From Microbacterium sp. ABRD28 (GTDB lineage: Bacteria; Actinomycetota; Actinomycetes; Actinomycetales; Microbacteriaceae), in contig NZ_CP031015.1 of the NCBI RefSeq assembly GCF_003850245.1, forward strand, positions 806,001-870,000: a stretch of 64,000 nucleotides of DNA, read 5' to 3'. The notes beneath the pieces were generated by a model. It had not been told where the DNA came from. It did no database searches and saw nothing but the letters and a program-made list of their open reading frames with translations. Position 1 is the first letter of the stretch. Every line of letters begins with the position of its first letter. A program made the position numbers and the translations under genes. Shown here piece after piece: positions 1 through 64,000 of this stretch.

Positions 1-90
1 GTGACGTGTCCGAGCGGCCGAAGGTGCAACTCTCGAAAAGTTGTGTAGGGTAACCCCCTACCGTGGGTTCAAATCCCACCGTCACCGCCA
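1..90 (+). tRNA. tRNA-Ser (anticodon CGA), first base outside the window
   Basis: The sequence folds as a class II tRNA. The anticodon stem CAACT/AGTTG encloses a 7-base loop CTCGAAA with anticodon CGA, there is a long variable arm, and the T arm is GTGGG-TTCAAAT-CCCAC. The acceptor 3' strand CGTCACC (80-86) needs GGTGACG at the 5' end, but the window opens with GTGACG, so one G lies upstream. CCA is encoded at 88-90. Its 3' end serves as the attachment-type sequence repeated at 21562 and 28695. Confidence 0.95.
67..88 (+). repeat. Attachment-type repeat, copy 1 (tRNA-Ser 3' end)
   Basis: These 22 bases cover the T loop, T stem 3' strand and acceptor 3' strand of tRNA-Ser. They recur exactly at 28695-28716, and the last part recurs at 21562-21576. 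Integrase-type elements commonly use this portion of a tRNA gene. Treating it as attL is an inference from the repeats, since no integrase gene is seen. Confidence 0.75.
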
Positions 91-93
91 GAG

Positions 94-123
94 AACCCCC
101 GTTTATCGGGGGTTTTCCTTTTT
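94..123 (+). terminator. Rho-independent terminator after tRNA-Ser
   Basis: AACCCCC (94-100) pairs with GGGGGTT (108-114) across a 7-base loop. The downstream strand is followed by a T-rich tract with two interrupting C residues. It lies 4 bases after the tRNA CCA end. Confidence 0.8.
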
Positions 124-480
124 CGCTTGGGGCTCGTGCGAAGGAGTCGGGAAAGACTGAGGGCGGAACGCCCGGTTCAGCCTGGTCGGCAGTCTCGGAC
201 GCCACCGATGTCGAGCGCTTCGCCATCGCCGGGATCCGCGGAACTGCGCCGAACGGGTGGAGACTTCGGTGGAGCAGCCGCCATCCCGAAGTTCGACGCC
301 CGCCCACCACCGAGTCCTACGGTGGGTGTCTCGCCCATCGTAGGGTGGTCCACTCGATGCAGGGTCGAGCCGACGTTCGCGCAGTCCCGGGGGACGCAGC
401 CTCCTCCCGATGCCAGCCCGCCCCGCGAACAGGGATCGCGCGGAGAATCGCATCGAAGCGTTCGGCAACTGCCTACGTAC
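124..480. other. Gene-free stretch downstream of tRNA-Ser
   Basis: No open frame here resembles a protein family I know. Long frames exist on both strands but read as arginine- and proline-rich shadow translations typical of GC-rich noncoding DNA. The stretch is the left edge of the inserted segment A. Confidence 0.5.
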
Positions 481-654
481 CGGGATCATCGGATACTCGA
501 TGAACCTCCGAATCAGTCCCGTGCCGAGATCGCCGCCGCTCTCGGGGTGCCCTCGCCGACCGTCTTCAACGCGTTGGAGAAACTGTTGGATGCTGGGCTG
601 CAGCGTGACGCTACAAGGCGCCTCAGTCCGGCTACCGACAATCCCGCCCGGCCG
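481..654 (+). pseudogene. ROK-family repressor fragment (N-terminal winged helix only)
   Basis: In one frame the translation carries SRAEIAAALGVPSPTVFNAL, then a short helix ending in DAGL. This matches the MarR-like DNA-binding domain that starts ROK repressors, including a degraded form of the usual GRPA stretch just after it. No start codon or ribosome binding site is in place, and the rest of a roughly 400-residue ROK protein is missing. The frame runs straight into a poly-G tract. I read it as a gene remnant left at the island edge; the family call is by pattern only. Confidence 0.45.
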
Positions 655-669
655 GGGGGGGGGGGGGGG
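654..669 (+). repeat. Poly-G tract of 16 bases
   Basis: Sixteen consecutive G residues follow the ROK fragment, 10 bases before the stop codon of the exported-protein gene on the other strand. A tract this long is prone to slippage and to sequencing error. Confidence 0.9.
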
Positions 670-679
670 CTTGAGCGCT

Positions 680-2695
680 TCAGTAGTTGAATGAGAACGT
701 GTTGCCGAGAGAGTGTTGGCTGATCGCGTTCTTGATGAGGATCATCGCCCAGAGTCCTTCGGCCGTGGATTCTCCTCCCGCGTCACCCTTTCGGACGGGG
801 ACTCCGCTGCTGACGTTGATTTCGTCGAGCACCGCTCCCCGCCCGTCGAAAGGCAGCGGCCCAGCGTTGGCCGCGTACATCGGCAAGAGTGCGGAGTTGT
901 TGCCGATGAACCACGTGCCGACGATCTTCGCGTAGCCGAGGTACTCCGCCTTCTTTGCCGCTTTGTTGGAGCGAGCTGATTGGTCCCAGGCCATCGCCAG
1001 TTCGAGCAAGCCGGCGACGATCGAAGAGTCCTGATAGACCGACTGGCTTGAGTTCGTGTGGAACTGTGCCGCCCACCCGGAGATCGATGTGATTCGTTCT
1101 TTGGTTCGCGCGTAGTTGTTCGATGCGTCCCGGTAGTGGTAGGCCTCATTGCCGTAGAAGGTGTCGGCCGAGTAGCTGATGATGTCGAGGAAACCATCGA
1201 GCACCGCGGCGGATTGCCCGATGTCGCGCTTCAGACGATACGCCTTGGAGAGGGCGTAGATCTGGAGTTGACCCCAGGCCTGCCAGTCCCCCGTTGCGGG
1301 GTCGTCGACGAAGATCCCGTTTCGCCAGTCAGTGCTCGTGAATTGCCGAGCGGTAATGGCGTTGATTCCCTCGTCGATCTTGCTGTAGATCACGCTTTGG
1401 GGCGTCGGGTCGTCATGGGGCGATGCCGTCCCGCCGGCGTTGGCGCCTGTCTGAGGCAGCTGGGGTGTGTACGTTCCCCAACCGCCGCCGATCCAGACTG
1501 CGCGGAAGTACTCGCAGAGCCCGACGAGGAAGTTCGCCGCGAGTCGATTGTCCAGCGTCGTCAGGGAGTACTGGCAGACGTTGCGCAATACACGGTTGAT
1601 GTGGTTCTCAATAAACTTCCCGAAGAACATCTCGTCGGTCGACCACGAACCGTTGACTGTCTTCCTTTTCTGCAGCATCTGGAGGCCCAGCGCGAGCGCC
1701 CACAGCTGCCGAGCGTCGTCGCCACCGAGGTTGAGCGTACTAGTGGTCCAATCCTTCTTGATGTTGTTCAGGTAGCCAGATGGACCACCGGTCGCGCCGC
1801 CGTACACGGGGCCGTTGTACACCGGAGCGACGTCCGCCCCGTTCGTAGCCTGGAGGTCGTCCATCGCGATCGTGTACTTCGGGTGCGGAATGAAGGGATC
1901 GGCCCGAACAGGCTGGCCCCCGCTTGTGATGATGTGCGTGGGGTCAGAGTCGAACTGCATCCAGGCGGCCTTCGAGCCGCCGGGACCGAGCGGGGGGTAC
2001 TGCGTGCGACGTACGAACTCGCTTCGGTACATGTAGTGCTTGTCCTGAGACTGCATCGGGTCCCATGCGAACATGGCAGGGGCATCGAGCCACGCGAAGT
2101 TGTAAACCTTGCCTTCAGTTGTGGTCATGTAACAGGTGAAGGTCAGGACGGCGCGCGCGGTCTGGAATGAACTCTCTGTCCCGTTCAAGAGATAGTCCGT
2201 AGCGAGCGCGATTGCGGTGCGTGCGGAGTCGTCGACACATGTGGCGCCTTCGGCCAGGTCTTGGTAGGGGTTCCATCCGTTGGTCCGCCAGTCGCCACCC
2301 TTCTCGGTCGCGTACAGCGTCATCGCCTTCATCGGCCAACTGTCGACGGCGGCGAATCCGCCGGCGCCGAGAACTGTGTCGTAGAACGACGGGGTCGGCC
2401 ATGTCACCCCATGCTTGTCCGTGCGTTGCCCGGCGCCCGTGCCGGCCTCGTATCTGAAACCAGTGACAGTCGGCCCGATCTTGGTGTGCACCGGTTGCAG
2501 TTGCCAGTTCATGTGGTCGAACGTGATGGGGAACTGATTGAAATCCACGGTCACCGTCGTCGCGCGGGCCGCGAGAGGACGATCGAGTGCGAACGCGCTG
2601 AGTGCGCCGAGCCCGACTCCCGCCGCTGCGGCCTGCAGAAAAGACCGACGCGGAATGCCATTATTCGAACAACGTTGTTTGCGCATGCGACGCAT
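680..2695 (-). CDS. Tat-exported protein of unknown function in a glycoside cluster
   Basis: The 671-residue product starts with a twin-arginine signal: RRSFLQ at residues 16-21, then a hydrophobic AAAAGVGLGALSAFAL stretch and an Ala-rich cleavage region. The mature part is rich in Trp, Tyr and Gly and has long helical segments. It could be an alpha/alpha-barrel glycosidase or lyase, but I recognise no catalytic motif and assign no activity. It is divergent from the LacI gene. A LacI-type operator falls within codons 6-9, so either the message begins very near the start codon or the repressor blocks elongation. The ATG at 2695 has GGAG 11 bases upstream; an ATG at 2686 is the alternative. Secretion and context suggest it handles a polymer or glycoside outside the cell. 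Confidence 0.75.
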   Translation of the reverse strand: MRRMRKQRCSNNGIPRRSFLQAAAAGVGLGALSAFALDRPLAARATTVTVDFNQFPITFDHMNWQLQPVHTKIGPTVTGFRYEAGTGAGQRTDKHGVTWPTPSFYDTVLGAGGFAAVDSWPMKAMTLYATEKGGDWRTNGWNPYQDLAEGATCVDDSARTAIALATDYLLNGTESSFQTARAVLTFTCYMTTTEGKVYNFAWLDAPAMFAWDPMQSQDKHYMYRSEFVRRTQYPPLGPGGSKAAWMQFDSDPTHIITSGGQPVRADPFIPHPKYTIAMDDLQATNGADVAPVYNGPVYGGATGGPSGYLNNIKKDWTTSTLNLGGDDARQLWALALGLQMLQKRKTVNGSWSTDEMFFGKFIENHINRVLRNVCQYSLTTLDNRLAANFLVGLCEYFRAVWIGGGWGTYTPQLPQTGANAGGTASPHDDPTPQSVIYSKIDEGINAITARQFTSTDWRNGIFVDDPATGDWQAWGQLQIYALSKAYRLKRDIGQSAAVLDGFLDIISYSADTFYGNEAYHYRDASNNYARTKERITSISGWAAQFHTNSSQSVYQDSSIVAGLLELAMAWDQSARSNKAAKKAEYLGYAKIVGTWFIGNNSALLPMYAANAGPLPFDGRGAVLDEINVSSGVPVRKGDAGGESTAEGLWAMILIKNAISQHSLGNTFSFNY
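2668..2679. promoter_or_regulatory. LacI-type operator O1
   Basis: AACAACGTTGTT is a perfect 12-bp palindrome centred between 2673 and 2674. It shares the ACAACGTTGT core with sites at 3962 and 12319. It sits in the first codons of the exported-protein gene, which is divergent from the LacI regulator, and probably lets the regulator control that gene. Confidence 0.7.
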
Positions 2696-2918
2696 TGTGT
2701 AGGACGCTCCACGTTGCCGTCAAGAGTTCGTTGCGAGCTGAGAGCGTCGACTGCAGACGGCTCGAGTCTGTCGCCGGGAATTGCAGGATTGGCGCCTCGC
2801 TGGGTACCTTTGCGCGGCAGATCGACTGACTGCCGCTGCCGAACCTAAGTCGCTACCTTCTGGCATCCTGAACGAGTCGCCGATGATCGCTCCCGGCGCG
2901 AACGGGGATGGGTGGGGA

Positions 2919-3917
2919 ATGAGTAGTCGACCGACGATGAACGATGTTGCAAGGGAAGCTGGTGTTGCCCTAAAGACTGTGTCCCGCTTCGTGAACGGCG
3001 AGACAAACATCGACCCTCTCCTGGGAGACCGGATCGCCTCCGCGATCGCGCGATTGGGGTACCGGCGAAACCTCTCGGCCGCCAGCATTCGTCCCGGGTG
3101 GAGCAGCAAGACGATCGGCCTGGTCATCAGCGACCTCGCGAACCCCTACTATGCGAATCTCGCACGTGGCGTCGAAAGAGTCGCAGCCGCGGCCGGCTAC
3201 ATGGTCATGACGAGCAGCTCCGAGGAGCGCGGCTCGCTTCACGATCGGGTCGTGGATCGGATGCTTGACCAGCGTGTTGACGGTCTGATCGTCGTGCCAC
3301 CACGGGAAACCGCCAGGGACTGGAGCCTGTTTCCGCCGCCGATTCCTCCATTGGTCTTCGTAGACCGCCCCAACGAGTTTCGCGGCGGTCACGTGATACT
3401 CGCTGACAACAGGGGTGGGGCGAAACGCGCGGTCGGTCAGCTGATCCAGGGTGGTGCGCAGAGGATTGCGTTCCTCGGCGACTCGCTGGACATCTATACG
3501 ATACGCGAGCGGCACGCCGGGTACCTGGACGCGCTTGATGGTGCGGGTGTTGCCTTCGACCCACATCTGAGCGTCGACGTGGCGCACACGGCGGCAGATG
3601 CCGCGCGGTCGGCGACCGCTTTGCTGTCCGGGGGGAAGGTGGACGCGATCTTCGCCGCGAACAACCGATCGACCTTTGGCGTCCTCCGAGCGATGCGCGA
3701 CGGAGCGCCGTCCGCGGCGCTCATCGGCTTCGATGACTTCGAGGGTGCTGATCTCATGCAGCCCGGGGTCTCGGTCGTCGGTCAGAACGTCACGGAGATG
3801 GGCGAGCTTGCGGCAACAATCGTCCTCGCAGCGATTGCGGGCGAGTCGAAGTATCCGCGCGTGACCACGCTGGACACCGTTCTCATGCTGAGGGGATCTG
3901 AGATCGTCAACGCGTGA
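2919..3917 (+). CDS. LacI-family transcriptional regulator
   Basis: This 332-residue protein has the LacI layout. The N-terminal helix-turn-helix spans about residues 6-28 (MNDVAREAGVALKTVSRFV), followed by a hinge helix region to about 60. A periplasmic-binding-like effector domain starts at TIGLVISDLANPYY. The start at 2919 is chosen because GGTGGGG precedes it and it places the helix-turn-helix at the terminus as in the family; a longer upstream frame would add an unrelated extension. It sits between the exported-protein gene and the ABC importer. The ACAACGTTGT palindromes near the cluster promoters are its likely targets. The inducer is probably a mannoside or its breakdown product, inferred from neighbours only. 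Confidence 0.92.
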   Translation: MSSRPTMNDVAREAGVALKTVSRFVNGETNIDPLLGDRIASAIARLGYRRNLSAASIRPGWSSKTIGLVISDLANPYYANLARGVERVAAAAGYMVMTSSSEERGSLHDRVVDRMLDQRVDGLIVVPPRETARDWSLFPPPIPPLVFVDRPNEFRGGHVILADNRGGAKRAVGQLIQGGAQRIAFLGDSLDIYTIRERHAGYLDALDGAGVAFDPHLSVDVAHTAADAARSATALLSGGKVDAIFAANNRSTFGVLRAMRDGAPSAALIGFDDFEGADLMQPGVSVVGQNVTEMGELAATIVLAAIAGESKYPRVTTLDTVLMLRGSEIVNA

Positions 3918-3929
3918 CCGGCTTGGCAC

Positions 3930-3958
3930 TTGCGGATCCCAAGTGAGATCGCTACGTT
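3930..3958 (+). promoter_or_regulatory. Promoter of the sugar importer/GH operon
   Basis: TTGCGG (3930-3935) and TACGTT (3953-3958) are separated by 17 bases, fitting a housekeeping sigma promoter. The LacI-type operator begins 3 bases after the -10 box, so it would cover the transcription start and block initiation. Confidence 0.55.
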
Positions 3959-3961
3959 GAG

Positions 3962-3971
3962 ACAACGTTGT
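3962..3971. promoter_or_regulatory. LacI-type operator O2
   Basis: ACAACGTTGT is a perfect 10-bp palindrome, embedded in GAGACAACGTTGTTCCC. It directly follows the predicted -10 box upstream of the solute-binding-protein gene and shares its core with O1 and O3. Confidence 0.75.
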
Positions 3972-4037
3972 TCCCGAATTGGTCTTTCAACGACGACCGC
4001 ACCGCCGATCTCAGATCGGGTTATCAAAGGAGATAAA

Positions 4038-5345
4038 TTGCGCACCAAGAAGATCGTTCTCCCGGCGATCGTCTGTTCGGCAGTTCTGGCCCTCAGCGCC
4101 TGCGCTGGCGGCGGCACTGCCACGACGACGCCGGATGCGGAAGGGCCTCAGGCCAGTCGTGGCGACATCGACATCTGGTACTCCAACAACGGGTCCGAGA
4201 TCGAGTGGGCCACGGCGATGATCGAGGCATGGAACGCCGAACACCCTGACGAGCAGATCACTGGTCAGGAGATTCCCGCCGGCTCCAGCAGCGAGGAAGT
4301 CATCACGGCAGCCATCACCGCCGGGACGACGCCCTGCCTCGTCTTCAACAACTATCCCGCGGCGACCGGTCAGTTCCAGCGCCAGGGAGGCCTGGTCAAC
4401 CTGTCCGAGTTCGAAGACGGCGAGGAGTACATCGTGTCCCGCACAGGGGACATTGCTGAGCAGTATCGCTCTCCGGACGGCAGCTTCTATCAGATGCCGT
4501 GGAAGTCGAACCCCGTCATGATCTTCTACAACAAGGACCTCTTCACGGCGGCGGGTCTTGACGCGGAGAATCCCGCCCTGTCCACATACGACGAGTTCCT
4601 CGACACGGCGCGGCGGCTCGTCTCCAGCGGGGCGGCGGAGTTCGCCATCCACCCCTCACCCACCAGTGAGTTCTTCCAGCCTGGCTTTGACTTCATTCCG
4701 CTGTTCGCCGCCGCCACCGAGGGCCAGCAGATCGTCGAGAACGGCACCGCAACGTTCAACAACGAGGCGGGCCTGGAGGTCGCCGACTTCTGGAGCACGA
4801 TCTACGCCGAAGGGCTCGCAGGCAAGGAGCCCCCGCAGAGCGACCTGTTCGTCGACGGGAAGGCCGCCATGGCAATCGTCGGCCCGTGGGCGATCGGCTA
4901 CTACGGAGCGTCCATCGCGAACTGGGGCGCCGTCCCGGTCCCGACCGCCGATGGTCTGCCGGCCGACCAGGTGTACACCTACAGCGACTCCAAGTCGATC
5001 GGCATGTACTCCAACTGCGAGAACCAGGCAACTGCCTGGGATGTCCTGAAGTTCGCGACAGGTGAAGAGCAGGACGGGCAGCTCCTCGAGATCGCCGGTC
5101 AGATGCCCATGCGTGAGGACCTCAGCGGCACCTACCCCGAGTACTTCGAGGCCAACCCCGCGTACCTGCAGTTCGGTGACGCCGCCTCTCGCACGGTCGA
5201 GAACCCCAGCTACATCGAAACGATCGCGATCATGCAGGCTCTGCGCGACGCCTACACCTCAGCGGTGATCGCGGGAGATGAGGACGTGAAGGACGCGTTC
5301 GACACCGCGGCGACCGAAGCCAACGAACTCGCGGCGGAAGGATAG
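4038..5345 (+). CDS. Sugar ABC transporter solute-binding lipoprotein
   Basis: The 435-residue product has a lipoprotein signal with lipobox LSAC (Cys22) and then a maltose-type extracellular binding domain (DIDIWYSNNGSEIEWA near the start of the mature part). It is expected to be anchored to the outer membrane face and to deliver a sugar or oligosaccharide to the two permeases that follow. A TTG start at 4038 is chosen because AAAGGAG sits 5 bases upstream and it gives a proper signal peptide; the frame remains open far upstream without one. It is the first gene of an operon running to 10199. No ATPase is encoded here, so a shared MsiK-type ATPase elsewhere is likely. Confidence 0.93.
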   Translation: MRTKKIVLPAIVCSAVLALSACAGGGTATTTPDAEGPQASRGDIDIWYSNNGSEIEWATAMIEAWNAEHPDEQITGQEIPAGSSSEEVITAAITAGTTPCLVFNNYPAATGQFQRQGGLVNLSEFEDGEEYIVSRTGDIAEQYRSPDGSFYQMPWKSNPVMIFYNKDLFTAAGLDAENPALSTYDEFLDTARRLVSSGAAEFAIHPSPTSEFFQPGFDFIPLFAAATEGQQIVENGTATFNNEAGLEVADFWSTIYAEGLAGKEPPQSDLFVDGKAAMAIVGPWAIGYYGASIANWGAVPVPTADGLPADQVYTYSDSKSIGMYSNCENQATAWDVLKFATGEEQDGQLLEIAGQMPMREDLSGTYPEYFEANPAYLQFGDAASRTVENPSYIETIAIMQALRDAYTSAVIAGDEDVKDAFDTAATEANELAAEG

Positions 5346-5354
5346 CCTCGGGCG

Positions 5355-6317
5355 ATGACACGCCTTGCACCCTCTGTGGGGGGACCGGTCGGTCCCTCCA
5401 CAGGGGTGCCGTCCCGCAGGACTCCCTCGCGCCGAACACGCAGCCACACCGGCCGCAGTCCGGTCGGCGCCCTGCTCGCGGCACCCGTTCTTATTTTCAT
5501 CGTCGTCATCATCGCTTACCCACTCGGGTTCGCGATCTATATGTCGCTCTTCGACTACTTCTTCGCCGCACCTGGCGTCGTCGTCGATCGACCGTTCGTC
5601 GGGTTGGCCAACTACGTCGACGTGTTGACTGATCCGAGCGTCCAGCAATCGTTCCTGAACGTCGTCGTCTTCCTGGTCATCAACGTCCCCCTCACCGTGA
5701 CGCTCGGCCTGCTCCTTGCGACAGCGCTGGACCGAGTCATCAGACTTCGCACCTTCCTGAGGGTCAGCTACTACATCCCCTACGTCACCGCCAGTGTCTC
5801 CCTGGTCGGAGTGTGGTTGTTCCTCTTCAGTGGCAACGGACTTGTCAACAATCTCCTCGGACCCCTCGCCCCATCTCCGTCGTGGCTCGTCAACCCCTAC
5901 CTCGCCATGCCCACCATCGCGCTGTTCGTCACCTGGAAGCAGCTAGGGTTCTACGTTCTCCTTTACCTCGCCGCGCTCCAGAACGTTCCTCGTGAGCTTC
6001 ACGAATCCGCTTCCGTCGATGGCGCTGGCCCTGTTCGCGCGTTCTTTACCGTGACCGTCCCCGGCGTCCGCCCGGCCACCGTCCTCGTTGTGATCCTCAC
6101 CACCGTCATCGGCGCGAACCTCTTTACAGAGCCCTACCTTCTCACCGGGGGCGGTGGTCCGAACGGCGCGTCCGCCTCGCCCGTCCTCTTGATGTACCAA
6201 GAAGGGATCCAGCAGGGGCACCCGGGTTTCGCTGCCGCGCTCGGAGTGATTCTGATGATCGGGGTTCTGGTGATCGCGCTCGTCCAGAAGCGACTGGTCG
6301 GGGGGAGTGAGGAGTGA
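5355..6317 (+). CDS. Sugar ABC transporter permease (MalF type)
   Basis: A 320-residue membrane protein with about six hydrophobic helices after a Pro/Arg-rich cytoplasmic tail. Near residues 215-235 it has the cytoplasmic EAA-type loop (ELHESASVDGAGPVRAFFTV), which contacts the ATPase in this family. It begins 9 bases after the binding-protein gene and overlaps the next permease by GTGA, so the three genes are co-translated. Together they form the carbohydrate uptake type 1 importer of the cluster. Confidence 0.93.
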   Translation: MTRLAPSVGGPVGPSTGVPSRRTPSRRTRSHTGRSPVGALLAAPVLIFIVVIIAYPLGFAIYMSLFDYFFAAPGVVVDRPFVGLANYVDVLTDPSVQQSFLNVVVFLVINVPLTVTLGLLLATALDRVIRLRTFLRVSYYIPYVTASVSLVGVWLFLFSGNGLVNNLLGPLAPSPSWLVNPYLAMPTIALFVTWKQLGFYVLLYLAALQNVPRELHESASVDGAGPVRAFFTVTVPGVRPATVLVVILTTVIGANLFTEPYLLTGGGGPNGASASPVLLMYQEGIQQGHPGFAAALGVILMIGVLVIALVQKRLVGGSEE

Positions 6318-7156
6318 ACACGCTCAACAAGACACAGCTGGTGCTGCGCTACGGGGTGTTGTTCGCAGGAGCACTCGTATTCCTGTTCCCCTTTTACTAC
6401 ATGGTCGTCGGCTCTCTTCAGACCGCACCCGACACGTCGCTGGCTGGAGCCTTCCCCGACCCCGCCAATCTCTCCCTCGACAATTACGTCGCGATCAACG
6501 AACGCATCAACCTGTGGTCCGGACTCGTCAACTCCGGGATCTTCACCGGCGGGGTGGTGCTCACCAGCGTCGTCTTCGGGAGCCTAGCCGGGTACTCCCT
6601 CGCAATCCTCCGCTGGCGGGGGAGAGGGTTCACCTTCGGGCTGGTGCTCCTCGTCCAGGTCATTCCGTTCCAGCTGCTGATGATCCCCCTCTATGTCCTC
6701 ATCGCCCGCGACTATGGCCTTGCCGATACATACCTCGGGATGATCCTGCCGTTCGCTGTGAACGCGACTGTCGTCATCGTGTTCCGCCAGTACTTCCTTC
6801 AACTCCCCAAGGAATTGTTCGACGCAGCCCGAATCGACGGTGCGGGAGAGTTGAAGATTCTGACCAAGGTCGCGTTGCCCTTGATCAGGCCCGCGCTGGT
6901 GACAGCCGTTCTGATGACGTTCATCGGCCCGTGGAACGAGTTCCTCTGGCCGTTCCTCATCACAAAGGACGCGTCGATGCAGCCTCTCGCCGTCTCCCTC
7001 GCCAACTACGCGGAGACCGTCGCCGCAGCCACTGCCAACCCGCTCGGGGCAATCCTCGCGGGTGCCGTCGTCCTCGCCGCACCCGCGGTCGGGCTGTTCA
7101 TCGTCTTCCAGCGCTACTTCGTTTCGACGGGGCTCGGCTCCGCCGTGAAGGGATAA
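6314..7156 (+). CDS. Sugar ABC transporter permease (MalG type)
   Basis: The 280-residue partner permease starts at GTG 6314, overlapping the previous stop codon. It has six membrane helices and a clear EAA loop (ELFDAARIDGAGELKIL, about residues 167-183). The GGAG just upstream lies within the preceding gene. It pairs with the MalF-type subunit to form the translocation channel. GH130 follows after 6 bases, linking uptake directly to intracellular glycoside breakdown. Confidence 0.93.
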   Translation: MNTLNKTQLVLRYGVLFAGALVFLFPFYYMVVGSLQTAPDTSLAGAFPDPANLSLDNYVAINERINLWSGLVNSGIFTGGVVLTSVVFGSLAGYSLAILRWRGRGFTFGLVLLVQVIPFQLLMIPLYVLIARDYGLADTYLGMILPFAVNATVVIVFRQYFLQLPKELFDAARIDGAGELKILTKVALPLIRPALVTAVLMTFIGPWNEFLWPFLITKDASMQPLAVSLANYAETVAAATANPLGAILAGAVVLAAPAVGLFIVFQRYFVSTGLGSAVKG

Positions 7157-7162
7157 CCACTC

Positions 7163-8233
7163 ATGCATGCCTTGACCCCCGCCCGCCTGCGAGACGCGTA
7201 CGAGGAGGCGCTGAAGTTCGATCATCCCCTTACCTCGCACATCACCACCGACCAGTTCTCTCGCTCCTATCCGCGGACGCCCGAGTGGGTCGTGGGGCCA
7301 TTCCAGCGGGACGACGCCCTCACATTCAGGCAAGCCTCGGAGTGGCCGGACCCGGCGGACATCGGATGGCGAAACGGATTCGTATTCAACCCCTCGATCC
7401 TCAACGCCGACGGTGAGCTCCATCTCTTCTACCGTGCATCGCCGAGGAAAGAGTCGATGAGCAGCCGAATCGGGCACGCGGTCTACACCCGCTCCGCTGG
7501 CTGGATCGATGACCCCGCCAACCCGGTGGTGATCTCGACCTTCGACAATGAAGGGCTGAGTGTCGAGGACCCCAAGGTCTACCGACGCCACGACGGTCTG
7601 TATGTCATGTTCTACAACGGCATCTGGGCGACCGATGGTGCGGACGAGCTGACGCGGTATCCGTCGCCCGGATACCCATTGGATGAGGTCGGGTGCGACA
7701 TCATGGTCGCCACCAGCGCTGACCTACAGAGCTGGACGAAGCACGGTCTCGCGGTCCCTTATGAGATCTCCCGTGGTTGGGCCAAGGGTGCCGTCATTCC
7801 CCGTTCGCCTCGGGGCGACGCCGTACGCGTCGGCGGCGAGTACATCATGTATCTCTCGGAGGGGTGCAATGGCACGATGACCGTGGGCCGATCCACAGAT
7901 CTGTTGACGTGGGAGTTTCGCGCTGAGCCCTACCTGGACCTGACCGCGTGGGGCGGGTCACTGTTCGAGGTAGCCACGGCGGTCGTCCGCGACGACGACA
8001 GCGACATCGTCCTCGACTTCTTCTACAACGACGCCGACGGTCAGTTTGCGGCAGGTCAGGCCCGGTACTCCCGAAGAGATCCGTTCCGGCAGCGGGAACT
8101 GAACAAGGGGGGCGCGCTCGCCTGGGGTGGGTTCGCAGAATGGGACGGCGCCCTGTACTTCGCGCAGGGCTGGGATGCGCCGGAGGGCAGCCGAGAACTC
8201 TACTTCTATCGCGAGACCGACGCGCATGCGTGA
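7163..8233 (+). CDS. GH130-family glycoside phosphorylase or hydrolase
   Basis: The 356-residue product looks like a five-bladed beta-propeller of glycoside hydrolase family 130, with repeated blade motifs such as FNPSIL, VEDPKVYRR (about residue 134), GCDIMVATS and GSLFEVATAVV. Known members act on beta-mannosides, mostly by phosphorolysis that releases mannose 1-phosphate, with a few hydrolases. No signal peptide is present, so it acts inside the cell on imported oligosaccharides. It overlaps the GH2 gene by 8 bases. Phosphorylase versus hydrolase cannot be decided by eye, and I have not identified the phosphate-binding residues. Confidence 0.8.
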   Translation: MHALTPARLRDAYEEALKFDHPLTSHITTDQFSRSYPRTPEWVVGPFQRDDALTFRQASEWPDPADIGWRNGFVFNPSILNADGELHLFYRASPRKESMSSRIGHAVYTRSAGWIDDPANPVVISTFDNEGLSVEDPKVYRRHDGLYVMFYNGIWATDGADELTRYPSPGYPLDEVGCDIMVATSADLQSWTKHGLAVPYEISRGWAKGAVIPRSPRGDAVRVGGEYIMYLSEGCNGTMTVGRSTDLLTWEFRAEPYLDLTAWGGSLFEVATAVVRDDDSDIVLDFFYNDADGQFAAGQARYSRRDPFRQRELNKGGALAWGGFAEWDGALYFAQGWDAPEGSRELYFYRETDAHA

Positions 8234-10199
8234 AGCGGTCACGCCGCGTTTGCGGATCGACCTCGCAGGCGAATGGGAGCTCACGGGCTGGCGTCAGAAC
8301 GACTGGCGCCTTGGCCTCACACCCGAGCGCGCGAAGGTGCAGGAGCCCGATGTGCCGAGTGTGCCGATCACCGTGCCGGGCTCCGTGCGTGGTGCATTAG
8401 AGCGCGCCGGGATCGTGCCGGACTCGACCGTCGGGGCCCAGTCCCGGCTCAGCGAATGGATCGAGCACCGACACTGGGTCTACCGTCGGGAGATTCCCTC
8501 CGGCGCGTCCAACTGGATAAGGGAACACCCACGCGAGCGCATCATCCTGGAGTGTGAGGGACTCGACACCAAGGGTGTCATCTTGGTCGACGAGCGCATC
8601 GTGGGAGAGTTCGAGGGATCGTTCACCCCGCACAGATTCGACATCACCGAGTCGATTGCGGCCGGCGGCCTCACTCTGCGGATCGTCTTCACCGATCTGC
8701 CTGACGGCCTCGGGCAAAACGGGTGGACCTCTCGCATCAGACAGTTCAAGGACCGATTCTCCTATGGCTGGGATTGGACACCCCGCCTCGTCCAGGTCGG
8801 CATCTCAGGACCGATCCGCCTCGTCGCGAGCGTCGGGATGGCTCTCGAACGTGCACGCATCTCAACGGATTACCGCGCCGATCCTGGCACGGGATCCGTC
8901 ACCATCGACGTCTCGGCGTGCGCGATTCCGACGGCCGCCGTTGCATCCGCCCGCCTCACAGGTCCGGGCGTCGACCTCACGAGCACCATCCCCGACCACG
9001 GACACATCGTCATCCCGGTGATCCCCCGCCCGTGGCACGTTCGACCGAAGGGAGCCCAGGCGCTCTACACGCTCACGCTCGCGGTCCACGCGGCCGACGG
9101 GGTCACGGAGGAGCGAGAGTTCGTCGTCGGCTTCCGTGAGTTGATGTGGGCGCCGACCGAAGCTGCACCGAAGGGTGTTGATGATTGGCTCTGCCTCGTC
9201 AACGGGCAGGCGGTCTTCCTGTCAGGGGTGAACTGGGTTCCCATCCGCCCGGACCGCGCCGATGTCCCGGCGGAGGAGTATCGCTCCCGCCTCACGGCAT
9301 ATCGCGACATGGGCATGACGATGATTCGGGTGTGGGGTGGCGCGGGGGCGGAGGCAGATGTCTTTTACGACCTCTGCGACGAACTGGGCCTCCTCGTTTG
9401 GCAGGAGTTGCCGCTGAGCTCCTCCGGACTTGACAACGAACCTCCCACCGACGATGCGTTCGCCCACGACCTGGCGAGGATCGCGTCCTCCTACGCCGAG
9501 CGTCTCCGTCACAGACCGTGTCTCGCCCTTTGGTGCGGGGGCAACGAGCTGACGCGGGTGACGGCACCGGCCGTTCCTGGTCGTCCGCTCGACGACGCTC
9601 ACCCGGCCTTGGCAGCCGCGCGCACAGCCCTCGAGGTGTCAGACCCTGGCCGCCGCTACATTGCGACATCGCCGATGGGTCCGCGGTTCGAGGCGGACCC
9701 GGCTGAATTCGGTGCCGGTGTGCATCACGACGTTCACGGGCCGTGGGAGTGGGCCGACAGTGAAGAGTCATGGGCGGCCTACTGGCGGGCAGATGACGCG
9801 GTGCTCCGCTCTGAGGTGGGTGTCGCCGGGTCAACAGGAATGGGATTGCTCGCGGAGAAGGGTCTTCTCCCGAATGTTCCCCGCGCCGAGTTGCGCTCTG
9901 TGTGGACCCACTCGAGTGGGTGGTGGCTGCGTACCTTTGATGATGCCGATCCCGATCAGCCGATCGGGGCTTGGGTGAGCTCATCGCAAGAACGCCAGGA
10001 GCGGATGCTTCGAATCGCTGCCTCGTTAACGCTCTCACGGTTCCCGCGTGCGGCCGGATTTCTCGTGTGGCTGGGGCACGACACGTTTCCGTGTGCCGTG
10101 AGTCTGTCTCTCCTGGACTGGGGTGGACAACTGAAGCCGGCGGCGCAGGGCCTGACGTCTGTCTTCGCCGGCGACGTGCGCTGTACGTCCGACCGCTGA
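8226..10199 (+). CDS. Beta-mannosidase-like GH2 glycoside hydrolase
   Basis: The 657-residue protein has the GH2 order: sugar-binding jelly roll (about 10-180), immunoglobulin-like domain (about 190-300) and catalytic barrel (about 310-640). WCGGNE places the acid/base Glu at 441, and RSEVG places the nucleophile Glu at about 530, both typical of the beta-mannosidase branch. It is shorter than the usual 800-890 residues and may lack the C-terminal accessory domain. The ATG at 8226 overlaps the GH130 stop. It has no signal peptide, so it would trim imported beta-mannosides in the cytoplasm. Confidence 0.88.
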   Translation: MREAVTPRLRIDLAGEWELTGWRQNDWRLGLTPERAKVQEPDVPSVPITVPGSVRGALERAGIVPDSTVGAQSRLSEWIEHRHWVYRREIPSGASNWIREHPRERIILECEGLDTKGVILVDERIVGEFEGSFTPHRFDITESIAAGGLTLRIVFTDLPDGLGQNGWTSRIRQFKDRFSYGWDWTPRLVQVGISGPIRLVASVGMALERARISTDYRADPGTGSVTIDVSACAIPTAAVASARLTGPGVDLTSTIPDHGHIVIPVIPRPWHVRPKGAQALYTLTLAVHAADGVTEEREFVVGFRELMWAPTEAAPKGVDDWLCLVNGQAVFLSGVNWVPIRPDRADVPAEEYRSRLTAYRDMGMTMIRVWGGAGAEADVFYDLCDELGLLVWQELPLSSSGLDNEPPTDDAFAHDLARIASSYAERLRHRPCLALWCGGNELTRVTAPAVPGRPLDDAHPALAAARTALEVSDPGRRYIATSPMGPRFEADPAEFGAGVHHDVHGPWEWADSEESWAAYWRADDAVLRSEVGVAGSTGMGLLAEKGLLPNVPRAELRSVWTHSSGWWLRTFDDADPDQPIGAWVSSSQERQERMLRIAASLTLSRFPRAAGFLVWLGHDTFPCAVSLSLLDWGGQLKPAAQGLTSVFAGDVRCTSDR

Positions 10200-10205
10200 G
10201 AAGTG

Positions 10206-10243
10206 ACGGTGGGCGGCGCGATCACGTTCGCGCCGCCCACCGT
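10206..10243. terminator. Bidirectional terminator between convergent genes
   Basis: A perfect 16-bp stem (10206-10221 with 10228-10243) encloses a 6-base loop, lying between the GH2 gene and the Gfo/Idh gene that converge here. There is no clear T tract on either side, so it may stop transcription by stem strength alone. Confidence 0.75.
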
Positions 10244-10259
10244 CGGGTGTCACAGAATC

Positions 10260-11411
10260 TCAGTCGGGCTCAACCGCGCGACCCGTGTTGTGGGAGCGCA
10301 GAGCCGCGTCGTAGATGGCGTGGGTGCGGGCAGCCTCGTGTGGGGTCGCCGCGCCGAACCGCTCGCCGAGGTGACCGACGCGTTCGGCGAGGAAGACAGC
10401 CCACATCTGCAGGATCGCGTCCGAGAATCCCGATTCGAAGATTCCGCCCGTGACCGTCGGCCACGCCGACTGGCTCCCGACGTCGATCTGCTGCCAGAGT
10501 TGCTCGCGTCCGACGCCCGGAACATCCCCGACTCGGAACACCTCCAGGGTCGATGGGTGTTTCGTCGAGAATCGCACACCACCCTCTGTGCCGGTGACCT
10601 CGAGGATCCACGTGTTCTTCTCGCCGGGTGCGATGCGCTTGGCTTCCACCGTCAGCGGGAACCTGTCCTGACCGCTGGAGACCCACGAGTGGAACGTCGC
10701 GTTGTCCCAGGTGTCGCAGGGTTCCATAGTGCCGTCGGGTCCGGGGCGTTCGGTGACGACGTCCTGTAGCACTGCGTAGACGGAGTCTGGGTCCCACCCG
10801 AGTCGGAGGGGCACATGCCACGCGTGCATTCCGAGGTCGTTCATGACCCCGGCTGCGCCGCAGAAGCGTGCCTGTCGTTTCCAGTTGATCGGCTTGGTGG
10901 GATCGACGTCGCTCGAGTGCAGAAACGCGCTTCGGGCCTCGACGACGCGTCCCAGGGTTCCCTGCCGAAGGAAGTTGAGCGCAAGCTGCGCGCCGGGGAA
11001 GAACGGCATTTCGCTGGAGCACCGCACGAAGACGCCCGGATGCTCGTCTAAGGCGCTGATGATCGAGGCCGCGGCCGCACGGTCGATGCCGAAGGGTTTC
11101 TCGGCGAGAAGATCCTTGCCGGCCCGGATGACGTCGGTGTAAATGGCTTCGTGGAGGTCGTGCCGCACGGCGACGTAGCAGACATCGATGGAGGGGTCGT
11201 CGAGCAGCTGCCGGTAGTCGGTCGTCTTCGTCGTCACGGTGTCGATCTGGTCGAACCAGTCCATCGCGGCCGGGTTGATGTCACACACCGCGGTGAGGCG
11301 GGGGCGGACGGGATGGTCGACGAGGGCGGGCCATCGTTGGAGTGCGGCGGCGATCTCGCGCCCCATCAGTCCTCCACCGATGATCGCGACATTGACCTCC
11401 GGCGCGCTCAT
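10260..11411 (-). CDS. Gfo/Idh/MocA-family NAD(P)-dependent oxidoreductase
   Basis: A 383-residue protein with an N-terminal Rossmann fold (GGGLMG at residues 12-17) and the family motif EKPFG at 104-108, followed by the usual alpha/beta C-terminal domain. Members oxidise or reduce sugars, sugar acids or inositols, and the substrate cannot be read from sequence. It overlaps the upstream aldolase gene (ATGA), so the two are co-expressed from the divergent promoter near 12320. In this cluster it could reduce an aldehyde from the aldolase or oxidise a modified sugar; both are inference. Confidence 0.9.
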   Translation of the reverse strand: MSAPEVNVAIIGGGLMGREIAAALQRWPALVDHPVRPRLTAVCDINPAAMDWFDQIDTVTTKTTDYRQLLDDPSIDVCYVAVRHDLHEAIYTDVIRAGKDLLAEKPFGIDRAAAASIISALDEHPGVFVRCSSEMPFFPGAQLALNFLRQGTLGRVVEARSAFLHSSDVDPTKPINWKRQARFCGAAGVMNDLGMHAWHVPLRLGWDPDSVYAVLQDVVTERPGPDGTMEPCDTWDNATFHSWVSSGQDRFPLTVEAKRIAPGEKNTWILEVTGTEGGVRFSTKHPSTLEVFRVGDVPGVGREQLWQQIDVGSQSAWPTVTGGIFESGFSDAILQMWAVFLAERVGHLGERFGAATPHEAARTHAIYDAALRSHNTGRAVEPD

Positions 11412-12253
11412 CGGTCGCCACCGTGAACGAGAAACAGAGCGTCGTCGACGGAGGCGTCAGCATGGAGGATCGCCATCAGCGCGGCCGTGATGCCGGCGGG
11501 GTTCTCGTGCTGCACCACGTTGCGTCCGTACACGATGCCACGCGCGCCCGCGTCGAGGACACCGCGCGTGCGCTCGAGGAGGGTGCGATCGTCGACACGC
11601 CCCCCGCCCCTCACCAGAACGGGTACAGGCCCGGCCACCTCGATGACTTGTCTGTACTCCGCGATGTCGTCGCACGGGTCTGCCTTGATCAGGTCGGCAC
11701 CCAACTCGACGGCCTGCCGCACCAGGGTCAGGATCTTGTCCACATCGCCGTCGACCATGTACCCACCGCCCGCCTTCGCGTTGTCCTGCATCACGAGCGG
11801 TTCGATCATGAGGGGCATCCCGAATCGGGTGGCTCGTTCGCGCAGCGCCATAATCGAGCGGATGTTGGCTTCGCGAATCTCCGGACGATCGGGGATGTGC
11901 ATGAGGTTGGCGCACACCGCGACAGCGTCGAGTCGGACTGCCTCTTCGATCGCGTGGGGCACGTGATGGCTGAAGATGTGGGAGTCCAGCGGATTTCCGT
12001 AGACGTTCGCGACGTCCGTCCGAAGCACCAAAGCAGGCTTGTTGCGTCCAGGGCGTTCCTGCAGGAGGCGGGCCTGTCCGATCGTCAACTGGATGGCGTC
12101 TGGACCGGCATCCACAAGGGTGTCGATCACGTGGGGCATGTTCTCGATGCCGGTGATGAAGCCACGCTCTCCGAAGAAGCCGTGGTCAACGGCGACATCT
12201 AGCGCGCGGCCGGATGTCGGGTGAAAAAGTCTGTTCAGCCGATAGGGCGTCAT
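11408..12253 (-). CDS. Class I aldolase, DhnA/LsrF type
   Basis: The 281-residue TIM-barrel protein matches the DeoC/LacD/DhnA aldolase superfamily: AVDHGFFG at 21-28, the Schiff-base region LIKADP with Lys190, and the phosphate-binding VRGGGR at 214-219. The start at 12253 is chosen for AAGGAGAGACGA directly upstream; an in-frame ATG at 12322 would reach into the operator. It is divergent from the kinase-isomerase fusion, with a LacI operator between, so both arms should respond to the same regulator. It probably splits the ketose phosphate made by the fusion enzyme. The exact substrate is unknown. Confidence 0.85.
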   Translation of the reverse strand: MTPYRLNRLFHPTSGRALDVAVDHGFFGERGFITGIENMPHVIDTLVDAGPDAIQLTIGQARLLQERPGRNKPALVLRTDVANVYGNPLDSHIFSHHVPHAIEEAVRLDAVAVCANLMHIPDRPEIREANIRSIMALRERATRFGMPLMIEPLVMQDNAKAGGGYMVDGDVDKILTLVRQAVELGADLIKADPCDDIAEYRQVIEVAGPVPVLVRGGGRVDDRTLLERTRGVLDAGARGIVYGRNVVQHENPAGITAALMAILHADASVDDALFLVHGGDR

Positions 12254-12316
12254 TCGTCTCTCCTTGAGGGGCCCATGATTTCTTCTGTGCCCGTGTTGTG
12301 TCACACTAATCACGTG

Positions 12317-12330
12317 AGACAACGTTGTCT
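12317..12330. promoter_or_regulatory. LacI-type operator O3 (divergent)
   Basis: AGACAACGTTGTCT is a perfect 14-bp palindrome, the most symmetrical of the three sites. It lies between the aldolase gene (start 12253, minus strand) and the fusion gene (start 12349, plus strand), so one bound repressor could control both directions. Confidence 0.78.
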
Positions 12331-12348
12331 AGACGAAGGGGAGCAGGA

Positions 12349-14367
12349 GTGACATCTATTGCGGTCGCAGGCCATGTCTGCGTCGATCTCGCGCCGCGCA
12401 TCGGCGACACGGCGGACATCCTTCCAGGAGCGCTGGTGGACGTCGGGCCGCTCGCGGTATCACTGGGCGGATGCGTCGCGAACACCGCGCGCGCTCTTGC
12501 AGGGCTCGGTACACCCGTTGTCGCGTACGCGGCGGTCGGGGACGATGCGCTGGGCCGCATCGTACGGGAGCAGCTGGAGACGTCGATGATCGATGCCAGA
12601 GTGAGCGACGTGGCGGCGCCCACCTCCTATTCGATCGTGTTCGAGCCGTCAGGAGCTGACCGCACCTTCTGGCATCATGTTGGCGCCAATGCGCTGTTCG
12701 ACGGCGGCGACGTTGACGCGAGCAGCGCGGACATCGTGCATCTTGGGTACCCCTCACTCCTCCCGGCTGTCCTCGCCGATGACGCGCGACCCTTGATGGC
12801 GCTACTTCAGCGCGTGCGAGAAGCAGGCGCGAGTGTGTCCGTCGATCTGGCCGTGGTCGATCCGATCTCTGACGCTGCGCGTCTAGACTGGCCGACCATC
12901 CTGCGCACGCTCGCCCCGTACTGCGATGTCCTCACCCCGAGCCTGGACGACCTCACGTCAGTGCTGAGGATGGATGCTGAGGACGACGCCGATCTGGCTG
13001 AGCTCTTCGCCGAGCTCCTCATCTCTTGGGGAGCAGCCGTCGTCGTCATATCCGCCGGAGCGGGGGGGCTGGTCATGCGCACAGCGGACGCCCGCCGCTT
13101 GCGCAACGCCGGACGAGGGGTGGCAGGCCTTGCCGAGACATGGGCCAACCAGGCTCTGCGTGCGCCGGCGTTGACCGTGCAGGAGGTTCGCACGACCAAC
13201 GGCGCCGGCGATGCGTCGACAGCAGGCATTCTCTATGCGATCGCTCAGGAACTATCTCCGGAGCAAGCACTCCGCCTGGCAACAGCATCCTCCGCGTCCG
13301 TTGTCTCCGGTGCAGGTGTCAGCGCGGCAAGCATCCTCGCCTTCGCCCCAGAGCTCGCACATATGTTGCATGCGCACCCTCGTCCGGTCGTCCTTCCCGC
13401 GAATCAGCCCACACGGCGCTTCTACCGCGGGGGAGAACAGATCTCACAGTTCCGAGACGCTGGGCACAGTGAGCCCTTCACTCCTGAGGACTGGGTCGGT
13501 TCGACCGTGTCCGTGCGAAACGAGCAACCGTCCGGGCTTACGACACTCCCCGGTGGTGGGCTGCTGAAGGACGCGATCGCCTCGGACCCGTGCGGCTGGC
13601 TGGGCCCGGCTCACGTCGAGCGCTACGGCGATGACCCGATGATCCTGGTCAAGATCCTCGACGCGGGACAACGGCTTCCCGTCCATGCCCACCCCGACGG
13701 TGCCTTCGCAGCACGGCACCTCGGCACCGCCCACGGTAAGGCCGAAGCGTGGCACATCCTCACGCCGGGCGTCATCTACCTGGGGTTGCGTCGCGATGTC
13801 GAGCGTGAAGAACTTGCGACGCTTGTCCATGAACAGCGAGTGGAGGACCTCCTTGACCTCCTCAACAGGGTCGACGTGAACCCCGGAGACCGCGTCTTCG
13901 TGCCGCCCGGCGTAATGCACGCCATCGGCGAGGGCGTCCTCCTGCTGGAAGTCCAGGAGCCCGAGGACCTGTCGATCCTCCTGGAATGGCGAGACTTCGA
14001 GATCGACGGCGCGACCCACGGACACCTCGGGCTCGGCTTTGACTTCGCCCTCGACGCCGTAGACCTCACCGCGCTTGATCCGGCGCGACTGGCCGAGCTC
14101 GTCCTTCCCGCGTCGACCGGACCCTCGTTGCCCGCGATTGCCGAGCGTTACTTCCGGCTCGATCGCATCGACGTCGATGGCGTTCACCGCCTCGCCAGCG
14201 AGTTCTCGGTGGTCGTCGGTTTGGAGGGCTCGCTCCGAATCCCCATCGATCAGGTCGTCGAGATCGGGCGGGGGACGACGGCGTTGATTCCCGCCGCGGC
14301 AGGGCCGGTCGACCTCGTCGGCACAGGCAGCGTCCTCGTGGCACGACCGCCGGCGGCTGACCGATGA
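12349..14367 (+). CDS. PfkB-family sugar kinase fused to mannose-6-phosphate isomerase
   Basis: This 672-residue protein joins two enzymes. Residues 1 to about 345 form a PfkB/ribokinase-like kinase: GGCVANTARALAGLG near 40-55, and the C-terminal signature TNGAGDAS with catalytic Asp288. From about residue 360 it matches type I phosphomannose isomerase: metal-site VHAHPD (His446, His448), Glu466 in the AEAWHIL stretch, and His524 in PPGVMHAIG. The GTG start at 12349 follows GGGGAGCAGGA and clears the operator; the 12325 alternative would lie inside it. The product could phosphorylate and isomerise one sugar in a single chain. It is the first of four overlapping genes. Confidence 0.88.
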   Translation: MTSIAVAGHVCVDLAPRIGDTADILPGALVDVGPLAVSLGGCVANTARALAGLGTPVVAYAAVGDDALGRIVREQLETSMIDARVSDVAAPTSYSIVFEPSGADRTFWHHVGANALFDGGDVDASSADIVHLGYPSLLPAVLADDARPLMALLQRVREAGASVSVDLAVVDPISDAARLDWPTILRTLAPYCDVLTPSLDDLTSVLRMDAEDDADLAELFAELLISWGAAVVVISAGAGGLVMRTADARRLRNAGRGVAGLAETWANQALRAPALTVQEVRTTNGAGDASTAGILYAIAQELSPEQALRLATASSASVVSGAGVSAASILAFAPELAHMLHAHPRPVVLPANQPTRRFYRGGEQISQFRDAGHSEPFTPEDWVGSTVSVRNEQPSGLTTLPGGGLLKDAIASDPCGWLGPAHVERYGDDPMILVKILDAGQRLPVHAHPDGAFAARHLGTAHGKAEAWHILTPGVIYLGLRRDVEREELATLVHEQRVEDLLDLLNRVDVNPGDRVFVPPGVMHAIGEGVLLLEVQEPEDLSILLEWRDFEIDGATHGHLGLGFDFALDAVDLTALDPARLAELVLPASTGPSLPAIAERYFRLDRIDVDGVHRLASEFSVVVGLEGSLRIPIDQVVEIGRGTTALIPAAAGPVDLVGTGSVLVARPPAADR

Positions 14368-15335
14368 GGTCTTTGGAAGAACTGCGGCGGAAGGGCCTGC
14401 TCGCAACCGATGCCGCGGTGTCGACGGTAGTGGAGAGGTTCGGGGTGCCCGGATCGGGCGACAATGCCCGCGTTCTCGAGGCGAATGTCGGACACGGGTT
14501 CAGGTTCGAGGTCCTTGCCGACAGAGGCTTTGACATCGGACTGGCTGAGTATCGTGGCACGCCGATCTCGTGGCGCTCACCGGTCTCGGATGCTCGACCC
14601 TTGTCCTCGCCAGCCGGCAACGACTGGCTGGGGCGGTTCACCGGCGGACTGCTCGTCACGTGCGGGCTGCGCGTCGCTGGCGCTGCTGCCGGATCGCCAC
14701 TTCACGGCGATATCAGCCACCGTCCCGCGTCGCACGTGCGCAGCGCACCGCCGCGGGGCCGGGCGTTGGTCGAGCTGGGAGCGGACATCGACGACGAGAG
14801 CATCTTCGGCGCGGGACTTCGAGTCGAACGTTCGATCTCGTCGGGCCTCACGCCGTCGGGTCAGGCGTGGATCGGTGTCGACGACGGCGTCGTCAACACC
14901 AGCTCGCTGTCGGCGGAAATCCACATCTTGTACCACCTGAACTTCGGCGCGCCGGTCATTCTGCCCGGCACTGAGGTGACCATCGATGCTCGGCGAACTC
15001 TCCCTAGAGACGCCGATAGCACGCGCTTCAGTGCGTCGATCCTGCCCGCGACGGTGGATGAGGTGGTCGAAGCCGTCTATCTCCACGAGCAGGCGAGTCA
15101 TGTGCACCTCCGGACGCCCGGAGGCCATTCCGTTGCCATCGAATGGTCCGCCGACACCCTCCCCTACCTACACCAGTGGATCTTCCCCACCCGCGGACGC
15201 TGGGCGCTCGGGATCGAGCCGGCAACCAGTCCGCTGTTCAAAAAGGACGACACATCCGAGACCGAACGGTCCACGCTCGAACCGGGGCACAGTCGTACCC
15301 ATCGACTTCGCGTGACTGTCGGAGAGGCGTCGTGA
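14364..15335 (+). CDS. DUF4432 family protein (aldose-1-epimerase-like)
   Basis: The 323-residue protein carries DUF4432 hallmarks: EVLADRGFDIG, GGLLVTCGL and SPLHGDISHRPAS, followed by a beta-sandwich C-terminal half typical of galactose mutarotase-like folds. It overlaps the kinase-isomerase gene by ATGA and the dehydrogenase gene by GTGA, so it is translationally coupled to both. A role in anomer interconversion of the imported sugar is likely by fold and context, but no member-specific activity can be read from the sequence. Confidence 0.83.
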   Translation: MRSLEELRRKGLLATDAAVSTVVERFGVPGSGDNARVLEANVGHGFRFEVLADRGFDIGLAEYRGTPISWRSPVSDARPLSSPAGNDWLGRFTGGLLVTCGLRVAGAAAGSPLHGDISHRPASHVRSAPPRGRALVELGADIDDESIFGAGLRVERSISSGLTPSGQAWIGVDDGVVNTSSLSAEIHILYHLNFGAPVILPGTEVTIDARRTLPRDADSTRFSASILPATVDEVVEAVYLHEQASHVHLRTPGGHSVAIEWSADTLPYLHQWIFPTRGRWALGIEPATSPLFKKDDTSETERSTLEPGHSRTHRLRVTVGEAS

Positions 15336-18148
15336 CCGGCTATCCGACTCTGCCTGCGGCGAGCTACCGCGACAACTTCGCGGAGGTGGTTCCCACGGCC
15401 GCGCGGGCGACAGATCGTCTCGCAGCGGCCCACGACGCATCGCATTATCGTCTGGTGCCTCAGCTCGTCGTGGCGCCGGCGACGGTGGGGGATGTTGTCA
15501 CGGTCCTCGAAGTGAGCCGCAGCAACGCCGTGCCGATTACCTTCCGATCGGGCGGGACGAGCTTGTCCGGTCAGGCAGGGACAGAGTCTGTCCTCGTCGA
15601 CACGCGCACCCATTTCCGCACTGTCGCAGTCCTCGATGAGGGGGCGCGTGTACGCACAGGGTCGGGCACGACGGTGCGTGCGGTGAATGCGAGACTGGCG
15701 CGCCACGGCCGTAAGCTCGGGCCGGACCCCGCGAGCGAGATCGCGTGCACGATCGGCGGGGTCATCGCCAACAACTCCAGCGGAATGGCCTGCGGGACCC
15801 ACTCCAACAGTTACCGCACCCTCGAGTCCGTCGTCCTCGTGTTGCCGAGCGGCTCTGTCGTGGACACGGCGGCTGAGGATGCTTCCGAGCGGTTGCGTGC
15901 CCTCGAGCCGCGCCTCTACGACGGGTTGATCGGTCTGCGCGACCGCATTCGGTGCAACGCGGCATCCGTTGCAACCCTCGTGCGGCTCCACTCCATCAAG
16001 AACACGATGGGCTACGGACTGAACGCCTTCCTCGACTACGACGACCCGATCGACATCCTCGCGCACCTCGTCGTGGGGTCTGAAGGGACCCTCGCGTTCG
16101 TCGCCGAAGCGACGTTCCGCACGGTTCCTCTCAAGACGAGCGTCGCAACCGGACTGCTCGTGTTCTCGACGCTCGATGAGGCGACGGCGGCGCTTCCCGC
16201 ACTCGTTGACGCGGGGTTCGCGACGATCGAATTGATGGATGCTGCGTCCCTTCGTGTCGCGCAAAGAGACGCGGATGCACCCGACGACCTCCGCGCCCTG
16301 GCCATCGAACAGAACGCAGCTCTTCTCGTAGAGTTCCAGGAGGAATCGTCCCAGGCTCTGGAGCGACAGCTCGAAGCCGCTACTGGCCTCTTCGCGCATC
16401 TCTCGTTGTCGCGGGCGACGGAGCTGACCACCGATCCGACGACGCGGGCACGTCTGTGGCGCATCAGGAAGGGACTCTTCACGGCGGTCGCGGGCGAACG
16501 CCCGTCGGGGACGACGGCGCTTCTTGAAGACATTGCCGTTCCTGTCGAATGCCTCGGGGAGATGTGCGCGGCGCTGACCGGGTTGTTCGATACCCACGGG
16601 TACGACGACGCGGTCATCTTCGGTCACGCCAAGGACGGCAACGTTCACTTCCTCATCAACGAGCGTTTCGATGATCCCGCAATGGTGCGCAGATACGAAC
16701 GCTTCACTGAGGATCTCGTCGACGCCGTGCTGGCAAGGGGCGGCACGCTCAAAGCTGAGCACGGCACCGGCCGCGTCATGGCCCCCTTTGTGCGGAGGCA
16801 GTACGGCGACGAGCTCTACGAGGTGATGTGGGAGCTGAAGCGGCTCATTGATCCGGACATGCTCTTCAACCGTGGAGTCTTGCTCACGGAGGACCCGGAC
16901 GCCCACCTGAAGAACCTCAAGACGCAGGCGACCGTCGACGTCGAGGTGGATCGGTGCGTCGAGTGTGGGTACTGCGAGCCGGTCTGCCCCTCCCGCGACC
17001 TCACCCTCACGCCGCGCGAACGGATCGTCCTGCGAAGAGAACGGCAACGAGCGATTGATGTCGGGGATGCGGCTCTCGTCGAAGCGCTTGACCGTGAGTA
17101 CGCGTACGACGGCGTCGAGACGTGTGCCGTTGATGGGATGTGTCAGACCGCCTGCCCCGTTCTCATCAACACCGGGGATCTTGTCAGGCGTCTTCGCGCT
17201 GAGGATCAAAACCGTGTGGCGCAGAGAGGTTGGAAGGCGGCGGCGGCAAACTGGGATGCTGTCAGCTCGGTCGGAGGGGTTGCGCTGTCGGTCGCCCAGT
17301 CGCTTCCGTCGGCCCTGCCAGTGGCAGTGACACGAGCGGGGCGCGCACTTGGCGGCGCCGACCTCGTGCCCCAGTACAGTACTGACCTCCCTGGCGGCGG
17401 TCGGCGGCGTCGGCCCAGGCTCGTCGCCGACCCGATCGCGGTCTTCTTTCCTTCGTGCACCGGCACGATGTTCGGCCCCGTCGGAGGCGATGGCGTGGCG
17501 GAGTCCTTTCAGCGCCTGTGCGAGAGAGCGGGCCTTGCGGTGTTGGTGCCTGCGGGGATCGGCGGCATGTGTTGCGGCACGCCGTGGAAGTCCAAAGGAC
17601 TCACCGACGGATACGACCTGATGAAGGCCCGCGTCTCGGAGACGCTCTTCAGCGCGACCGATGGCGGCCGGTTGCCCCTCGTCTGTGACGCATCCTCGTG
17701 CACCGAGGGCCTGGAGATTCTCCTCGCCGCCGCCGACGCACACCAGGTCCGCGTCATCGACGCGGTCGCCTTCGTAGACGAGCACGTGCTCCCTCGTTTG
17801 CCCGATATCGCCAAGCTCGAGTCGATCACATTGCATCCGACCTGCTCCTCCACGCAACTGGGCATCAACACCGCCCTGGAGCGCGTCGCCGCAGCGACAG
17901 CCGACGCCGTCGAGGTGCCGCCGGAATGGGGATGCTGCGGCTTTGCCGGCGACAGAGGGATGCTGCATCCCGAACTTACTCAGAGCGCGACTGCAGCCGA
18001 AGCCGAAGACGTGAAGCGGCTGGGAAGTGCGGCCCACGCGTCCACCAATCGGACCTGCGAAATCGGGATGACCCGCGCCACCGGCCAGAGCTATGAGCAC
18101 ATCCTGCAGGTGCTGGACAGGCAAGTGGAGGCATCCTCACGCTCGTGA
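15332..18148 (+). CDS. FAD- and Fe-S-containing 2-hydroxyacid (D-lactate-type) dehydrogenase
   Basis: A 938-residue single-chain enzyme. It has an FAD-binding PCMH domain near residues 40-230 (FRSGGTSLSGQAG, GGVIANNSSG), an FAD-linked oxidase C-terminal domain to about 530, two [4Fe-4S] motifs (Cys542/545/548/552 and Cys598/604/608), and a C-terminal pair of CCG elements (GMCCGTPW, GCCGFAGD). This is the GlcD-GlcF-type fusion seen in quinone-dependent D-lactate or D-2-hydroxyacid dehydrogenases. The GTG start overlaps the upstream stop. As last gene of the kinase-isomerase operon it probably oxidises a D-2-hydroxyacid made downstream of the aldolase; that link is inference. Confidence 0.9.
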   Translation: MTGYPTLPAASYRDNFAEVVPTAARATDRLAAAHDASHYRLVPQLVVAPATVGDVVTVLEVSRSNAVPITFRSGGTSLSGQAGTESVLVDTRTHFRTVAVLDEGARVRTGSGTTVRAVNARLARHGRKLGPDPASEIACTIGGVIANNSSGMACGTHSNSYRTLESVVLVLPSGSVVDTAAEDASERLRALEPRLYDGLIGLRDRIRCNAASVATLVRLHSIKNTMGYGLNAFLDYDDPIDILAHLVVGSEGTLAFVAEATFRTVPLKTSVATGLLVFSTLDEATAALPALVDAGFATIELMDAASLRVAQRDADAPDDLRALAIEQNAALLVEFQEESSQALERQLEAATGLFAHLSLSRATELTTDPTTRARLWRIRKGLFTAVAGERPSGTTALLEDIAVPVECLGEMCAALTGLFDTHGYDDAVIFGHAKDGNVHFLINERFDDPAMVRRYERFTEDLVDAVLARGGTLKAEHGTGRVMAPFVRRQYGDELYEVMWELKRLIDPDMLFNRGVLLTEDPDAHLKNLKTQATVDVEVDRCVECGYCEPVCPSRDLTLTPRERIVLRRERQRAIDVGDAALVEALDREYAYDGVETCAVDGMCQTACPVLINTGDLVRRLRAEDQNRVAQRGWKAAAANWDAVSSVGGVALSVAQSLPSALPVAVTRAGRALGGADLVPQYSTDLPGGGRRRRPRLVADPIAVFFPSCTGTMFGPVGGDGVAESFQRLCERAGLAVLVPAGIGGMCCGTPWKSKGLTDGYDLMKARVSETLFSATDGGRLPLVCDASSCTEGLEILLAAADAHQVRVIDAVAFVDEHVLPRLPDIAKLESITLHPTCSSTQLGINTALERVAAATADAVEVPPEWGCCGFAGDRGMLHPELTQSATAAEAEDVKRLGSAAHASTNRTCEIGMTRATGQSYEHILQVLDRQVEASSRS

Positions 18149-18757
18149 GTCGGGCCTGCGTCCCGCCAGCGGCGTGGGGCGGGTCGTTAGCGAGCCTGAA
18201 ATGTGGCGCCAGGGAATGGAATGGCCGGTTCTTCGGACTGGTGCTCAACCCCCACCCCTACCTCCTGCGCGCGCTGTACGTCCCCGAGCTGGAGGAGGCG
18301 ACCGATCGCGCCACGAGGATAGCAGCGGAACACAAACGCACCGTGACGAACGATGTGGTTGAGTGCCGCATGGGGAGTCGTATTCTCTGCGGGCTGCACG
18401 CTCGGAGCAGGATCGACGGGCGCTATCACGGGCGGCGCAGGTGCCTTGTTAGTAGGAGTCGCCTGTACGGCGATCGGTCAGTCTGCTTCGATCGGCGCGC
18501 GGAATCGACCAGTTCTGCAGCGCCGCCGACAATTGGAGCGTCGTCGTCGATTCCGAGCATCGCGGTGACCGAGCTGAAGTACGCGGACGGTGCTGCGGAG
18601 GTAGCCCAGCGATGAAGCCAGCTACCCCACCAGCGTGGCGGGAACCATCCACTGGAGCCACCCAGCCCGACACATCCAATGAACCGAAACCCCTTTGGGC
18701 GCTGATGTCGACCGAACCATCTGCAACGCCGCTCCGCACCTAAGGAATACGGCGTCA
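18149..18757. other. Intergenic region with only one small doubtful frame
   Basis: Between the dehydrogenase operon and the broken MFS gene I see no recognisable gene. Codon pattern on both strands is weak. The only item worth noting is a short hydrophobic frame at 18353-18568, listed separately. Confidence 0.5.
18353..18568 (+). CDS. Possible small Gly-rich hydrophobic peptide, unknown
   Basis: The 71-codon frame starts with a 45-residue Gly/Ala-rich hydrophobic segment holding two Cys residues about 20 apart (AGCTLGAGS, GVACTAIG), then turns into an Arg-rich tail that reads as noncoding. A stop codon lies three codons upstream, so the start is fixed at 18353 if the frame is real. There is no good ribosome binding site. 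A bacteriocin-like or membrane peptide is conceivable, but I do not recognise a family and the frame may be chance. Confidence 0.2.
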   Translation: MWLSAAWGVVFSAGCTLGAGSTGAITGGAGALLVGVACTAIGQSASIGARNRPVLQRRRQLERRRRFRASR

Positions 18758-19940
18758 TCATCTGCGGAGGGATTGCGGAGTGCGGTGCTCGCACCCTGCT
18801 GGCCTCGAAAGTGGGAACGCGCTCCGCGGCAGCCACGTCCCGCCCGGATCACCGACCCTCCAGGCGATCGCACCGCTTCGGGCTTTGCCGCGCGGAGGCC
18901 ACTGTGCGGGTGGCGCGTCCATACCGAGGTGGATGCGAGTGCGCTTCCGCTCGATCACGATGAACACGCTGCCAAGAAGCCAGAGCGGCACCTGGGTGAG
19001 GAACGCGACGCGGAATGCATCGAGTGGTTACGTCGCCGGCGTACCCGCGCCTTGCAGGTCCAGCGCGAGTCCGATCGCGAAGATCGCGATGAGCGCCGCC
19101 AGGAACCCGCCCGCGTTCGGCAGCCCCGTCGCGGTGCTCAAGCGATGTCGCGGGTTGTGGGTGCGTGCGTGGTCGAAGGCGATGAGCGACGCGGGACCGC
19201 CCGTGGCGGGTGCCAAAGCGAGAGTGAACAGTAGCCACAGTGGGGCGACGCCCGGATAGAGAATAACCACAGCCCAAGCAGCTACCTGCGCGCCGACGGC
19301 GGGCAGCACCAGGGCACGGGAGCGAAGGTGCGGTATGCGACGCGAGAATTCGCCCATGACCGGCCCGAGGATCATGCCGACGACAACGTAGGTGGACATG
19401 ATGGGCCGACTCAGCGACGGAGCGCCCCTGCGCCGCGGTGAGGAACGGCATGCCACACAGGAGCACAAATGCGGTGCCGGCAAACGGGGTGGTGAAATGC
19501 GACCAGAAGGCGAGACGCGTTCCAGGGTGTGCCCATGCGGCACGAATGCCGATACCAGTGTCGACCGAGGATGTTACAACGCGGACTGCGCCCGTGTCTG
19601 TGTCGACCGAGATGTCTCGGTCGCGATTCGGAGGGTGGTTTCGGATGAGCAGGACAACGAGGACTGCGAAGAGGGCGCCCAGCCCGCCGATGCTGCCGAA
19701 GGTGATGGTCCAGCTCGTCGCATCCAGCAGTGCGGCAAGGGGGATCAGTGCCAGGAGTTGCCCGGCCTGGCCCACGATTCCCGTTAATTGCACCATCAGG
19801 AATCCGCGTTGCGCCGGGAACCGCGTCGCGACCAGCCGGAGCGCGCCGGGGAAGATTGACGCATCGCCAGCGCCGAGCAGAACTCGCGCGAAGATGACGA
19901 TCCAATGCTTGGCGAGACCGCCATGACGATCTGTCCCATC
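18758..19940 (-). pseudogene. MFS transporter pseudogene (truncated, frameshifted, internal stop)
   Basis: The reverse strand encodes major-facilitator helices starting abruptly at LAKHWIVIFARVLLGAGDAS near 19915, so the first helices are missing where the IS3 remnant begins. Near 19400 the reading frame shifts after GMPFLTAAQG and continues with IMSTYVVVGMILGPVMG. At 19028-19030 an in-frame TAA interrupts the protein, yet the same frame continues with FRVAFLTQVPLWLLG, so this is one nonsense change. The frame stays open to 18758, although the natural end was probably nearer 18910. Three independent lesions make a functional product very unlikely. Confidence 0.8.
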
Positions 19941-20557
19941 GCGTCCGAGTGTTGAATGAGCCCGGTGACGTCTTCGCCCGCGCAGTCGCGGATCCAGAGA
20001 GCCATCTCGAGCGCATCCAACGGGAGGTCGGTGGGCATCCGGTTCATGGTCCGCCAGCCCACGATCCTGCGGGAGAACACGTCGGTGACGAACGCGGTGA
20101 ACGCCATCCCCGACCACGTCGGAACATAGGTGAAGTCGACCACCCAGAGCTCGTTCGGCCGGTTCGCGCGGAAGCAGCGCTGCACGTGATCCGGCGGCCG
20201 GAATGCCGCCCCGTCCGCTTTGGTGGTGATGAACTGCTTGCCGCGGCGGATCCCGCGCAGCCCCTGCTGCCGCATGAGCCGTTCGACCGTGCAACGGGCC
20301 ACGACGGTGCCCTGCCGTCGCAGCAGGTGCCAGACCTTCCGGGCGCCGCTGATCCCGCGGCCGAGCTTTCGGTCCCAGAACACCTTCTCGATCTGCACGA
20401 TCATCTCCGCGTCGCTGATCGCCCGCGCCGACGGCGGCCGCTTTTTGAACGCGTAGTAACCGGACGGAGCGATCGGCACGGCATGCTCGCTGAGCACCCG
20501 GCAGATCGGCTCGACCCCGAACCGGTCACGATGATCGTCGATGAACTGAACTACCAC
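19941..20557 (-). pseudogene. IS3-family transposase orfB, 3' truncated
   Basis: The frame starts at MVVQFIDDHRDRFGVEPICRVL and contains the HTH_21 region and the integrase core up to NELWVVDFTYVPTW and GLIQHSDA. Thus the first catalytic Asp and the second Asp region are present, but the final part with the catalytic Glu is gone. Translation would continue into unrelated MFS-derived sequence to 19796. It overlaps orfA by 7 bases, as expected for programmed frameshifting in this family. Not functional as it stands. Confidence 0.85.
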
Positions 20558-20886
20558 GGCAGTCGCGGGTCGAGCTCCCGCGCGAAGAACGACGAGGCCG
20601 CCAACAGAATCTCGTTCGCCCTCTTCAACTCCCGGTTCTCCGCCTCGAGCTGCTTGATCCGAGCCGCATCACTCGTCGTCGTCCCGGGACGCTCGCCCGC
20701 GTCAATCGCGGCCTGCTTGCACCAACCCCGCAGCGTGTCGGAATTGACCCCGACACGCTGCCCGATCCGGACCACTGCCTGATTCAGCGACAGCTCCGGA
20801 TCCTCCTTCCGGGCCTCAGCCACAAGCCGCATCGCACGCTCACGAAGCTCCGGCGGATACTTCCTCTGCGCTGGCATAGTCATCAT
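20551..20886 (-). CDS. IS3-family transposase orfA
   Basis: The 111-residue protein starts MMTMPAQRKYPPELRERAMRL, has a helix-turn-helix (LNQAVVRIGQRVGVNSDTLRGW) and ends in a leucine-zipper-like helix (IKQLEAENRELKRANEIL). It is the DNA-binding subunit that normally forms the transposase by frameshifting into orfB. The gene is intact, but its partner is truncated, so the element can only move if served in trans. Confidence 0.88.
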   Translation of the reverse strand: MMTMPAQRKYPPELRERAMRLVAEARKEDPELSLNQAVVRIGQRVGVNSDTLRGWCKQAAIDAGERPGTTTSDAARIKQLEAENRELKRANEILLAASSFFARELDPRLPW

Positions 20887-20929
20887 CCTCTCGGGGAATC
20901 AGACCCTCCACGAGACCCGGGGCAATTCA

Positions 20930-21469
20930 ATCCGCCGCGGGCGAGGCGGGTCGTGTAGACCATGCCGTTGTCGGTGAGCGTGCCGGTGGGGTACCCGTGT
21001 TCCTGGGGCGGCGGTAGTGAACGTATCGGTCACGGTGCGGCCAGTCACCCGGCGATGTGCGCTCAGGTGCAGGTAGCGGGAGTGGTCATCGAGCCAGCCG
21101 ATCACTTCCACGTCGTGTCCGGTGCTGAGCTGGACGTGGGTGAAGTCGGATTGCGAGAGCTCGTTGGGTCGATCCGCGGAGAACCTGCGCCATGAGGAGC
21201 GCGGTCGTTTCTGAGGCTGCGGGGTGACTCGACCTGCGGCAGTCAGGACCATCTAGACCGTGGCCCGCGAGGTCGTGCCGCTGAGGGGTGCGGTTCGGGC
21301 TTGAGCGGGGCCGCCGGGACTGCGGATCGAACGCGGCCTCGCCCTCCGTGAGCCATCGATGGTGCAGCTTGTGCACGAGCGATTTGGAGACGCCGTACCG
21401 AGTAGCGACCTGCCGGTAGGACAGTCCCTGGACGGTGACGGCTTTGATGAGCACCTCGTACTTGGCCAC
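20930..21469 (-). pseudogene. IS481-family transposase remnant, interrupted by IS3
   Basis: The N-terminal part (MAKYEVLIKAVTVQGLSYRQVATRYGV and on to about 21300) is the helix-turn-helix of IS481 transposases. After an internal loss and frame change, the integrase core resumes as RPNELSQSDFTHVQLSTGHDVEVIGWLDDHSRYL near 21170-21060. A further frameshift follows and the reading breaks off at TTRLARGG, exactly where the IS3 terminus begins at 20929. The C-terminal half is absent. I read this as an older IS481 copy into which IS3 inserted. Confidence 0.75.
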
Positions 21470-21561
21470 CGTTCACGATGTCTCGAGACATCAGACGACG
21501 ACACCACGAGCCGTCCATGATGACCCGAGACATGCGTCCACGATGTCCTGAACCCCAGACA

Positions 21562-21576
21562 CCACCGTCACCGCCA
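21562..21576 (+). repeat. Attachment-type repeat, copy 2
   Basis: CCACCGTCACCGCCA repeats the last 15 bases before and through the tRNA-Ser CCA end (76-90). The following ATAAATCC also matches the sequence after copy 3. It marks the junction between segments A and B. Confidence 0.7.
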
Positions 21577-21625
21577 TAAATCCCTGATCAAGAGGTGCTC
21601 CGAACTCTGTTCAGAGGTATCGAAG

Positions 21626-21656
21626 GAAGGCGTCGCGCCTCGTGCGCGGCGCCTTC
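21626..21656. terminator. Hairpin terminator after att copy 2
   Basis: GAAGGCGTCGCGC pairs with GCGCGGCGCCTTC, giving 13 pairs with one G-T, around a 5-base loop. A related hairpin lies at the same distance after att copy 3. It also sits between segment A and the convergent end of the FMN monooxygenase gene, so it can act as a terminator for that gene. Confidence 0.6.
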
Positions 21657-21682
21657 TCTCGCTTCTCACCGCCGCTGAGGAC

Positions 21683-23005
21683 TCAGGACGACGACAGGTT
21701 CGCGTGCAGCCCGCCTCCCGCGAACTCGGTACGCAGGATGCCGCGGCGCCGCAGAATCGGCACGATCTCGTCGAGCGCGCGGTGCAGCGTGACCGGGTGC
21801 AGGTCGCCCGAGAAGATGAGCCCGTCGTTGTCGGCGTCGTCCCCGAGAGCCTGGATGACATCGGCGAGCTCTTCGGCCGTCCCGACGGTGCCGCTGATGC
21901 CGTCGCCGATGCGGCCGAGCCGTGCCTTGCCGGCGAGGATCTCGCGGAACGGCACGTCGGCGAAGGAGTCGAAGCGACCGCGAAGGCCCTTGATGGTTCC
22001 CTGCGATACGTGTTCGCCGAAGATCGCCGGGTCCAGGGGTCGGTCGAGATCGAGGGTGGTGAGGTCGGTTTCGAGGTCGCTGGACCATGCCTCGGCGACC
22101 GCGAGGAGTGCCGCGTCGTCGGGGTTCGCGGATGCGGCGACGATACGGTCGGCTTCTTCCGTGGAAGACGCGACGATGGGTTTGAAGACGAACATCGTCT
22201 TGATGGCGCCGGGATCGCGGCCGTGTTCGACCGCGTCGGCGCGAACGCGTTCGCGGTAGCCGCGCACGGCCTCGACGTCGAGATTCGACAGGGCGAGCTG
22301 GATGTCCGAGTTCTCACCGGCGAATCGGATGCCGCGCGGCGACCCTCCAGGTGAGGCGATGACCGGCTCGGAGGAGAGCGGCTCGGCGTTCAGCGGACCG
22401 TCGAACGACCAGTACTTGCCGCGGTGCTCGACAGCGCGGATCTTCGTACCGTCGGCGTAGATCTGCGTCTCGGGATCGGCGATCAGTGCTCCGTCACCCC
22501 AGCTGCGCCACAGCAGTCGCAGCGCCTCGAGCCACTCCTGCGCGCGGTCGTAGGCCGCATCGTGCGGCAGGCGATCCTGGCCGAAGTGGTGGGCAGACCC
22601 GACATCGGTCACCACGTTCAGTCCGAGGCGGCCACCGGACAGGTGCTGCAACGAGGCGAACTGACGGGCGGCGGTGTACGGATGCCAGGCGGCGGGGTTG
22701 GCGGTCGGGATGACGCCGAGGTGCTCGGTGGCGGCGAAGAGGTACGGGGCGAGCGTCCACGGATCGTGCTTCGGGCCCCCGTAGGCCTTGCGCACCCGGA
22801 GGTCGAGCGTGGCGGGGCTGATACCGACGGAGAGGGCGTCCTCGATGAGCACGAAGTCGAAACCGGCCTGCTCGAGGGTGCGGGCGCCCTCTTGGTAGAG
22901 CCCGGGTGTGCGCCAGTCGTAGTTCCACTCGTAGTACGGGCGCCCCCATCCGTGAGGGCCGAAGCCGCGCGAGAGGAACCAGCCGAAGTGCTGCTGCTTG
23001 GTCAT
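21683..23005 (-). CDS. LLM-class FMN-dependent monooxygenase (NtaA/DszA-like)
   Basis: The 440-residue protein has a luciferase-like TIM barrel of the NtaA/SnaA/DszA subgroup: GWGRPYYEWNYDWRT near residue 20, HPYTAARQFASLQHLSGGRLGLNVVT near 110-135, and ASPGGSPRGIRFAG near 240. Members use reduced FMN and oxygen to cleave chelators or organosulfur compounds. The start at 23005 overlaps the MetY-type gene by ATGA. A flavin reductase is encoded nearby and could supply reduced FMN. An organosulfur substrate is likely from context; the exact substrate is unknown. Confidence 0.9.
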   Translation of the reverse strand: MTKQQHFGWFLSRGFGPHGWGRPYYEWNYDWRTPGLYQEGARTLEQAGFDFVLIEDALSVGISPATLDLRVRKAYGGPKHDPWTLAPYLFAATEHLGVIPTANPAAWHPYTAARQFASLQHLSGGRLGLNVVTDVGSAHHFGQDRLPHDAAYDRAQEWLEALRLLWRSWGDGALIADPETQIYADGTKIRAVEHRGKYWSFDGPLNAEPLSSEPVIASPGGSPRGIRFAGENSDIQLALSNLDVEAVRGYRERVRADAVEHGRDPGAIKTMFVFKPIVASSTEEADRIVAASANPDDAALLAVAEAWSSDLETDLTTLDLDRPLDPAIFGEHVSQGTIKGLRGRFDSFADVPFREILAGKARLGRIGDGISGTVGTAEELADVIQALGDDADNDGLIFSGDLHPVTLHRALDEIVPILRRRGILRTEFAGGGLHANLSSS

Positions 23006-24324
23006 GCGATCCCCGCGCGCTCGAGGAGATCGGCAGCCTGAACCGCGGCCAGTGCGCGGTCGAGATCCGCGATCAGGTCCTCGACATCCTCCAGGCCGAT
23101 CGAGACGCGCAGAAGTCCCTGCCCGATGCCCGCGGCGACGCGCTCGTCTTCCGTGCGGTGGACGTGCGTGGTCGAGGCGGGGTGAAGCACGAGCGAGCGG
23201 ACGTCGCCGAGGTGGGTCATCCGGGTGAACAGCCGCACGGAATTCGTGAACGTCTTCGCGGCATCCCTCCCGCCCCGCAGAGTGAAGGCGAACACCGACC
23301 CCTGCCCCCGCGGGAGGTACTGCTCCGCCAGTGGCCGGTAGGGGTTGGATGCGAGTCCGCTGTAGTCGACGGACTCGACAGCGGGATGCGCCTCGAGCCA
23401 CTCGGCGATGCGCTGGGCGGACTCGGAGTGCCGCTGCACGCGCAGCGACAGCGTCTCGATGCCCTGAAGGAGCAGGAACGCGGTGAAGGGCGACGGCGAA
23501 GGCCCCTGCCGCAGCGCGACGACCGACCTCGCGTACGCCGAGAACGCGGCGCGGCCGAAGCGATCGGCGACCGTGCGCCCGTCGGGGCCGCGGTCGTCCG
23601 AGAGGTGCGGGTAGCGGCCGTCGGTCGCGGTCCAGTCGATCCTGCCCGCGTCGACGATGACCCCTCCGAGAACCGTGCCGTGGCCGGCGAGGAACTTGCT
23701 CGCCGAGTGCACCACGATGTCCGCACCATGCTCGATCGGCCGCAGAAGGAAGGGAGTGGCGAGTGTGTTGTCGATGATCAACGGGATGCCGTGGCGCTGG
23801 GCGACGGTGGCGACGGCGCGGATGTCGAGGATGTCGTTCTTGGGGTTCGGAATCGACTCGGCGAACAGCACTCGTGTCTCCGGCCGGATGGCCGCCTCCC
23901 ACGCCTCCGGGTCGTTCGCGTCACCGACGAAGGATGTCGTGATGCCCAGTCGGGCGAAGTTGTCGCGGAAGAGCTCGCGAGACCCTTCGTAGATGCTGTT
24001 CGCCGACACGATGTGGTCGCCCGCGCCGACCAGGGCGAGCACCGCGGTGGAGACCGCGGCTTGGCCGCTCCCGACGAGAAGCGCATCCGCGCCGCCCTCG
24101 AGGTCGGCGATGCGCCGCTCGACCGCCGCGCTCGTCGGGTTGCCCGCCCGTGAATAGCTGTAGCCGTCATCGGCCTGGGCGAACCGTTCGTTCGCCTGAT
24201 CGAAGTCGTCGAACACGAATCCGGCCGTCAGATAGATCGGTGTCGCGCGCGGGCGGTGGGACTGGTCAAGTTCCACGCCGGCGTGGATCTGCCGGGTCGC
24301 GAACCCGAGCCCGTCAACGGGCAT
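23002..24324 (-). CDS. O-acetylhomoserine sulfhydrylase-like PLP enzyme (MetY family)
   Basis: A 440-residue Cys/Met-metabolism PLP enzyme. Landmarks are [22 protein letters not shown] (substrate and phosphate site), IIDNTLATP and the PLP lysine in [11 protein letters not shown] (Lys210). The two-residue pattern and length fit O-acetyl-L-homoserine sulfhydrylases, which make homocysteine directly from sulfide. Its gene overlaps the FMN monooxygenase gene, so released sulfur could be captured at once. Homocysteine would then feed the MesD-like methionine synthase of the same segment. Other enzymes of the fold (cystathionine synthase or lyase) cannot be excluded by eye. Confidence 0.88.
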
Positions 24325-24526
24325 CGACGTTCGCTCCCTCGTCGGTGGGCGAGTCTTCCTCAGCCTGCGAGTTCAGGACGGCGAGGTGCATCGCGTGCCA
24401 AATCTGAAGAGGGGGGATCGAACGCCGGGCAACCATGAAGGGAGAATAGAGCCGCCCTCGGGGCCCCTCCGATCGGTGCGTCACCCGAGGAAACACAGCT
24501 CGTCATCTCGCGTCACAGAGAACTCT
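24325..24526 (-). promoter_or_regulatory. Leader region of the MetY/monooxygenase operon, no riboswitch recognised
   Basis: About 200 bases separate the flavin reductase stop from the MetY start. Length suggests a regulated leader. A 60-codon frame (24314-24496, minus strand) overlaps the MetY start by 11 bases and could be a leader peptide, although it lacks a clear ribosome binding site and Cys- or Met-rich runs. I could not fit a SAM riboswitch core on this strand. Confidence 0.3.
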
Positions 24527-25027
24527 TCACTCACGGGGTCGGATGCGAGAGCCCTCCGTCTCGAGCCATTCGGCGATGATGACCCGTCGATCGTCGATGA
24601 CGGATGCCGGGAAGGCGAGTCCGCGGCTCGGTACCGAGGCCCCGAGCTCGACCAGCAACGGTCGCAGCGTGTGCTCCACAGCGAGGGCGTGCGCCGGCGC
24701 GCCGATCGTCATCACCGGAATCGCGGTCACCGCGGCCAGTCCGGAAGACGGATAGCGGTCGAGGAACGCCTTGAGCAGCCCGGTGTACGCCGCCTTGTAC
24801 GTCGGGCTGGCGACGATGAGGATGCCCGCGGCAGCGACGCGTGAGAGCAAGGCGTCGACGTCCTCGTCGGGGAATCGGAACACCCTCTCCGCGACGTCGG
24901 CGAGATCGATGGTGGGCTCGGCGTGAGCACCTGTCCGCTCGGCCAGCTGGCCGGCGAGCTCCTCCGCCACGAGCCGGGTGCGCGAACCGGGTTGCGGGTT
25001 GCCGACGAGAACGACGATGGACGACAT
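24527..25027 (-). CDS. NADPH-dependent FMN reductase (SsuE-like)
   Basis: This 166-residue flavodoxin-like protein has VLVGNPQPGSRT near the N terminus (phosphate-binding loop) and SPTYKAAYTGLLKAFLDRYP at about 92-112, a segment typical of NADPH-dependent FMN reductases. It probably supplies reduced flavin to the FMN monooxygenase of the same strand and perhaps to the oxygen-dependent MesX/MesD system. It is divergent from the sulfurtransferase gene. Confidence 0.9.
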   Translation of the reverse strand: MSSIVVLVGNPQPGSRTRLVAEELAGQLAERTGAHAEPTIDLADVAERVFRFPDEDVDALLSRVAAAGILIVASPTYKAAYTGLLKAFLDRYPSSGLAAVTAIPVMTIGAPAHALAVEHTLRPLLVELGASVPSRGLAFPASVIDDRRVIIAEWLETEGSRIRPRE

Positions 25028-25219
25028 GGGTTCCTCACTGGCGGGGTCGGGAAGACCTGGTTCTTCCGCGCCAGGCTAGGGTTCTCGCTGCGGAGGGGCA
25101 CCGCTGTGCGACGAACTGTGACGTCCGGTCCTGGCCGCTTTGTTTCGTCGATGGTCGGCGGATTGCGCTCTGTTTCACCGCTCCACGACATGCTGCGCGG
25201 GACTTCGGACACTCGATGT

Positions 25220-26074
25220 ATGCCGCTGCTGATCACCGCGCTCGAGCTGGCCTCCGAGCTGAGGGCGGGGCGCAGTGTGCGGTTGCTGGACGTGCGGTGG
25301 CGTCTGAACCTGCCGGAGGGGCGACCGGGGTATGTGTCGGGCCATCTTCCCGCCGCTGTCTACGTCGACCTGGAGCGAGAACTGGCAGACCGCGGCCATC
25401 CGGAGGTCGGACGGTACCCGCTGCCGCGACATTCCGCCCTTCAGGACTCCACGAGACGCTGGGGGATCCGCGAGGGCGACCTCGTCGTCGCGTACGACGA
25501 CAACGATGCGGTGCCGGCCGCGCGCGCGTGGTGGCTTCTCCGCGAAAGAGGCGTGGATGTGAGAGTGCTCGACGGGGGCATCCGCGCCTGGGTGGCGGCC
25601 GGTCTTCCTATCGAGCGGGGTGACGTGCTGCCTCCGCGGGGCGACATCATCCTTTCCGAGCGCGATCCAGGGGTCGCGACCATCGATGATGCGGCACGAG
25701 CACCCGCCTCGGGGTACCTCATCGACGTCCGGTCGCCCGAGCACTACCGGGGTCAGTCGACCCGACTCGACGACGTGGCCGGCCACATCCCGGGCGCGGT
25801 CAACATACCGACCGTCTCCCACATCGCGCCCGATGGAACACTCCGGTCGGCCGAGGACATCCGCGCGACGATCGCCGCGGCGTCCGTCGATCCGAGCGCG
25901 CAGATCACGCTCTACTGCGGCACCGGGATCGCTTCTGCGCACTCGGCGCTCGCGTTCGCACGCGCGGGGATCGACACGCGCATCTACGTCGGATCCTGGA
26001 GCCAGTGGGCGCTCTCCTCCACCCGGCCGATCGCGCTCGGTCCCACGCCGTCCGCCGCGCTGCGCGGATGGTGA
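25220..26074 (+). CDS. Sulfurtransferase (two rhodanese domains)
   Basis: The 284-residue product has two rhodanese folds, an inactive N-terminal one (LLDVRWRLN ... GHLPAAVYVDL) and an active C-terminal one with LYCGTGIAS, in which Cys233 carries the persulfide. This matches thiosulfate or 3-mercaptopyruvate sulfurtransferases. The ATG at 25220 is chosen because the first rhodanese strand begins directly after it; upstream in-frame sequence is unrelated. It is divergent from the flavin reductase and precedes the MesX/MesD-like pair, so a role in sulfur supply is likely. Confidence 0.9.
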   Translation: MPLLITALELASELRAGRSVRLLDVRWRLNLPEGRPGYVSGHLPAAVYVDLERELADRGHPEVGRYPLPRHSALQDSTRRWGIREGDLVVAYDDNDAVPAARAWWLLRERGVDVRVLDGGIRAWVAAGLPIERGDVLPPRGDIILSERDPGVATIDDAARAPASGYLIDVRSPEHYRGQSTRLDDVAGHIPGAVNIPTVSHIAPDGTLRSAEDIRATIAAASVDPSAQITLYCGTGIASAHSALAFARAGIDTRIYVGSWSQWALSSTRPIALGPTPSAALRGW

Positions 26075-26171
26075 CGACTGTGCGCCCCGCGCCCCTGTCG
26101 GGTGGTGTGCGTACCTGTGTTACGCCGCACTTGCATGCCCGTGGTGAAGGGTTCATCGTCAGGACGACTAC

Positions 26172-27290
26172 ATGCCACCCGAACCCGATGGATCCTCGAT
26201 GAGTATTGTCTCCCCGGTCTCTCACCGGCCCGCTGCCGCATCGGAGTCGGCCGAGTCCGATGCGGACTGTCCCGTCGGCCTGACATTCCGTGTCGAGCGC
26301 ACGCGGTTCGACGAGACGTACGTGCCGCCCCGCAGCACCCGGCTGACCACCAACTACGCCAATCTCGCCCGTGGTGAGCGCCGTCAGGAGAACCTGCGCA
26401 ACGTCCTGACGATGATCGACGCGCGCTTCAACGATCTCGCCGATTGGGACAATCCCGACCGCGACCGCTACCGCGTCGAACTCCAGATCGTCTCGGTGGG
26501 CCTCCAGATCGACAGCGGCGGAGAAGCCGATCTCGAAACGCCCGCCTTCCCGCTCATCGAGATGCTTCAGACGACGATCGTGGACCGGCGGCTCGGCCGG
26601 CGCATCCCCGGCATCGTCGGCAACAACCTGTCTTCGTATGTGCGCGACTACGACTTCAGCATCCTCCTGCCCCGTCTCGCCGGAGAGAGCCCGAGCGGGG
26701 GCATCCCCGAGAGCTTCGGACAGCTCCACGGGAACCTGTTCCGCGCCTTTCTCGCGTCCGACGCGTACACCCGCGCTTTCGACACCTCGCCCGTCGTGTG
26801 CCTCAGCGCGTCGAGCACGAAGACCTACCACCGGACGGACAACCGTCATCCCCTTCTGGGTGTGGAGTACGTGCAGGACGAGTACTCGTTCACCGACACC
26901 TACTTCGCCAAGATGGGACTGGGCGTCCGCTACTTCATGCCGCCCGGCGGCGTCGCGCCGCTGGCGTTCTACTTCCGCGGCGACCTTCTGAGCGACTACG
27001 GGAACCTTCCGCTCATCGCGACGGTCAGCACGATGGAGACGTTCCAGAAGATCTATCGACCCGAGATCTACAACGCCAACGCCGCCGCGGGTGCGCGATA
27101 TCGTCCGAGCCTGGAGCACACCGACTTCTCCACGACGCAGGTCACCTATGACCGGGATGAGCGCGCGCGTCTCGCCGTCGAGCAGGGGAGATTCGCCGAC
27201 GAGGTGCTCATCGCCCCCCACGGGGAGAGGCTGCAGCGGTGGTCCGACCTGCAGTCCGCTCAGACCGGCGATCCGGAGGAGAAACGGTGA
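26172..27290 (+). CDS. mesX: DUF1852 protein, MesX-like partner of a folate-independent methionine synthase
   Basis: The 372-residue protein matches DUF1852 in my recollection: FRVERTRFDETY, RLTTNYANLARGERRQENL and DYDFSILLPRL. It overlaps a short MetE-like gene (GTGA). Published work on Acinetobacter described DUF1852 (MesX) as required, together with oxygen, for the short methionine synthase MesD. The biochemical role of MesX is not known. The start at 26172 has a GGACG upstream; an ATG at 26199 is an alternative and would remove nine residues. Gene symbol assigned by family and pairing, not by test. Confidence 0.82.
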   Translation: MPPEPDGSSMSIVSPVSHRPAAASESAESDADCPVGLTFRVERTRFDETYVPPRSTRLTTNYANLARGERRQENLRNVLTMIDARFNDLADWDNPDRDRYRVELQIVSVGLQIDSGGEADLETPAFPLIEMLQTTIVDRRLGRRIPGIVGNNLSSYVRDYDFSILLPRLAGESPSGGIPESFGQLHGNLFRAFLASDAYTRAFDTSPVVCLSASSTKTYHRTDNRHPLLGVEYVQDEYSFTDTYFAKMGLGVRYFMPPGGVAPLAFYFRGDLLSDYGNLPLIATVSTMETFQKIYRPEIYNANAAAGARYRPSLEHTDFSTTQVTYDRDERARLAVEQGRFADEVLIAPHGERLQRWSDLQSAQTGDPEEKR

Positions 27291-28378
27291 CACGAGACAT
27301 CCCGACCAGACTTCTTCCCACCTCGACGGCGGGCAGCCTGCCGAAGCCATCGTGGCTCGCACAGTCGCAGACCCTCTGGTCGCCGTGGAAACTGACCGGT
27401 GAGGAACTCGCCGGCGGCAAGCGGGACGCGCTGCGACTCTCCCTTGCCGATCAGCTCGAAGCGGGCCTCGACATCGTCGGTGACGGGGAGCAGACGCGGC
27501 AGCATTTCGTCACCACCTTCATCGAGAATCTCGTCGGGGTGGATTTCGAGAACCGCGCCACGGTGAGAGTCCGGGATCGATACGACGCAGCTGTGCCACG
27601 GGTCGTCGGGGATGTCTCCCGGGGCGCGCCGGTGTTCGTCGATGATGCCCGGTTCCTGCGCGCGCACACCGACCGGCCCATCAAGTGGGCTCTTCCCGGT
27701 CCGATGACCATGGTCGACACCCTCTTCGACGCGCACTACCGCAGCCGGGAGAAACTCGCGTGGGAGTTCGCCGGAATCCTCAACCAGGAGGCGAAGGACC
27801 TCGCCGCCGCCGGTGTCGACATCGTGCAGTTCGACGAGCCCGCCTTCACGGTGTTCCACGACGAGGCGAACGACTGGGGGATCGCCGCGCTGGAGCGCGC
27901 CGCATCCGGGTTGTCCTGTGAGACCGCGGTGCACATCTGCTACGGGTACGGCATCGAGGCCAACACCACCTGGAAGAAGACGCTCGGATCCGAGTGGCGC
28001 CAGTACGAGGAGACCCTTCCCACCCTGCAGCGGTCGAGTCTCGACATCCTTTCTCTGGAGCGTCACAACTCCCGCGTGCCGATCGAGCTTCTCGACCTCG
28101 CCCGGGGGAAGAAGCTCATGGTCGGCGCGATCGACGTGGCGACGAACACCGTCGAGACGCCGGAGGAGGTCGCCGACACGCTGCGCGCCGCGTTGCGTTT
28201 CGTCGATGCGGACAAGCTCTACCCGTCGACCAACTGCGGCATGGCACCGTTGGCGTCGAGCGTCGCTCGCGGGAAGCTGGCCGCGCTGTGCGCCGGGGCG
28301 GAGATCGTCCGGTCCGAGATCTCGGATGCTGCGGGCCAGCAGCCCTCCTCGACCGGCGCCGTCCGCACCGACGGATGA
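27287..28378 (+). CDS. mesD: MetE C-terminal-like methionine synthase, MesD-like
   Basis: At 363 residues this is only the catalytic half of cobalamin-independent MetE. The zinc ligands are in place: His216 and Cys218 (VHICYG), Glu259 (SLERHN) and Cys317 (NCGMAP). So is the homocysteine-binding QFDEPAF. The N-terminal half that helps bind folate is absent, so a methyl donor other than methyltetrahydrofolate is implied, as reported for MesD. The GTG start overlaps the MesX stop, an arrangement fitting an obligate pair. The methyl donor is unknown. Confidence 0.85.
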   Translation: MTRDIPTRLLPTSTAGSLPKPSWLAQSQTLWSPWKLTGEELAGGKRDALRLSLADQLEAGLDIVGDGEQTRQHFVTTFIENLVGVDFENRATVRVRDRYDAAVPRVVGDVSRGAPVFVDDARFLRAHTDRPIKWALPGPMTMVDTLFDAHYRSREKLAWEFAGILNQEAKDLAAAGVDIVQFDEPAFTVFHDEANDWGIAALERAASGLSCETAVHICYGYGIEANTTWKKTLGSEWRQYEETLPTLQRSSLDILSLERHNSRVPIELLDLARGKKLMVGAIDVATNTVETPEEVADTLRAALRFVDADKLYPSTNCGMAPLASSVARGKLAALCAGAEIVRSEISDAAGQQPSSTGAVRTDG

Positions 28379-28694
28379 CATCTGCCCGCACGGCCGATTC
28401 GCACCCCTTCGACCGGCTCGATCGGGCTCGGCTCGATCGGTCGGAGAGTCGCAAGTGGAGCCTGCACGCTGGGGCGATAGGCGCCTGGGTGGCGGAGATG
28501 GGCGCGCTGAGCAATCGAGAGCCGCCGAGACGCGGCGCGCATGGTGAAGCACCGGATGCGTGCCCCACCGCGAGTAAACCGTGAGGAAGAACGTGTCGCG
28601 ATCGATAGCCTCGGGGGCACCCGCGGAAGGTCCACTCCCGCGCAAACACAGGCGAGCATGGCCTCGCACACCCATGAGAGACCGGGGGATATGA
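28379..28694. other. Gene-free right end of segment B
   Basis: No protein family is recognisable between the mesD stop and att copy 3. Frames on both strands read as low-complexity Arg/Ser/Ala sequence. No integrase or excisionase fragment is visible. Confidence 0.5.
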
Positions 28695-28716
28695 GTTCAA
28701 ATCCCACCGTCACCGC
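28695..28716 (+). repeat. Attachment-type repeat, copy 3 (right end)
   Basis: The 22-base stretch GTTCAAATCCCACCGTCACC plus GC is identical to tRNA-Ser positions 67-88. No tRNA 5' half precedes it, so it is a displaced 3' end, as expected for attR. ATAAATCC follows, as after copy 2. Confidence 0.8.
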
Positions 28717-28769
28717 TATAAATCCTTTATCAGACGCCGATTTTGCTCTCGGTTGGATTCGTTTGGGGA

Positions 28770-28798
28770 GAGGCGTCGCGCCTGGAGCGCGGCGCTTC
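28770..28798. terminator. Hairpin after att copy 3
   Basis: GAGGCGTCGCGC pairs with GCGCGGCGCTTC (two G-T pairs) around a 5-base loop. It lies 54 bases after the repeat and shares most bases with the hairpin at 21626, which lies 49 bases after copy 2. It may be the original terminator of the tRNA gene. Confidence 0.55.
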
Positions 28799-28933
28799 TC
28801 CTATTTCGCCAGGGCTTTCGTTTCCAACCGAGGAGCGCCGCGGCAATCCGCCGGCCGTCCGCTTCTGCCGTGGGGCAGATTTCGACGAGGGTCCGCTGCA
28901 ACCGTTGGGCGGATACGGGGAGCCCCCCCCGAT

Positions 28934-29524
28934 TTACTTGCCCTCAGTGTCGGCCGCGTGTGCGGCGAGGAGGTCGACCCTCTCGACCAACCGCTCTACC
29001 GGGGGTGGATCGGTCCCGAACAGCAAGCTTGCGCAAAGTGGGGCGATGACGAGCTCGAAGACGTCCTCGGACGTGGGCACCGTCTCACCTCTGGCCGCCG
29101 CGCGGTCGAGCATGAGCTGAAGCTCGTCGAACCGACGCGACAAGGCTGGCGGTAAAGAGCCCCCGTCGCCGAGTCGCACGGAGACGAGCGTGCGTAGGAG
29201 CAGTACTCCCTCCGAGCCCGCGAGATCCTCCGCGGCTTGGCGCGCGTACTCCCGCAGGTCGTTCGCGTAGTCGCCGGTATCCGGCACCGGCGAGCGCGCG
29301 CTCAACCGTTCACTCACGACGTCGAGCAGGACGCCGTCCACGCTGCCCCATCTGCGGTACAGGGTGCCGAGGTGAACACCCGACCGCTCGGCGATCCGAG
29401 CCATCGTGATCTCGGCTAGCGGCTGCTCCGACTGGAGGGCCGTCACCGCTGCGTGAACGTCAGAGCGGACGCGGGCGGAGCGACCGCCCGGACGCTGGGC
29501 TTTCCGCGACGCCGGATCATTCAT
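28934..29524 (-). CDS. TetR-family transcriptional regulator
   Basis: The 196-residue protein has the TetR helix-turn-helix at about residues 35-60 (ITMARIAERSGVHLGTLYRRWGSVDGVL) and a helical ligand domain. It is the first chromosomal gene right of the attachment-type repeat. It is divergent from the SnoaL-like gene, with a 16-bp inverted repeat in the shared region, so it probably represses that neighbour and itself. The ligand is unknown. Confidence 0.9.
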   Translation of the reverse strand: MNDPASRKAQRPGGRSARVRSDVHAAVTALQSEQPLAEITMARIAERSGVHLGTLYRRWGSVDGVLLDVVSERLSARSPVPDTGDYANDLREYARQAAEDLAGSEGVLLLRTLVSVRLGDGGSLPPALSRRFDELQLMLDRAAARGETVPTSEDVFELVIAPLCASLLFGTDPPPVERLVERVDLLAAHAADTEGK

Positions 29525-29576
29525 CGGCTCACTTTAACGCGAGGAGTGTCGCGGACGGTGTGGCCCTGGCTGCTAT

Positions 29577-29592
29577 CGCGAATAATTTCGCG
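29577..29592. promoter_or_regulatory. Inverted repeat in the TetR/SnoaL divergent region
   Basis: CGCGAA-TAAT-TTCGCG has two perfect 6-base arms around a 4-base spacer. It lies about 50 bases from the TetR start and 77 from the SnoaL-like start, and is a candidate TetR operator. A second candidate is the smaller CGCTTTAAGCG nearer the SnoaL-like gene. Confidence 0.5.
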
Positions 29593-29668
29593 TTTCGAAC
29601 GCACGCGTGCTAACGTCGAACTGTAAAGAGAAATAACTCGCTTTAAGCGGGCAATGAAAGGAGCGGTC

Positions 29669-30127
29669 GTGAAAGACATGACTATCAACAACGTGCGGGA
29701 CGCCGCGCGCCAGACCTTCCGCAATCACCTCGACTACCTGTCGTCGGGCCGGATCCCCGAGTGGGTGGAGCTGTTCGCGGATGAGGGTGTGCTCGAGTTC
29801 CCCTACGGTCCCGAGGGGTTTCCGAAGGCGGTGAGTGGAAAAGCCGAACTGCTCGACTACATGCAGAACTTCCCGAAGCACTTCTCAGTGAAGTTCACCG
29901 ACCTCGTCTTCCACGAGACGGCAGACCCGTCGCTCGTCATCGCTGAATTCTCGAGCGTCGGCACCGCCCTGACTACGGGCCGCCCCTACAACCAGACATA
30001 CATCTCGGTTGTCGAGACGACCGACGGGAAGATCACTCGCTACGTCGACTTCTGGAACCCGCAGGTTGCCGCCGACGCGCTGCGCGGTGGGGCGGACGGC
30101 GTCTTCGCCACCATCGCGAACGACTAA
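29669..30127 (+). CDS. SnoaL/NTF2-like protein
   Basis: The 152-residue product has the cone-shaped SnoaL-like fold pattern: an opening helix with DYLSSGRIPEWVELFADEGVLEFPYGPEG, then strands ending in RYVDFWNPQ. Members are small-molecule isomerases, cyclases or dehydratases, or have no known activity. The GTG at 29669 lies 5 bases after AAAGGAG and is preferred over ATGs at 29654 and 29678. It is divergent from the TetR gene and followed by a strong terminator, so it is a single-gene unit. Confidence 0.85.
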   Translation: MKDMTINNVRDAARQTFRNHLDYLSSGRIPEWVELFADEGVLEFPYGPEGFPKAVSGKAELLDYMQNFPKHFSVKFTDLVFHETADPSLVIAEFSSVGTALTTGRPYNQTYISVVETTDGKITRYVDFWNPQVAADALRGGADGVFATIAND

Positions 30128-30133
30128 TGGTCA

Positions 30134-30166
30134 GGGCTGGCCGCCCTGTTCAGGGGCGGCCAGCCC
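30134..30166 (+). terminator. Terminator after the SnoaL-like gene
   Basis: A perfect 13-bp stem (GGGCTGGCCGCCC with GGGCGGCCAGCCC) encloses a 7-base loop. It starts 7 bases after the stop codon and is followed by TTCG rather than a full T tract. Confidence 0.75.
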
Positions 30167-30345
30167 TTCGCACGGCATCGACGGACGGAAGTGAGCGGCA
30201 GGCGGCGTCGAACTCCTGTGCGACCCGGCCCTCAGCGCTGCGGGCGGCCCCTCGAGATCCGCGTCGTCGGGTCTCGGCGATGTTTCCGCGGTCTTTCCCC
30301 GCGTAGGGTTCTTCGGAGCGGGTGTCTGACGCCTCCAGGGAGATC

Positions 30346-30552
30346 ATGAAGATTCATCACATTGGTACTGTCCTTCTTGGGTGCGGGTTCGCCATGCTCG
30401 TCGGCGTGGTTCTGCTCTTGGACCCGACGGCTCCGGATGCGAACATCGGCGCGGGAATCCTGGCAATGGTCGGCGTTCCGGTCGGCACACTCGGACTTGT
30501 GTTGATCATCGGCCACGCCCTGTTCCGGACTTTCAAGACTGTCCGGAGCTGA
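30346..30552 (+). CDS. Small membrane protein (two helices), unknown
   Basis: The 68-residue frame begins MKIHHIG and has two hydrophobic segments, about residues 7-27 and 36-58, with a short basic tail (FRTFKTVRS). The start at 30346 follows CAGGGAG; an upstream ATG at 30322 lacks a site. Its stop lies 20 bases from the convergent LysR gene end. I do not recognise the family. Codon pattern and clean start support a real gene. Confidence 0.6.
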   Translation: MKIHHIGTVLLGCGFAMLVGVVLLLDPTAPDANIGAGILAMVGVPVGTLGLVLIIGHALFRTFKTVRS

Positions 30553-30571
30553 ACTTCCGCGGTCGGGCAGG

Positions 30572-31456
30572 TTATCCGGACCCTGGTACGTCGCCCAGAT
30601 GCGCCACCACTCGGTCGACCGTTGCCGGGCGCGAACCGCGCGTCCACATCGCGACGACGGGCAGCGAGACCGGTTCCGCGATCTCGAGCTGCACGATCTC
30701 GGGGTCGCGGGTCGCGTCTGGCGACGCAATCGCCACGACATCCGATTCGGAGAGGTCGCTCAACGACACCCCCAGGCCGCTGGCCCGCGACAGCACGGGT
30801 GTGATCGTCGCCCCGTGCGCGGCGACCAGGCGCAGGAGGCCATCGGTCAGAGGTGTGCCGGGTTCGTTCCACACCAGCAGCCGCTCGCCATCGAGTTCCC
30901 GAAGGTGCACACCGTCTGTTCGCTGGGCCCATCGGTGGCGTGCGGGCACGTACAGCCGTGCGGGCGTCGACCGAAGCGCAACGCCGTCGATACCGGGCGC
31001 CACGAGAACCGACCGAGCGAACATGAGCTCGACGCGACGGTCGCGCAGGGCGGCACGCACGTGCTCCGGTCGGAGTTCGTGCATGACGACGGACAATGAC
31101 GGTACGTTCACGCGAAGCGCGTCGACCAGGGCCAGCCGCTCTCCTTGACTGAGCGCGGGCGACACACCGACCTCGACCGTCCCCGCCGTTCCGCTTGCTA
31201 CGCGCTGCACGCGCTCGAGAACTGCGTCGACCATCGAGAGGGCCGCAGGCGCGCCGCGCTGCAGCTCGGCGCCCGCCGGCGTAAGCGACACATCGTGTGT
31301 CGACCGCTCGAAGAGAGGAACGCCCAGGTCGCGCTCGAGCTGCCCGATCGTCTTCGAGACCGCCTGCTGCGTCATGAACAACGCCGACGCCGCCCGAGTG
31401 AAGTTCAGCTCCCGAGCCACCGCGAGAAAGACACGAAGCTGCCGCAGATCAGGCAT
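30572..31456 (-). CDS. LysR-family transcriptional regulator
   Basis: The 294-residue protein starts with the LysR winged helix (LRVFLAVARELNFTRAASALFMTQQAVSKTI, residues 7-37), then a linker helix and a two-lobed effector domain. It is divergent from the DUF1330-SnoaL fusion gene across 154 bases, so control of that gene is likely. The effector is not deducible. Confidence 0.92.
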   Translation of the reverse strand: MPDLRQLRVFLAVARELNFTRAASALFMTQQAVSKTIGQLERDLGVPLFERSTHDVSLTPAGAELQRGAPAALSMVDAVLERVQRVASGTAGTVEVGVSPALSQGERLALVDALRVNVPSLSVVMHELRPEHVRAALRDRRVELMFARSVLVAPGIDGVALRSTPARLYVPARHRWAQRTDGVHLRELDGERLLVWNEPGTPLTDGLLRLVAAHGATITPVLSRASGLGVSLSDLSESDVVAIASPDATRDPEIVQLEIAEPVSLPVVAMWTRGSRPATVDRVVAHLGDVPGSG

Positions 31457-31610
31457 CGAGCGCCCCCGGTTGTGACTTCACGTCGAATGCTCGTTTCCTA
31501 TCGCAGACCGATGGGAACAATCTGAAAACCAGGATGCTGCGGCGGGAAAACCCCGAGGACCGTAGTGAGCTCCTGTCAGCGACCCGATCATTCAGCGAGA
31601 GTAGACCGTC

Positions 31611-32327
31611 ATGCCCGCATACAGCCTTACCGAAGTCACCGTGCTCGACGAAGCCGGTGCTCAGCACTACGCCGAGCTGACCCGTGCGGCCGTCGCCGCA
31701 TACGGTGGAACATTCCGAGTGCTTGCTGCCGAGGCCGATATCGCCGAAGGCGAGTGGGCACCGGACAAGCGGGTTGTTCTCATCGAGTTCCCCGACATGC
31801 AACACACCCATCGGTGGTACCACTCCGCCGAGTACGCACCGGCTCGCGAAATCGCCAAGACGGCGCTCGAGCGCACTCTGGTCTTCGTCGAGGGGGTCGA
31901 AGATGGTGGGGGCGAAGGCGCACGCGAGCTGAACGACGCGGAGGCGACGGTTCGGCGGTTCTACGAAGCGATGTCCAGCGGAGACACGAGCGCCGCCCGT
32001 GACTTTCTCTCCGAGGGCTGGGAAGACATCCCGCTTCCCCCTGGGGTTCCGGCCGGCGTCGAAGGCTTCACGGCAACGGTCGCCTTTCTTCGCGCGGCGT
32101 TCCCCGATCTGAGCGTCACGGTGGAAGACGTCCTGATCTCGGGTGACCGGGTCGCCACGCGGGTCGTGGCGCGGGGCACGCACCTCGGAGAGTTCCTCGG
32201 GGTCGCGCCGACCGGTCGGATCGTCGAATTCCGCGCGTTCGACTTCCACCGGCTGTCGAGCGGCAAGATCGCGCAATCCTGGCACATCGAAGACCTCTTC
32301 GCCGTGCTCGACCAGCTTCAGGGTTGA
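31611..32327 (+). CDS. DUF1330 domain fused to a SnoaL-like ester cyclase domain
   Basis: The 238-residue product joins two small ferredoxin-like or NTF2-like units. Residues 1-100 match DUF1330 (VLIEFPDMQHTHRWYHSAEYAPAR). Residues about 108-238 match the polyketide-cyclase SnoaL group (VRRFYEAMSSGDTSAARDFLS ... FRAFDFHRLSSGKIAQSWH). Both families usually occur as separate proteins. The pairing suggests one small aromatic or acyl substrate is bound and rearranged, but no activity is known. It is divergent from the LysR gene. Confidence 0.82.
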   Translation: MPAYSLTEVTVLDEAGAQHYAELTRAAVAAYGGTFRVLAAEADIAEGEWAPDKRVVLIEFPDMQHTHRWYHSAEYAPAREIAKTALERTLVFVEGVEDGGGEGARELNDAEATVRRFYEAMSSGDTSAARDFLSEGWEDIPLPPGVPAGVEGFTATVAFLRAAFPDLSVTVEDVLISGDRVATRVVARGTHLGEFLGVAPTGRIVEFRAFDFHRLSSGKIAQSWHIEDLFAVLDQLQG

Positions 32328-32443
32328 CCTCGTGATCCACCCCGAACAGTGGGGTCGAGGCTTCATCGACCCTGCGCCGGGGCGTAGGTTGAAGCCACCG
32401 TGCGACCCGAGTCGCCTTCCACGCTCCACGAAGGACGGTTGCC

Positions 32444-33874
32444 ATGAGCGCCGAGATCAGGAGCCGAGCCGCATCGATCGAGGGGTCAGCCCTCGGCGGC
32501 TTCGGCGTTCAGCCTCCCACGCGTGCGGAGCTGCGCGCTCAGGGGAAGGCGCATCGGTCAGACCTGCCGCTGGCCGCCCATGCCGAGTCCGGGGCGGATC
32601 GGCCGGACCGGGACGCGGTCGGGGTGCTTCGCGCGCAGGAGGACGCTCGGGAGCACGGGCTGATCCCGCTGAGGTACGGCCGGATGGCCGCATCCCCGTT
32701 CGCCTTTCTTCGCGGCTCGGCAGCGGTCATGGCCCGAGACCTGGCGGCGAGCCCCTCGACCGGCCTGACCGTGCAACTGTGCGGAGACGCGCACGTGGCC
32801 AGTTTCGGTATGTACGCGGCGCCCGACCGGTCGTTGGTGTTCGACCTGAACGACTTCGATGAGACGTATCCGGGCCCTTTCGAGTGGGACGTCAAACGCT
32901 TGGCCGCCAGCGTCGTCGTGGCCGCCCGTGCTGGCGGGGCGAGCGATGCCGCGAGGCACGCGGCGGCGGTCACCACAGTGAAGTCGTACCGGAAGACCAT
33001 CGCCGCCATGGCCGCCATGCCTCCCCTGGAGGCGTGGTACGCGCGGGTCGAAGTGGACGAGCTCGCCGCACGTCTTCGGCGCACGGCGCTCGGCAAGGGG
33101 GTGCGGCGGGCCGCGAAGAAATCACTCCGCAACACCGGCGACGTGGCTGTCGGCAAGCTGACCGAGGCCGCGCCCGACGGACGGCTGCGTTTTCGCGCCG
33201 ATCAGCCCCTCCTCGTGCCCGTCGACGACCCCCTCGAGTCGGGTATCGATGCACGAGTGGCAGTTCTCTTCGACCGATACCTCTCCACCCTCACCCCTGA
33301 CCGGCAGGTGCTCCTGAGTCGGTTCGGCTACCGGGCCGTGGCCCACAAAGTCGTCGGAGTGGGGAGCGTCGGCACGCGGGCGCTCGTCCTGTTGTTCGAG
33401 TCCGGGGACGGCGATGCACTGCTTCTTCAGGTGAAGCAAGCGGGTCGATCAGTCCTCGAGACGATATCGCCAGCCGCATCCACGTCGCCGGAGCACGCGG
33501 GGCGTCGCGTGGTGGACGGGCAGCGGCTGCTCCAGGCGGCGAGCGATCCCTTCCTCGGCTGGACCGAAGGCACCCGCCTCCCACGCCGGGAGTACTTCGT
33601 GCGCCAACTGCGAGACATGAAGGGCGGTGTCGACCTGACCGCCTTGGATGGCGAGGGTCTGGCGATGTACGGCCGCGTGTGCGGCGCGGTCCTCGCTCGG
33701 GCCCACGCCCGCGCAGGTTCGGCGGCGATGATCGCCGGCTACCTCGGCGGTTCCAGCGCCTTCGACGAGGCCGTCGCGTCGTTCGCCGTGGACTACGCCG
33801 ACGTGACCGAGCGCGATCACGCGGCGCTGTGCGCGGCCATCGCCGACGGCGTGGTCCCCGCCACAACCGTCTGA
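32444..33874 (+). CDS. DUF2252 family protein
   Basis: The 476-residue protein matches DUF2252: RYGRMAASPFAFLRGSAAVMA, QLCGDAHVASFGMYA and FDLNDFDETYPGPFEWDVKRL, followed by QVKQAGRSVLE. The family has a distant kinase-like (APH-type) look, with the HVASFG and DLNDFD segments resembling a catalytic loop and metal-binding Asp, but no substrate has been established to my knowledge. It is preceded by a 116-base gap without another gene and followed by the KhtT-like gene. Confidence 0.9.
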   Translation: MSAEIRSRAASIEGSALGGFGVQPPTRAELRAQGKAHRSDLPLAAHAESGADRPDRDAVGVLRAQEDAREHGLIPLRYGRMAASPFAFLRGSAAVMARDLAASPSTGLTVQLCGDAHVASFGMYAAPDRSLVFDLNDFDETYPGPFEWDVKRLAASVVVAARAGGASDAARHAAAVTTVKSYRKTIAAMAAMPPLEAWYARVEVDELAARLRRTALGKGVRRAAKKSLRNTGDVAVGKLTEAAPDGRLRFRADQPLLVPVDDPLESGIDARVAVLFDRYLSTLTPDRQVLLSRFGYRAVAHKVVGVGSVGTRALVLLFESGDGDALLLQVKQAGRSVLETISPAASTSPEHAGRRVVDGQRLLQAASDPFLGWTEGTRLPRREYFVRQLRDMKGGVDLTALDGEGLAMYGRVCGAVLARAHARAGSAAMIAGYLGGSSAFDEAVASFAVDYADVTERDHAALCAAIADGVVPATTV

Positions 33875-33924
33875 GCCGGCAACGGATCGGCCCGGGGTGC
33901 CCCCGGCTTCAGGAGGAAGGCACG

Positions 33925-34221
33925 GTGATTCGACTCCTCGCGCCTCGACTGATCCGTGGCAGAGGATGCACCCGCATGTTTATCATCAGCGGTATGGGCA
34001 GCCACGTGCGGAAAGTCGAGATGCCAGGTATCGGGACGCGATACGACGTCGCCGGAAATCGGGCCCCACAGCGCGTGTCGGTCATCGAGCACAGGGATGG
34101 CCGGCGCGAGATCTATTCGTTCGAAAACAGCTCGACCGACCCCACCTCCGTGATCGAGCTCTCCGCCGAACAGGCTCGCCTCCTGGGAGCAGTACTCAAC
34201 GGTTCGTACATCACCGACTGA
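33925..34221 (+). CDS. KhtT-like N-terminal domain, putative antiporter regulatory subunit
   Basis: From residue 24 the 98-residue product reads MGSHVRKVEMPGIGTRYDV, then VIEHRDGRREIYSF. This resembles the N-terminal domain of KhtT, the regulatory subunit of K+/H+ antiporters. The TrkA-C domain that normally follows is missing. The GTG at 33925 has AGGAGGA upstream; an ATG at 33994 would begin exactly at the conserved part and may be the true start. The antiporter gene follows after 6 bases, which supports the role. Confidence 0.75.
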   Translation: MIRLLAPRLIRGRGCTRMFIISGMGSHVRKVEMPGIGTRYDVAGNRAPQRVSVIEHRDGRREIYSFENSSTDPTSVIELSAEQARLLGAVLNGSYITD

Positions 34222-34227
34222 CCCGAG

Positions 34228-35802
34228 ATGACGATCCTCGACGGCCAGGTGCAGCCACCCGGCGTGAACATCGTGGGCGCGCCCTTCGGGATCCCCATCA
34301 ACGAGTTGATCGCCGTCGGTGCGCTCCTGCTTGTCGCAGCGCTGCTCGCCCGGCTCGGTCGGCGCATCGGCCTTCCGACCATCCCGTTCTTCATGGCGAC
34401 GGGGATCCTGCTCGGACCGGGCACGCCGGGCCCCGTGCTGATCGACGATCCCGCGGTCATCGAGTTCCTGGCCACGATGGGTCTCGTCCTTCTGCTGTTC
34501 CACCTCGGAGTGGAGTTCCCGCTCGAGCAGGTGCGAGCCAGCGGCGGACGCCTCGTCCTCGTCGCATTCACCTACATCGGTCTCAATGTCAGTGGCGGGA
34601 TCGTCTTCGGACTGTTCCTGGGGTGGGGCGTCGGTGAGGCCCTGGTGATCGGCGGTGCCCTGGGAATCTCCAGTTCCGCGATCGTCACGAAACTCCTCAT
34701 CGAGCTGCGCCGCCTCGCCAACGCGGAGACTCCGTTGATCCTCGGGATCATCGTCGTCGAAGACCTGTTCCTGGCCCTGTATCTTTCGCTCCTGACGCCG
34801 ATTCTGGGTGACGCGGAGTCACCGCTGGCACTCGTCGTCGATATCGGAACGAGCTTCCTGTTCCTTCTCGTCCTGCTGGTCGTTGCACGATTCGGGGGGC
34901 GTGTCATCGCCGCCGTCATTCGAAGCCGGGAGGAGGAGCTGCTCACCATCGGTGTCGTCGGCCTGGTCTTCCTCGTCGCCGGTACCTCCGCCGAGTTGGG
35001 GGTGTCGGATGCGATCGGGGCGCTCATGATCGGCCTCGTCGTCTCGCGGACGTCTTTGAAAGATCGGGTCGAGCGCGTCGTGCTGCCCTTGCGGGATGTC
35101 TTCGCGGCGGTGTTCTTCATCGCGTTCGGGCTCACCATCGACGTCCGTGAGCTCGGCGACGTCGTCCTCCCCGCGCTCCTCGCCGTGCTCCTCACGGTGA
35201 CGCTGAATGTGGTCGCCGGCGTCATCGCCGCTCGGATGTACCGGCTCAATCAACGTGCCGCAGCGAACATCAGCCTCACGCTTCTCGGGCGCGGAGAGTT
35301 CTCGCTCATTCTCGCGTCGCTTGCAATCGCTGCCGGTCTCGACGAGAGGGTCGGTCCGTTCGTCGCGCTCTACCTGCTGATCCTCGCGGTGCTCAGCCCC
35401 CTCGCGGCATCCCGCTCGCACATGCTCGCGCGGATACTCCCGGACCGACTCTTCCGAGGCAACTTCACCTACGTTCGCGAGCTCACGACGTCTTCAGAGT
35501 GCACGCACCTCGACAGTCTCGTCGTCAACGAGCCGGACGGGCCGCTGGAGTGTCGACGCTGCCGAGAAGACGGCCTCGAGTGGGTACACCTGCGTCTGTG
35601 CACCAGCTGCGGGAACATCGCCTGCTGCGACGACTCGCCGGGGCGTCACGCCACCGAGCATTTCACCGCCTCCGGACATCCGATCATCGCGTCCGCGGAA
35701 CCGGGCGAAACCTGGCGATTCTGCTATGTCGACGAGCTGCTCCTCCCGGATTCCGCGAAAGGCACCTCCGACCCCGCGGTCTCCGACGGGCCGCTTCGCT
35801 GA
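34228..35802 (+). CDS. CPA2-type cation/proton antiporter with C-terminal UBP zinc finger
   Basis: Residues about 20-400 of this 524-residue protein form twelve or so membrane helices of the KefB/KhtU-like antiporter family, with GLPTIPFFMATGILLGPG, LLLFHLGVEFPL and GVSDAIGALMIGLVVS. The tail, about 425-505, is a UBP-type zinc finger: C-x2-H, then CRRC, CTSCGNIACC, H-x3-H and a GHPI stretch ending WRFCYVDE. UBP fingers bind the ubiquitin C terminus in eukaryotes; bacterial ones have no known partner. With the KhtT-like protein it should export K+ (or NH4+) in exchange for protons. Confidence 0.88.
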   Translation: MTILDGQVQPPGVNIVGAPFGIPINELIAVGALLLVAALLARLGRRIGLPTIPFFMATGILLGPGTPGPVLIDDPAVIEFLATMGLVLLLFHLGVEFPLEQVRASGGRLVLVAFTYIGLNVSGGIVFGLFLGWGVGEALVIGGALGISSSAIVTKLLIELRRLANAETPLILGIIVVEDLFLALYLSLLTPILGDAESPLALVVDIGTSFLFLLVLLVVARFGGRVIAAVIRSREEELLTIGVVGLVFLVAGTSAELGVSDAIGALMIGLVVSRTSLKDRVERVVLPLRDVFAAVFFIAFGLTIDVRELGDVVLPALLAVLLTVTLNVVAGVIAARMYRLNQRAAANISLTLLGRGEFSLILASLAIAAGLDERVGPFVALYLLILAVLSPLAASRSHMLARILPDRLFRGNFTYVRELTTSSECTHLDSLVVNEPDGPLECRRCREDGLEWVHLRLCTSCGNIACCDDSPGRHATEHFTASGHPIIASAEPGETWRFCYVDELLLPDSAKGTSDPAVSDGPLR

Positions 35803-36435
35803 TCACCCTCTCTCCGACCCGAGCTTGCGGATCGTGCTGTCCAGGGTGGAGCGAACGTGCCCGGGATCGATCTTCGGTTCGTGCCCGCGTCGGACGTCGT
35901 CGGCCCAGCTCATGGCGATGAATCGCATCACCCCGGCAAGGAGGTGGGTGATGAGCTCCGCTTGCGCGGAGAGATCTGAGGCGTCCTCCTCGGGCCATTG
36001 CGTGCGGAGGCGGAGCTGGATGATTTCCTCCAGCTCTTCCTCGATCATGGAGAGGCGTTCCATCTGCCGCGCGACCAGCGCGGGGCTGGTGCCGACCGCG
36101 TGGATCCGGGCCGCGAGGAGCGTCGGGTCGGCAGCCATCTGTCCGGGTTCGATATGGATCAGTTCGACTGCGCCCTGGAGCAGCGGGCCCTTCGCGGCGA
36201 CATACGCGCGTGCCGCGCGCTGGTCGATCGCGGGTCCGCCCGGACCGAGAAGGGCGAGGTCTTTGGTCTTGAAGTGGTTGAAGAAGGTGCGCTGGCTCAC
36301 CCCGGCGAGCTCGCAGATCATGTCGACCGTGACCGCCTCGTAGCCGTGCTCCAGAACAAGGTCGATCGCAGCGCGCTCGATGAGGACGCTCGTCTCGACC
36401 GCGTCGCGGCGGCGGTTCGGCGGGGTGGTCGACAT
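35803..36435 (-). CDS. TetR-family regulator of the ABC exporter
   Basis: The 210-residue protein has the helix-turn-helix VTVDMICELAGVSQRTFFNHFKTKDLALLG near residues 36-65, in the branch with an N-terminal Arg-rich tail. The start at 36435 is 18 bases after the permease stop, making it the last gene of the ATPase-permease-regulator operon. Two TGCAG-type inverted repeats upstream of the ATPase gene are its probable sites. Its stop abuts the antiporter stop. Confidence 0.9.
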   Translation of the reverse strand: MSTTPPNRRRDAVETSVLIERAAIDLVLEHGYEAVTVDMICELAGVSQRTFFNHFKTKDLALLGPGGPAIDQRAARAYVAAKGPLLQGAVELIHIEPGQMAADPTLLAARIHAVGTSPALVARQMERLSMIEEELEEIIQLRLRTQWPEEDASDLSAQAELITHLLAGVMRFIAMSWADDVRRGHEPKIDPGHVRSTLDSTIRKLGSERG

Positions 36436-36452
36436 GATCTGCGGCTCCTTGG

Positions 36453-37751
36453 TCACTCGTACCGAAGCGACTCGATGGGGTCCTGCCTGGCGGCTCGGCG
36501 GGCGGGGAGCACGCCGGAGAGGAACGCGATGAGCATGATGATGACGATGACGCCGATCACGTTCGCAGGGGTGAACAGAAGGATCTGCAGTCCGGGGAGC
36601 GCGGAGAGCACGGTGTCGGCGAGGGCGACGGACAGCACCGAGCCCAGTCCGATCGCAACCACGGCGCCGATCACCGAGCCGAGGAATCCGATGAAGACAG
36701 CCTCGAGGCTGAACAGGGTGAAGACCCGGGCGTTGGACATGCCCATGGCCTTCATGAGGCCGATCTCGCGGGTTCGTTCCTGCACGCTCATCAGCAGGGT
36801 GTTGATGATGCCGAAGGATGCCGCGACGAGCGCGACCACCGCGAAGGCGTTGAGCACCCCGATGATGCCGTTGATGATGGTCTGGACGATGCCCAGCTGA
36901 TCTTCGATCGTCTGCCCGGCGAGGTCTGCGTCGGCGAGGTCGTCCTTCACCCGCTGAATCTCCTCCGCCGTAACGGTCTCGCCGTCCTCCGGCTGGAGCT
37001 GCGCGACCGCGAGCGGCCACGCGTCGGGGGCTCCGTCCGCCGACTGGGCATCGGCGATGACCGTCGTGAGCGCCGAGTTGGCGCCGGCGCCCGCGGCGAA
37101 GAGGCTCTCGCGAGCGACGCCCACGACGGTGGCCGTCACCTCCTGTTCCTGCTGTGCCGCGTCGGTGTAGCCGAGGGTCACGGTCTCGCCGATCGACTCC
37201 TCGGCGGTACTGAAGCCCAGCGCGTCGACGAACTCCTCGGGCAGCACGATCTGATCTTGCGAGCTTTCCTGATCGAGCTGTTCGCCGGCGACGAGGTCAC
37301 TCTGGCCGATGGAGGATGTCGGGTTGATGTCGATCTCGTAGCGCGTGTCGGAGGAGGAGTCCGACTCGGCGATCCAGTCGACGGTCACCCCGCTGATCGC
37401 TTCGACGTTGCGGACGCCGTCGATCTGCTCGATCGCGTCGATGTCGTCGCTGTTGAGCAGGGTGCCGGATGTCAGCGGGTTGCCGGCGGCGCCCTGCTGG
37501 CGGCCATCGGGGTCGTACTCGGTCGGGCCGTCGCCGGTGTCGACGGTGGCCGCGGGACTGACGAGCAGGATGTCGCCGTCGCTGAGCGTGGCCACCTGGC
37601 GTTCGACGTAGTCGTTCACGCCGGCCCCGAGGGCGGTGGTGAGGGTCAGCGTGAAGGCGCCGACGAAGAGGCTCAGAACGGTGAGGGTGGTGCGCAGCTT
37701 GCTGCGGAAAGCATTCTTCGACGCCATCCTCACGATGTCGGTGGTCTTCAT
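36453..37751 (-). CDS. FtsX-like ABC transporter permease (MacB type)
   Basis: The 432-residue protein has one helix near the N terminus (LTVLSLFVGAFTLTLTTALGAG), a long extracellular domain (about 50-270) and three C-terminal helices with the FtsX signature (SVQERTREIGLMKAMGMSNARVF at about 320-342). This is the MacB/LolE-like topology without the fused ATPase. It overlaps the ATPase gene by ATGA. The substrate may be a peptide, lipid or drug and cannot be read from sequence. Confidence 0.92.
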   Translation of the reverse strand: MKTTDIVRMASKNAFRSKLRTTLTVLSLFVGAFTLTLTTALGAGVNDYVERQVATLSDGDILLVSPAATVDTGDGPTEYDPDGRQQGAAGNPLTSGTLLNSDDIDAIEQIDGVRNVEAISGVTVDWIAESDSSSDTRYEIDINPTSSIGQSDLVAGEQLDQESSQDQIVLPEEFVDALGFSTAEESIGETVTLGYTDAAQQEQEVTATVVGVARESLFAAGAGANSALTTVIADAQSADGAPDAWPLAVAQLQPEDGETVTAEEIQRVKDDLADADLAGQTIEDQLGIVQTIINGIIGVLNAFAVVALVAASFGIINTLLMSVQERTREIGLMKAMGMSNARVFTLFSLEAVFIGFLGSVIGAVVAIGLGSVLSVALADTVLSALPGLQILLFTPANVIGVIVIIMLIAFLSGVLPARRAARQDPIESLRYE

Positions 37752-38467
37752 GCCGCCACCCCCGTTCGGGCGACGATCTGTCCGTCGGCGATCGTCACGG
37801 CGCTGTCGCAGCGCGCGGCGAGGTCGGGGTCGTGGGTGACCACGACGAGGGTGATGCCGCGATCACGCTGAAGACCGAACAAGATGTCCTCGACCTGGGC
37901 CCCCGTGGCGGTATCCAGGTTGCCGGTGGGCTCGTCGGCGAAGATCACTGACGGGTCGTTCACGAGGGCCCGGGCGATCACCACGCGCTGCTTCTGTCCG
38001 CCCGACAGGTCGTTGGCGCGGTTCTTGGCCTTGTCGGCCAGGCCGAGCGCCTCGAGAGAGGCCATCGTGCGCTCGCGCCGCTCGGCCGCGGGCATTCCGG
38101 CGATCACGAGCGGCAGGCTCACGTTCTCGAACACCGTCTGGCCGGCGGTGAGGAAGAACTGCTGGAACACGAACCCGAACGTCTTGTTGCGCAGCGGGTT
38201 CAGCTCACCCGCCCGCAACCGTGAGGCGGGACGGCCTTCCACCTCGACATCACCGGTGGTCGGTTTGTCCAGGAGCGCCAGCAGGTGCATCAGCGTCGAC
38301 TTGCCCGACCCCGACTTCCCGACGATCGCGACCGAGCGGCCGCGTTCCACGCTCAGATCGACACCGCGCAGCGCGGTGAACGCCGACTCCCCCTTCCCAT
38401 ACGTCCGGGTCAAGGATCTCGCCCTGAGGACCGCCGGCTGCGCGCCGGCGCCATCCGCTTCTGACAT
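37748..38467 (-). CDS. ABC transporter ATP-binding protein (MacB/LolD type)
   Basis: A 239-residue ATPase with Walker [10 protein letters not shown] (50-58), ABC signature LSGGQKQRV and Walker B VIFADEPT, in the LolD/MacB subgroup. It is the first gene of the operon, with the FtsX-like permease and TetR regulator after it. Two palindromes lie in the 70 bases upstream of its start. Confidence 0.94.
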
Positions 38468-38493
38468 GGCAACCTGCCTTCCTGTCTTTAATG

Positions 38494-38506
38494 TGCAGTG
38501 ACTGCA
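38494..38506. promoter_or_regulatory. TetR-type operator, proximal
   Basis: TGCAGTGACTGCA is a perfect palindrome with 6-base arms around one base. It lies 27 bases upstream of the ATPase start codon and resembles the second site 42 bases away. Confidence 0.6.
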
Positions 38507-38535
38507 GATTAATCCATACGAACTGCAGAAAACAA

Positions 38536-38548
38536 TGCAGAGACTGCA
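38536..38548. promoter_or_regulatory. TetR-type operator, distal
   Basis: TGCAGAGACTGCA has 5-base arms around three bases and differs from the proximal site by one base. The centres are 42 bases apart, about four helical turns, with a CTGCAG between them at 38523-38528. Confidence 0.6.
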
Positions 38549-38704
38549 AAATATGCTGGAAGGGCAGCCTCCGTCGTCGGTTCCGCGACTTCATCCTCCG
38601 AGGGTGAGGCGACGGCGCCGGACGGGTCGTAGCGTCGCTTCGTCCTCGGCGCCACACCACCGGTCGGTGGTCGGCTGCCTCGGAGATCGATCGAAGGAGA
38701 AGCG

Positions 38705-39232
38705 ATGAGCACGAAGAACCTCGCACTGGTCGTCGGATCGTATGACGACACCGCGCAAGCATCGGAGGACTATCAGGCGCTGCGGAGCGGTCAGGACTCC
38801 GGGGGGTACGAGATCATCGGTGCCGTGGTGCTCACCCGTGACGAAGACGGCAAAGTCCAGGTCAAAGAGCATGGCGACAAGTCGGTCGGCCGAGGTGCGG
38901 CCATCGGCGCCGGTGCGGGAGTCGTGGTGGGCCTGTTCGCTCCACCCCTGCTCGCCGCCACGGCGGTGGGCGCGGGAATCGGAGCGATCCTGGGGAAGAT
39001 CAAGAAGAACCGCGAGGAGAAGCAGTTCGGCGTCGACGTCGACGAGTACCTCAGTCCCGGCACATCAGCCGTGATCGCCGTCGTCGACGACACGTGGGCC
39101 GATCGCGTCGAGAAGGCCCTGGTCCGCTCCGACAAGCGCATCAGCAAGGCCATCGACTCCGACGACTACGACCGGCTCCGCAGGGCGATCGAAGAGTCAG
39201 CCGACGACGTCGTGCAGCAGATCAACTCCTGA
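38705..39232 (+). CDS. DUF1269-type membrane or stress protein
   Basis: The 175-residue protein starts with a ferredoxin-like strand-helix pattern (LALVVGSYDDTAQASEDYQAL), has a Gly-rich hydrophobic hairpin near 62-98 (GRGAAIGAGAGVVVGLFAPPLLAATAVGAGIGAILG) and ends in a soluble domain. This matches DUF1269. The function is not known. AAGGAGAAGCG precedes the ATG. It is divergent from the ABC exporter operon. Confidence 0.85.
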   Translation: MSTKNLALVVGSYDDTAQASEDYQALRSGQDSGGYEIIGAVVLTRDEDGKVQVKEHGDKSVGRGAAIGAGAGVVVGLFAPPLLAATAVGAGIGAILGKIKKNREEKQFGVDVDEYLSPGTSAVIAVVDDTWADRVEKALVRSDKRISKAIDSDDYDRLRRAIEESADDVVQQINS

Positions 39233-39311
39233 GGTCCTCGCGTCCGGGGTCGCGTCAGCTCGAGTGAGCGATCGGTCCGCCCGGCCGGCAGACGTGCCGC
39301 CGGCGCCGGCG

Positions 39312-39959
39312 CTATGGCTGCAGTCGTTCGACGCTCCAGTCACCCAGGGATTCGTCACGGGTGAACACCAGCCGGTCGTGCAGGCGCGACGTGCGGCCCT
39401 GCCAGAACTCGATCCGTCGAGGACGCAGCCGGTAGCCGCCCCAGCGCGCGGGACGGGGCACTTCGCGCCCCTCGGGGAAGGCCGCCTCGACCTCCGCCAC
39501 GCGCGCGTCGAGCTCGGCGCGCGACCCGATCGGCTGCGACTGCGCGCTCGCCGTCCCCGCCACGCGCGACCCATGCGGCCGCGAAGCCCAATAGGCGTCC
39601 GACTCCGCGTCGTCGACAGCCGCCACCTCGCCGGTGACGTTCACCTGCCGGTGCAGCGTGTACCAGGGGAAGAGGAGGGTCGCCACGGGATGAGCCGCGA
39701 GTGCCCGCCCCTTCCTCGACGACCGGTCGGTGTAGAACACGAAGCCGTCGGCATCCACGGCGCGCAGCAGCACGGTCCGACTCGACGGTGTGCCGTCGGG
39801 GTCGACGGTGCCGAGCACCATCGCGTTCGGCTCGTAGACACCGCGCGCCGCGGCATCCTCCACCCAGGCTGCGAACTGCACGATCGGATCGTCCGCGACA
39901 TCCGATTCATTCAGACTTTCGGCGCCGTAGTCGGTGTGTCGGGCGAGCGGGTCGGTCAC
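39312..39959 (-). CDS. pdxH: Pyridoxamine 5'-phosphate oxidase
   Basis: The 215-residue length and motifs fit PdxH: RTVLLRAVDADGFVFYTDRSSRKGRAL at about 61-87 (FMN and phosphate binding), LLFPWYTLHRQVNVTG at about 95-110 and the C-terminal signature IEFWQGRTSRLHDR. It oxidises pyridoxine or pyridoxamine phosphate to pyridoxal phosphate with FMN and oxygen. It is a single gene; a LysR gene on the same strand lies 34 bases beyond its start. Confidence 0.95.
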   Translation of the reverse strand: MTDPLARHTDYGAESLNESDVADDPIVQFAAWVEDAAARGVYEPNAMVLGTVDPDGTPSSRTVLLRAVDADGFVFYTDRSSRKGRALAAHPVATLLFPWYTLHRQVNVTGEVAAVDDAESDAYWASRPHGSRVAGTASAQSQPIGSRAELDARVAEVEAAFPEGREVPRPARWGGYRLRPRRIEFWQGRTSRLHDRLVFTRDESLGDWSVERLQP

Positions 39960-39993
39960 AGCATCGACCTTAGCGATCTCGATCCGGGGGGAG

Positions 39994-40914
39994 TCAGGAT
40001 GCCGCGTGGGCCGCCTCGATCTCGGCGGCCTTCGCCTGGAGGATGGAGAGGACGGTGCGCACCGCGAGGCGCTCGGCGGTGTCGGGACGCAGCAGTGCGA
40101 CGATGTCTCGCTCGGAATCCACCCCGCGCAAGGGCTTGAGGATCACCCGTCCCGGGTCGATCCCGCCCGAGGTGGACCGGGGGATGAGGGAGACTCCGAA
40201 GCCCGCGGCGACGAACGCTTCGACCATCCGCAGATCGCTGATGCGCTGGAAGATCGTCGCCCTTCGTCCCGCGGCCTCCTCGATGTCGTGGAGGATGCGT
40301 TCGAACGGGAACCCGATGGGCACCCCGATCCACGGTTCGTCGACGACGTCGGCGGCGGTGAGGTAACTGCGGCCCGCGAGCCGGTGATCGGCCGGGAGGG
40401 CGATGTCGAGTGCCTCGGTCATGAGCGGGACCACCCGAAGCCCCCGCCCACCCCAGGCACGCGCACCGCGCAGGGAGTGGGCCAGCACGATGTCGTAGTC
40501 AGCGGTCAGCGAGGGGAAGTCCAAGAGCTCGTGGTCCCCGTCCGCGCACGACAGGATCAGCCCGGGGGTGCGCGACACCTCCTGCAGGACGCCCGGCAGC
40601 AGCACCTGGCCCGCCGAGGGGAAGGTGGCCAGGCGGACCTCGCCGCTCGGGTGATTGCGGAACTCGTCCCAGAGGGCGGTGGCGCGCTCGAGTGCGACGG
40701 CCACCTCTCCGGCGCTGCGAGCCAGCGCGTGGCCGGCGCTGGTGAGCTGGATGCCGCGCCCGACGCGCTCGGTGAGGGGGAGGCCCGCCTCGCGCTCGAG
40801 CACCTTGAGCTGCTGCGAGACCGCCGACGGGGTGCGGTGGGTGGCGGCGGCGACGGCGGTGATGCTGCCGCGTTCCGCCAGCTCGCGAAGAAGGTCCAGT
40901 CGTCGCACATCCAT
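39994..40914 (-). CDS. LysR-family transcriptional regulator
   Basis: A 306-residue LysR protein with winged helix at residues 5-36 (LDLLRELAERGSITAVAAATHRTPSAVSQQLKVLE) and a typical effector domain. It is divergent from a 40-residue membrane-peptide gene across about 130 bases. Regulation of that small gene, or of itself, is possible. Effector unknown. Confidence 0.92.
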   Translation of the reverse strand: MDVRRLDLLRELAERGSITAVAAATHRTPSAVSQQLKVLEREAGLPLTERVGRGIQLTSAGHALARSAGEVAVALERATALWDEFRNHPSGEVRLATFPSAGQVLLPGVLQEVSRTPGLILSCADGDHELLDFPSLTADYDIVLAHSLRGARAWGGRGLRVVPLMTEALDIALPADHRLAGRSYLTAADVVDEPWIGVPIGFPFERILHDIEEAAGRRATIFQRISDLRMVEAFVAAGFGVSLIPRSTSGGIDPGRVILKPLRGVDSERDIVALLRPDTAERLAVRTVLSILQAKAAEIEAAHAAS

Positions 40915-41045
40915 GAAGAAAAGCTACAGTGACATTGCAGAACTGTGCGCTTGTGCTGAAAGGTCGACGGACCGAGGATAGGAGGGTCGAGTAAGAGCAA
41001 CGGGGCTCGTCGTACATCGACGTTCACTGTCTGAAAGGTCCGACC

Positions 41046-41168
41046 ATGGTCGTCTTCCTCGCGCTCCTCGCTGCCACCGCCGTCGCCGCCATCGCCGGCG
41101 CGGTCTCGCTCACCGTCACCGACGGGTACGGCCGCGTGCCGGCCCGCTCCTACGCCCGCGCCATCTGA
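41046..41168 (+). CDS. Small membrane peptide of 40 residues, unknown
   Basis: The frame MVVFLALLAATAVAAIAGAV continues to a conserved-looking polar end (TDGYGRVPARSYARAI). It has one hydrophobic helix and a GAAAGG site 7 bases upstream. Codon use is fully GC3-biased, as in real genes here. It is divergent from the LysR gene and stands alone. I recall similar short peptides beside regulators in related genomes but cannot name a family. Confidence 0.6.
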   Translation: MVVFLALLAATAVAAIAGAVSLTVTDGYGRVPARSYARAI

Positions 41169-41251
41169 GCCCGACGCGCGCGACCGCTCCCCACGAGTCG
41201 TCGCGCGCGACCGCTCGGTGCAGGCGTGCCCGCACCGTAGGCTTGACGACC

Positions 41252-41791
41252 ATGGCCGCCGGCGCAGTGATGCACACCTTCGAGGTGCAGCTGGCGGATG
41301 TCGATCGCGGTGTCTACGACGAGGTGACGGTGCGCGCAGCGCGTCATCCGTCCGAGACCGACGCGTACATGGTCACCCGGGTGCTGGCCTACCTGCTCGA
41401 GTACGAAGAGGGCGTCGCCTTCAGCGGCGGGATCTCGTCCACCGAGGAACCCGCCGTGCTGATCCGCGACGCGACCGGTCGCATCACGGCGTGGATCGAA
41501 GTCGGGGCGCCTGACGCCGGGCGCCTGCACTTCGGCAGCAAGCTCGCCGACCGCACCACCGTGTACACCCACCGTGATCCGGCGAAGGTGCGGGCGGGAG
41601 TGGCGGGCAAGACGATCCACCGCGCCGACGACATCGTGCTGCACAGCTTCGACCCGGGCTTCATCGACGCCGCCGTCGCAGCCCTCGCCCGGCGCAACAC
41701 CGTGACCCTGTCGGTGACCGAGCGCCAGCTCTACCTCGACCTCAACGGCACCGCCCTCAGCTCCGCGATCCACGACGAGCCGCTCGTCTGA
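41252..41791 (+). CDS. YaeQ family protein
   Basis: The product (179 residues from ATG 41252) matches YaeQ: TFEVQLADVDRGVYDEVTVRAARHPSETDAYMVTRVLAYLLEY, then ITAWIEVGAPDAGRLH. The fold is related to restriction-type nucleases (PD-(D/E)xK-like), and the family was once linked to haemolysin expression, but the function is unclear. A TTG start at 41243 would add three residues; ATG is preferred. Confidence 0.88.
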   Translation: MAAGAVMHTFEVQLADVDRGVYDEVTVRAARHPSETDAYMVTRVLAYLLEYEEGVAFSGGISSTEEPAVLIRDATGRITAWIEVGAPDAGRLHFGSKLADRTTVYTHRDPAKVRAGVAGKTIHRADDIVLHSFDPGFIDAAVAALARRNTVTLSVTERQLYLDLNGTALSSAIHDEPLV

Positions 41792-41812
41792 GCGGCCGGA
41801 GTGGGAGCCGCC

Positions 41813-42256
41813 TCAGCGCTGGAAGTGCCCGACGAACCGGTTCTGCTCGATGACGGCGTCGGCGTAATCGCGCAGGAACTCCTCGCGACGGGGTGTGCCC
41901 GTCACCTCACGGTCGAGCGCGTACACCCAGAAGTAGTAGTGGTGACGGCCGTGCCCCTGCGGAGGCTGCGGTCCGTACCATCCGGTCTTTCCCGCGTCGT
42001 TGGGGCCCGTGGCCGCGGCGGCGGTGTCGACGGTCTGGTCCACCGGCGGCAGGCCGTAGAGCACCCAGTGCGTGAAGCCGTTCGGCAGCGGCGCGTCGGG
42101 GTCGTGCGAGATCACGACCACCTCGCGAGTCCCCTCCGGCACCCCGGTGATCTCCAACCGCGGCACGTCGTTGCCGCCGTCGGCCGAGAAGCGCTCGGGA
42201 ACGTCTCCCAGGTCGGGGATGTCGGGGCTCGAGATCGCGAGTTTGTCGATACGCAT
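41813..42256 (-). CDS. PEBP family protein (YbhB/YbcL type)
   Basis: The 147-residue protein has PEBP landmarks: SPDIPDLGDVPERFSADGGNDVPRLEITGVPEG, the ligand-site SHDPDAPLPNGFTHWVLY and GWYGPQPPQGHGRHHYYFWVYALD. Bacterial members are cytoplasmic phosphatidylethanolamine-binding-like proteins without an agreed role. It converges with the YaeQ gene across 21 bases. Confidence 0.92.
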   Translation of the reverse strand: MRIDKLAISSPDIPDLGDVPERFSADGGNDVPRLEITGVPEGTREVVVISHDPDAPLPNGFTHWVLYGLPPVDQTVDTAAAATGPNDAGKTGWYGPQPPQGHGRHHYYFWVYALDREVTGTPRREEFLRDYADAVIEQNRFVGHFQR

Positions 42257-42453
42257 GCATACATCCTGCCCTCGGCGGGATGTCGCGGGCCCAACGGAGG
42301 CAGATCGCTCCCCGTTCTCTCAGGCGACGTCGACGCCGCACCCGGAATCTGAGGATGGCGCCCGGCACCCGCTCCGCGAGAGGATGGCGGTGATCCCGAG
42401 GGCCGTGTGTCGCTGAATGCCGCGCGCCCCGGCGCGACGAGAGAGGACACCCG

Positions 42454-42885
42454 ATGGTCGAGTTCCGGTACGGGCCGGTGGAGCTGTATCTGGTCGGCTT
42501 CGACAGCGATCGGCCGCACCCCGACGCCGTGGCGGCGCTGCGCGAGATCATCGAGTCGGGCGTCGTGCGCCTGCTCGACCTGGTCGTCCTGCGCAAGTCC
42601 GCCGAAGGCGACATCGAGATGATCGAGGTCGAAGAGCAGAACGCCCTCGGTATCGACGGCATCGAGCTGTTCGCCGCGGGCCTGACCGCGTCGGAGGACA
42701 TCGATGAACTCGCCGAGCTCATCGCGCCCGGCAGCTCGGCCGTGCTCGTGGCACTGGAGATGACCTACGTGCGTGCGCTCGCCGAGAAGGTGGCGCAGAG
42801 CGGCGGCACGGTGCTCACGGCCGAGCGTATCCCCGCCCCGGTCGTCAACGCCGTGGCCGACATGATCGACGCAGAGGAGAACTGA
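42454..42885 (+). CDS. DUF6325 family protein
   Basis: The 143-residue protein starts MVEFRYGPVELYLVGF and has an alpha/beta pattern ending in a conserved helix (ALEMTYVRALAEKVAQSGG). It fits DUF6325, known in actinobacteria as a stress-associated small protein next to SHOCT proteins. GAGAGGA precedes the ATG. The SHOCT gene begins one base after its stop, so the two are coupled. Function unknown. Confidence 0.85.
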   Translation: MVEFRYGPVELYLVGFDSDRPHPDAVAALREIIESGVVRLLDLVVLRKSAEGDIEMIEVEEQNALGIDGIELFAAGLTASEDIDELAELIAPGSSAVLVALEMTYVRALAEKVAQSGGTVLTAERIPAPVVNAVADMIDAEEN

Positions 42886-42886
42886 C

Positions 42887-43243
42887 ATGCCGTTCCGACG
42901 CATGGGACGCCCGGGCCTGCTGGGCCTCGCCGCGCGCACCGCCGTGGTCGCGGGAACCGCCTCGGCCGTAAGCGGCTCGATGCAGGGCTCGCGGGAGCGC
43001 AAGGCGCAGGCGCAGTACGAGCAGGAGCAGTACCAGGCTGCCCAGCAGCAGGCGCAGCTCGATGCGGCGGCGCAGGCCGCGGTCGCCGCACAGATGCCGC
43101 AGGCCGCCCCCGCGGCATCCGCTCCGGCCGCCGGCGGAGGCGATGACATGATCGCCCGCCTGCAGCAGCTCGCCGCGCTCAAGCAGAGCGGCGTGCTCAC
43201 CGACGAGGAGTTCACCGCCGCGAAGGCGAAACTCCTGTCCTGA
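42887..43243 (+). CDS. SHOCT-domain protein
   Basis: In its 118 residues there is a basic N terminus, a short hydrophobic helix (LLGLAARTAVVAGTASAVSG), a Gln/Ala-rich coiled-coil-like stretch (about 45-75) and a C-terminal SHOCT motif (IARLQQLAALKQSGVLTDEEFTAAKAKLL). SHOCT acts as a small oligomerisation or targeting module. It follows DUF6325 and precedes the universal stress protein, a common actinobacterial grouping. Confidence 0.87.
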   Translation: MPFRRMGRPGLLGLAARTAVVAGTASAVSGSMQGSRERKAQAQYEQEQYQAAQQQAQLDAAAQAAVAAQMPQAAPAASAPAAGGGDDMIARLQQLAALKQSGVLTDEEFTAAKAKLLS

Positions 43244-43301
43244 CTCCCGAGCCCCCTTCGCGGGGAGGGGAGGGGATGAGCGAGAAGAAGAGGAGACGAC
43301 G

Positions 43302-44141
43302 ATGTCCGAGGTGATCGCCGTCGGCCTGACCGACGCGCCCGTGGCCGACCGCGCGGTGGCGTGGGCGGCGTCCCGCGCCCGCGATCGACGACAGAGGCTG
43401 AGGCTGGTCTCGATCCTGGGCGGCGCGGTGGGTGTCGTCGGCGAGGATGCCCTCGTCGACCGCCTTCTCACCGAGATGCGGGACCGGGCCGAAGCGACCG
43501 CGGCGGGCCTGCGCGCCGCCGGAGTCGAGGTCGAGGTGGTCGTCGAACGCGGCAACCCGACCGAGAAGCTCATCGCCGCCGCCGAGGGCGCCGCGCTGCT
43601 GGTGATCGGCAGCGACCACCGCGGCCCCCGGGCCGGAGCCACGCGGGGCCCACACGGCTTCCGCATCGTCTCGGCCGCGCCGTGCCCGGTGGTCGTCGTC
43701 CCCGATTTCGATCTCGGAGAGCGCCGCGGAGTGGTCGTCGGCGTCGACGGTTCTGAGACCTCGGAGCACGCCGTCTCCTGGGCGGCCGCCGAAGCCGACC
43801 GTCTCGGCGAGCCGCTCATCGCGATCGGCGCGTGGGTCCCGCTTCCCGCGCCGGGCAACCGCGGCACGTACCCCGAGCAGTACCTGCAGAACATGCAGGC
43901 GCTCACCGAGGAGACGTTGTCGATCGCCCTCGCGGGGCTCCGCAGTCGTTATCCCGACCTCGAGATCGTCGCGCGCGCGGAGCGCGGCTACCCGGCAGAG
44001 ATGATCAATCGCCACGCGGCGACGGCGCGGCTGGTCGTCGTCGGCACCCACGGCCGCGGCGCGTTCCGCCGCTTCGTCCTGGGATCGGTCAGCTACGACG
44101 TCCTCACCCACCTCGCAACCGTGACCACCGCGGTGCGCTGA
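43302..44141 (+). CDS. Tandem universal stress protein
   Basis: The 279 residues contain two UspA domains. The first (1 to about 135) starts [18 protein letters not shown]. The second starts [18 protein letters not shown] and ends with the ATP-binding G-x2-G-x9-G-S pattern ([18 protein letters not shown]). The first repeat has only a degenerate form of that loop, so the second is likely the nucleotide-binding one. It follows the DUF6325-SHOCT pair. Confidence 0.92.
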
Positions 44142-44209
44142 CCCCTACCCGTCCGCAGCACGACACGCCAGAGGTCGCATCCGAGTCGTCGAGTACGTAC
44201 GGTCGAAGG

Positions 44210-46525
44210 ATGGCGCGCGACGAGTATCGGCCGGAGGAGCTCTACACCGGCCCTATCGACCTCCCCCTCCTCCAAGAACTCGACAACGACACCTCTGATC
44301 CCGAGACCCCCGAGATCAGCTACGACGAGCAGCGGTATCCCGCCCGTCCGCGCCGGCTGCGGCCCCGCGACCACCTGCGCGGCGGCGGCCGCGTGCGCCG
44401 GGTCACGACCGACCCCCGCACCGCGAACGGCACGAACCCGTCGTACGTCGAGTGGCTGGTGCGCCAGTCGATGCTGAAGGATGCCGACGTGCTGGCCCGG
44501 CAGCTGTCGGGGCAGCCGTCGATGTGGCGCAACCCCTACGCCCGCCCCGATGCGCGGCGCGCGATCGCGACGAGCGACGTGTGGTTCACCGCCTACCCGA
44601 TCTCGCTCATCACGCGGCCCGGCCAGTCGTTCCTCGCCGCGCTCGGCGACGACGCCCTGTGGTCGGCGTTCGAACGGGTCGGCATCACCGCCATACACAC
44701 CGGTCCGGTCAAGCGCGCCGGCGGCATCGCCGGGTGGCTCGAGACCCCGAGCGTCGACGGCCACTTCGACCGCATCAGCACGGCGATCGACTCGGCGTTC
44801 GGCACCGAGGACGAATTCCGCGCGCTCTGCGACGTCGCCGACACCCACGGCGGCAGCATCATCGACGACATCGTGCCGGGTCACACCGGGAAGGGCGCCG
44901 ACTTCCGCCTGGCCGAGATGGGGTTCAAGGACTACCCCGGCATCTACCACATGGTCGAGATCCTCGAGGAGGACTGGGCGCTCCTCCCCGACGTCCCGGG
45001 CGACGTCGACAGCGTCAATCTCGACCCCGCGACCGAGCACGAGCTCGCCGAGCGCGGCTACATCATCGGTGCGCTGCAGCGCGTCATCTTCTACACCCCG
45101 GGGGTGAAGGAGACCAACTGGAGCGCGACGGCGCCGGTGCTCGGGCCGGACGGCGTCACGCGCCGGTGGGTCTACCTGCACTACTTCAAGCAGGGCCAGC
45201 CCTCGATCAACTGGCTCGACCCCACCTTCGCGGGGATGCGCCTCGTGATCGGCGACGCCCTGCACTCGCTCGGCGAGCTCGGCACGAGCGCCCTGCGCCT
45301 GGACGCCAACGGCTTCCTCGGGGTGGAGAAGAGCACCGAGGGACTCCCCGCCTGGTCGGAGGGTCACCCGCTCTCGCATGCGGCGAACCACATCATCGCC
45401 GGCATGGTGCGCAAGGTCGGCGGGTTCACCTTCCAGGAGCTGAACCTCACCATCGAAGACATCCGCGACACCGGCGCGGTGGGCGCCGACCTCTCCTACG
45501 ACTTCATCGGACGCCCCGGTTACCACCACGCGCTGGCGACGGGGCGCACCGACTTCCTGCGCCTCGCCCTCACCTCCTCCCTCGAGCTCGGGGTGCAACC
45601 GGTGCAGCTGGTGCACGGCCTGCAGAACCACGACGAGCTCACCTACGAGCTCGTCCACTGGGCGACCCGGCACGCCGACGAGGAATACCGGTTCCGCGGG
45701 CGGGAGGTGAGCGGCAGCGAGCTCGCCGAGATCGTCCGCGCCGAGCTCACCGAGAGTCTCACCGGTACGGCCGACTTCAACCGCGTGTTCACCCAGAACG
45801 GCATCGCCTGCACGACGACCTCGCTCATCGCCGCCGCCCGCGGCGCGACGCGGCTCGATGACATCACCGACGCCGACATCCCCGCGATCCGCGACGCCCA
45901 CCTGCTGCTGTGCGCCTACAACGCCTGGCAGCCCGGAGTCTTCGCCCTCTCGGGCTGGGACCTCGTCGGCATGCTGACGGTCCCGGCGACGCAGGTCGCC
46001 GACCTCATCTCCTCCGGCGACACGCGCTGGATCGAGCGGGGCGCGCACGACCTCCTCGACGTCGATCCGCAGGCGACCCGCTCCGCGGCCGGTATGCCCC
46101 GCGGGCGCTCGCTGTACGGATCGCTTCCGGCGCAGTTCACCGACGAGGAGTCCTTCGCCTCGCGGCTGTCGCAGATCATCGAGCTGCGTCGCCGGCACGG
46201 CATCGCCACCGCGACGCAGGTCGACGTCCCCGAGGTCGCCCACCACGGGATGCTCGTGCTCGTGCACCGACTCGACGACGGCGCGCACGATCCCGATGCG
46301 CCGCTGCAGGTGACGGTGCTGAACTTCGCCGGTGAGCCGGTCGAGGGAACGGTGCGCTCGAAGCAGCTCGTGCGTCGGTCGGAGGTGCGCGACGCCGCGA
46401 GCGGCGAGGTGATCGGCCACGTCGACGACCTGCAGAGCTTCACCGTGTCGCTGCCCGCCTACGGCGCGGTGTTCCTCCTCCTCGAGCCCGGTGAGCCCGA
46501 CGAGGACGAGGGCCCGATCGGATGA
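44210..46525 (+). CDS. GH13 alpha-amylase-family enzyme, possible trehalose synthase-like
   Basis: The 771-residue protein has GH13 catalytic landmarks: nucleophile Asp365 in ALRLDANGF, acid/base Glu410 in FTFQELN, and Asp475 in LQNHDEL. A roughly 65-residue Arg-rich N-terminal extension precedes the barrel, and a beta-rich domain closes it. It is divergent in sequence from ordinary trehalose synthases, so the reaction is uncertain; transfer between maltose and trehalose is suggested mainly by the convergent maltokinase gene next to it. No signal peptide, so cytoplasmic. Start chosen at the only ATG before the conserved part. Confidence 0.8.
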
Positions 46526-46554
46526 GGCTCTGATCGGATGACGCGGCCGGGCCG

Positions 46555-47802
46555 TCAGCCCGCGAGCGCGGCGTCGATGCCGGCCAGCGGCACCGGCAGC
46601 CAGGTGGGGCGGTTGCGCGCCTCGTAGATCGATTCGTACACGGCCTTGTCGAGCACGAGCGCTCGCAGGATCACCGGGTCCAGGCCCACCGAGCCGTCGG
46701 CTCCGGCGTAGGCCTCGACGAAGGCGGCGCGGCAGGCGGCGGCCCACCCCGCGGCATCCACTGCTCCGCCGACCGCGCCGGCGTAATCGAAGGAGCGGAG
46801 CATGCCCGCGACATCGCGGGCCGGAAGGTCGGGCACCGCGCGCTCGTGCATCGGTCGCAGCGGCTCGCCCTCGAAGTCGACGATGCGCCATCCGGCGCCG
46901 GGGACGGCGAGCACCTGCCCGAGGTGCAGGTCGCCGTGGATCCGCTGCAGCCGCGGCCACGGGCGCGCGAGCGCGGCTTCGTAGACCGCCTCGATCGCGG
47001 CGGCACGATCGGCGACGGCGGGCACCTCGGCGACGGCGAGCATGAGCCGTCGACGCCACGTGACCTCGGCGGCGGCGACCGCCTCCGCGCCCCCGTCGGC
47101 GGTGCCGAGCGTCCGCCCGAGCGCGCCGTGCACGCCCGCGACGGCGAGCCCGAGGTCGCGTGCGGCAGCGGTGAAGTCACGACCCTCGCGGGCGGCTTCC
47201 AGGGCGATGGCCCATCCGTCGCGGACACCGGGGAGGAACTCCTGCGCGAAGCCGAGCGTGCCGTGCGCGACGCCGCTGTCGAGCCCGCTGTCGGGCCATT
47301 CCGCGTCGACGCTGCCGAGGAACTTCGGGACGAAGGGCGAACCGGCGGCGCTCAGGGCGCGCTGCACCGTGACATCCGGATTCTCCCCGTCGTGCAGGGT
47401 GCGGAACAGCTTCAGGATGATGGTGGGCTGACCGTCCTCGTCGAAGACGATCGAGGTGTTGGACTGCTCGCCGGTGAGCACACGGCTGCCGGTGACCCGG
47501 CTGACATCGACGCCCATGGCTTCGAGGGTGGCGATCGCGAACGGCGGATGCTGCGCCGCATCGATCTCGCAGCCCTCGGCCGTGCGCGCGATGAGCGCAG
47601 GAGTATCGGGCGCCGTCGGCACGCTCGAGACGGGCACGTGGTAGAGCACGGGGCGGGCGCCGGCGTCATCCATCAGCAGGTAGCGGGTCGCGTGGGGCGC
47701 CGACTGGGTGTCGAGGAGCCGGAAGCGGGGCTCATGGCTCTTTCCCGCATACCAGCGTTGCTGCGCCACCCAGGCGCCGAGATCGTCTGCAGAAGGCACC
47801 AT
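46555..47802 (-). CDS. Maltokinase-like phosphotransferase
   Basis: From ATG 47802 the product has 415 residues. The N-terminal cap carries QRWYAGKS, a hallmark of maltokinases. The kinase part has ILKLFR, the catalytic HGDLHLGQ and the metal-binding IVDFEGEP, as in aminoglycoside-phosphotransferase-like folds. Maltokinases make maltose 1-phosphate for the GlgE glucan pathway, often fused to or next to trehalose synthase. Here the two genes converge, and GlgE is not in the window. The start is uncertain by one codon because GTG directly follows ATG. Confidence 0.87.
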   Translation of the reverse strand: MVPSADDLGAWVAQQRWYAGKSHEPRFRLLDTQSAPHATRYLLMDDAGARPVLYHVPVSSVPTAPDTPALIARTAEGCEIDAAQHPPFAIATLEAMGVDVSRVTGSRVLTGEQSNTSIVFDEDGQPTIILKLFRTLHDGENPDVTVQRALSAAGSPFVPKFLGSVDAEWPDSGLDSGVAHGTLGFAQEFLPGVRDGWAIALEAAREGRDFTAAARDLGLAVAGVHGALGRTLGTADGGAEAVAAAEVTWRRRLMLAVAEVPAVADRAAAIEAVYEAALARPWPRLQRIHGDLHLGQVLAVPGAGWRIVDFEGEPLRPMHERAVPDLPARDVAGMLRSFDYAGAVGGAVDAAGWAAACRAAFVEAYAGADGSVGLDPVILRALVLDKAVYESIYEARNRPTWLPVPLAGIDAALAG

Positions 47803-47925
47803 CCCACCTTGGCGTGTGCAGAACGCCGGGTAAAGCACTGGACGATCGTTGCCAGGAGGCGTAAAGGATCGGGCCCATCGCACGTTCGCCCCGATCGACC
47901 TCGATGCCGCGGAGGGGATGACGCT

Positions 47926-48687
47926 CTACGCCCGAGGGGAAGCGGGCGCGTTCTCTGCGGCGGCGGGGAAGAGCAGCACGACGAGGCCCATCGCCACCGC
48001 GGCGCCTACGAGCTGAGCGCCGACGAACCACATCGCCGACACCGGCGCGATGCCCGCGAACGTGTCGGTGAAGATGCGCCCGAGGGTGACCGCCGGATTG
48101 GCGAAGGACGTCGAGCTGGTGAACCAGTACGCCGCTCCGATGTAGGCGCCGACCGCCGTCGCGATCACGGGGATGGTCCGTTGCGTCCTGGTCAGCCCGG
48201 CGATGAGCAACACCAGGCCCGCCGTCGCGACGACCTCCGCGAGGAGGGTCGCGGGGGTGGCCCGGTCGGTGGCGGAGATCGAGGTCTGGACGTCGAACAT
48301 CGCGTTCGCCAGGAGCGCGCCCCCGATTCCGCCGGCTGCCTGCGCGACCAGGTAGACGCCGAGTGTGCGGGGGCTCAGGCCGGAGCGATCCGCGCGGCCG
48401 AGGAGTGCATCGGTGAGCGAGACCACGGGATTGAAGTGCGCGCCCGAGACCGGTGCGAACAGCAGGATGAGGGCACCGAGGCCGAGCGCGGTCGCGAAGG
48501 AATTCTCCAGCAGCTGGAGCCCGACGTCATCCGAGAGCCGCTGCGCCGCGATGCCCGAGCCCACGACGACGGCGACCAGCAGTCCCGTGCCGAGGAACTC
48601 GGCCAGCGCGCGCCGCCCTACGGCAGGGCGCGCGCCGTCGACCGTCGGAGCGGGACCGGGTGCGGTGTCGGGCAGTCCGGTGGTCAC
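47926..48687 (-). CDS. Aquaporin/glycerol facilitator in an arsenic operon (AqpS-like)
   Basis: A 253-residue MIP channel with six helices and both NPA-type boxes: FNPVVS in the first half (the usual Ala is Val) and FANPAVT in the second. The GTG start overlaps the upstream ArsC-like stop. As the last gene after three arsenate-reductase genes it most likely lets arsenite leave the cell down its gradient, as shown for AqpS in Sinorhizobium. No ArsB or Acr3 pump is encoded in the window. Confidence 0.88.
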   Translation of the reverse strand: MTTGLPDTAPGPAPTVDGARPAVGRRALAEFLGTGLLVAVVVGSGIAAQRLSDDVGLQLLENSFATALGLGALILLFAPVSGAHFNPVVSLTDALLGRADRSGLSPRTLGVYLVAQAAGGIGGALLANAMFDVQTSISATDRATPATLLAEVVATAGLVLLIAGLTRTQRTIPVIATAVGAYIGAAYWFTSSTSFANPAVTLGRIFTDTFAGIAPVSAMWFVGAQLVGAAVAMGLVVLLFPAAAENAPASPRA

Positions 48688-49346
48688 GACGGGGTCGCCG
48701 CGAGGCCGGGGACGAGCTCGCCGAGCAGCTGCTCGACGTGCGCGCGGACATCGTCGCGCACCCGGCGAACGCCGTCCAGGTCGAGTTCGGCCGGGTCGGC
48801 GAGCTGCCAGTCCAGGTACCGTTTGCCCGGATACAGGGGACAGGCGTCGCCGCATCCCATCGTCACCACCGCGTCGGCGGCGCGCACGACATCGTCGGTC
48901 AGGGGTTTGGGGAATTCGTCACCGACCTCGACGCCGATCTCGGCCAGCACGGTGACGACCTGCGCGTTGATCTCGGCGGCCGGCTGAGAGCCGGCCGACC
49001 GCACGTGCACACGTTCGCCGGCCAGGTGGCGGGTGAGGGCCGCCGCCATCTGCGATCGTCCGGAGTTCTGCACGCAGACGTACAGGATCTCCGGAACCGG
49101 CTTCGCGATGAGGCCCTTCGACTGCGCGAGCGCCGTCAGCCGGTCGCGGGCGAATTTCTCCGTGACGCTCGGAAGGTGGCTGGACACCGTCGCCGTCCGC
49201 GCGAGCGCCGCGTACGACTCGAAGACCACCCGTTCGACGGTCTCTTCGTTCACCATGCCGGTGAAGCTCTGCGCGAGGCGCTGTGCGGCGCGGTGGAGGA
49301 CCGCTTCGTTGGACAGCAGCCCGTGCATCCCGGATGCGACGCTCAT
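48684..49346 (-). CDS. Arsenate reductase/LMW phosphatase-like protein with N-terminal helical domain
   Basis: The 220 residues contain an N-terminal helical segment (about 1-85) and then a low-molecular-weight phosphatase-like ArsC fold starting ILYVCVQNSGRSQMAA, where Cys begins the P-loop. VTMGCGDACPLYPG is the resolving region. The helical part resembles the linker of the ArsR-ArsC fusion (ERVVFESYAALAR ... FARDRLTAL), so this gene may be a fusion duplicate that lost its ArsR part. It overlaps both neighbours by 4 bases. Confidence 0.87.
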   Translation of the reverse strand: MSVASGMHGLLSNEAVLHRAAQRLAQSFTGMVNEETVERVVFESYAALARTATVSSHLPSVTEKFARDRLTALAQSKGLIAKPVPEILYVCVQNSGRSQMAAALTRHLAGERVHVRSAGSQPAAEINAQVVTVLAEIGVEVGDEFPKPLTDDVVRAADAVVTMGCGDACPLYPGKRYLDWQLADPAELDLDGVRRVRDDVRAHVEQLLGELVPGLAATPS

Positions 49347-49756
49347 GACGCGCCTGCGGGAGTGAGTTCGGAGAGCAGGTTCTCGATCCGGCCGCGGATG
49401 TCGTCGCGGATGCGACGGACGGCGTCGATGCCCTGACCGGCCGGGTCTTCGAGCTCCCAATCCTCGTAGCGCTTGCCGGGGAAGATCGGGCACGCGTCGC
49501 CGCAGCCCATCGTGATGACGACGTCGGATTCCTTCACGGCCTCGACGGTGAGCACCTTCGGCTGCTGACCGGCGATGTCGATGCCCTCTTCGGCCATCGC
49601 CTCGACGGCGACGGGGTTGATCTGATCCTTCGGCGCGGACCCGGCCGAGAGCACCTCGACGCGATCGCCTCCCAGCTCGCGGAGGAATCCGGCCGCCATC
49701 TGCGACCTTCCGGCGTTGTGGACGCAGACGAACAGGACGGTGGGCTTGTCGGACAT
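49343..49756 (-). CDS. arsC: Arsenate reductase ArsC (thioredoxin/mycothiol-dependent type)
   Basis: The 137-residue protein is a compact ArsC: P-loop VLFVCVHNAGRSQMAAGF with the nucleophilic Cys, and VITMGCGDACPIFPGKRY with two further Cys. This fits the low-molecular-weight phosphatase-type arsenate reductases of actinobacteria, reducing arsenate to arsenite. The ATG at 49756 follows GGGAGGA. It is the first of the three distal ars genes and has its own ArsR-type palindrome 33 bases upstream. Confidence 0.92.
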   Translation of the reverse strand: MSDKPTVLFVCVHNAGRSQMAAGFLRELGGDRVEVLSAGSAPKDQINPVAVEAMAEEGIDIAGQQPKVLTVEAVKESDVVITMGCGDACPIFPGKRYEDWELEDPAGQGIDAVRRIRDDIRGRIENLLSELTPAGAS

Positions 49757-49788
49757 CCGGTCCTCCCTTTCTCGTGGATGAGAAAAGC

Positions 49789-49804
49789 ATAGACCCTCAT
49801 CTAT
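49789..49804. promoter_or_regulatory. ArsR-type operator upstream of arsC
   Basis: ATAGA-CCCTCA-TCTAT has two 5-base arms around six bases. The same ATAGA-N6-TCTAT pattern recurs at 50701-50716 over the start of the ArsR-ArsC gene, so the fusion regulator probably binds both. Confidence 0.6.
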
Positions 49805-49811
49805 CAATTGC

Positions 49812-50702
49812 CTAGGCGGCGGACACCGGGAGTTCGGCGAGCAGGCCGCGCACACGGGATTCGATGTCATCCCGGATGCGTCGAACGGTGGCGGCGGGCT
49901 TGCCGACCGGATCTTCGATCTCCCAGTCGAGATAGCGGCGCCCGGGGTAGACCGGGCAGGCGTCGCCGCATCCCATCGTGATGACCCAGTCCGCGGCCCG
50001 CACCGCCTCGTCGCTCAGAGGCTTCGGAAACTCCCCGCCGAGCGGCACGCCGATCTCGTCGAGGGCGTGGACGATCGAGGAGCGCACATCCGCCGCGGGC
50101 GCGGATCCCGCCGTCCGGACGACGACCCGGTCGCCGGCGAGCTGGCGGAGGATTCCGGCCGCGATCTGCGAACGACCGGCGTTCTGAACGCACACGAACA
50201 GGACGGAGGGTCGGTCGGGTGCGCGGCCCTCGATGCGGGTCAGGTCGTCGAGCCGGGATGCCGCGAACGCGGCCGTGCGCGAGGCTTCGAGCGCCGGCCG
50301 CCCGGCCGCGGTGAGCATGCGGTGGCTGTCGGTGACGTAGCGGGTCACGGTCTCGGGGCTGAACACCCCGCGATAGCGGGCCGTCAGGTCGTCGATGACG
50401 CGGGACAGGTCGGCCTCGCCCGATGCTTCCGGCGCCGGGCCCAGGAGGGCGCTCACGCGCTCCTCGTGCGCCGGTTCGAGGGAGTACCAGACTCGCCTGC
50501 CGTCTTTCTCCCGGCGGACGATGCCTTCGGCGTGGAGGGCGGCCATGTGGTGGCTGACCGTGGGTTGGCGCAGGCGCAGCGCCTCGGCCAGCCGCCCGAC
50601 GAGGACGCGCCCGTCGGCACTGTCGCGCATCATCCGGAGGATGCGGGCGCGGGTGGGGTCGGCGAGCAGGGCCAGCCCCGCGTCATCCGTCCCCGCACTC
50701 AT
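49812..50702 (-). CDS. ArsR regulator fused to arsenate reductase ArsC
   Basis: The 296-residue protein joins an ArsR-type winged helix (about 1-90: LADPTRARILRMM, RQPTVSHHMAALHAEGIVRREKDGRRVWYSL) through a helical linker to a full ArsC domain from about 168 (VLFVCVQNAGRSQIAAG ... MGCGDACPVYPGRRY). Sensor and enzyme thus share one chain. The start at 50702 lies inside an ATAGAC-GGCA-GTCTAT palindrome, which suggests autoregulation. The linker is related to the N-terminal part of the 220-residue paralogue downstream. Confidence 0.9.
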   Translation of the reverse strand: MSAGTDDAGLALLADPTRARILRMMRDSADGRVLVGRLAEALRLRQPTVSHHMAALHAEGIVRREKDGRRVWYSLEPAHEERVSALLGPAPEASGEADLSRVIDDLTARYRGVFSPETVTRYVTDSHRMLTAAGRPALEASRTAAFAASRLDDLTRIEGRAPDRPSVLFVCVQNAGRSQIAAGILRQLAGDRVVVRTAGSAPAADVRSSIVHALDEIGVPLGGEFPKPLSDEAVRAADWVITMGCGDACPVYPGRRYLDWEIEDPVGKPAATVRRIRDDIESRVRGLLAELPVSAA

Positions 50703-50717
50703 AGACGGCAGTCTATG
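50700..50717. promoter_or_regulatory. ArsR-type operator at the fusion-gene start
   Basis: CATAGAC-GGCA-GTCTATG is a perfect palindrome with 7-base arms around four bases. It covers the start codon of the ArsR-ArsC gene, so a leaderless or very short leader transcript is likely. Confidence 0.65.
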
Positions 50718-50772
50718 CGCCGCCGGGCGGCGACGGCGAGGGCGGAGGCGAGAGGGATGTCGCGAGCGACGT

Positions 50773-51279
50773 TCAGCGGCCGTTGCGGCGCGAACGGCGC
50801 TCGAGGAACACCGTCGACCGCCACTGGCCGGCGTGCGGACCGTTCGTCGACCGTGCGATGCGCTCGCGGGTGCCGACGACCCGGAATCCGGCGCGCTCGT
50901 GCAGATGCAGGCTCGCGGTGTTCTCGGGGAAGATGCTCGACTGCACCGTCCAGAACCCGGCCTCATCGGCGGCATCCAGGAACGCCCGGAGCAGAGCGGC
51001 GCCGATTCCGCGACCCCGGGCGCGCGCGTCGACGTACACCGAATGCTCGATGACGCCCCGGTACACCTCGCGCGAGGAGACGCGCGACGCGGCCACCCAC
51101 CCGACCACCCGGCCGTCGAGTTCTGCGACGAGGCGGGGGTGCGCGACCTTGCCCGCGTCGAACTGCTCCCATGAGGGAACCGTGCTCTCGAAGGTGGCTT
51201 CGCCCTCCGCGATGCCCTCGGCGAGGATCGCCTCGACGCGCGGCCAGTCCTCCGCTGTCATCGCCCGAACCGAGACCAT
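50773..51279 (-). CDS. GNAT acetyltransferase, ArsN1/phosphinothricin-acetyltransferase-like
   Basis: The 168 residues show the PAT-type GNAT fold: VRAMTAEDWPRVEAILAEGIAEGEATFE at the N terminus, SVYVDARARGRGIGAALLRAFL as the acetyl-CoA loop at about 88-110, and GFWTVQSSIFPENTASLHLHERAGFR. Related ArsN1 proteins in ars operons acetylate organoarsenicals or phosphinothricin-like molecules. It overlaps the flavoprotein gene stop by one base, so the two form an operon divergent from arsR. Confidence 0.87.
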   Translation of the reverse strand: MVSVRAMTAEDWPRVEAILAEGIAEGEATFESTVPSWEQFDAGKVAHPRLVAELDGRVVGWVAASRVSSREVYRGVIEHSVYVDARARGRGIGAALLRAFLDAADEAGFWTVQSSIFPENTASLHLHERAGFRVVGTRERIARSTNGPHAGQWRSTVFLERRSRRNGR

Positions 51280-52586
51280 CAGCAGCACGAACCTCCGAGG
51301 TCGGTCGAGCAGACGCCGGTCGACGGCAGGGTGAGGGCCACCGTGGTCGCCGCGGCCATGTCGCCGGCGAGCCAGGCCACGATCGAGCGCACCTGCTCGT
51401 AGCCGGTCGCGAGGAGGAACGTCGGCGCACGGCCGTAGGACTTCATGCCTGCGAGGAAGAAGCCGGGTTCGGGATGCCGCAGCTCGGCGAATCCGTGGGG
51501 CTCGACCGTGCCGCACGTGTGGACGTTCGGATCGATGAGCGGGGCGAGACGAGCGGGTGCTTCGACGATCTCGTCGAGGTCGAGGCGGATCTCGCGGAGC
51601 ATGTCGAGGTCGGGACGGAACCCGGTCGCGGCGACGACGAGGTCGGTGTCGTGGTGCGCAGGTTCGCCGCGGCGGGTGCCGATCAGGCGGATCCCGCCGT
51701 CGTGGCGAGCGGCCCGCGAGATCTCGAACGAGTCGACGCGGCGGATGCGACCACTGTCGACGAGCGTGTCGACCCGCGAGCCGAGACGGGCGCGGTCGGT
51801 GAGCTCGTCGTCGGGGGAGGTGGTGACGCGGACGGCGCCGGCGTTGCGGATGAGCCACGTCACGCGGGTGCCGGGCTCCTCGTCGGCCAGGGCCGCGAGG
51901 GCGATGAGGGTGTTCGCCGCGGAGTGCCCGGCGCCCACGACCGTGACGTCGCGGCCGGCGAAACGAGCGCGATCCCGGCCGGCGACGTCGGGGAGGGCGT
52001 GCAGGATGCGGTCGGAGACCTCGGCTGCGCCGAGGGGGTCGAGGCCGGAGGAGGCGAGCGGGTTCGGGGTCGTGTACGTGCCCGAGGCGTCGATCACGGC
52101 GCGTGCGGTGAGGTCGAGGATCTCACCGCCGCGGTCGATGCGAAGGAGGAAGGGGCTGTCGGCGCGGCCGGCGGTCCGCGTGCGGTCCATGCCCTCGCGG
52201 GTGACCGCGGTCACCCGGGTGCCGTAGTGCACGTGCGGGGAGATCTCGTCGAGCGCGGCGAGCGGCTCCAGCAACAGGTCGGCCAGTTCGTGACCGGTCG
52301 GGGCGGCGTCGAGGTCGGCGGGAGCCGTCCAGCCGTGGCGTTCGAGCAGACGCTGCGCCGTCGGGTCGATGAGGTGGCGCCACGGAGAGAACAGGCGGGT
52401 GTGCCCCCAGAGTCGAACGCCGGCTGCGGGTGCGGGCCCGGCTTCGTAGACGTCGAACGCGATGCCGCGTTCGGCCAGGTGGGCCGCAGCGGCGAGCCCG
52501 ATCGGGCCGGCACCGATGATGGCGACGGGGAGGGTGGCCAGGCGCGGCGTCGTGCGCGTGCGCGGGGCGAGGTCGAGGAGCGTCAT
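51279..52586 (-). CDS. Flavoprotein monooxygenase-like protein (ArsO type)
   Basis: The 435-residue protein has two Rossmann motifs, VAIIGAGPIGLAAAAHLAERG near residue 20 and VTVVGAGHSAANTLIALA near 195, as in NAD(P)H/FAD monooxygenase-like enzymes. The C terminus ends in Cys-rich GVCSTDLGGSCC. Similar proteins named ArsO occur in ars operons without a settled role. The ATG at 52586 follows GGAAGG; the longer version from 52649 would extend over the operator cluster. Confidence 0.82.
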   Translation of the reverse strand: MTLLDLAPRTRTTPRLATLPVAIIGAGPIGLAAAAHLAERGIAFDVYEAGPAPAAGVRLWGHTRLFSPWRHLIDPTAQRLLERHGWTAPADLDAAPTGHELADLLLEPLAALDEISPHVHYGTRVTAVTREGMDRTRTAGRADSPFLLRIDRGGEILDLTARAVIDASGTYTTPNPLASSGLDPLGAAEVSDRILHALPDVAGRDRARFAGRDVTVVGAGHSAANTLIALAALADEEPGTRVTWLIRNAGAVRVTTSPDDELTDRARLGSRVDTLVDSGRIRRVDSFEISRAARHDGGIRLIGTRRGEPAHHDTDLVVAATGFRPDLDMLREIRLDLDEIVEAPARLAPLIDPNVHTCGTVEPHGFAELRHPEPGFFLAGMKSYGRAPTFLLATGYEQVRSIVAWLAGDMAAATTVALTLPSTGVCSTDLGGSCC

Positions 52587-52601
52587 CCCGAAACCTTCCA
52601 T

Positions 52602-52666
52602 ATCGATGAACGTCGATTCAGTATGGAAGGGTATATCGATGGTTGTCAATATCGATTAGCATCGAT
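52602..52666. promoter_or_regulatory. ATCGAT repeat cluster in the arsR/arsO divergent promoter
   Basis: ATCGAT occurs at 52602, 52635, 52651 and 52661, and a partial TCGAT at 52613. Two of the copies are in ATATCGAT with starts 16 bases apart (52633 and 52649). The cluster separates the flavoprotein start from the ArsR start and is the likely ArsR-binding region for both. Confidence 0.55.
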
Positions 52667-52668
52667 GC

Positions 52669-53019
52669 ATGCCCACCGCTCTGCCGCTCATCGACACGTC
52701 GACCACGGTCTGCTGCGCGCCTCTGACGCGCGAGCCGATGGGACCCGACGACGCCGAGCGCCTGGCATCGCAGCTGAAGGCGCTTGCTGATCCGGCGAGA
52801 CTTCGGCTTCTGTCGATCGTGGCGTCCTCGCCCGACCAGGAGGCCTGCGTGTGCGATCTCATCGAACCGCTCGGCCTCGCCCAGCCCACCGTGTCCCATC
52901 ACCTCAAGGTGCTGACCCGTGCCGGGTTCCTCTCCCGCTCGCAGCGTGGAACGTGGGCGTACTACCGGCTCCAGCCTCAGGCCCTGCCCTCGGTCGCGGC
53001 GGTGCTCACGTCCCCCTGA
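52669..53019 (+). CDS. arsR: ArsR-family As/Sb-type repressor
   Basis: A 116-residue winged-helix repressor. It carries the metalloid-binding pattern ACVCDLIEPLG (Cys60 and Cys62 at helix 3, compare the classical CVCDL motif) and an extra Cys pair at 15-16. The recognition helix reads AQPTVSHHLKVLTRAGFL. It is divergent from the flavoprotein-acetyltransferase operon and should release it on metalloid binding. It is distinct from the ArsR part of the fusion gene and has a different operator type. Confidence 0.92.
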   Translation: MPTALPLIDTSTTVCCAPLTREPMGPDDAERLASQLKALADPARLRLLSIVASSPDQEACVCDLIEPLGLAQPTVSHHLKVLTRAGFLSRSQRGTWAYYRLQPQALPSVAAVLTSP

Positions 53020-53039
53020 CCGGGCGGAGCGCGAGGACG

Positions 53040-53657
53040 TCAGGGGTGGCGGGGGCGCAGGCCCTCGAGGGCCGTCGCAAGGACCGCGTCGGCCAGGGAA
53101 TCCGCATCGAGAGCGCCGCCCGGGCGGTACCACTCGGTGAGGGAGTTGACCATGCCGAACACCAGACGGGTGGCGACGGCGGCATCGACGTCGGGGCGCA
53201 GCATCCCCTCGTCCTGTGCGCGGGTGACGACCTCGGTCACCCGGTGGTCGAACGCCCGGCGGCGCTCGAGCGCCGCGTGCTCGACCGGGCTGTTGCCGCG
53301 GACGCGTAGCAGCAGCGTCACCTCGGGGAGCTTCTGCACGAGGACGCCCACGGCGCCCCGGATCACCCGCTCGAGCTGCGCGCCCGCCTCGGCGGCCGGT
53401 TCGTCGAAGACGCCCTCCAGGGCGGTGAGGGCGTCGTCGAGGGCCAGGCCGAGCAGTTCGTCCTTCGAGGAGAAGTGGTGGTACAGCGCCGATTTGGTCA
53501 CACCCAGGCGGTCGGCGAGGTCGGTGACCGAGGTCGCGTCATACCCCTTCTCGATGAAGAGCGCGACGGCGACGGCGAGGACCTGCTCGCGATCGTTCCC
53601 CGGCCGTCCCCGTCGCCCGCGCGGGGATGCGCCCGCGGGTGCGGTGTCGCTCGTCAC
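53040..53657 (-). CDS. TetR-family regulator, likely PaaR of the phenylacetate genes
   Basis: The 205-residue protein has a TetR helix-turn-helix at about 33-62 (YDATSVTDLADRLGVTKSALYHHFSSKDELL). The GTG at 53657 after GAGAGTGAG is chosen because the Arg-rich segment just before the helix-turn-helix is then at the N terminus. The two paa units have near-identical 19-bp sites behind their promoters, and this is the only TetR gene close by, so it is the best candidate for binding them, with a CoA ester such as phenylacetyl-CoA as inducer. That assignment is inference. Confidence 0.85.
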   Translation of the reverse strand: MTSDTAPAGASPRGRRGRPGNDREQVLAVAVALFIEKGYDATSVTDLADRLGVTKSALYHHFSSKDELLGLALDDALTALEGVFDEPAAEAGAQLERVIRGAVGVLVQKLPEVTLLLRVRGNSPVEHAALERRRAFDHRVTEVVTRAQDEGMLRPDVDAAVATRLVFGMVNSLTEWYRPGGALDADSLADAVLATALEGLRPRHP

Positions 53658-53661
53658 CCGC

Positions 53662-54584
53662 TCACTCTCGCACAGCGCCCGTCGGAACGGCGAGCGCGGG
53701 GGCGCCCGCCGCAGCGTGCCGGCCGGGCCGGCGAGCACGGCCCTGCGTGAGGAGGATCGCCGCCCCGATCAGCACCAGGCCGACGATCTGCGGCGGGGTG
53801 AGCGACTCGCCCGCGAGCGCCACTCCGAGGACCACCCCCGTGGCCGGGTTCAGGAGTCCGACGGTGCCCACGGTCGAGGCGGAGAGATGGCGGAGCCCTG
53901 CGAACCAGCAGAGGAAGGCCAGCGCCGTCGCGACGATCGCGATGGCCGCGTACGCCGTCGCACTGCTCACCGACACCGCCGGGGGCGGTCCCTCGACGAC
54001 GATCGCGATCGCCAGGAGGATCGCACCGCCCGCGATCAACTGCCACGACGTCGTGGCCACGAGCGGAAGGTCATCGCGCCACCGGGTGGTGAGGACCGCG
54101 CCCAGCGATGACAGCACGAGCGCGGTGAGCGACACCGCTGCGCCGAGGGGGTCGATGCCGCCGGTGGCCGCGCCGATGAGCAGGACGGCTCCGACGACGC
54201 CCACGAGCACGGCCACGCCCGCTGCGGCTGTCGGTCGCTGCCCGAGGAGCGGCCACGCGATGATCCCCAGCACGACGGGCGCGAGGGCCATCACGGATGC
54301 CGCCATCGAGGTGGGCAGGAGCTGCGCGGCGAGGTAGACGAGCACGAAGAACGCGCCGAAGTTCAGGATGCCGAGGATCACGGCCTTCCCCACCAGGCGC
54401 CGCGCGGCAGACGCCGCGCGAGGAGAAGGAGGATCAGGCCCGCGGGAAGTGCCCGGAGGGCGGCGCCCCAGAGGGGCGCGTCGGCCGGGAGGAAGTGCCG
54501 GGTCACGTAGTACGTCGCGCCCCAGCTGATCGGAGCCACCGCAGTCAGAAGCAGCCATCGCCATTTAGTTTCCACGGAAGACAT
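53662..54584 (-). pseudogene. EamA/DMT-family exporter, single-base frameshift
   Basis: The N-terminal part (from ATG 54584: MSSVETKWRWLLLTAVAPISWG) runs to LARRLPRGAWWG in one frame and then hits a stop. The rest (KAVILGILNFGAFFVLVYLAAQLLP onward, eight more helices) continues in another frame to 53662. The frames meet at a run of four C residues (54388-54391, G on the coding strand); adding one base restores a complete ten-helix protein. This is either a recent mutation or a sequencing error. It is divergent from the MarR gene and shares two palindromes with it. Confidence 0.82.
54569..54580. promoter_or_regulatory. MarR-type operator, site 1
   Basis: TTTCCACGGAAG is a near-palindrome related to the perfect site 21 bases away. 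It covers the start codon region of the EamA gene. Confidence 0.5.
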
Positions 54585-54589
54585 TATAG

Positions 54590-54601
54590 CTTCCATGGAA
54601 G
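54590..54601. promoter_or_regulatory. MarR-type operator, site 2
   Basis: CTTCCATGGAAG is a perfect 12-bp palindrome between the EamA and MarR starts. Its centre is 21 bases, two helical turns, from site 1, so two MarR dimers could bind the same face. Confidence 0.65.
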
Positions 54602-54614
54602 ATAGAATCCACCC

Positions 54615-55106
54615 ATGTCCGAAACACCGCGGGACCACGTCGATCGCGTGCGGGCGCAGTGGCGCGCCGCGCGACCGCATGTCGACACATCACCGATCGA
54701 GGTCATCGGGCGGCTCGCGCGCGTGAACGACGCCGTACGCGAGCAGCTCATCGGCCTGTACCGCGAGTTCGGGCTCGGAGAGGGCGAGTTCGATGTGCTG
54801 GCCACCCTGCGTCGCTCCGGAGAGCTCAATCCGACCGAGCTCGCCGCTCAGACGATGGTCACGAGCGGAGCCGTCTCCAAGCGGCTGGATCGCCTCGAGT
54901 CGGCGGGGCTCGTGCGACGCCGCGGCAGCGACGTCGATGGCCGCGGCCGGGTCGTCGCGCTCACAGAGGAGGGGCGCGCGCTCATCGACCGAGCCTTCGA
55001 CGCGCACATGGAGAACGAGCGCCGGCTCCTCGCCTCGCTGGATGCGGCTGATCGTGATGCCCTCGTCCGGGTGCTCCGGAAATGGGGAGGTGCCCTGGGC
55101 ACCTGA
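54615..55106 (+). CDS. MarR-family transcriptional regulator
   Basis: The 163-residue protein has the MarR winged helix: LNPTELAAQTMVTSGAVSKRLDRLESAGLVRRRGSDVDGRG at about 75-116, with the wing Asp-x-Arg motif present (DVDGRGRVVALTEEG). It is divergent from the EamA exporter and probably represses it together with itself through the CTTCCATGGAAG sites. Confidence 0.92.
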   Translation: MSETPRDHVDRVRAQWRAARPHVDTSPIEVIGRLARVNDAVREQLIGLYREFGLGEGEFDVLATLRRSGELNPTELAAQTMVTSGAVSKRLDRLESAGLVRRRGSDVDGRGRVVALTEEGRALIDRAFDAHMENERRLLASLDAADRDALVRVLRKWGGALGT

Positions 55107-55120
55107 CCCCGGCCCCGTCG

Positions 55121-55149
55121 TTGCACGCGGCACCGCCGCCTGACAGAGT
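55121..55149 (+). promoter_or_regulatory. Promoter of the upper paa unit
   Basis: TTGCAC (55121-55126) and CAGAGT (55144-55149) are 17 bases apart. The operator begins within the last -10 base, the same layout as at 59385. Confidence 0.5.
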
Positions 55150-55167
55150 TACTGAACGATCGGTCTG
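55149..55167. promoter_or_regulatory. Paa operator, upper unit
   Basis: TTACTGAACGATCGGTCTG differs at one base from the site at 59413. The inner GAACGATCGGTC is nearly palindromic, as TetR sites are. It lies 32 bases before the enoyl-CoA hydratase start. Confidence 0.7.
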
Positions 55168-55199
55168 CAACACATTCGCGACGAAGCGGAAGGCCCCGG

Positions 55200-55940
55200 A
55201 TGACCCGCCCACCCCTGCGCGTCGAGCACGCCGGCGACCGGAGCGTCGTCACCCTCGACCGCCCCGAGGTGCGCAATGCCATCGACCAGGCCACCGTCGA
55301 CGCGCTGCACGCGGTCTGCGCCGAGCTCGAGCGTGAACCCCGCATCCTCCTCCTCGCCGGCTCGGGCGGCGTGTTCGCCTCGGGGGCCGACATCGCCGAG
55401 CTGCGCGACCGCCGCGCCGCCGACGCGCGCCGGGCGATCAACCAGGCGGTCTTCACCCGCATCCGTGCCCTCCCGATGCCCGTGATCGCCGCGCTCGACG
55501 GCTACGCCCTCGGTGGCGGAGCCGAGCTCGCCTACGCCGCTGACCTGCGCATCGCGACGCCGACGCTGAAGATCGGCAACCCCGAGACCGGCCTCGGCAT
55601 CATCGCCGCCGCCGGCGCGACCTGGCGCCTCCCTGCGATCGTGGGCGACGCGCGCGCGGCGGAGATGCTCCTCACCGGGCGCATCCTCGACGCCGACGAG
55701 GCGCTGTCGTGGGGCCTCGTGTCGGCCCTCCATCCGGCCGACGACCTCCTCCCCGCCGCGCACGCGCTCGCCGACCGCATCGCGCGCAACGATCCCCTCG
55801 CCACCCGCTACACGAAGCAGGTGCTTCGCGCCGAGCCGCGCGACCAGCCCTCGCTCGTGAACGAACTGCAGGCCGAGCTGTTCGAAAGCCCGGAGAAGAT
55901 CCGCCGCATGACCGCCTTCCTCGAACGGAGAGCCCGATGA
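55200..55940 (+). CDS. Enoyl-CoA hydratase/isomerase of phenylacetate degradation
   Basis: The 246-residue crotonase has the oxyanion-hole segments LLAGSGGVFASGADIAEL (about 56-73) and GYALGGGAELAYAADLRIA (about 101-119), with a catalytic Glu near position 129 (NPETGLG). In the paa pathway PaaF and PaaG are both of this fold, and only one such gene is present, so it may be either or may serve both. It heads the upper unit and overlaps the dehydrogenase gene by ATGA. Confidence 0.9.
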   Translation: MTRPPLRVEHAGDRSVVTLDRPEVRNAIDQATVDALHAVCAELEREPRILLLAGSGGVFASGADIAELRDRRAADARRAINQAVFTRIRALPMPVIAALDGYALGGGAELAYAADLRIATPTLKIGNPETGLGIIAAAGATWRLPAIVGDARAAEMLLTGRILDADEALSWGLVSALHPADDLLPAAHALADRIARNDPLATRYTKQVLRAEPRDQPSLVNELQAELFESPEKIRRMTAFLERRAR

Positions 55941-56842
55941 CGGATGCCGCAGAGGCAGCGCCCCGCCCCGACGTCCCGACCGGCCCCGTCGCGGCGCCTC
56001 CGCGGGTCGGGGTGCTCGGCGGTGGACGGATGGGTGCCGGCATCGCCCACGCGTTCGTCCTCGCCGGGTCGGAGGTCACGGTCGTCGAGCGCGACCCCGA
56101 GGCGGCCGAGGCGGCGCGCGGTCGCATCCTCGCGAGCATCGGCGATTCGATCCGCCGCGGAGCGACCGATCGTGAGGAGGCGGCGCTCGCGGCATCCGTC
56201 CACCTCTCCACCGACGTGACCGACTTCGCGGGCGCGGGCCTCGTCGTCGAAGCCGTACCCGAAGACCGGATGCTCAAGCGCGACGCGCTCGCGCGCATCG
56301 AGGCGGTCATCGCGGGCGAGGCCGTGCTCGCCACCAACACCTCGTCGATCGGCATCGCCGCGCTCGCCGGCGCGCTGGAAGACCCCGCCCGCTTCCTGGG
56401 GCTGCACTTCTTCAACCCCGTACCCGCGTCGCGCCTGGTCGAGATCGTCGTCGGCGACACCACCGCACCCGCGGTCGTCGAGAGCGCGCGCGGATGGGTC
56501 GCGGCGATCGGCAAGACCCCGATCGTCGTGCGCGACGCCCCCGGCTTCGCCTCCAGCCGCCTCGGCCTCGCGCTCGCCCTCGAGGCCGTGCGCATGGTCG
56601 AAGCCGGCGTCGCGAGCCCGGCCGACATCGATACGGCCATGGAACTGGGCTACCGCCACCCCGCAGGGCCGCTCCGTACCACCGACATCGTCGGACTCGA
56701 CGTCCGCCTCGCGATCGCCGAAGAGCTGCAGGCCACCCTCGGCGACCGTTTCGCCCCTCCCGACCTGCTGCGCCGAATGGTCGCCGAGGGGCACCTCGGC
56801 CGCAAGACCGGGCGCGGCTTCTACGAATGGAGCACGCCGTGA
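55937..56842 (+). CDS. paaH: 3-hydroxyacyl-CoA dehydrogenase (PaaH type)
   Basis: A 301-residue NAD-dependent enzyme: Rossmann motif VGVLGGGRMGAGIAHAF near residue 24, EAVPEDRMLKRDALARIE near 106, the signature NTSSIGIAALA ... FLGLHFFNPVPASRLVEIV with the catalytic His, and the C-terminal domain ending GHLGRKTGRGFYEW. It oxidises the 3-hydroxyadipyl-CoA intermediate in phenylacetate degradation. It overlaps both neighbours by 4 bases. Confidence 0.92.
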   Translation: MTDAAEAAPRPDVPTGPVAAPPRVGVLGGGRMGAGIAHAFVLAGSEVTVVERDPEAAEAARGRILASIGDSIRRGATDREEAALAASVHLSTDVTDFAGAGLVVEAVPEDRMLKRDALARIEAVIAGEAVLATNTSSIGIAALAGALEDPARFLGLHFFNPVPASRLVEIVVGDTTAPAVVESARGWVAAIGKTPIVVRDAPGFASSRLGLALALEAVRMVEAGVASPADIDTAMELGYRHPAGPLRTTDIVGLDVRLAIAEELQATLGDRFAPPDLLRRMVAEGHLGRKTGRGFYEWSTP

Positions 56843-58899
56843 CCGACATCCTTCCCAGCTACATCCGCGACGGCTGGTGGGCGCCGGTCGACGACCCGGA
56901 TGCTGCGGAGATCCTCGACGCCTCGACCGGCGAACCGGTCGTGCGCCTGAGCACCCGAGGCCTCGACGTCGCCGCGGTGCTCGACCACGCCCGCACCGTC
57001 GGGCAGGAGAGCCTCGGTGCGCTGACCTTCCACCAGCGGGCGATGCTGCTGAAGGAATTCGCCCTCGTGCTGCAGGAGCGGAAGGACGAGCTCTACGCCC
57101 TCTCCGAGCGGGCCGGATCCACTCGCCGCGACTCGCTCAACGACGTCGACGGGGGCATCGGCGTGCTGTTCACCTACTCGTCCAAGGGGCGCCGCGAGCT
57201 GCCGAACGCCAAGGTCTACGTCGACGGGCCGGTCGAACCTCTCTCGAAGGACGGATCGTTCCTGGGCCGGCATGTCTACACCCGCCTTCCGGGGGTCGCG
57301 GTGCAGATCAACGCCTTCAACTTCCCGGTGTGGGGAGCGCTGGAGAAGTTCGCCCCGGCATTCCTCGCGGGTGTTCCCACCGTGGTCAAGCCCGCCTCGC
57401 CGACGGCCTACATCGCCGAGGCGTGGGTGCGCATGCTCACCGAGACCGGACGCCTCCCGGCCGGGTCGCTGCAGCTGGTGAGCGGCAGCGTCCCCGACCT
57501 CGTCACCGCGCTGCGCCTCGGCGACCTCGTCGGCTTCACCGGCAGCGCGACGACCGCCGTGCGTCTGCGGGAGCAGACCCCCGACGGCGTGCGGTTCACC
57601 GCTGAGACCGACTCCATCAACGCCTCGGTTCTCGGCCCCGACGCCGCGCCCGGCACCCCCGAGTTCGATGCCTATGTCCGCCAGCTGCTGGTCGAGATGA
57701 CCACCAAGGCGGGGCAGAAGTGCACCGCGATCCGCCGCGCGATCGTTCCCGCGGCGTCGGTCGACGCCGTCGTCAGCGCACTGGGGGAGAAGATCGCCGA
57801 GAAGATCGTGATCGGCGACCCGCGCGGCGAGGGCGTCACGATGGGCCCCGTCGTCTCGCGCGCGCAGCGCGACGAGGTGGTGCGGCAGGTGCGGGCGCTG
57901 CAGGATGCCGGAGGCCGTCTGCTCCTCGGGTCGCTCGACGCGCCCGAGGTCGTGCATGCCGACGGTTCGATCGGGCTCGCACCCGAGGGCGCTTTCGTCT
58001 CGCCCATCCTCGTCGGATTCGACGATGCCGCGGCGCCGGCCGTCCACGAGATCGAAGCGTTCGGACCCGTCGCCAGCGTGCTCCCCTACTCCTCCCTCGC
58101 CGAGGCGGCCGACCTCGTCGACCGCGGTGGGGGATCGCTGGTGACCTCGGTCGCCACGAACGATCCGGATGTCGCCACCGAGCTCATGACCCGGATCGCC
58201 GCCTTCAACGGCCGCGTGCTGTTCCTGAGCCGCGAGAACGCGCGCACCTCGACCGGGCACGGCGCGCCCGTGCCGCACCTGGTCCACGGCGGGCCCGGCC
58301 GCGCGGGCGGCGGGGAGGAGCTCGGCGGCATCCGCGCTGTTCTCCACCACATGCAGCGCACCGCCGTGCAGGGCTCGCCCGAGATGCTGACCGCCCTCAC
58401 CGGGGTGTGGCACGCCGGCGCCGGGTCGCGGCCGGGTGGGACGCATCCCTTCCGCAAATCGCTGGCCGAACTGCGGATCGGCGACCAGGTCGTGTCCGCG
58501 ACGCGGGAGGTGGGCCTGGATGACATCGAGACCTTCGCCCGGTTCACCGGCGACACCTTCTACGCCCACATGGACGAGCAGGCAGCGGCCGCCAACCCGT
58601 TCTTCCCCGGCCGTGTCGCCCACGGTTATCTGCTGGTGTCGTGGGCCGCAGGTCTCTTCGTCGACCCGGCTCCGGGTCCGGTGCTCGCCAACTACGGCCT
58701 CGAGGATCTGCGCTTCGTCACACCGGTGTCGCCCGGTGACGAGATCCGCGTCATCCTCACCGCCAAGCAGATCACGCCGCGCGAGACCGACGAGTACGGC
58801 GAGGTGCGGTGGGACGCCGTCATCCGCAATCAGCGCGACGAGATCGTCGCGACCTACGACGTGCTGACCCTGGTCGCGAAGGAGGGGGCGTCGGTGTGA
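56839..58899 (+). CDS. paaZ: Bifunctional oxepin-CoA hydrolase/semialdehyde dehydrogenase PaaZ
   Basis: The 686 residues combine an aldehyde dehydrogenase (1 to about 520; Glu256 in RFTAETDS, Cys295 in AGQKCTAI) with a C-terminal MaoC-like hydratase (about 540-686; Asp572 and His577 in TGDTFYAHMDE). This is the PaaZ layout that opens oxepin-CoA and oxidises the resulting aldehyde. The GTG start overlaps the paaH stop. Confidence 0.95.
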   Translation: MTDILPSYIRDGWWAPVDDPDAAEILDASTGEPVVRLSTRGLDVAAVLDHARTVGQESLGALTFHQRAMLLKEFALVLQERKDELYALSERAGSTRRDSLNDVDGGIGVLFTYSSKGRRELPNAKVYVDGPVEPLSKDGSFLGRHVYTRLPGVAVQINAFNFPVWGALEKFAPAFLAGVPTVVKPASPTAYIAEAWVRMLTETGRLPAGSLQLVSGSVPDLVTALRLGDLVGFTGSATTAVRLREQTPDGVRFTAETDSINASVLGPDAAPGTPEFDAYVRQLLVEMTTKAGQKCTAIRRAIVPAASVDAVVSALGEKIAEKIVIGDPRGEGVTMGPVVSRAQRDEVVRQVRALQDAGGRLLLGSLDAPEVVHADGSIGLAPEGAFVSPILVGFDDAAAPAVHEIEAFGPVASVLPYSSLAEAADLVDRGGGSLVTSVATNDPDVATELMTRIAAFNGRVLFLSRENARTSTGHGAPVPHLVHGGPGRAGGGEELGGIRAVLHHMQRTAVQGSPEMLTALTGVWHAGAGSRPGGTHPFRKSLAELRIGDQVVSATREVGLDDIETFARFTGDTFYAHMDEQAAAANPFFPGRVAHGYLLVSWAAGLFVDPAPGPVLANYGLEDLRFVTPVSPGDEIRVILTAKQITPRETDEYGEVRWDAVIRNQRDEIVATYDVLTLVAKEGASV

Positions 58900-59294
58900 G
58901 ACGGATGCTCGAGAACGATCGCACGTTCCACGCGTTCGGCATGGAGGTGATCGTCGACGAGCCGGGGCGGGCGGTCATCCGGATGCCGGTGCGCGACGAC
59001 ATGGCGAACGGCTTCGGCATCACCCACGGCGGGGTGGTGTTCGCCCTCGCCGATACCGCGTTCGCCGTCGCGTGCAACGACCCGGACGGGCCGGTCACGG
59101 TGTCGGTCGGTGCTGACATCGTGTTCTTCCGCTCCACGCGGCCGGGTGATGTCCTGACCGCGGAGGCGCATCACCGGGTGACGCGGGGGAGGACCGGGCT
59201 CTTCGACGTGACGGTGACCGACGCCGAGGGCGCGGTGGTCGCGGAGTTCCGCGGGCACGCCCGCCGCACCGATCGGCGTCTCGACGACGGCTGA
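58896..59294 (+). CDS. paaI: PaaI-type thioesterase
   Basis: The 132-residue hotdog-fold protein has the PaaI motif [24 protein letters not shown] at about 36-59, with the catalytic Asp of ALADTA. PaaI hydrolyses stalled ring-hydroxylated phenylacetyl-CoA esters and protects the pathway from CoA trapping. GTG 58896, just after AAGGAGGGGG, overlaps the paaZ stop. Confidence 0.92.
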
Positions 59295-59384
59295 CGCTCG
59301 TCCCGCGGCATCCGCTCGCCTGTCACGTTGTGCGGTCGGGCGGAGCCGATCGCGACAGGCGAGCGGTGACTGTGTGGCGGCTGG

Positions 59385-59413
59385 TTGCCGTCGAGGAGGC
59401 GGCGGCCTAGAAT
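59385..59413 (+). promoter_or_regulatory. Promoter of the paaABCDE unit
   Basis: TTGCCG (59385-59390), a 17-base spacer and TAGAAT (59408-59413) form a good promoter. The operator starts at the last -10 base. Confidence 0.65.
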
Positions 59414-59431
59414 TACTGAACGAGCGGTCTG
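59413..59431. promoter_or_regulatory. Paa operator, paaABCDE unit
   Basis: TTACTGAACGAGCGGTCTG matches the site at 55149 in 18 of 19 positions and sits at the same place relative to the -10 box. The paaA ribosome binding site AAAGGAG follows. Confidence 0.72.
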
Positions 59432-59445
59432 TAAAGGAGTCGACG

Positions 59446-60402
59446 ATGACGGACCTCACCGCCGAGGAGGCGCACTTCGATGCGCTCATCGCCGCCGATC
59501 AGCGCATCGAGCCCCGTGACTGGATGCCCGACGCGTACCGGCGCACCCTCATTCGGCAGATCTCACAGCATGCCCATTCCGAGATCATCGGCATGCAGCC
59601 CGAGGGCGGCTGGATCACGCGGGCTCCGAGCCTGAAGCGCAAGGCGATCCTGCTGGCCAAGGTGCAGGATGAGGCGGGCCACGGCCTCTACCTCTACTCC
59701 GCCGCCCAGACTCTCGGCATCACGCGCGACGAGATGACCCAGCAGCTCATCGACGGCAAAGCCAAGTACTCCTCGATCTTCAACTACCCCGCACCCACCT
59801 GGGCCGACATGGGCGCCATCGGCTGGCTCGTGGACGGTGCGGCGATCTGCAACCAGGTGCCGCTGTGTCGCGCGTCGTACGGGCCCTACGGGCGGGCGAT
59901 GGTGCGCATCTGCAAGGAGGAGTCGTTCCACCAGCGGCAGGGTTTCGAGATCCTCCTCACCCTCATGCAGGGCACCACCGCGCAGCGGCAGATGGCGCAG
60001 GACGCGGTGAACCGCTGGTACTGGCCGTCGCTGATGATGTTCGGCCCGCCCGACGACGCCTCGCCGAACTCGGCGCAGTCGATGGCGTGGAAGATCAAGC
60101 GGTTCTCGAACGACGACCTGCGTCAGCGCTTCATCGGGATGCTGGTGCCGCAGGCCGAGATCCTGGGGGTGACCCTCCCCGATCCCGAGCTGCGGTGGGA
60201 CGAGGAGGCGCAGCGCTGGCAGACGGGCGAGCTCGACTGGGACGAGTTCCGCGAGGTGCTCGCCGGCCGGGGCCCGCTCAACGCCGAGCGGCTGCGTCAC
60301 CGGAAGGCGGCGCACGACGACGGCGCGTGGGTGCGCGAGGCGGCGGCGGCCTATGCGCAGAAGCGCGAGGCTCAGACGGCGACTGAGCGGGCGGTGGCGT
60401 GA
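59446..60402 (+). CDS. paaA: Phenylacetyl-CoA epoxidase catalytic subunit PaaA
   Basis: The 318-residue ferritin-like diiron subunit shows the metal-site helices: [32 protein letters not shown] near 70-90 and [16 protein letters not shown] near 155-172. With PaaBCE it epoxidises the ring of phenylacetyl-CoA using oxygen. The ATG at 59446 follows AAAGGAGTCGACG. First gene of the unit. Confidence 0.96.
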
Positions 60403-60707
60403 TGCCGACCCCGGGATCGTCCGACCGCGAGAGCTGGCCGATGTTCGAGGTGTTCGTCCGCTCCGGGCGGGGCCTCAGCCACGTTCACGTCGGGTCGCTC
60501 CACGCGCCCGATCCCGAGCTGGCGCTGCGGAACGCCCGCGACCTCTACACGCGCCGGGGTGAGGGCACATCGGTCTGGGTGGTCCCGGCCGAGGCGATCA
60601 CCACCAGCGACCCCGACGCGAAGGGCGCGTTCTTCGAGTCGTCGTCGGGGAAGAACTTCCGCCACGCGTCGTACTACACAGCTTCTGAGGGGGTGCCGCA
60701 CCTGTGA
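60399..60707 (+). CDS. paaB: Phenylacetyl-CoA epoxidase subunit PaaB
   Basis: The 102-residue protein reads [45 protein letters not shown], the PaaB signature. PaaB bridges the catalytic and structural subunits. It overlaps paaA by 4 bases; the GTG at 60399 is directly followed by an ATG, so the first codon is uncertain by one. Confidence 0.95.
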
Positions 60708-61558
60708 CCGGTCCCCAGGCCAGCGTCGACGCGCACCCGCACGTCGAGCCCCATCCCCACGTCGACGTGGTCGAGCACGAGCTCGCCGCTGAGATGCTCG
60801 GCGACGATGCGGCGCCTGCCACGCGCGACGTTGCCGAGTACGCCCTGTGGCTGGGCGATGACGCCCTGATCCTCTCGCAGCAGCTCATGCAGTGGGTCGC
60901 GCGGGCTCCCGAACTGGAAGAAGATGTGGCGCTGGCCAACATCGCGCTCGATCAGCTCGGCCATGCACGCTCGCTCCTCCGCTACGCCGGCACCGCCGAC
61001 GGGCGCAGCGAAGACGATCTGGCGTTCTGGCGCGACGACCTGCAGTTCCGGGCGGCGTGGCTCTTCTGCCAGCCCAACGGGGATTTCGCGCACACGATCG
61101 TCCGGCAGCTCGTCGCCGCGACCTTCCAGTTCGCCCTGTACTCCGCCCTGCAGTCCTCGGCCGACGCGACCTTCGCGGCGATCGCCGCCAAGGCGGTGAA
61201 GGAGGTCGAGTACCACCGCGACCACGCCGTGCAGTGGACGCTCCGGCTCGCCGGCGGCACCGACGAATCGCGGCGGCGCATGATCGTGGCCGTCGCGGAT
61301 ATCTGGCCGTATGTCGACGAGCTCTTCCGCGACGAACCCGTGATCGACCGCCTCGAGGGCATCGCGGTGCGGCCGTCGGCGCTGCGCGCCGAGGTCGATC
61401 GGGTGCTCGACGCGGTGTTCGCCGAGGCCGAGCTCACCCGCCCCGGCGTCGCGCCGTCGAGCGGAGGCGGACGCCGTGGCATCCCGTTCCCCGCTCTCGG
61501 CGGGATCCTCGCCGAGATGCAGGTCCTCGCCCGCGCGCACCCGGGGGCGACATGGTGA
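60704..61558 (+). CDS. paaC: Phenylacetyl-CoA epoxidase structural subunit PaaC
   Basis: The 284-residue protein is PaaC-like: AEYALWLGDDALILSQQLMQWVARAPELEEDVALANIALDQLGHAR near 45-90 and EVEYHRDHAVQWTLRLAGGT near 165-185. It has the ferritin-like fold and holds the PaaA catalytic subunit. A His-rich repeat (HPHVEPHPHVDVVEHE) opens the chain, which is unusual and may bind metal or be incidental. Confidence 0.95.
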   Translation: MTGPQASVDAHPHVEPHPHVDVVEHELAAEMLGDDAAPATRDVAEYALWLGDDALILSQQLMQWVARAPELEEDVALANIALDQLGHARSLLRYAGTADGRSEDDLAFWRDDLQFRAAWLFCQPNGDFAHTIVRQLVAATFQFALYSALQSSADATFAAIAAKAVKEVEYHRDHAVQWTLRLAGGTDESRRRMIVAVADIWPYVDELFRDEPVIDRLEGIAVRPSALRAEVDRVLDAVFAEAELTRPGVAPSSGGGRRGIPFPALGGILAEMQVLARAHPGATW

Positions 61559-62070
61559 GCGTCCGCGACACCGCAGGCACCCGCCCCGCGCCCGATCTCG
61601 ACGCCGCCCGGCGCATCGCCGGCGCGGTCGCCGACCCCGAGGTGCCGGTGCTGACGATCGCCGACCTCGGCATTCTCCGCGACGTCGCGGTCGACGGCGA
61701 CACGGTGACGGTGACGCTCACCCCGACCTACTCCGGATGCCCCGCGGTCGACGCGATCCGAGACGACGTCGTGCTGGCCCTCACCCGCGCGGGCTTCGCC
61801 CGCGTCGACGTGCGCCTGACGCTCGCCCCCGCGTGGACGACCGACTGGATGAGCGAGGACGGCAAGGCGAAGCTCCGGGCCTACGGCATCGCCCCGCCGA
61901 CGGGCCGCGCCGCGGCGCGCGGCCCCATCCCCGTCACGCTCGGCGTGGCGTGCCCCCGCTGCGGGACGCTGCACACCCGCGAGGTGTCGCGGTTCGGGTC
62001 GACGGCGTGCAAGGCGTTGTACGAATGCCAGGAGTGCGGCGAGCCCTTCGATCACTTCAAGGTGCACTGA
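61552..62070 (+). CDS. paaD: PaaD, MIP18-type Fe-S assembly factor for the epoxidase
   Basis: Residues about 15-110 of 172 form the DUF59/MIP18 domain (VADPEVPVLTIADLGILRDV, TPTYSGCPAVDAIRDD). A C-terminal zinc ribbon has CPRCG and CQECG with a further Cys between. PaaD is required to make the epoxidase reductase functional. It overlaps paaC by 7 bases. Confidence 0.95.
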   Translation: MVSVRDTAGTRPAPDLDAARRIAGAVADPEVPVLTIADLGILRDVAVDGDTVTVTLTPTYSGCPAVDAIRDDVVLALTRAGFARVDVRLTLAPAWTTDWMSEDGKAKLRAYGIAPPTGRAAARGPIPVTLGVACPRCGTLHTREVSRFGSTACKALYECQECGEPFDHFKVH

Positions 62071-62083
62071 GGAGCGTCCCCCC

Positions 62084-63241
62084 GTGAGTACCGCACGGGC
62101 GACCGACGAGGTCGCCGAAACCCTCCTCGCCAACGCCCGCGGCGGAGGATCTCGCCGTCGCGCCCGCTTCCACACCCTCGAAGTGAGTGGGGTGCGTCGG
62201 CTCACCGACGACGCGGTCGAGGTGACCTTCGCGGTGCCGCCCGAGCTCGACGACGAGTACGCGTTCCTCCCCGGCCAGCACGTCGCTCTGCGCGCACACC
62301 TCGACGGCGACGAACTGCGACGGTCGTACTCGCTGTGTCGGCCGCCGGCACCCGGATCGATCAGCGTGGCGATCAAGCGCGACGCTGGCGGCCGGTTCTC
62401 CACCTGGGCGCAGACGGGTCTCCAGCCGGGAGAGCGCATCGACGTGATGAGTCCGCAGGGCTCTTTCACCTCCTCGCTCGCCGACCTCGATGGTGCCCAC
62501 GTCGCCGGGATCGCCGCGGGGTCGGGCATCACCCCGCTCATGGCGCTGGCCACCGCGGTGCTCGGCCGGTCGACCTCGTCGCGGTTCACCCTGGTGTACG
62601 CCAACCGTTCGTCGGCCGACGTCATGTTCCTCGACGACCTCGCCGACCTGAAAGACCGCTACCCGACCCGACTCGCGGTGCACCACGTCTTCTCCCGGGA
62701 GGAGCGGACGGCGCCGCTCCTGTCAGGACGCCTCGATGACGAGCGCATCCGGGGGATCTTCTCCCGTGTCGTCCTCCCCGACACCGTGGACGAGTGGTTC
62801 CTGTGTGGACCGCTGGAGTTGGTCGACCGGTGCCGCACGGCACTGACGGATGCCGGGGTGCCGCGCGACCGCGTGCGCTTCGAGCTGTTCACGACCGGCG
62901 TCGATGGTTCCTTGGAATCGGCGGTCGCGCCGCCCCCGCGTCCGCGGGCCGACGAGCCGGTGCACCGCATCGACCTGCGCCTCGACGGGCAGAGTGCGAG
63001 CGTCGCCTCGCCGGTCCATGCGCGCGAGACGGTCCTCGCCGCGGCACTGCGGGTGCGGCCTGATGCGCCGTATTCGTGCTCTGGGGGCGTGTGCGGCACC
63101 TGTCGTGCGCGCCTCGTCGACGGTGCGGTCACGATGGACGAGAACTACGCGCTCGAGCCCGACGAGATCGCCGCGGGGTACATCCTCACCTGCCAGTCGC
63201 GGCCCACGACCGAGCGGGTGGTCGTCGACTACGACGTGTGA
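62084..63241 (+). CDS. paaE: Phenylacetyl-CoA epoxidase reductase PaaE
   Basis: The 385-residue reductase has an FAD-binding barrel (RRSYSLCRPP near 84), an NAD(P)H domain (AGIAAGSGITPLMALA near 140-155) and a C-terminal plant-type [2Fe-2S] domain with Cys332, Cys337, Cys340 and Cys370. It passes electrons from NADPH to PaaA. It ends the paa unit; a large palindrome follows. Confidence 0.96.
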   Translation: MSTARATDEVAETLLANARGGGSRRRARFHTLEVSGVRRLTDDAVEVTFAVPPELDDEYAFLPGQHVALRAHLDGDELRRSYSLCRPPAPGSISVAIKRDAGGRFSTWAQTGLQPGERIDVMSPQGSFTSSLADLDGAHVAGIAAGSGITPLMALATAVLGRSTSSRFTLVYANRSSADVMFLDDLADLKDRYPTRLAVHHVFSREERTAPLLSGRLDDERIRGIFSRVVLPDTVDEWFLCGPLELVDRCRTALTDAGVPRDRVRFELFTTGVDGSLESAVAPPPRPRADEPVHRIDLRLDGQSASVASPVHARETVLAAALRVRPDAPYSCSGGVCGTCRARLVDGAVTMDENYALEPDEIAAGYILTCQSRPTTERVVVDYDV

Positions 63242-63307
63242 CGTCGCGCCCCGCGGCGCGGCTGCGCCCCGTTCATCCGTCGCGCCCCGCGGCGGGGCAG
63301 CGGCTCG
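63242..63307. repeat. Short tandem-like repeats after paaE
   Basis: CGTCGCGCCCCGCGGCG occurs twice (63242 and 63280), each followed at a short distance by GTTCATCCGTCGC. The second GTTCATCCGTCG forms the left arm of the large palindrome. Confidence 0.6.
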
Positions 63308-63366
63308 TTCATCCGTCGCAGATGTACGCCTTTGGGGCCTCAAAACGTACATATCCGACGGATGAA
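63308..63366. repeat. Large interrupted palindrome (REP-like)
   Basis: Three nested arm pairs line up: TTCATCCGTCG with CGACGGATGAA (11 bp), ATGTACG with CGTACAT (7 bp), and TTTG with CAAA (4 bp), with 2-3 base bulges between. It lies between the convergent paaE and ROK genes. It could end transcription from both sides or be a dispersed repeat unit. Confidence 0.8.
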
Positions 63367-63415
63367 AGGTGGGAGGGGTCGGGTTGCGCGGCGCGGGCGG
63401 CCTGGTGCGGCAGCG

Positions 63416-64000
63416 TCAGAGCAGGTCGGCGCGGGCGCGCAGCGCCGCGGCGCCGAGGAGCGGCCCGTCCGCCGACAGGCCCGAGGGCCGGACCATGACC
63501 GGCCGGGTGCGGGGGAGCGCGCTCCACCGGATGACGGCGGCATCGACGAGGTCGAGATAGTCGGTGCGCACGCGTGAGAATCCGCCGCCGATCGCCACGA
63601 CCTCGAGGTCGACCAGGGCGGACACGCTCGCGATCGCCTGTCCCACGGCCTCGGCAGAACGCCGGGTGGCCGTGTCGGCGACCGGGTCGCCGGCGGCCAC
63701 GGCGGCCGCCAGGTCTTCTCCGGTCTCGCCCCGCCAGCCGTGACGGCGGGCCCAGGCTACGGTCGCGGGGCCGGACGCCGTCTCCTCCAGCGTCGTCCCC
63801 TCGCTCCCTGCGGGCTCGACACCCGCATCCCGGGCACCTGCTGCGCGCTCGCCCCCGGCGCCCGCACCCGCGTCCCCCGCGCGCCAGGGGTCCACGACGT
63901 GGAGCTGACCGACGTGTCCGGCGTTGCCCGTCGTCCCCGACAGTAGCCGCCCGTCGACGATGAGTCCGCCGCCGACGCCGGTCGAGACGACCATGCCGAG
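63416..64000 (-). CDS. ROK-family sugar kinase or repressor, 5' part beyond the window
   Basis: The visible 194 C-terminal residues read LGMVVSTGVGGGLIVDGRLLSG and TTGNAGHVGQLHVV, the ROK phosphate and substrate region with the His of GHVGQ. A variable, Gly/Ala-rich insert follows in place of the usual zinc-binding Cys cluster, so the zinc motif seems lost. Then come the C-terminal helices VVAIGGGFSRV. The start is past 64000, so it is not clear whether an N-terminal DNA-binding domain exists. Confidence 0.88.
   Translation of the reverse strand, partial: LGMVVSTGVGGGLIVDGRLLSGTTGNAGHVGQLHVVDPWRAGDAGAGAGGERAAGARDAGVEPAGSEGTTLEETASGPATVAWARRHGWRGETGEDLAAAVAAGDPVADTATRRSAEAVGQAIASVSALVDLEVVAIGGGFSRVRTDYLDLVDAAVIRWSALPRTRPVMVRPSGLSADGPLLGAAALRARADLL

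Follow-up and report, generated by a model that had tools for sequence, protein, structure and literature searches.

A MesX/MesD methionine synthase pair in a sulfur gene cassette of Microbacterium, and the near-exclusion of MesX and the folate branch across the genus

MesD and MesX were named by Price et al. (2021, PMC7857596), who list Actinobacteria among the holders of the pair. It is the sole methionine synthase in 22% of the holders, 69% of which seem to be without MetF, with Paenarthrobacter aurescens as an example. The mesX and mesD genes of Sphingomonas koreensis rescue metE and metF deletions of E. coli in air and not anaerobically. The same paper reports a putative flavin reductase often near mesX/mesD and predicts a flavin in MesX, the substrate of which was unknown as of 2021. 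Elsewhere, in A. baumannii both the DUF1852 gene and a flavin reductase are expressed less under B12 (PMC12892962), two MesD holders escaped N2O (PMC13059711), and the PF08908-metE2 genes of Proteobacteria are under MetR regulation (PMC4239095). A different core-type methionine synthase is treated in PMC12366255, and Price et al. are cited in PMC13257386. Our literature searches, mostly outside subscription papers and preprints, returned no paper naming the MesX substrate (MesX, DUF1852, MesD) and no description of the genus distribution reported here (Microbacterium with methionine synthase and metF).

Here we analyse a stretch of 64,000 nucleotides of the Microbacterium sp. ABRD28 genome, referred to as the window, which holds a mesX/mesD locus (Table 1). 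The occurrence of MesX/MesD in an actinobacterium is not new, having been published already (Price et al. 2021, PMC7857596). The protein families, the gene adjacency, the zinc and homocysteine residues and the missing folate domain are common to the window and to the MesD/MesX systems of S. koreensis and Acinetobacter baylyi, and a sole synthase without MetF is reported there too, as in Paenarthrobacter aurescens. The window differs in that its pair lies on a tRNA-Ser island together with a rhodanese, a monooxygenase and MetY. Its flavin reductase is of the PF03358 type; the published systems are described as often having a putative flavin reductase nearby. The interest of the locus lies in the genus-wide near-exclusion of MesX and the folate branch, in the two unrelated reductase partners of the pair, and in the tRNA-Ser cassette.

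Table 1. Coordinates of the features of the window, with the evidence for each
Feature	Position	Strand	Evidence
tRNA-Ser (CGA) at the island's left edge, with its first base just one position beyond the window	1–90	+	ARAGORN on L139
IS3-family insertion sequence, just outside the cassette	19796–20886	-	NF033516, 171.5 bits (cut-off 160); HTH_Tnp_1
Left cassette-flanking repeat, a worn copy of the tRNA-Ser end	21553–21652	.	19 of 26 bases at 21553–21578
Luciferase-like FMN monooxygenase, NtaA/DmoA/DszA type	21683–23005	-	PF00296, 134.9 bits
metY, O-acetylhomoserine sulfhydrylase family	23002–24324	-	TIGR01326, 515.5 bits (cut-off 495.1)
NAD(P)H-dependent FMN reductase, SsuE/MsuE-like	24527–25027	-	PF03358, 88.5 bits (cut-off 24)
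Rhodanese-type sulfurtransferase, two-domain, upstream of mesX, ATG at 25220	25220–26074	+	PF00581, 100 bits, 2 stretches
mesX (DUF1852, putative oxygenase MesX), 372 aa	26172–27290	+	PF08908, 519 bits (cut-off 25)
mesD, core methionine synthase, 363 aa	27287–28378	+	NF006589, 625 bits (cut-off 392)
Right repeat, with the tRNA-Ser 3' end copied exactly over 22 nt and a further repeat downstream of it	28695–28795	.	Repeat search

A sequence-only reading of the window had proposed a DUF1852 gene overlapping a MetE half that lacks the folate-binding N-terminal half, and the profile searches bear this out. The PF08908 match, named "Putative oxygenase MesX" in the Pfam copy used, spans MesX residues 37–358; the N-terminal 35 or so residues lie outside the profile and were of low confidence in a first structure model. 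The mesX stop and the GTG start of mesD share 4 bp. The sole Pfam match of MesD is Meth_synt_2 (PF01717, 124.8 bits), and its nearest solved relative is 3rpd (589 bits); the family threshold of Price et al. is 560 bits to ACIAD3523 (PMC7857596). MesD has in common with the B12-independent, folate-dependent MetE the C-terminal zinc catalytic domain, but the N-terminal folate domain (PF08267) is absent from MesD by Pfam scan and from the whole genome.

The four zinc ligands that had been proposed for MesD are all kept, and His216, Cys218 and Cys317 were numbered correctly; the glutamate is Glu258, not Glu259. His216, Cys218 and Glu258 are invariant in all 99 aligned MesD sequences, and Cys317 is present in 98, the remaining row having a gap. 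The 3RPD structure is that of a MesD, in which Ser22, Glu73 and Asp188 bind homocysteine and Tyr226 is MesD-specific (Price et al. 2021, PMC7857596). The corresponding residues of the window protein (S17, E68, D183 and Y221, at an offset of 5 from the printed numbers) are each found in 99 of 99 rows. Judged by its sequence, the pair is a MesX/MesD system, a well-formed member of the published kind.

Profile searches of the complete genome (3.27 Mb, a single contig, 100% complete) found no Met_synt_B12, the reactivation domain of MetH, no MTHFR (MetF) and no MetE N-domain, and the one Meth_synt_2 protein encoded there is MesD. The genome does encode, as a stand-alone protein, a homocysteine S-methyltransferase (NF007020, 346.6 bits, cut-off 215), which we take from family knowledge to use S-methylmethionine and hence to offer no de novo route. 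Apart from the putative MesX/MesD synthase, no de novo methionine synthase was identified in this genome. By analogy with the described pairs, the synthase is predicted to need oxygen and to be independent of MetF and cobalamin. The genome also encodes five full-length PF01053 enzymes, so that the MetY near mesX is not the sole candidate for making homocysteine.

We searched the same 366 Microbacterium genomes for every marker, with the window protein as the MesX query. Three genomes of the set, G515, G595 and G449, have a MesX identical to that of the M. oxydans, Microbacterium sp. Gd 4-13 and M. galbinum loci, in keeping with the genus assignment. MesX was found in 184 genomes, partial matches being scored as present (for example G715, E 3.4e-17), the MetE N-domain in 160 (counted as 159 after a weak match in G399, E 7.7e-4, was dropped), and the MetH domain in 74. 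MTHFR matches occur in 250 genomes, 169 of them strong (E 1.3e-35 and lower) and 81 weak (E 8.2e-4 to 2.1e-18), with the gap between the two classes set by eye. The weak matches were not counted as MetF; if all 250 were counted, 76 of the 184 MesX genomes would hold one. MesX and MetE are near-exclusive, being found together in 4 of the 366 genomes, and MetE, MetH and strong MetF are all missing from 171 of the 184 MesX genomes. MesX occurs with both MetH and MetF in eight genomes and with MetF alone in one. Of the 169 genomes with MetE or MetH, 167 have strong MetF, versus 2 of the 197 without either; Fisher p-values on these counts are not probabilities, since the genomes are mutually related. 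The distribution of strong MetF thus tracks MetE/MetH rather than MesX, which is what a MesX/MesD synthase independent of 5-methyl-tetrahydrofolate (5-methyl-THF) would predict.

The 81 genomes with a weak PF02219 match lack a strong MetF, and 63 of them are MesX genomes. No MesX, MetE or MetH domain was found in 25 of the 366 genomes; these are possibly auxotrophs, incomplete genomes or holders of another core synthase. A distant Meth_synt_2 homologue occurs in 19 of the 25, the best being L138:1435-2577 (NF005085/PRK06520, 542 bits, cut-off 313). In a phylum-wide sample, MesX was found in 3 of 396 genomes, all three Microbacterium; the Paenarthrobacter holder of Price et al. (PMC7857596) shows that MesX is not confined to this genus among actinobacteria.

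Two further observations concern MesX/MesD loci elsewhere. A divergent MesD, 53–56% identical to that of the window, lies beside MesX in L028, L056, L067, L070, L078 and L083, from Roseateles, Comamonas, Xenophilus and Hydrogenophaga hosts, and the other named loci are 68–79% identical. In L024, a record titled Bacillus subtilis SK6B4, MesX is very close in the tree to that of Pseudochrobactrum (L031), possibly through contamination or a mislabelled record.

The flavin reductase, FMN monooxygenase and MetY that had been recognized beside the pair are confirmed by their PF03358, PF00296 and TIGR01326 matches, and the ATG of the monooxygenase overlaps the metY stop. More specific models place some of these proteins less closely. 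The rhodanese scores 110.8 bits against NF008557 (cut-off 250), the FMN reductase 99 bits against TIGR03567 (cut-off 164), and the monooxygenase 270.6 bits against TIGR03860, the NtaA/DmoA family model, just below the cut-off of 279.7. An FMN reductase with a luciferase-like monooxygenase is common to the cassette and to the Ssu, Msu and Sfn two-component organosulfur monooxygenases, although the cassette monooxygenase scores well short of the SsuD and SfnG model cut-offs and has DszA and YtnJ as its closest solved structures. The cassette FMN reductase could serve this monooxygenase alone.

Beyond the window, we retrieved 18 MesX loci of Microbacterium, drawn from the 183 other MesX genomes. 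The six genes keep the same order and orientation in four genomes, that of the window and three of the retrieved loci (L119, L120 and L121), which are the three genus loci whose MesX is more than 80% identical to that of the window; the L121 rhodanese lacks about 0.38 kb from its middle. The set is absent from the other 15 retrieved loci, one of which, L133, does have a distant MetY-like stretch at a separation of 8 kb. The 80 named MesX loci, which are the top 80 among at least 592 relatives, also lack the set; in L076 and L077 there are single weak MetY-like and FMN-reductase-like matches.

The DNA similarity between the window and L119 runs from 21652 to 28501 at 95.8%. L119 and L120 carry a PatB-like C–S lyase gene after mesD (TIGR04350, about 292 bits, cut-off 340), and the similarity of the window to both loci ends before this lyase and before a second MetY of L120. 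That second MetY is 52% identical to the first and lies with a nitroreductase-family gene, which has a weak BluB match, in the cassette region of genome G610 (L120:3391-6593). Across L119–L121, MetY and the monooxygenase are 94–99% identical to the window proteins, MesX 81–96% and the reductase 66–95%, and these unequal identities indicate that parts of the cassette differ in history. A MetY–monooxygenase pair without MesX is found on a Microbacterium plasmid (MetY 59%, monooxygenase 66.7%), showing that the two modules are separable. On this plasmid (L148:7721-13599) the pair sits beside an ABC transporter with OsmF and ProV (glycine-betaine) matches below their cut-offs, a hint that the transporter may import a betaine-like sulfur compound.

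The segment had been described as mobile-looking, and the IS3 transposase, the tRNA-Ser at the left edge and the repeats agree with that description. The 3' end of the tRNA-Ser (67–88) is repeated exactly over 22 nt at 28695–28716, where 0 such repeats were expected in 100 shuffles. Direct repeats with starts at 21562 and 21628 have their second copies at 28704 and 28771, with a spacing of 7142–7143 and the cassette between them. L120 and L121 have the same tRNA-like ends on both flanks of the cassette region, and beyond one such end L120 has a TetR gene 96% identical to the window gene at 28934–29524. In the MesX tree the four cassette MesX proteins group together on a separate branch with support 100, away from the remaining genus rows; support at deeper nodes is weak. 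The IS3 element contains an ALIL pseudoknot (20465–20593), and next to it lie pieces of a second transposase (rve and helix-turn-helix, 20899–21469). No integrase was found among ten window proteins scanned between 680 and 18148. We read the region as a tRNA-Ser island of which the cassette is one module.

A flavin reductase lies directly beside mesX/mesD in 46 of 99 loci, being of the PF01613 type in 30 and of the PF03358 type in 16 and never both (the neighbour models were run on the loci from which they were built, the PF01613-type model having been built without L072 and L033), and one further reductase match occurs elsewhere in the flanks examined. As no reductase of either type is found within 4 kb in 53 of the 99 loci, it is not an obligate neighbour of the pair. 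A fold search with MesX among solved structures gave no significant match of any kind, and none to a flavin enzyme; the underlying alignment omitted six loci whose extended reading contains a stop and retained 40 of the remaining 74. We infer, with the chances about evenly balanced, that MesX is a two-component oxygenase, which would receive reduced flavin in trans from whichever reductase is available.

The explanation that we consider likely is that the window holds a standard MesX/MesD synthase, the only identified de novo route to methionine in its genome, in a compact sulfur cassette within a tRNA-Ser-bounded island. MetY would make homocysteine from O-acetylhomoserine and reduced sulfur, as its family does, and the flavin monooxygenase, working with the FMN reductase, probably releases sulfur from an organosulfur compound. 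MesD would bind homocysteine as a zinc thiolate through the residues given above, the chemistry being that of the family. MesX would supply the methyl group by an oxygen-dependent reaction that bypasses 5-methyl-THF, as published for S. koreensis (PMC7857596); for the present genome this bypass gains support from the fact that MetE, MetH and MetF are all missing.

The sequence-only reading had gone further, suggesting that these genes together could form a full path from organosulfur to methionine. The genes are indeed present and their order is kept, and the path itself is possible but unproven, because the cassette is rare and MetY and the monooxygenase are also found without MesX. In a strict form of this idea, the monooxygenase would cleave a methylated sulfur compound, MetY would take the sulfur, and MesX/MesD would use the one-carbon product or share the reductase. 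We think such integration quite improbable. The adjacency of all the genes in four genomes speaks for it, as do the C–S lyase next to mesD in L119 and L120, albeit below its model cut-off, and the second MetY of L120. It is opposed by the loci without the set (15 of 18 in the genus and 80 of 80 named), the plasmid pair and the different identities of the two cassette halves. Moreover, mesX and mesD alone suffice in E. coli, which makes the neighbours dispensable for providing the methyl group in that host (PMC7857596).

The opposite view, that the neighbours are unrelated island cargo, that the FMN reductase serves only the monooxygenase and that MesX needs no reduced flavin, fits the rarity of the gene set, the 53 loci without a close reductase and the repeats and insertion sequence, which show that the region gathers genes. 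We regard it as unlikely, since one or the other of two unrelated reductases adjoins mesX/mesD in 46 loci versus a single further match in the flanks. It is very improbable that MesX/MesD still uses a folate methyl group provided by a MetF-like protein too distant for a strong match. Weak MTHFR matches in 63 of the 184 MesX genomes could point to such a protein, but there is no match in the window's genome or in the remaining MesX genomes without MetF, MesD is missing the folate domain, and the pair rescued a metF deletion (PMC7857596).

Taking the standard MesX/MesD synthase as the preferred reading, we tentatively extend it to the genus, as a possibility that we rate below even: a mobile, oxygen-powered MesX/MesD would make the MetE/MetH/MetF branch dispensable and would have displaced it in about half of the genus, with MesX an oxygenase that depends on reduced flavin and has a fold with no significant solved match so far, taking the methyl group from a central metabolite and served in trans by reductases of unrelated families. 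That two unrelated reductase families adjoin mesX/mesD speaks for a mechanism based on reduced flavin and suggests which partners to use in a reconstitution, and in the cassette MesX/MesD is seen to travel with homocysteine-making genes and organosulfur genes. For tracing the methyl donor of MesX/MesD, a question that dates from 2021 in the literature searched, the genus offers a natural experiment: folate-based and MesX-based synthesis nearly exclude each other there, MetF is lost as well, and related Microbacterium strains can be labelled, swapped and compared.
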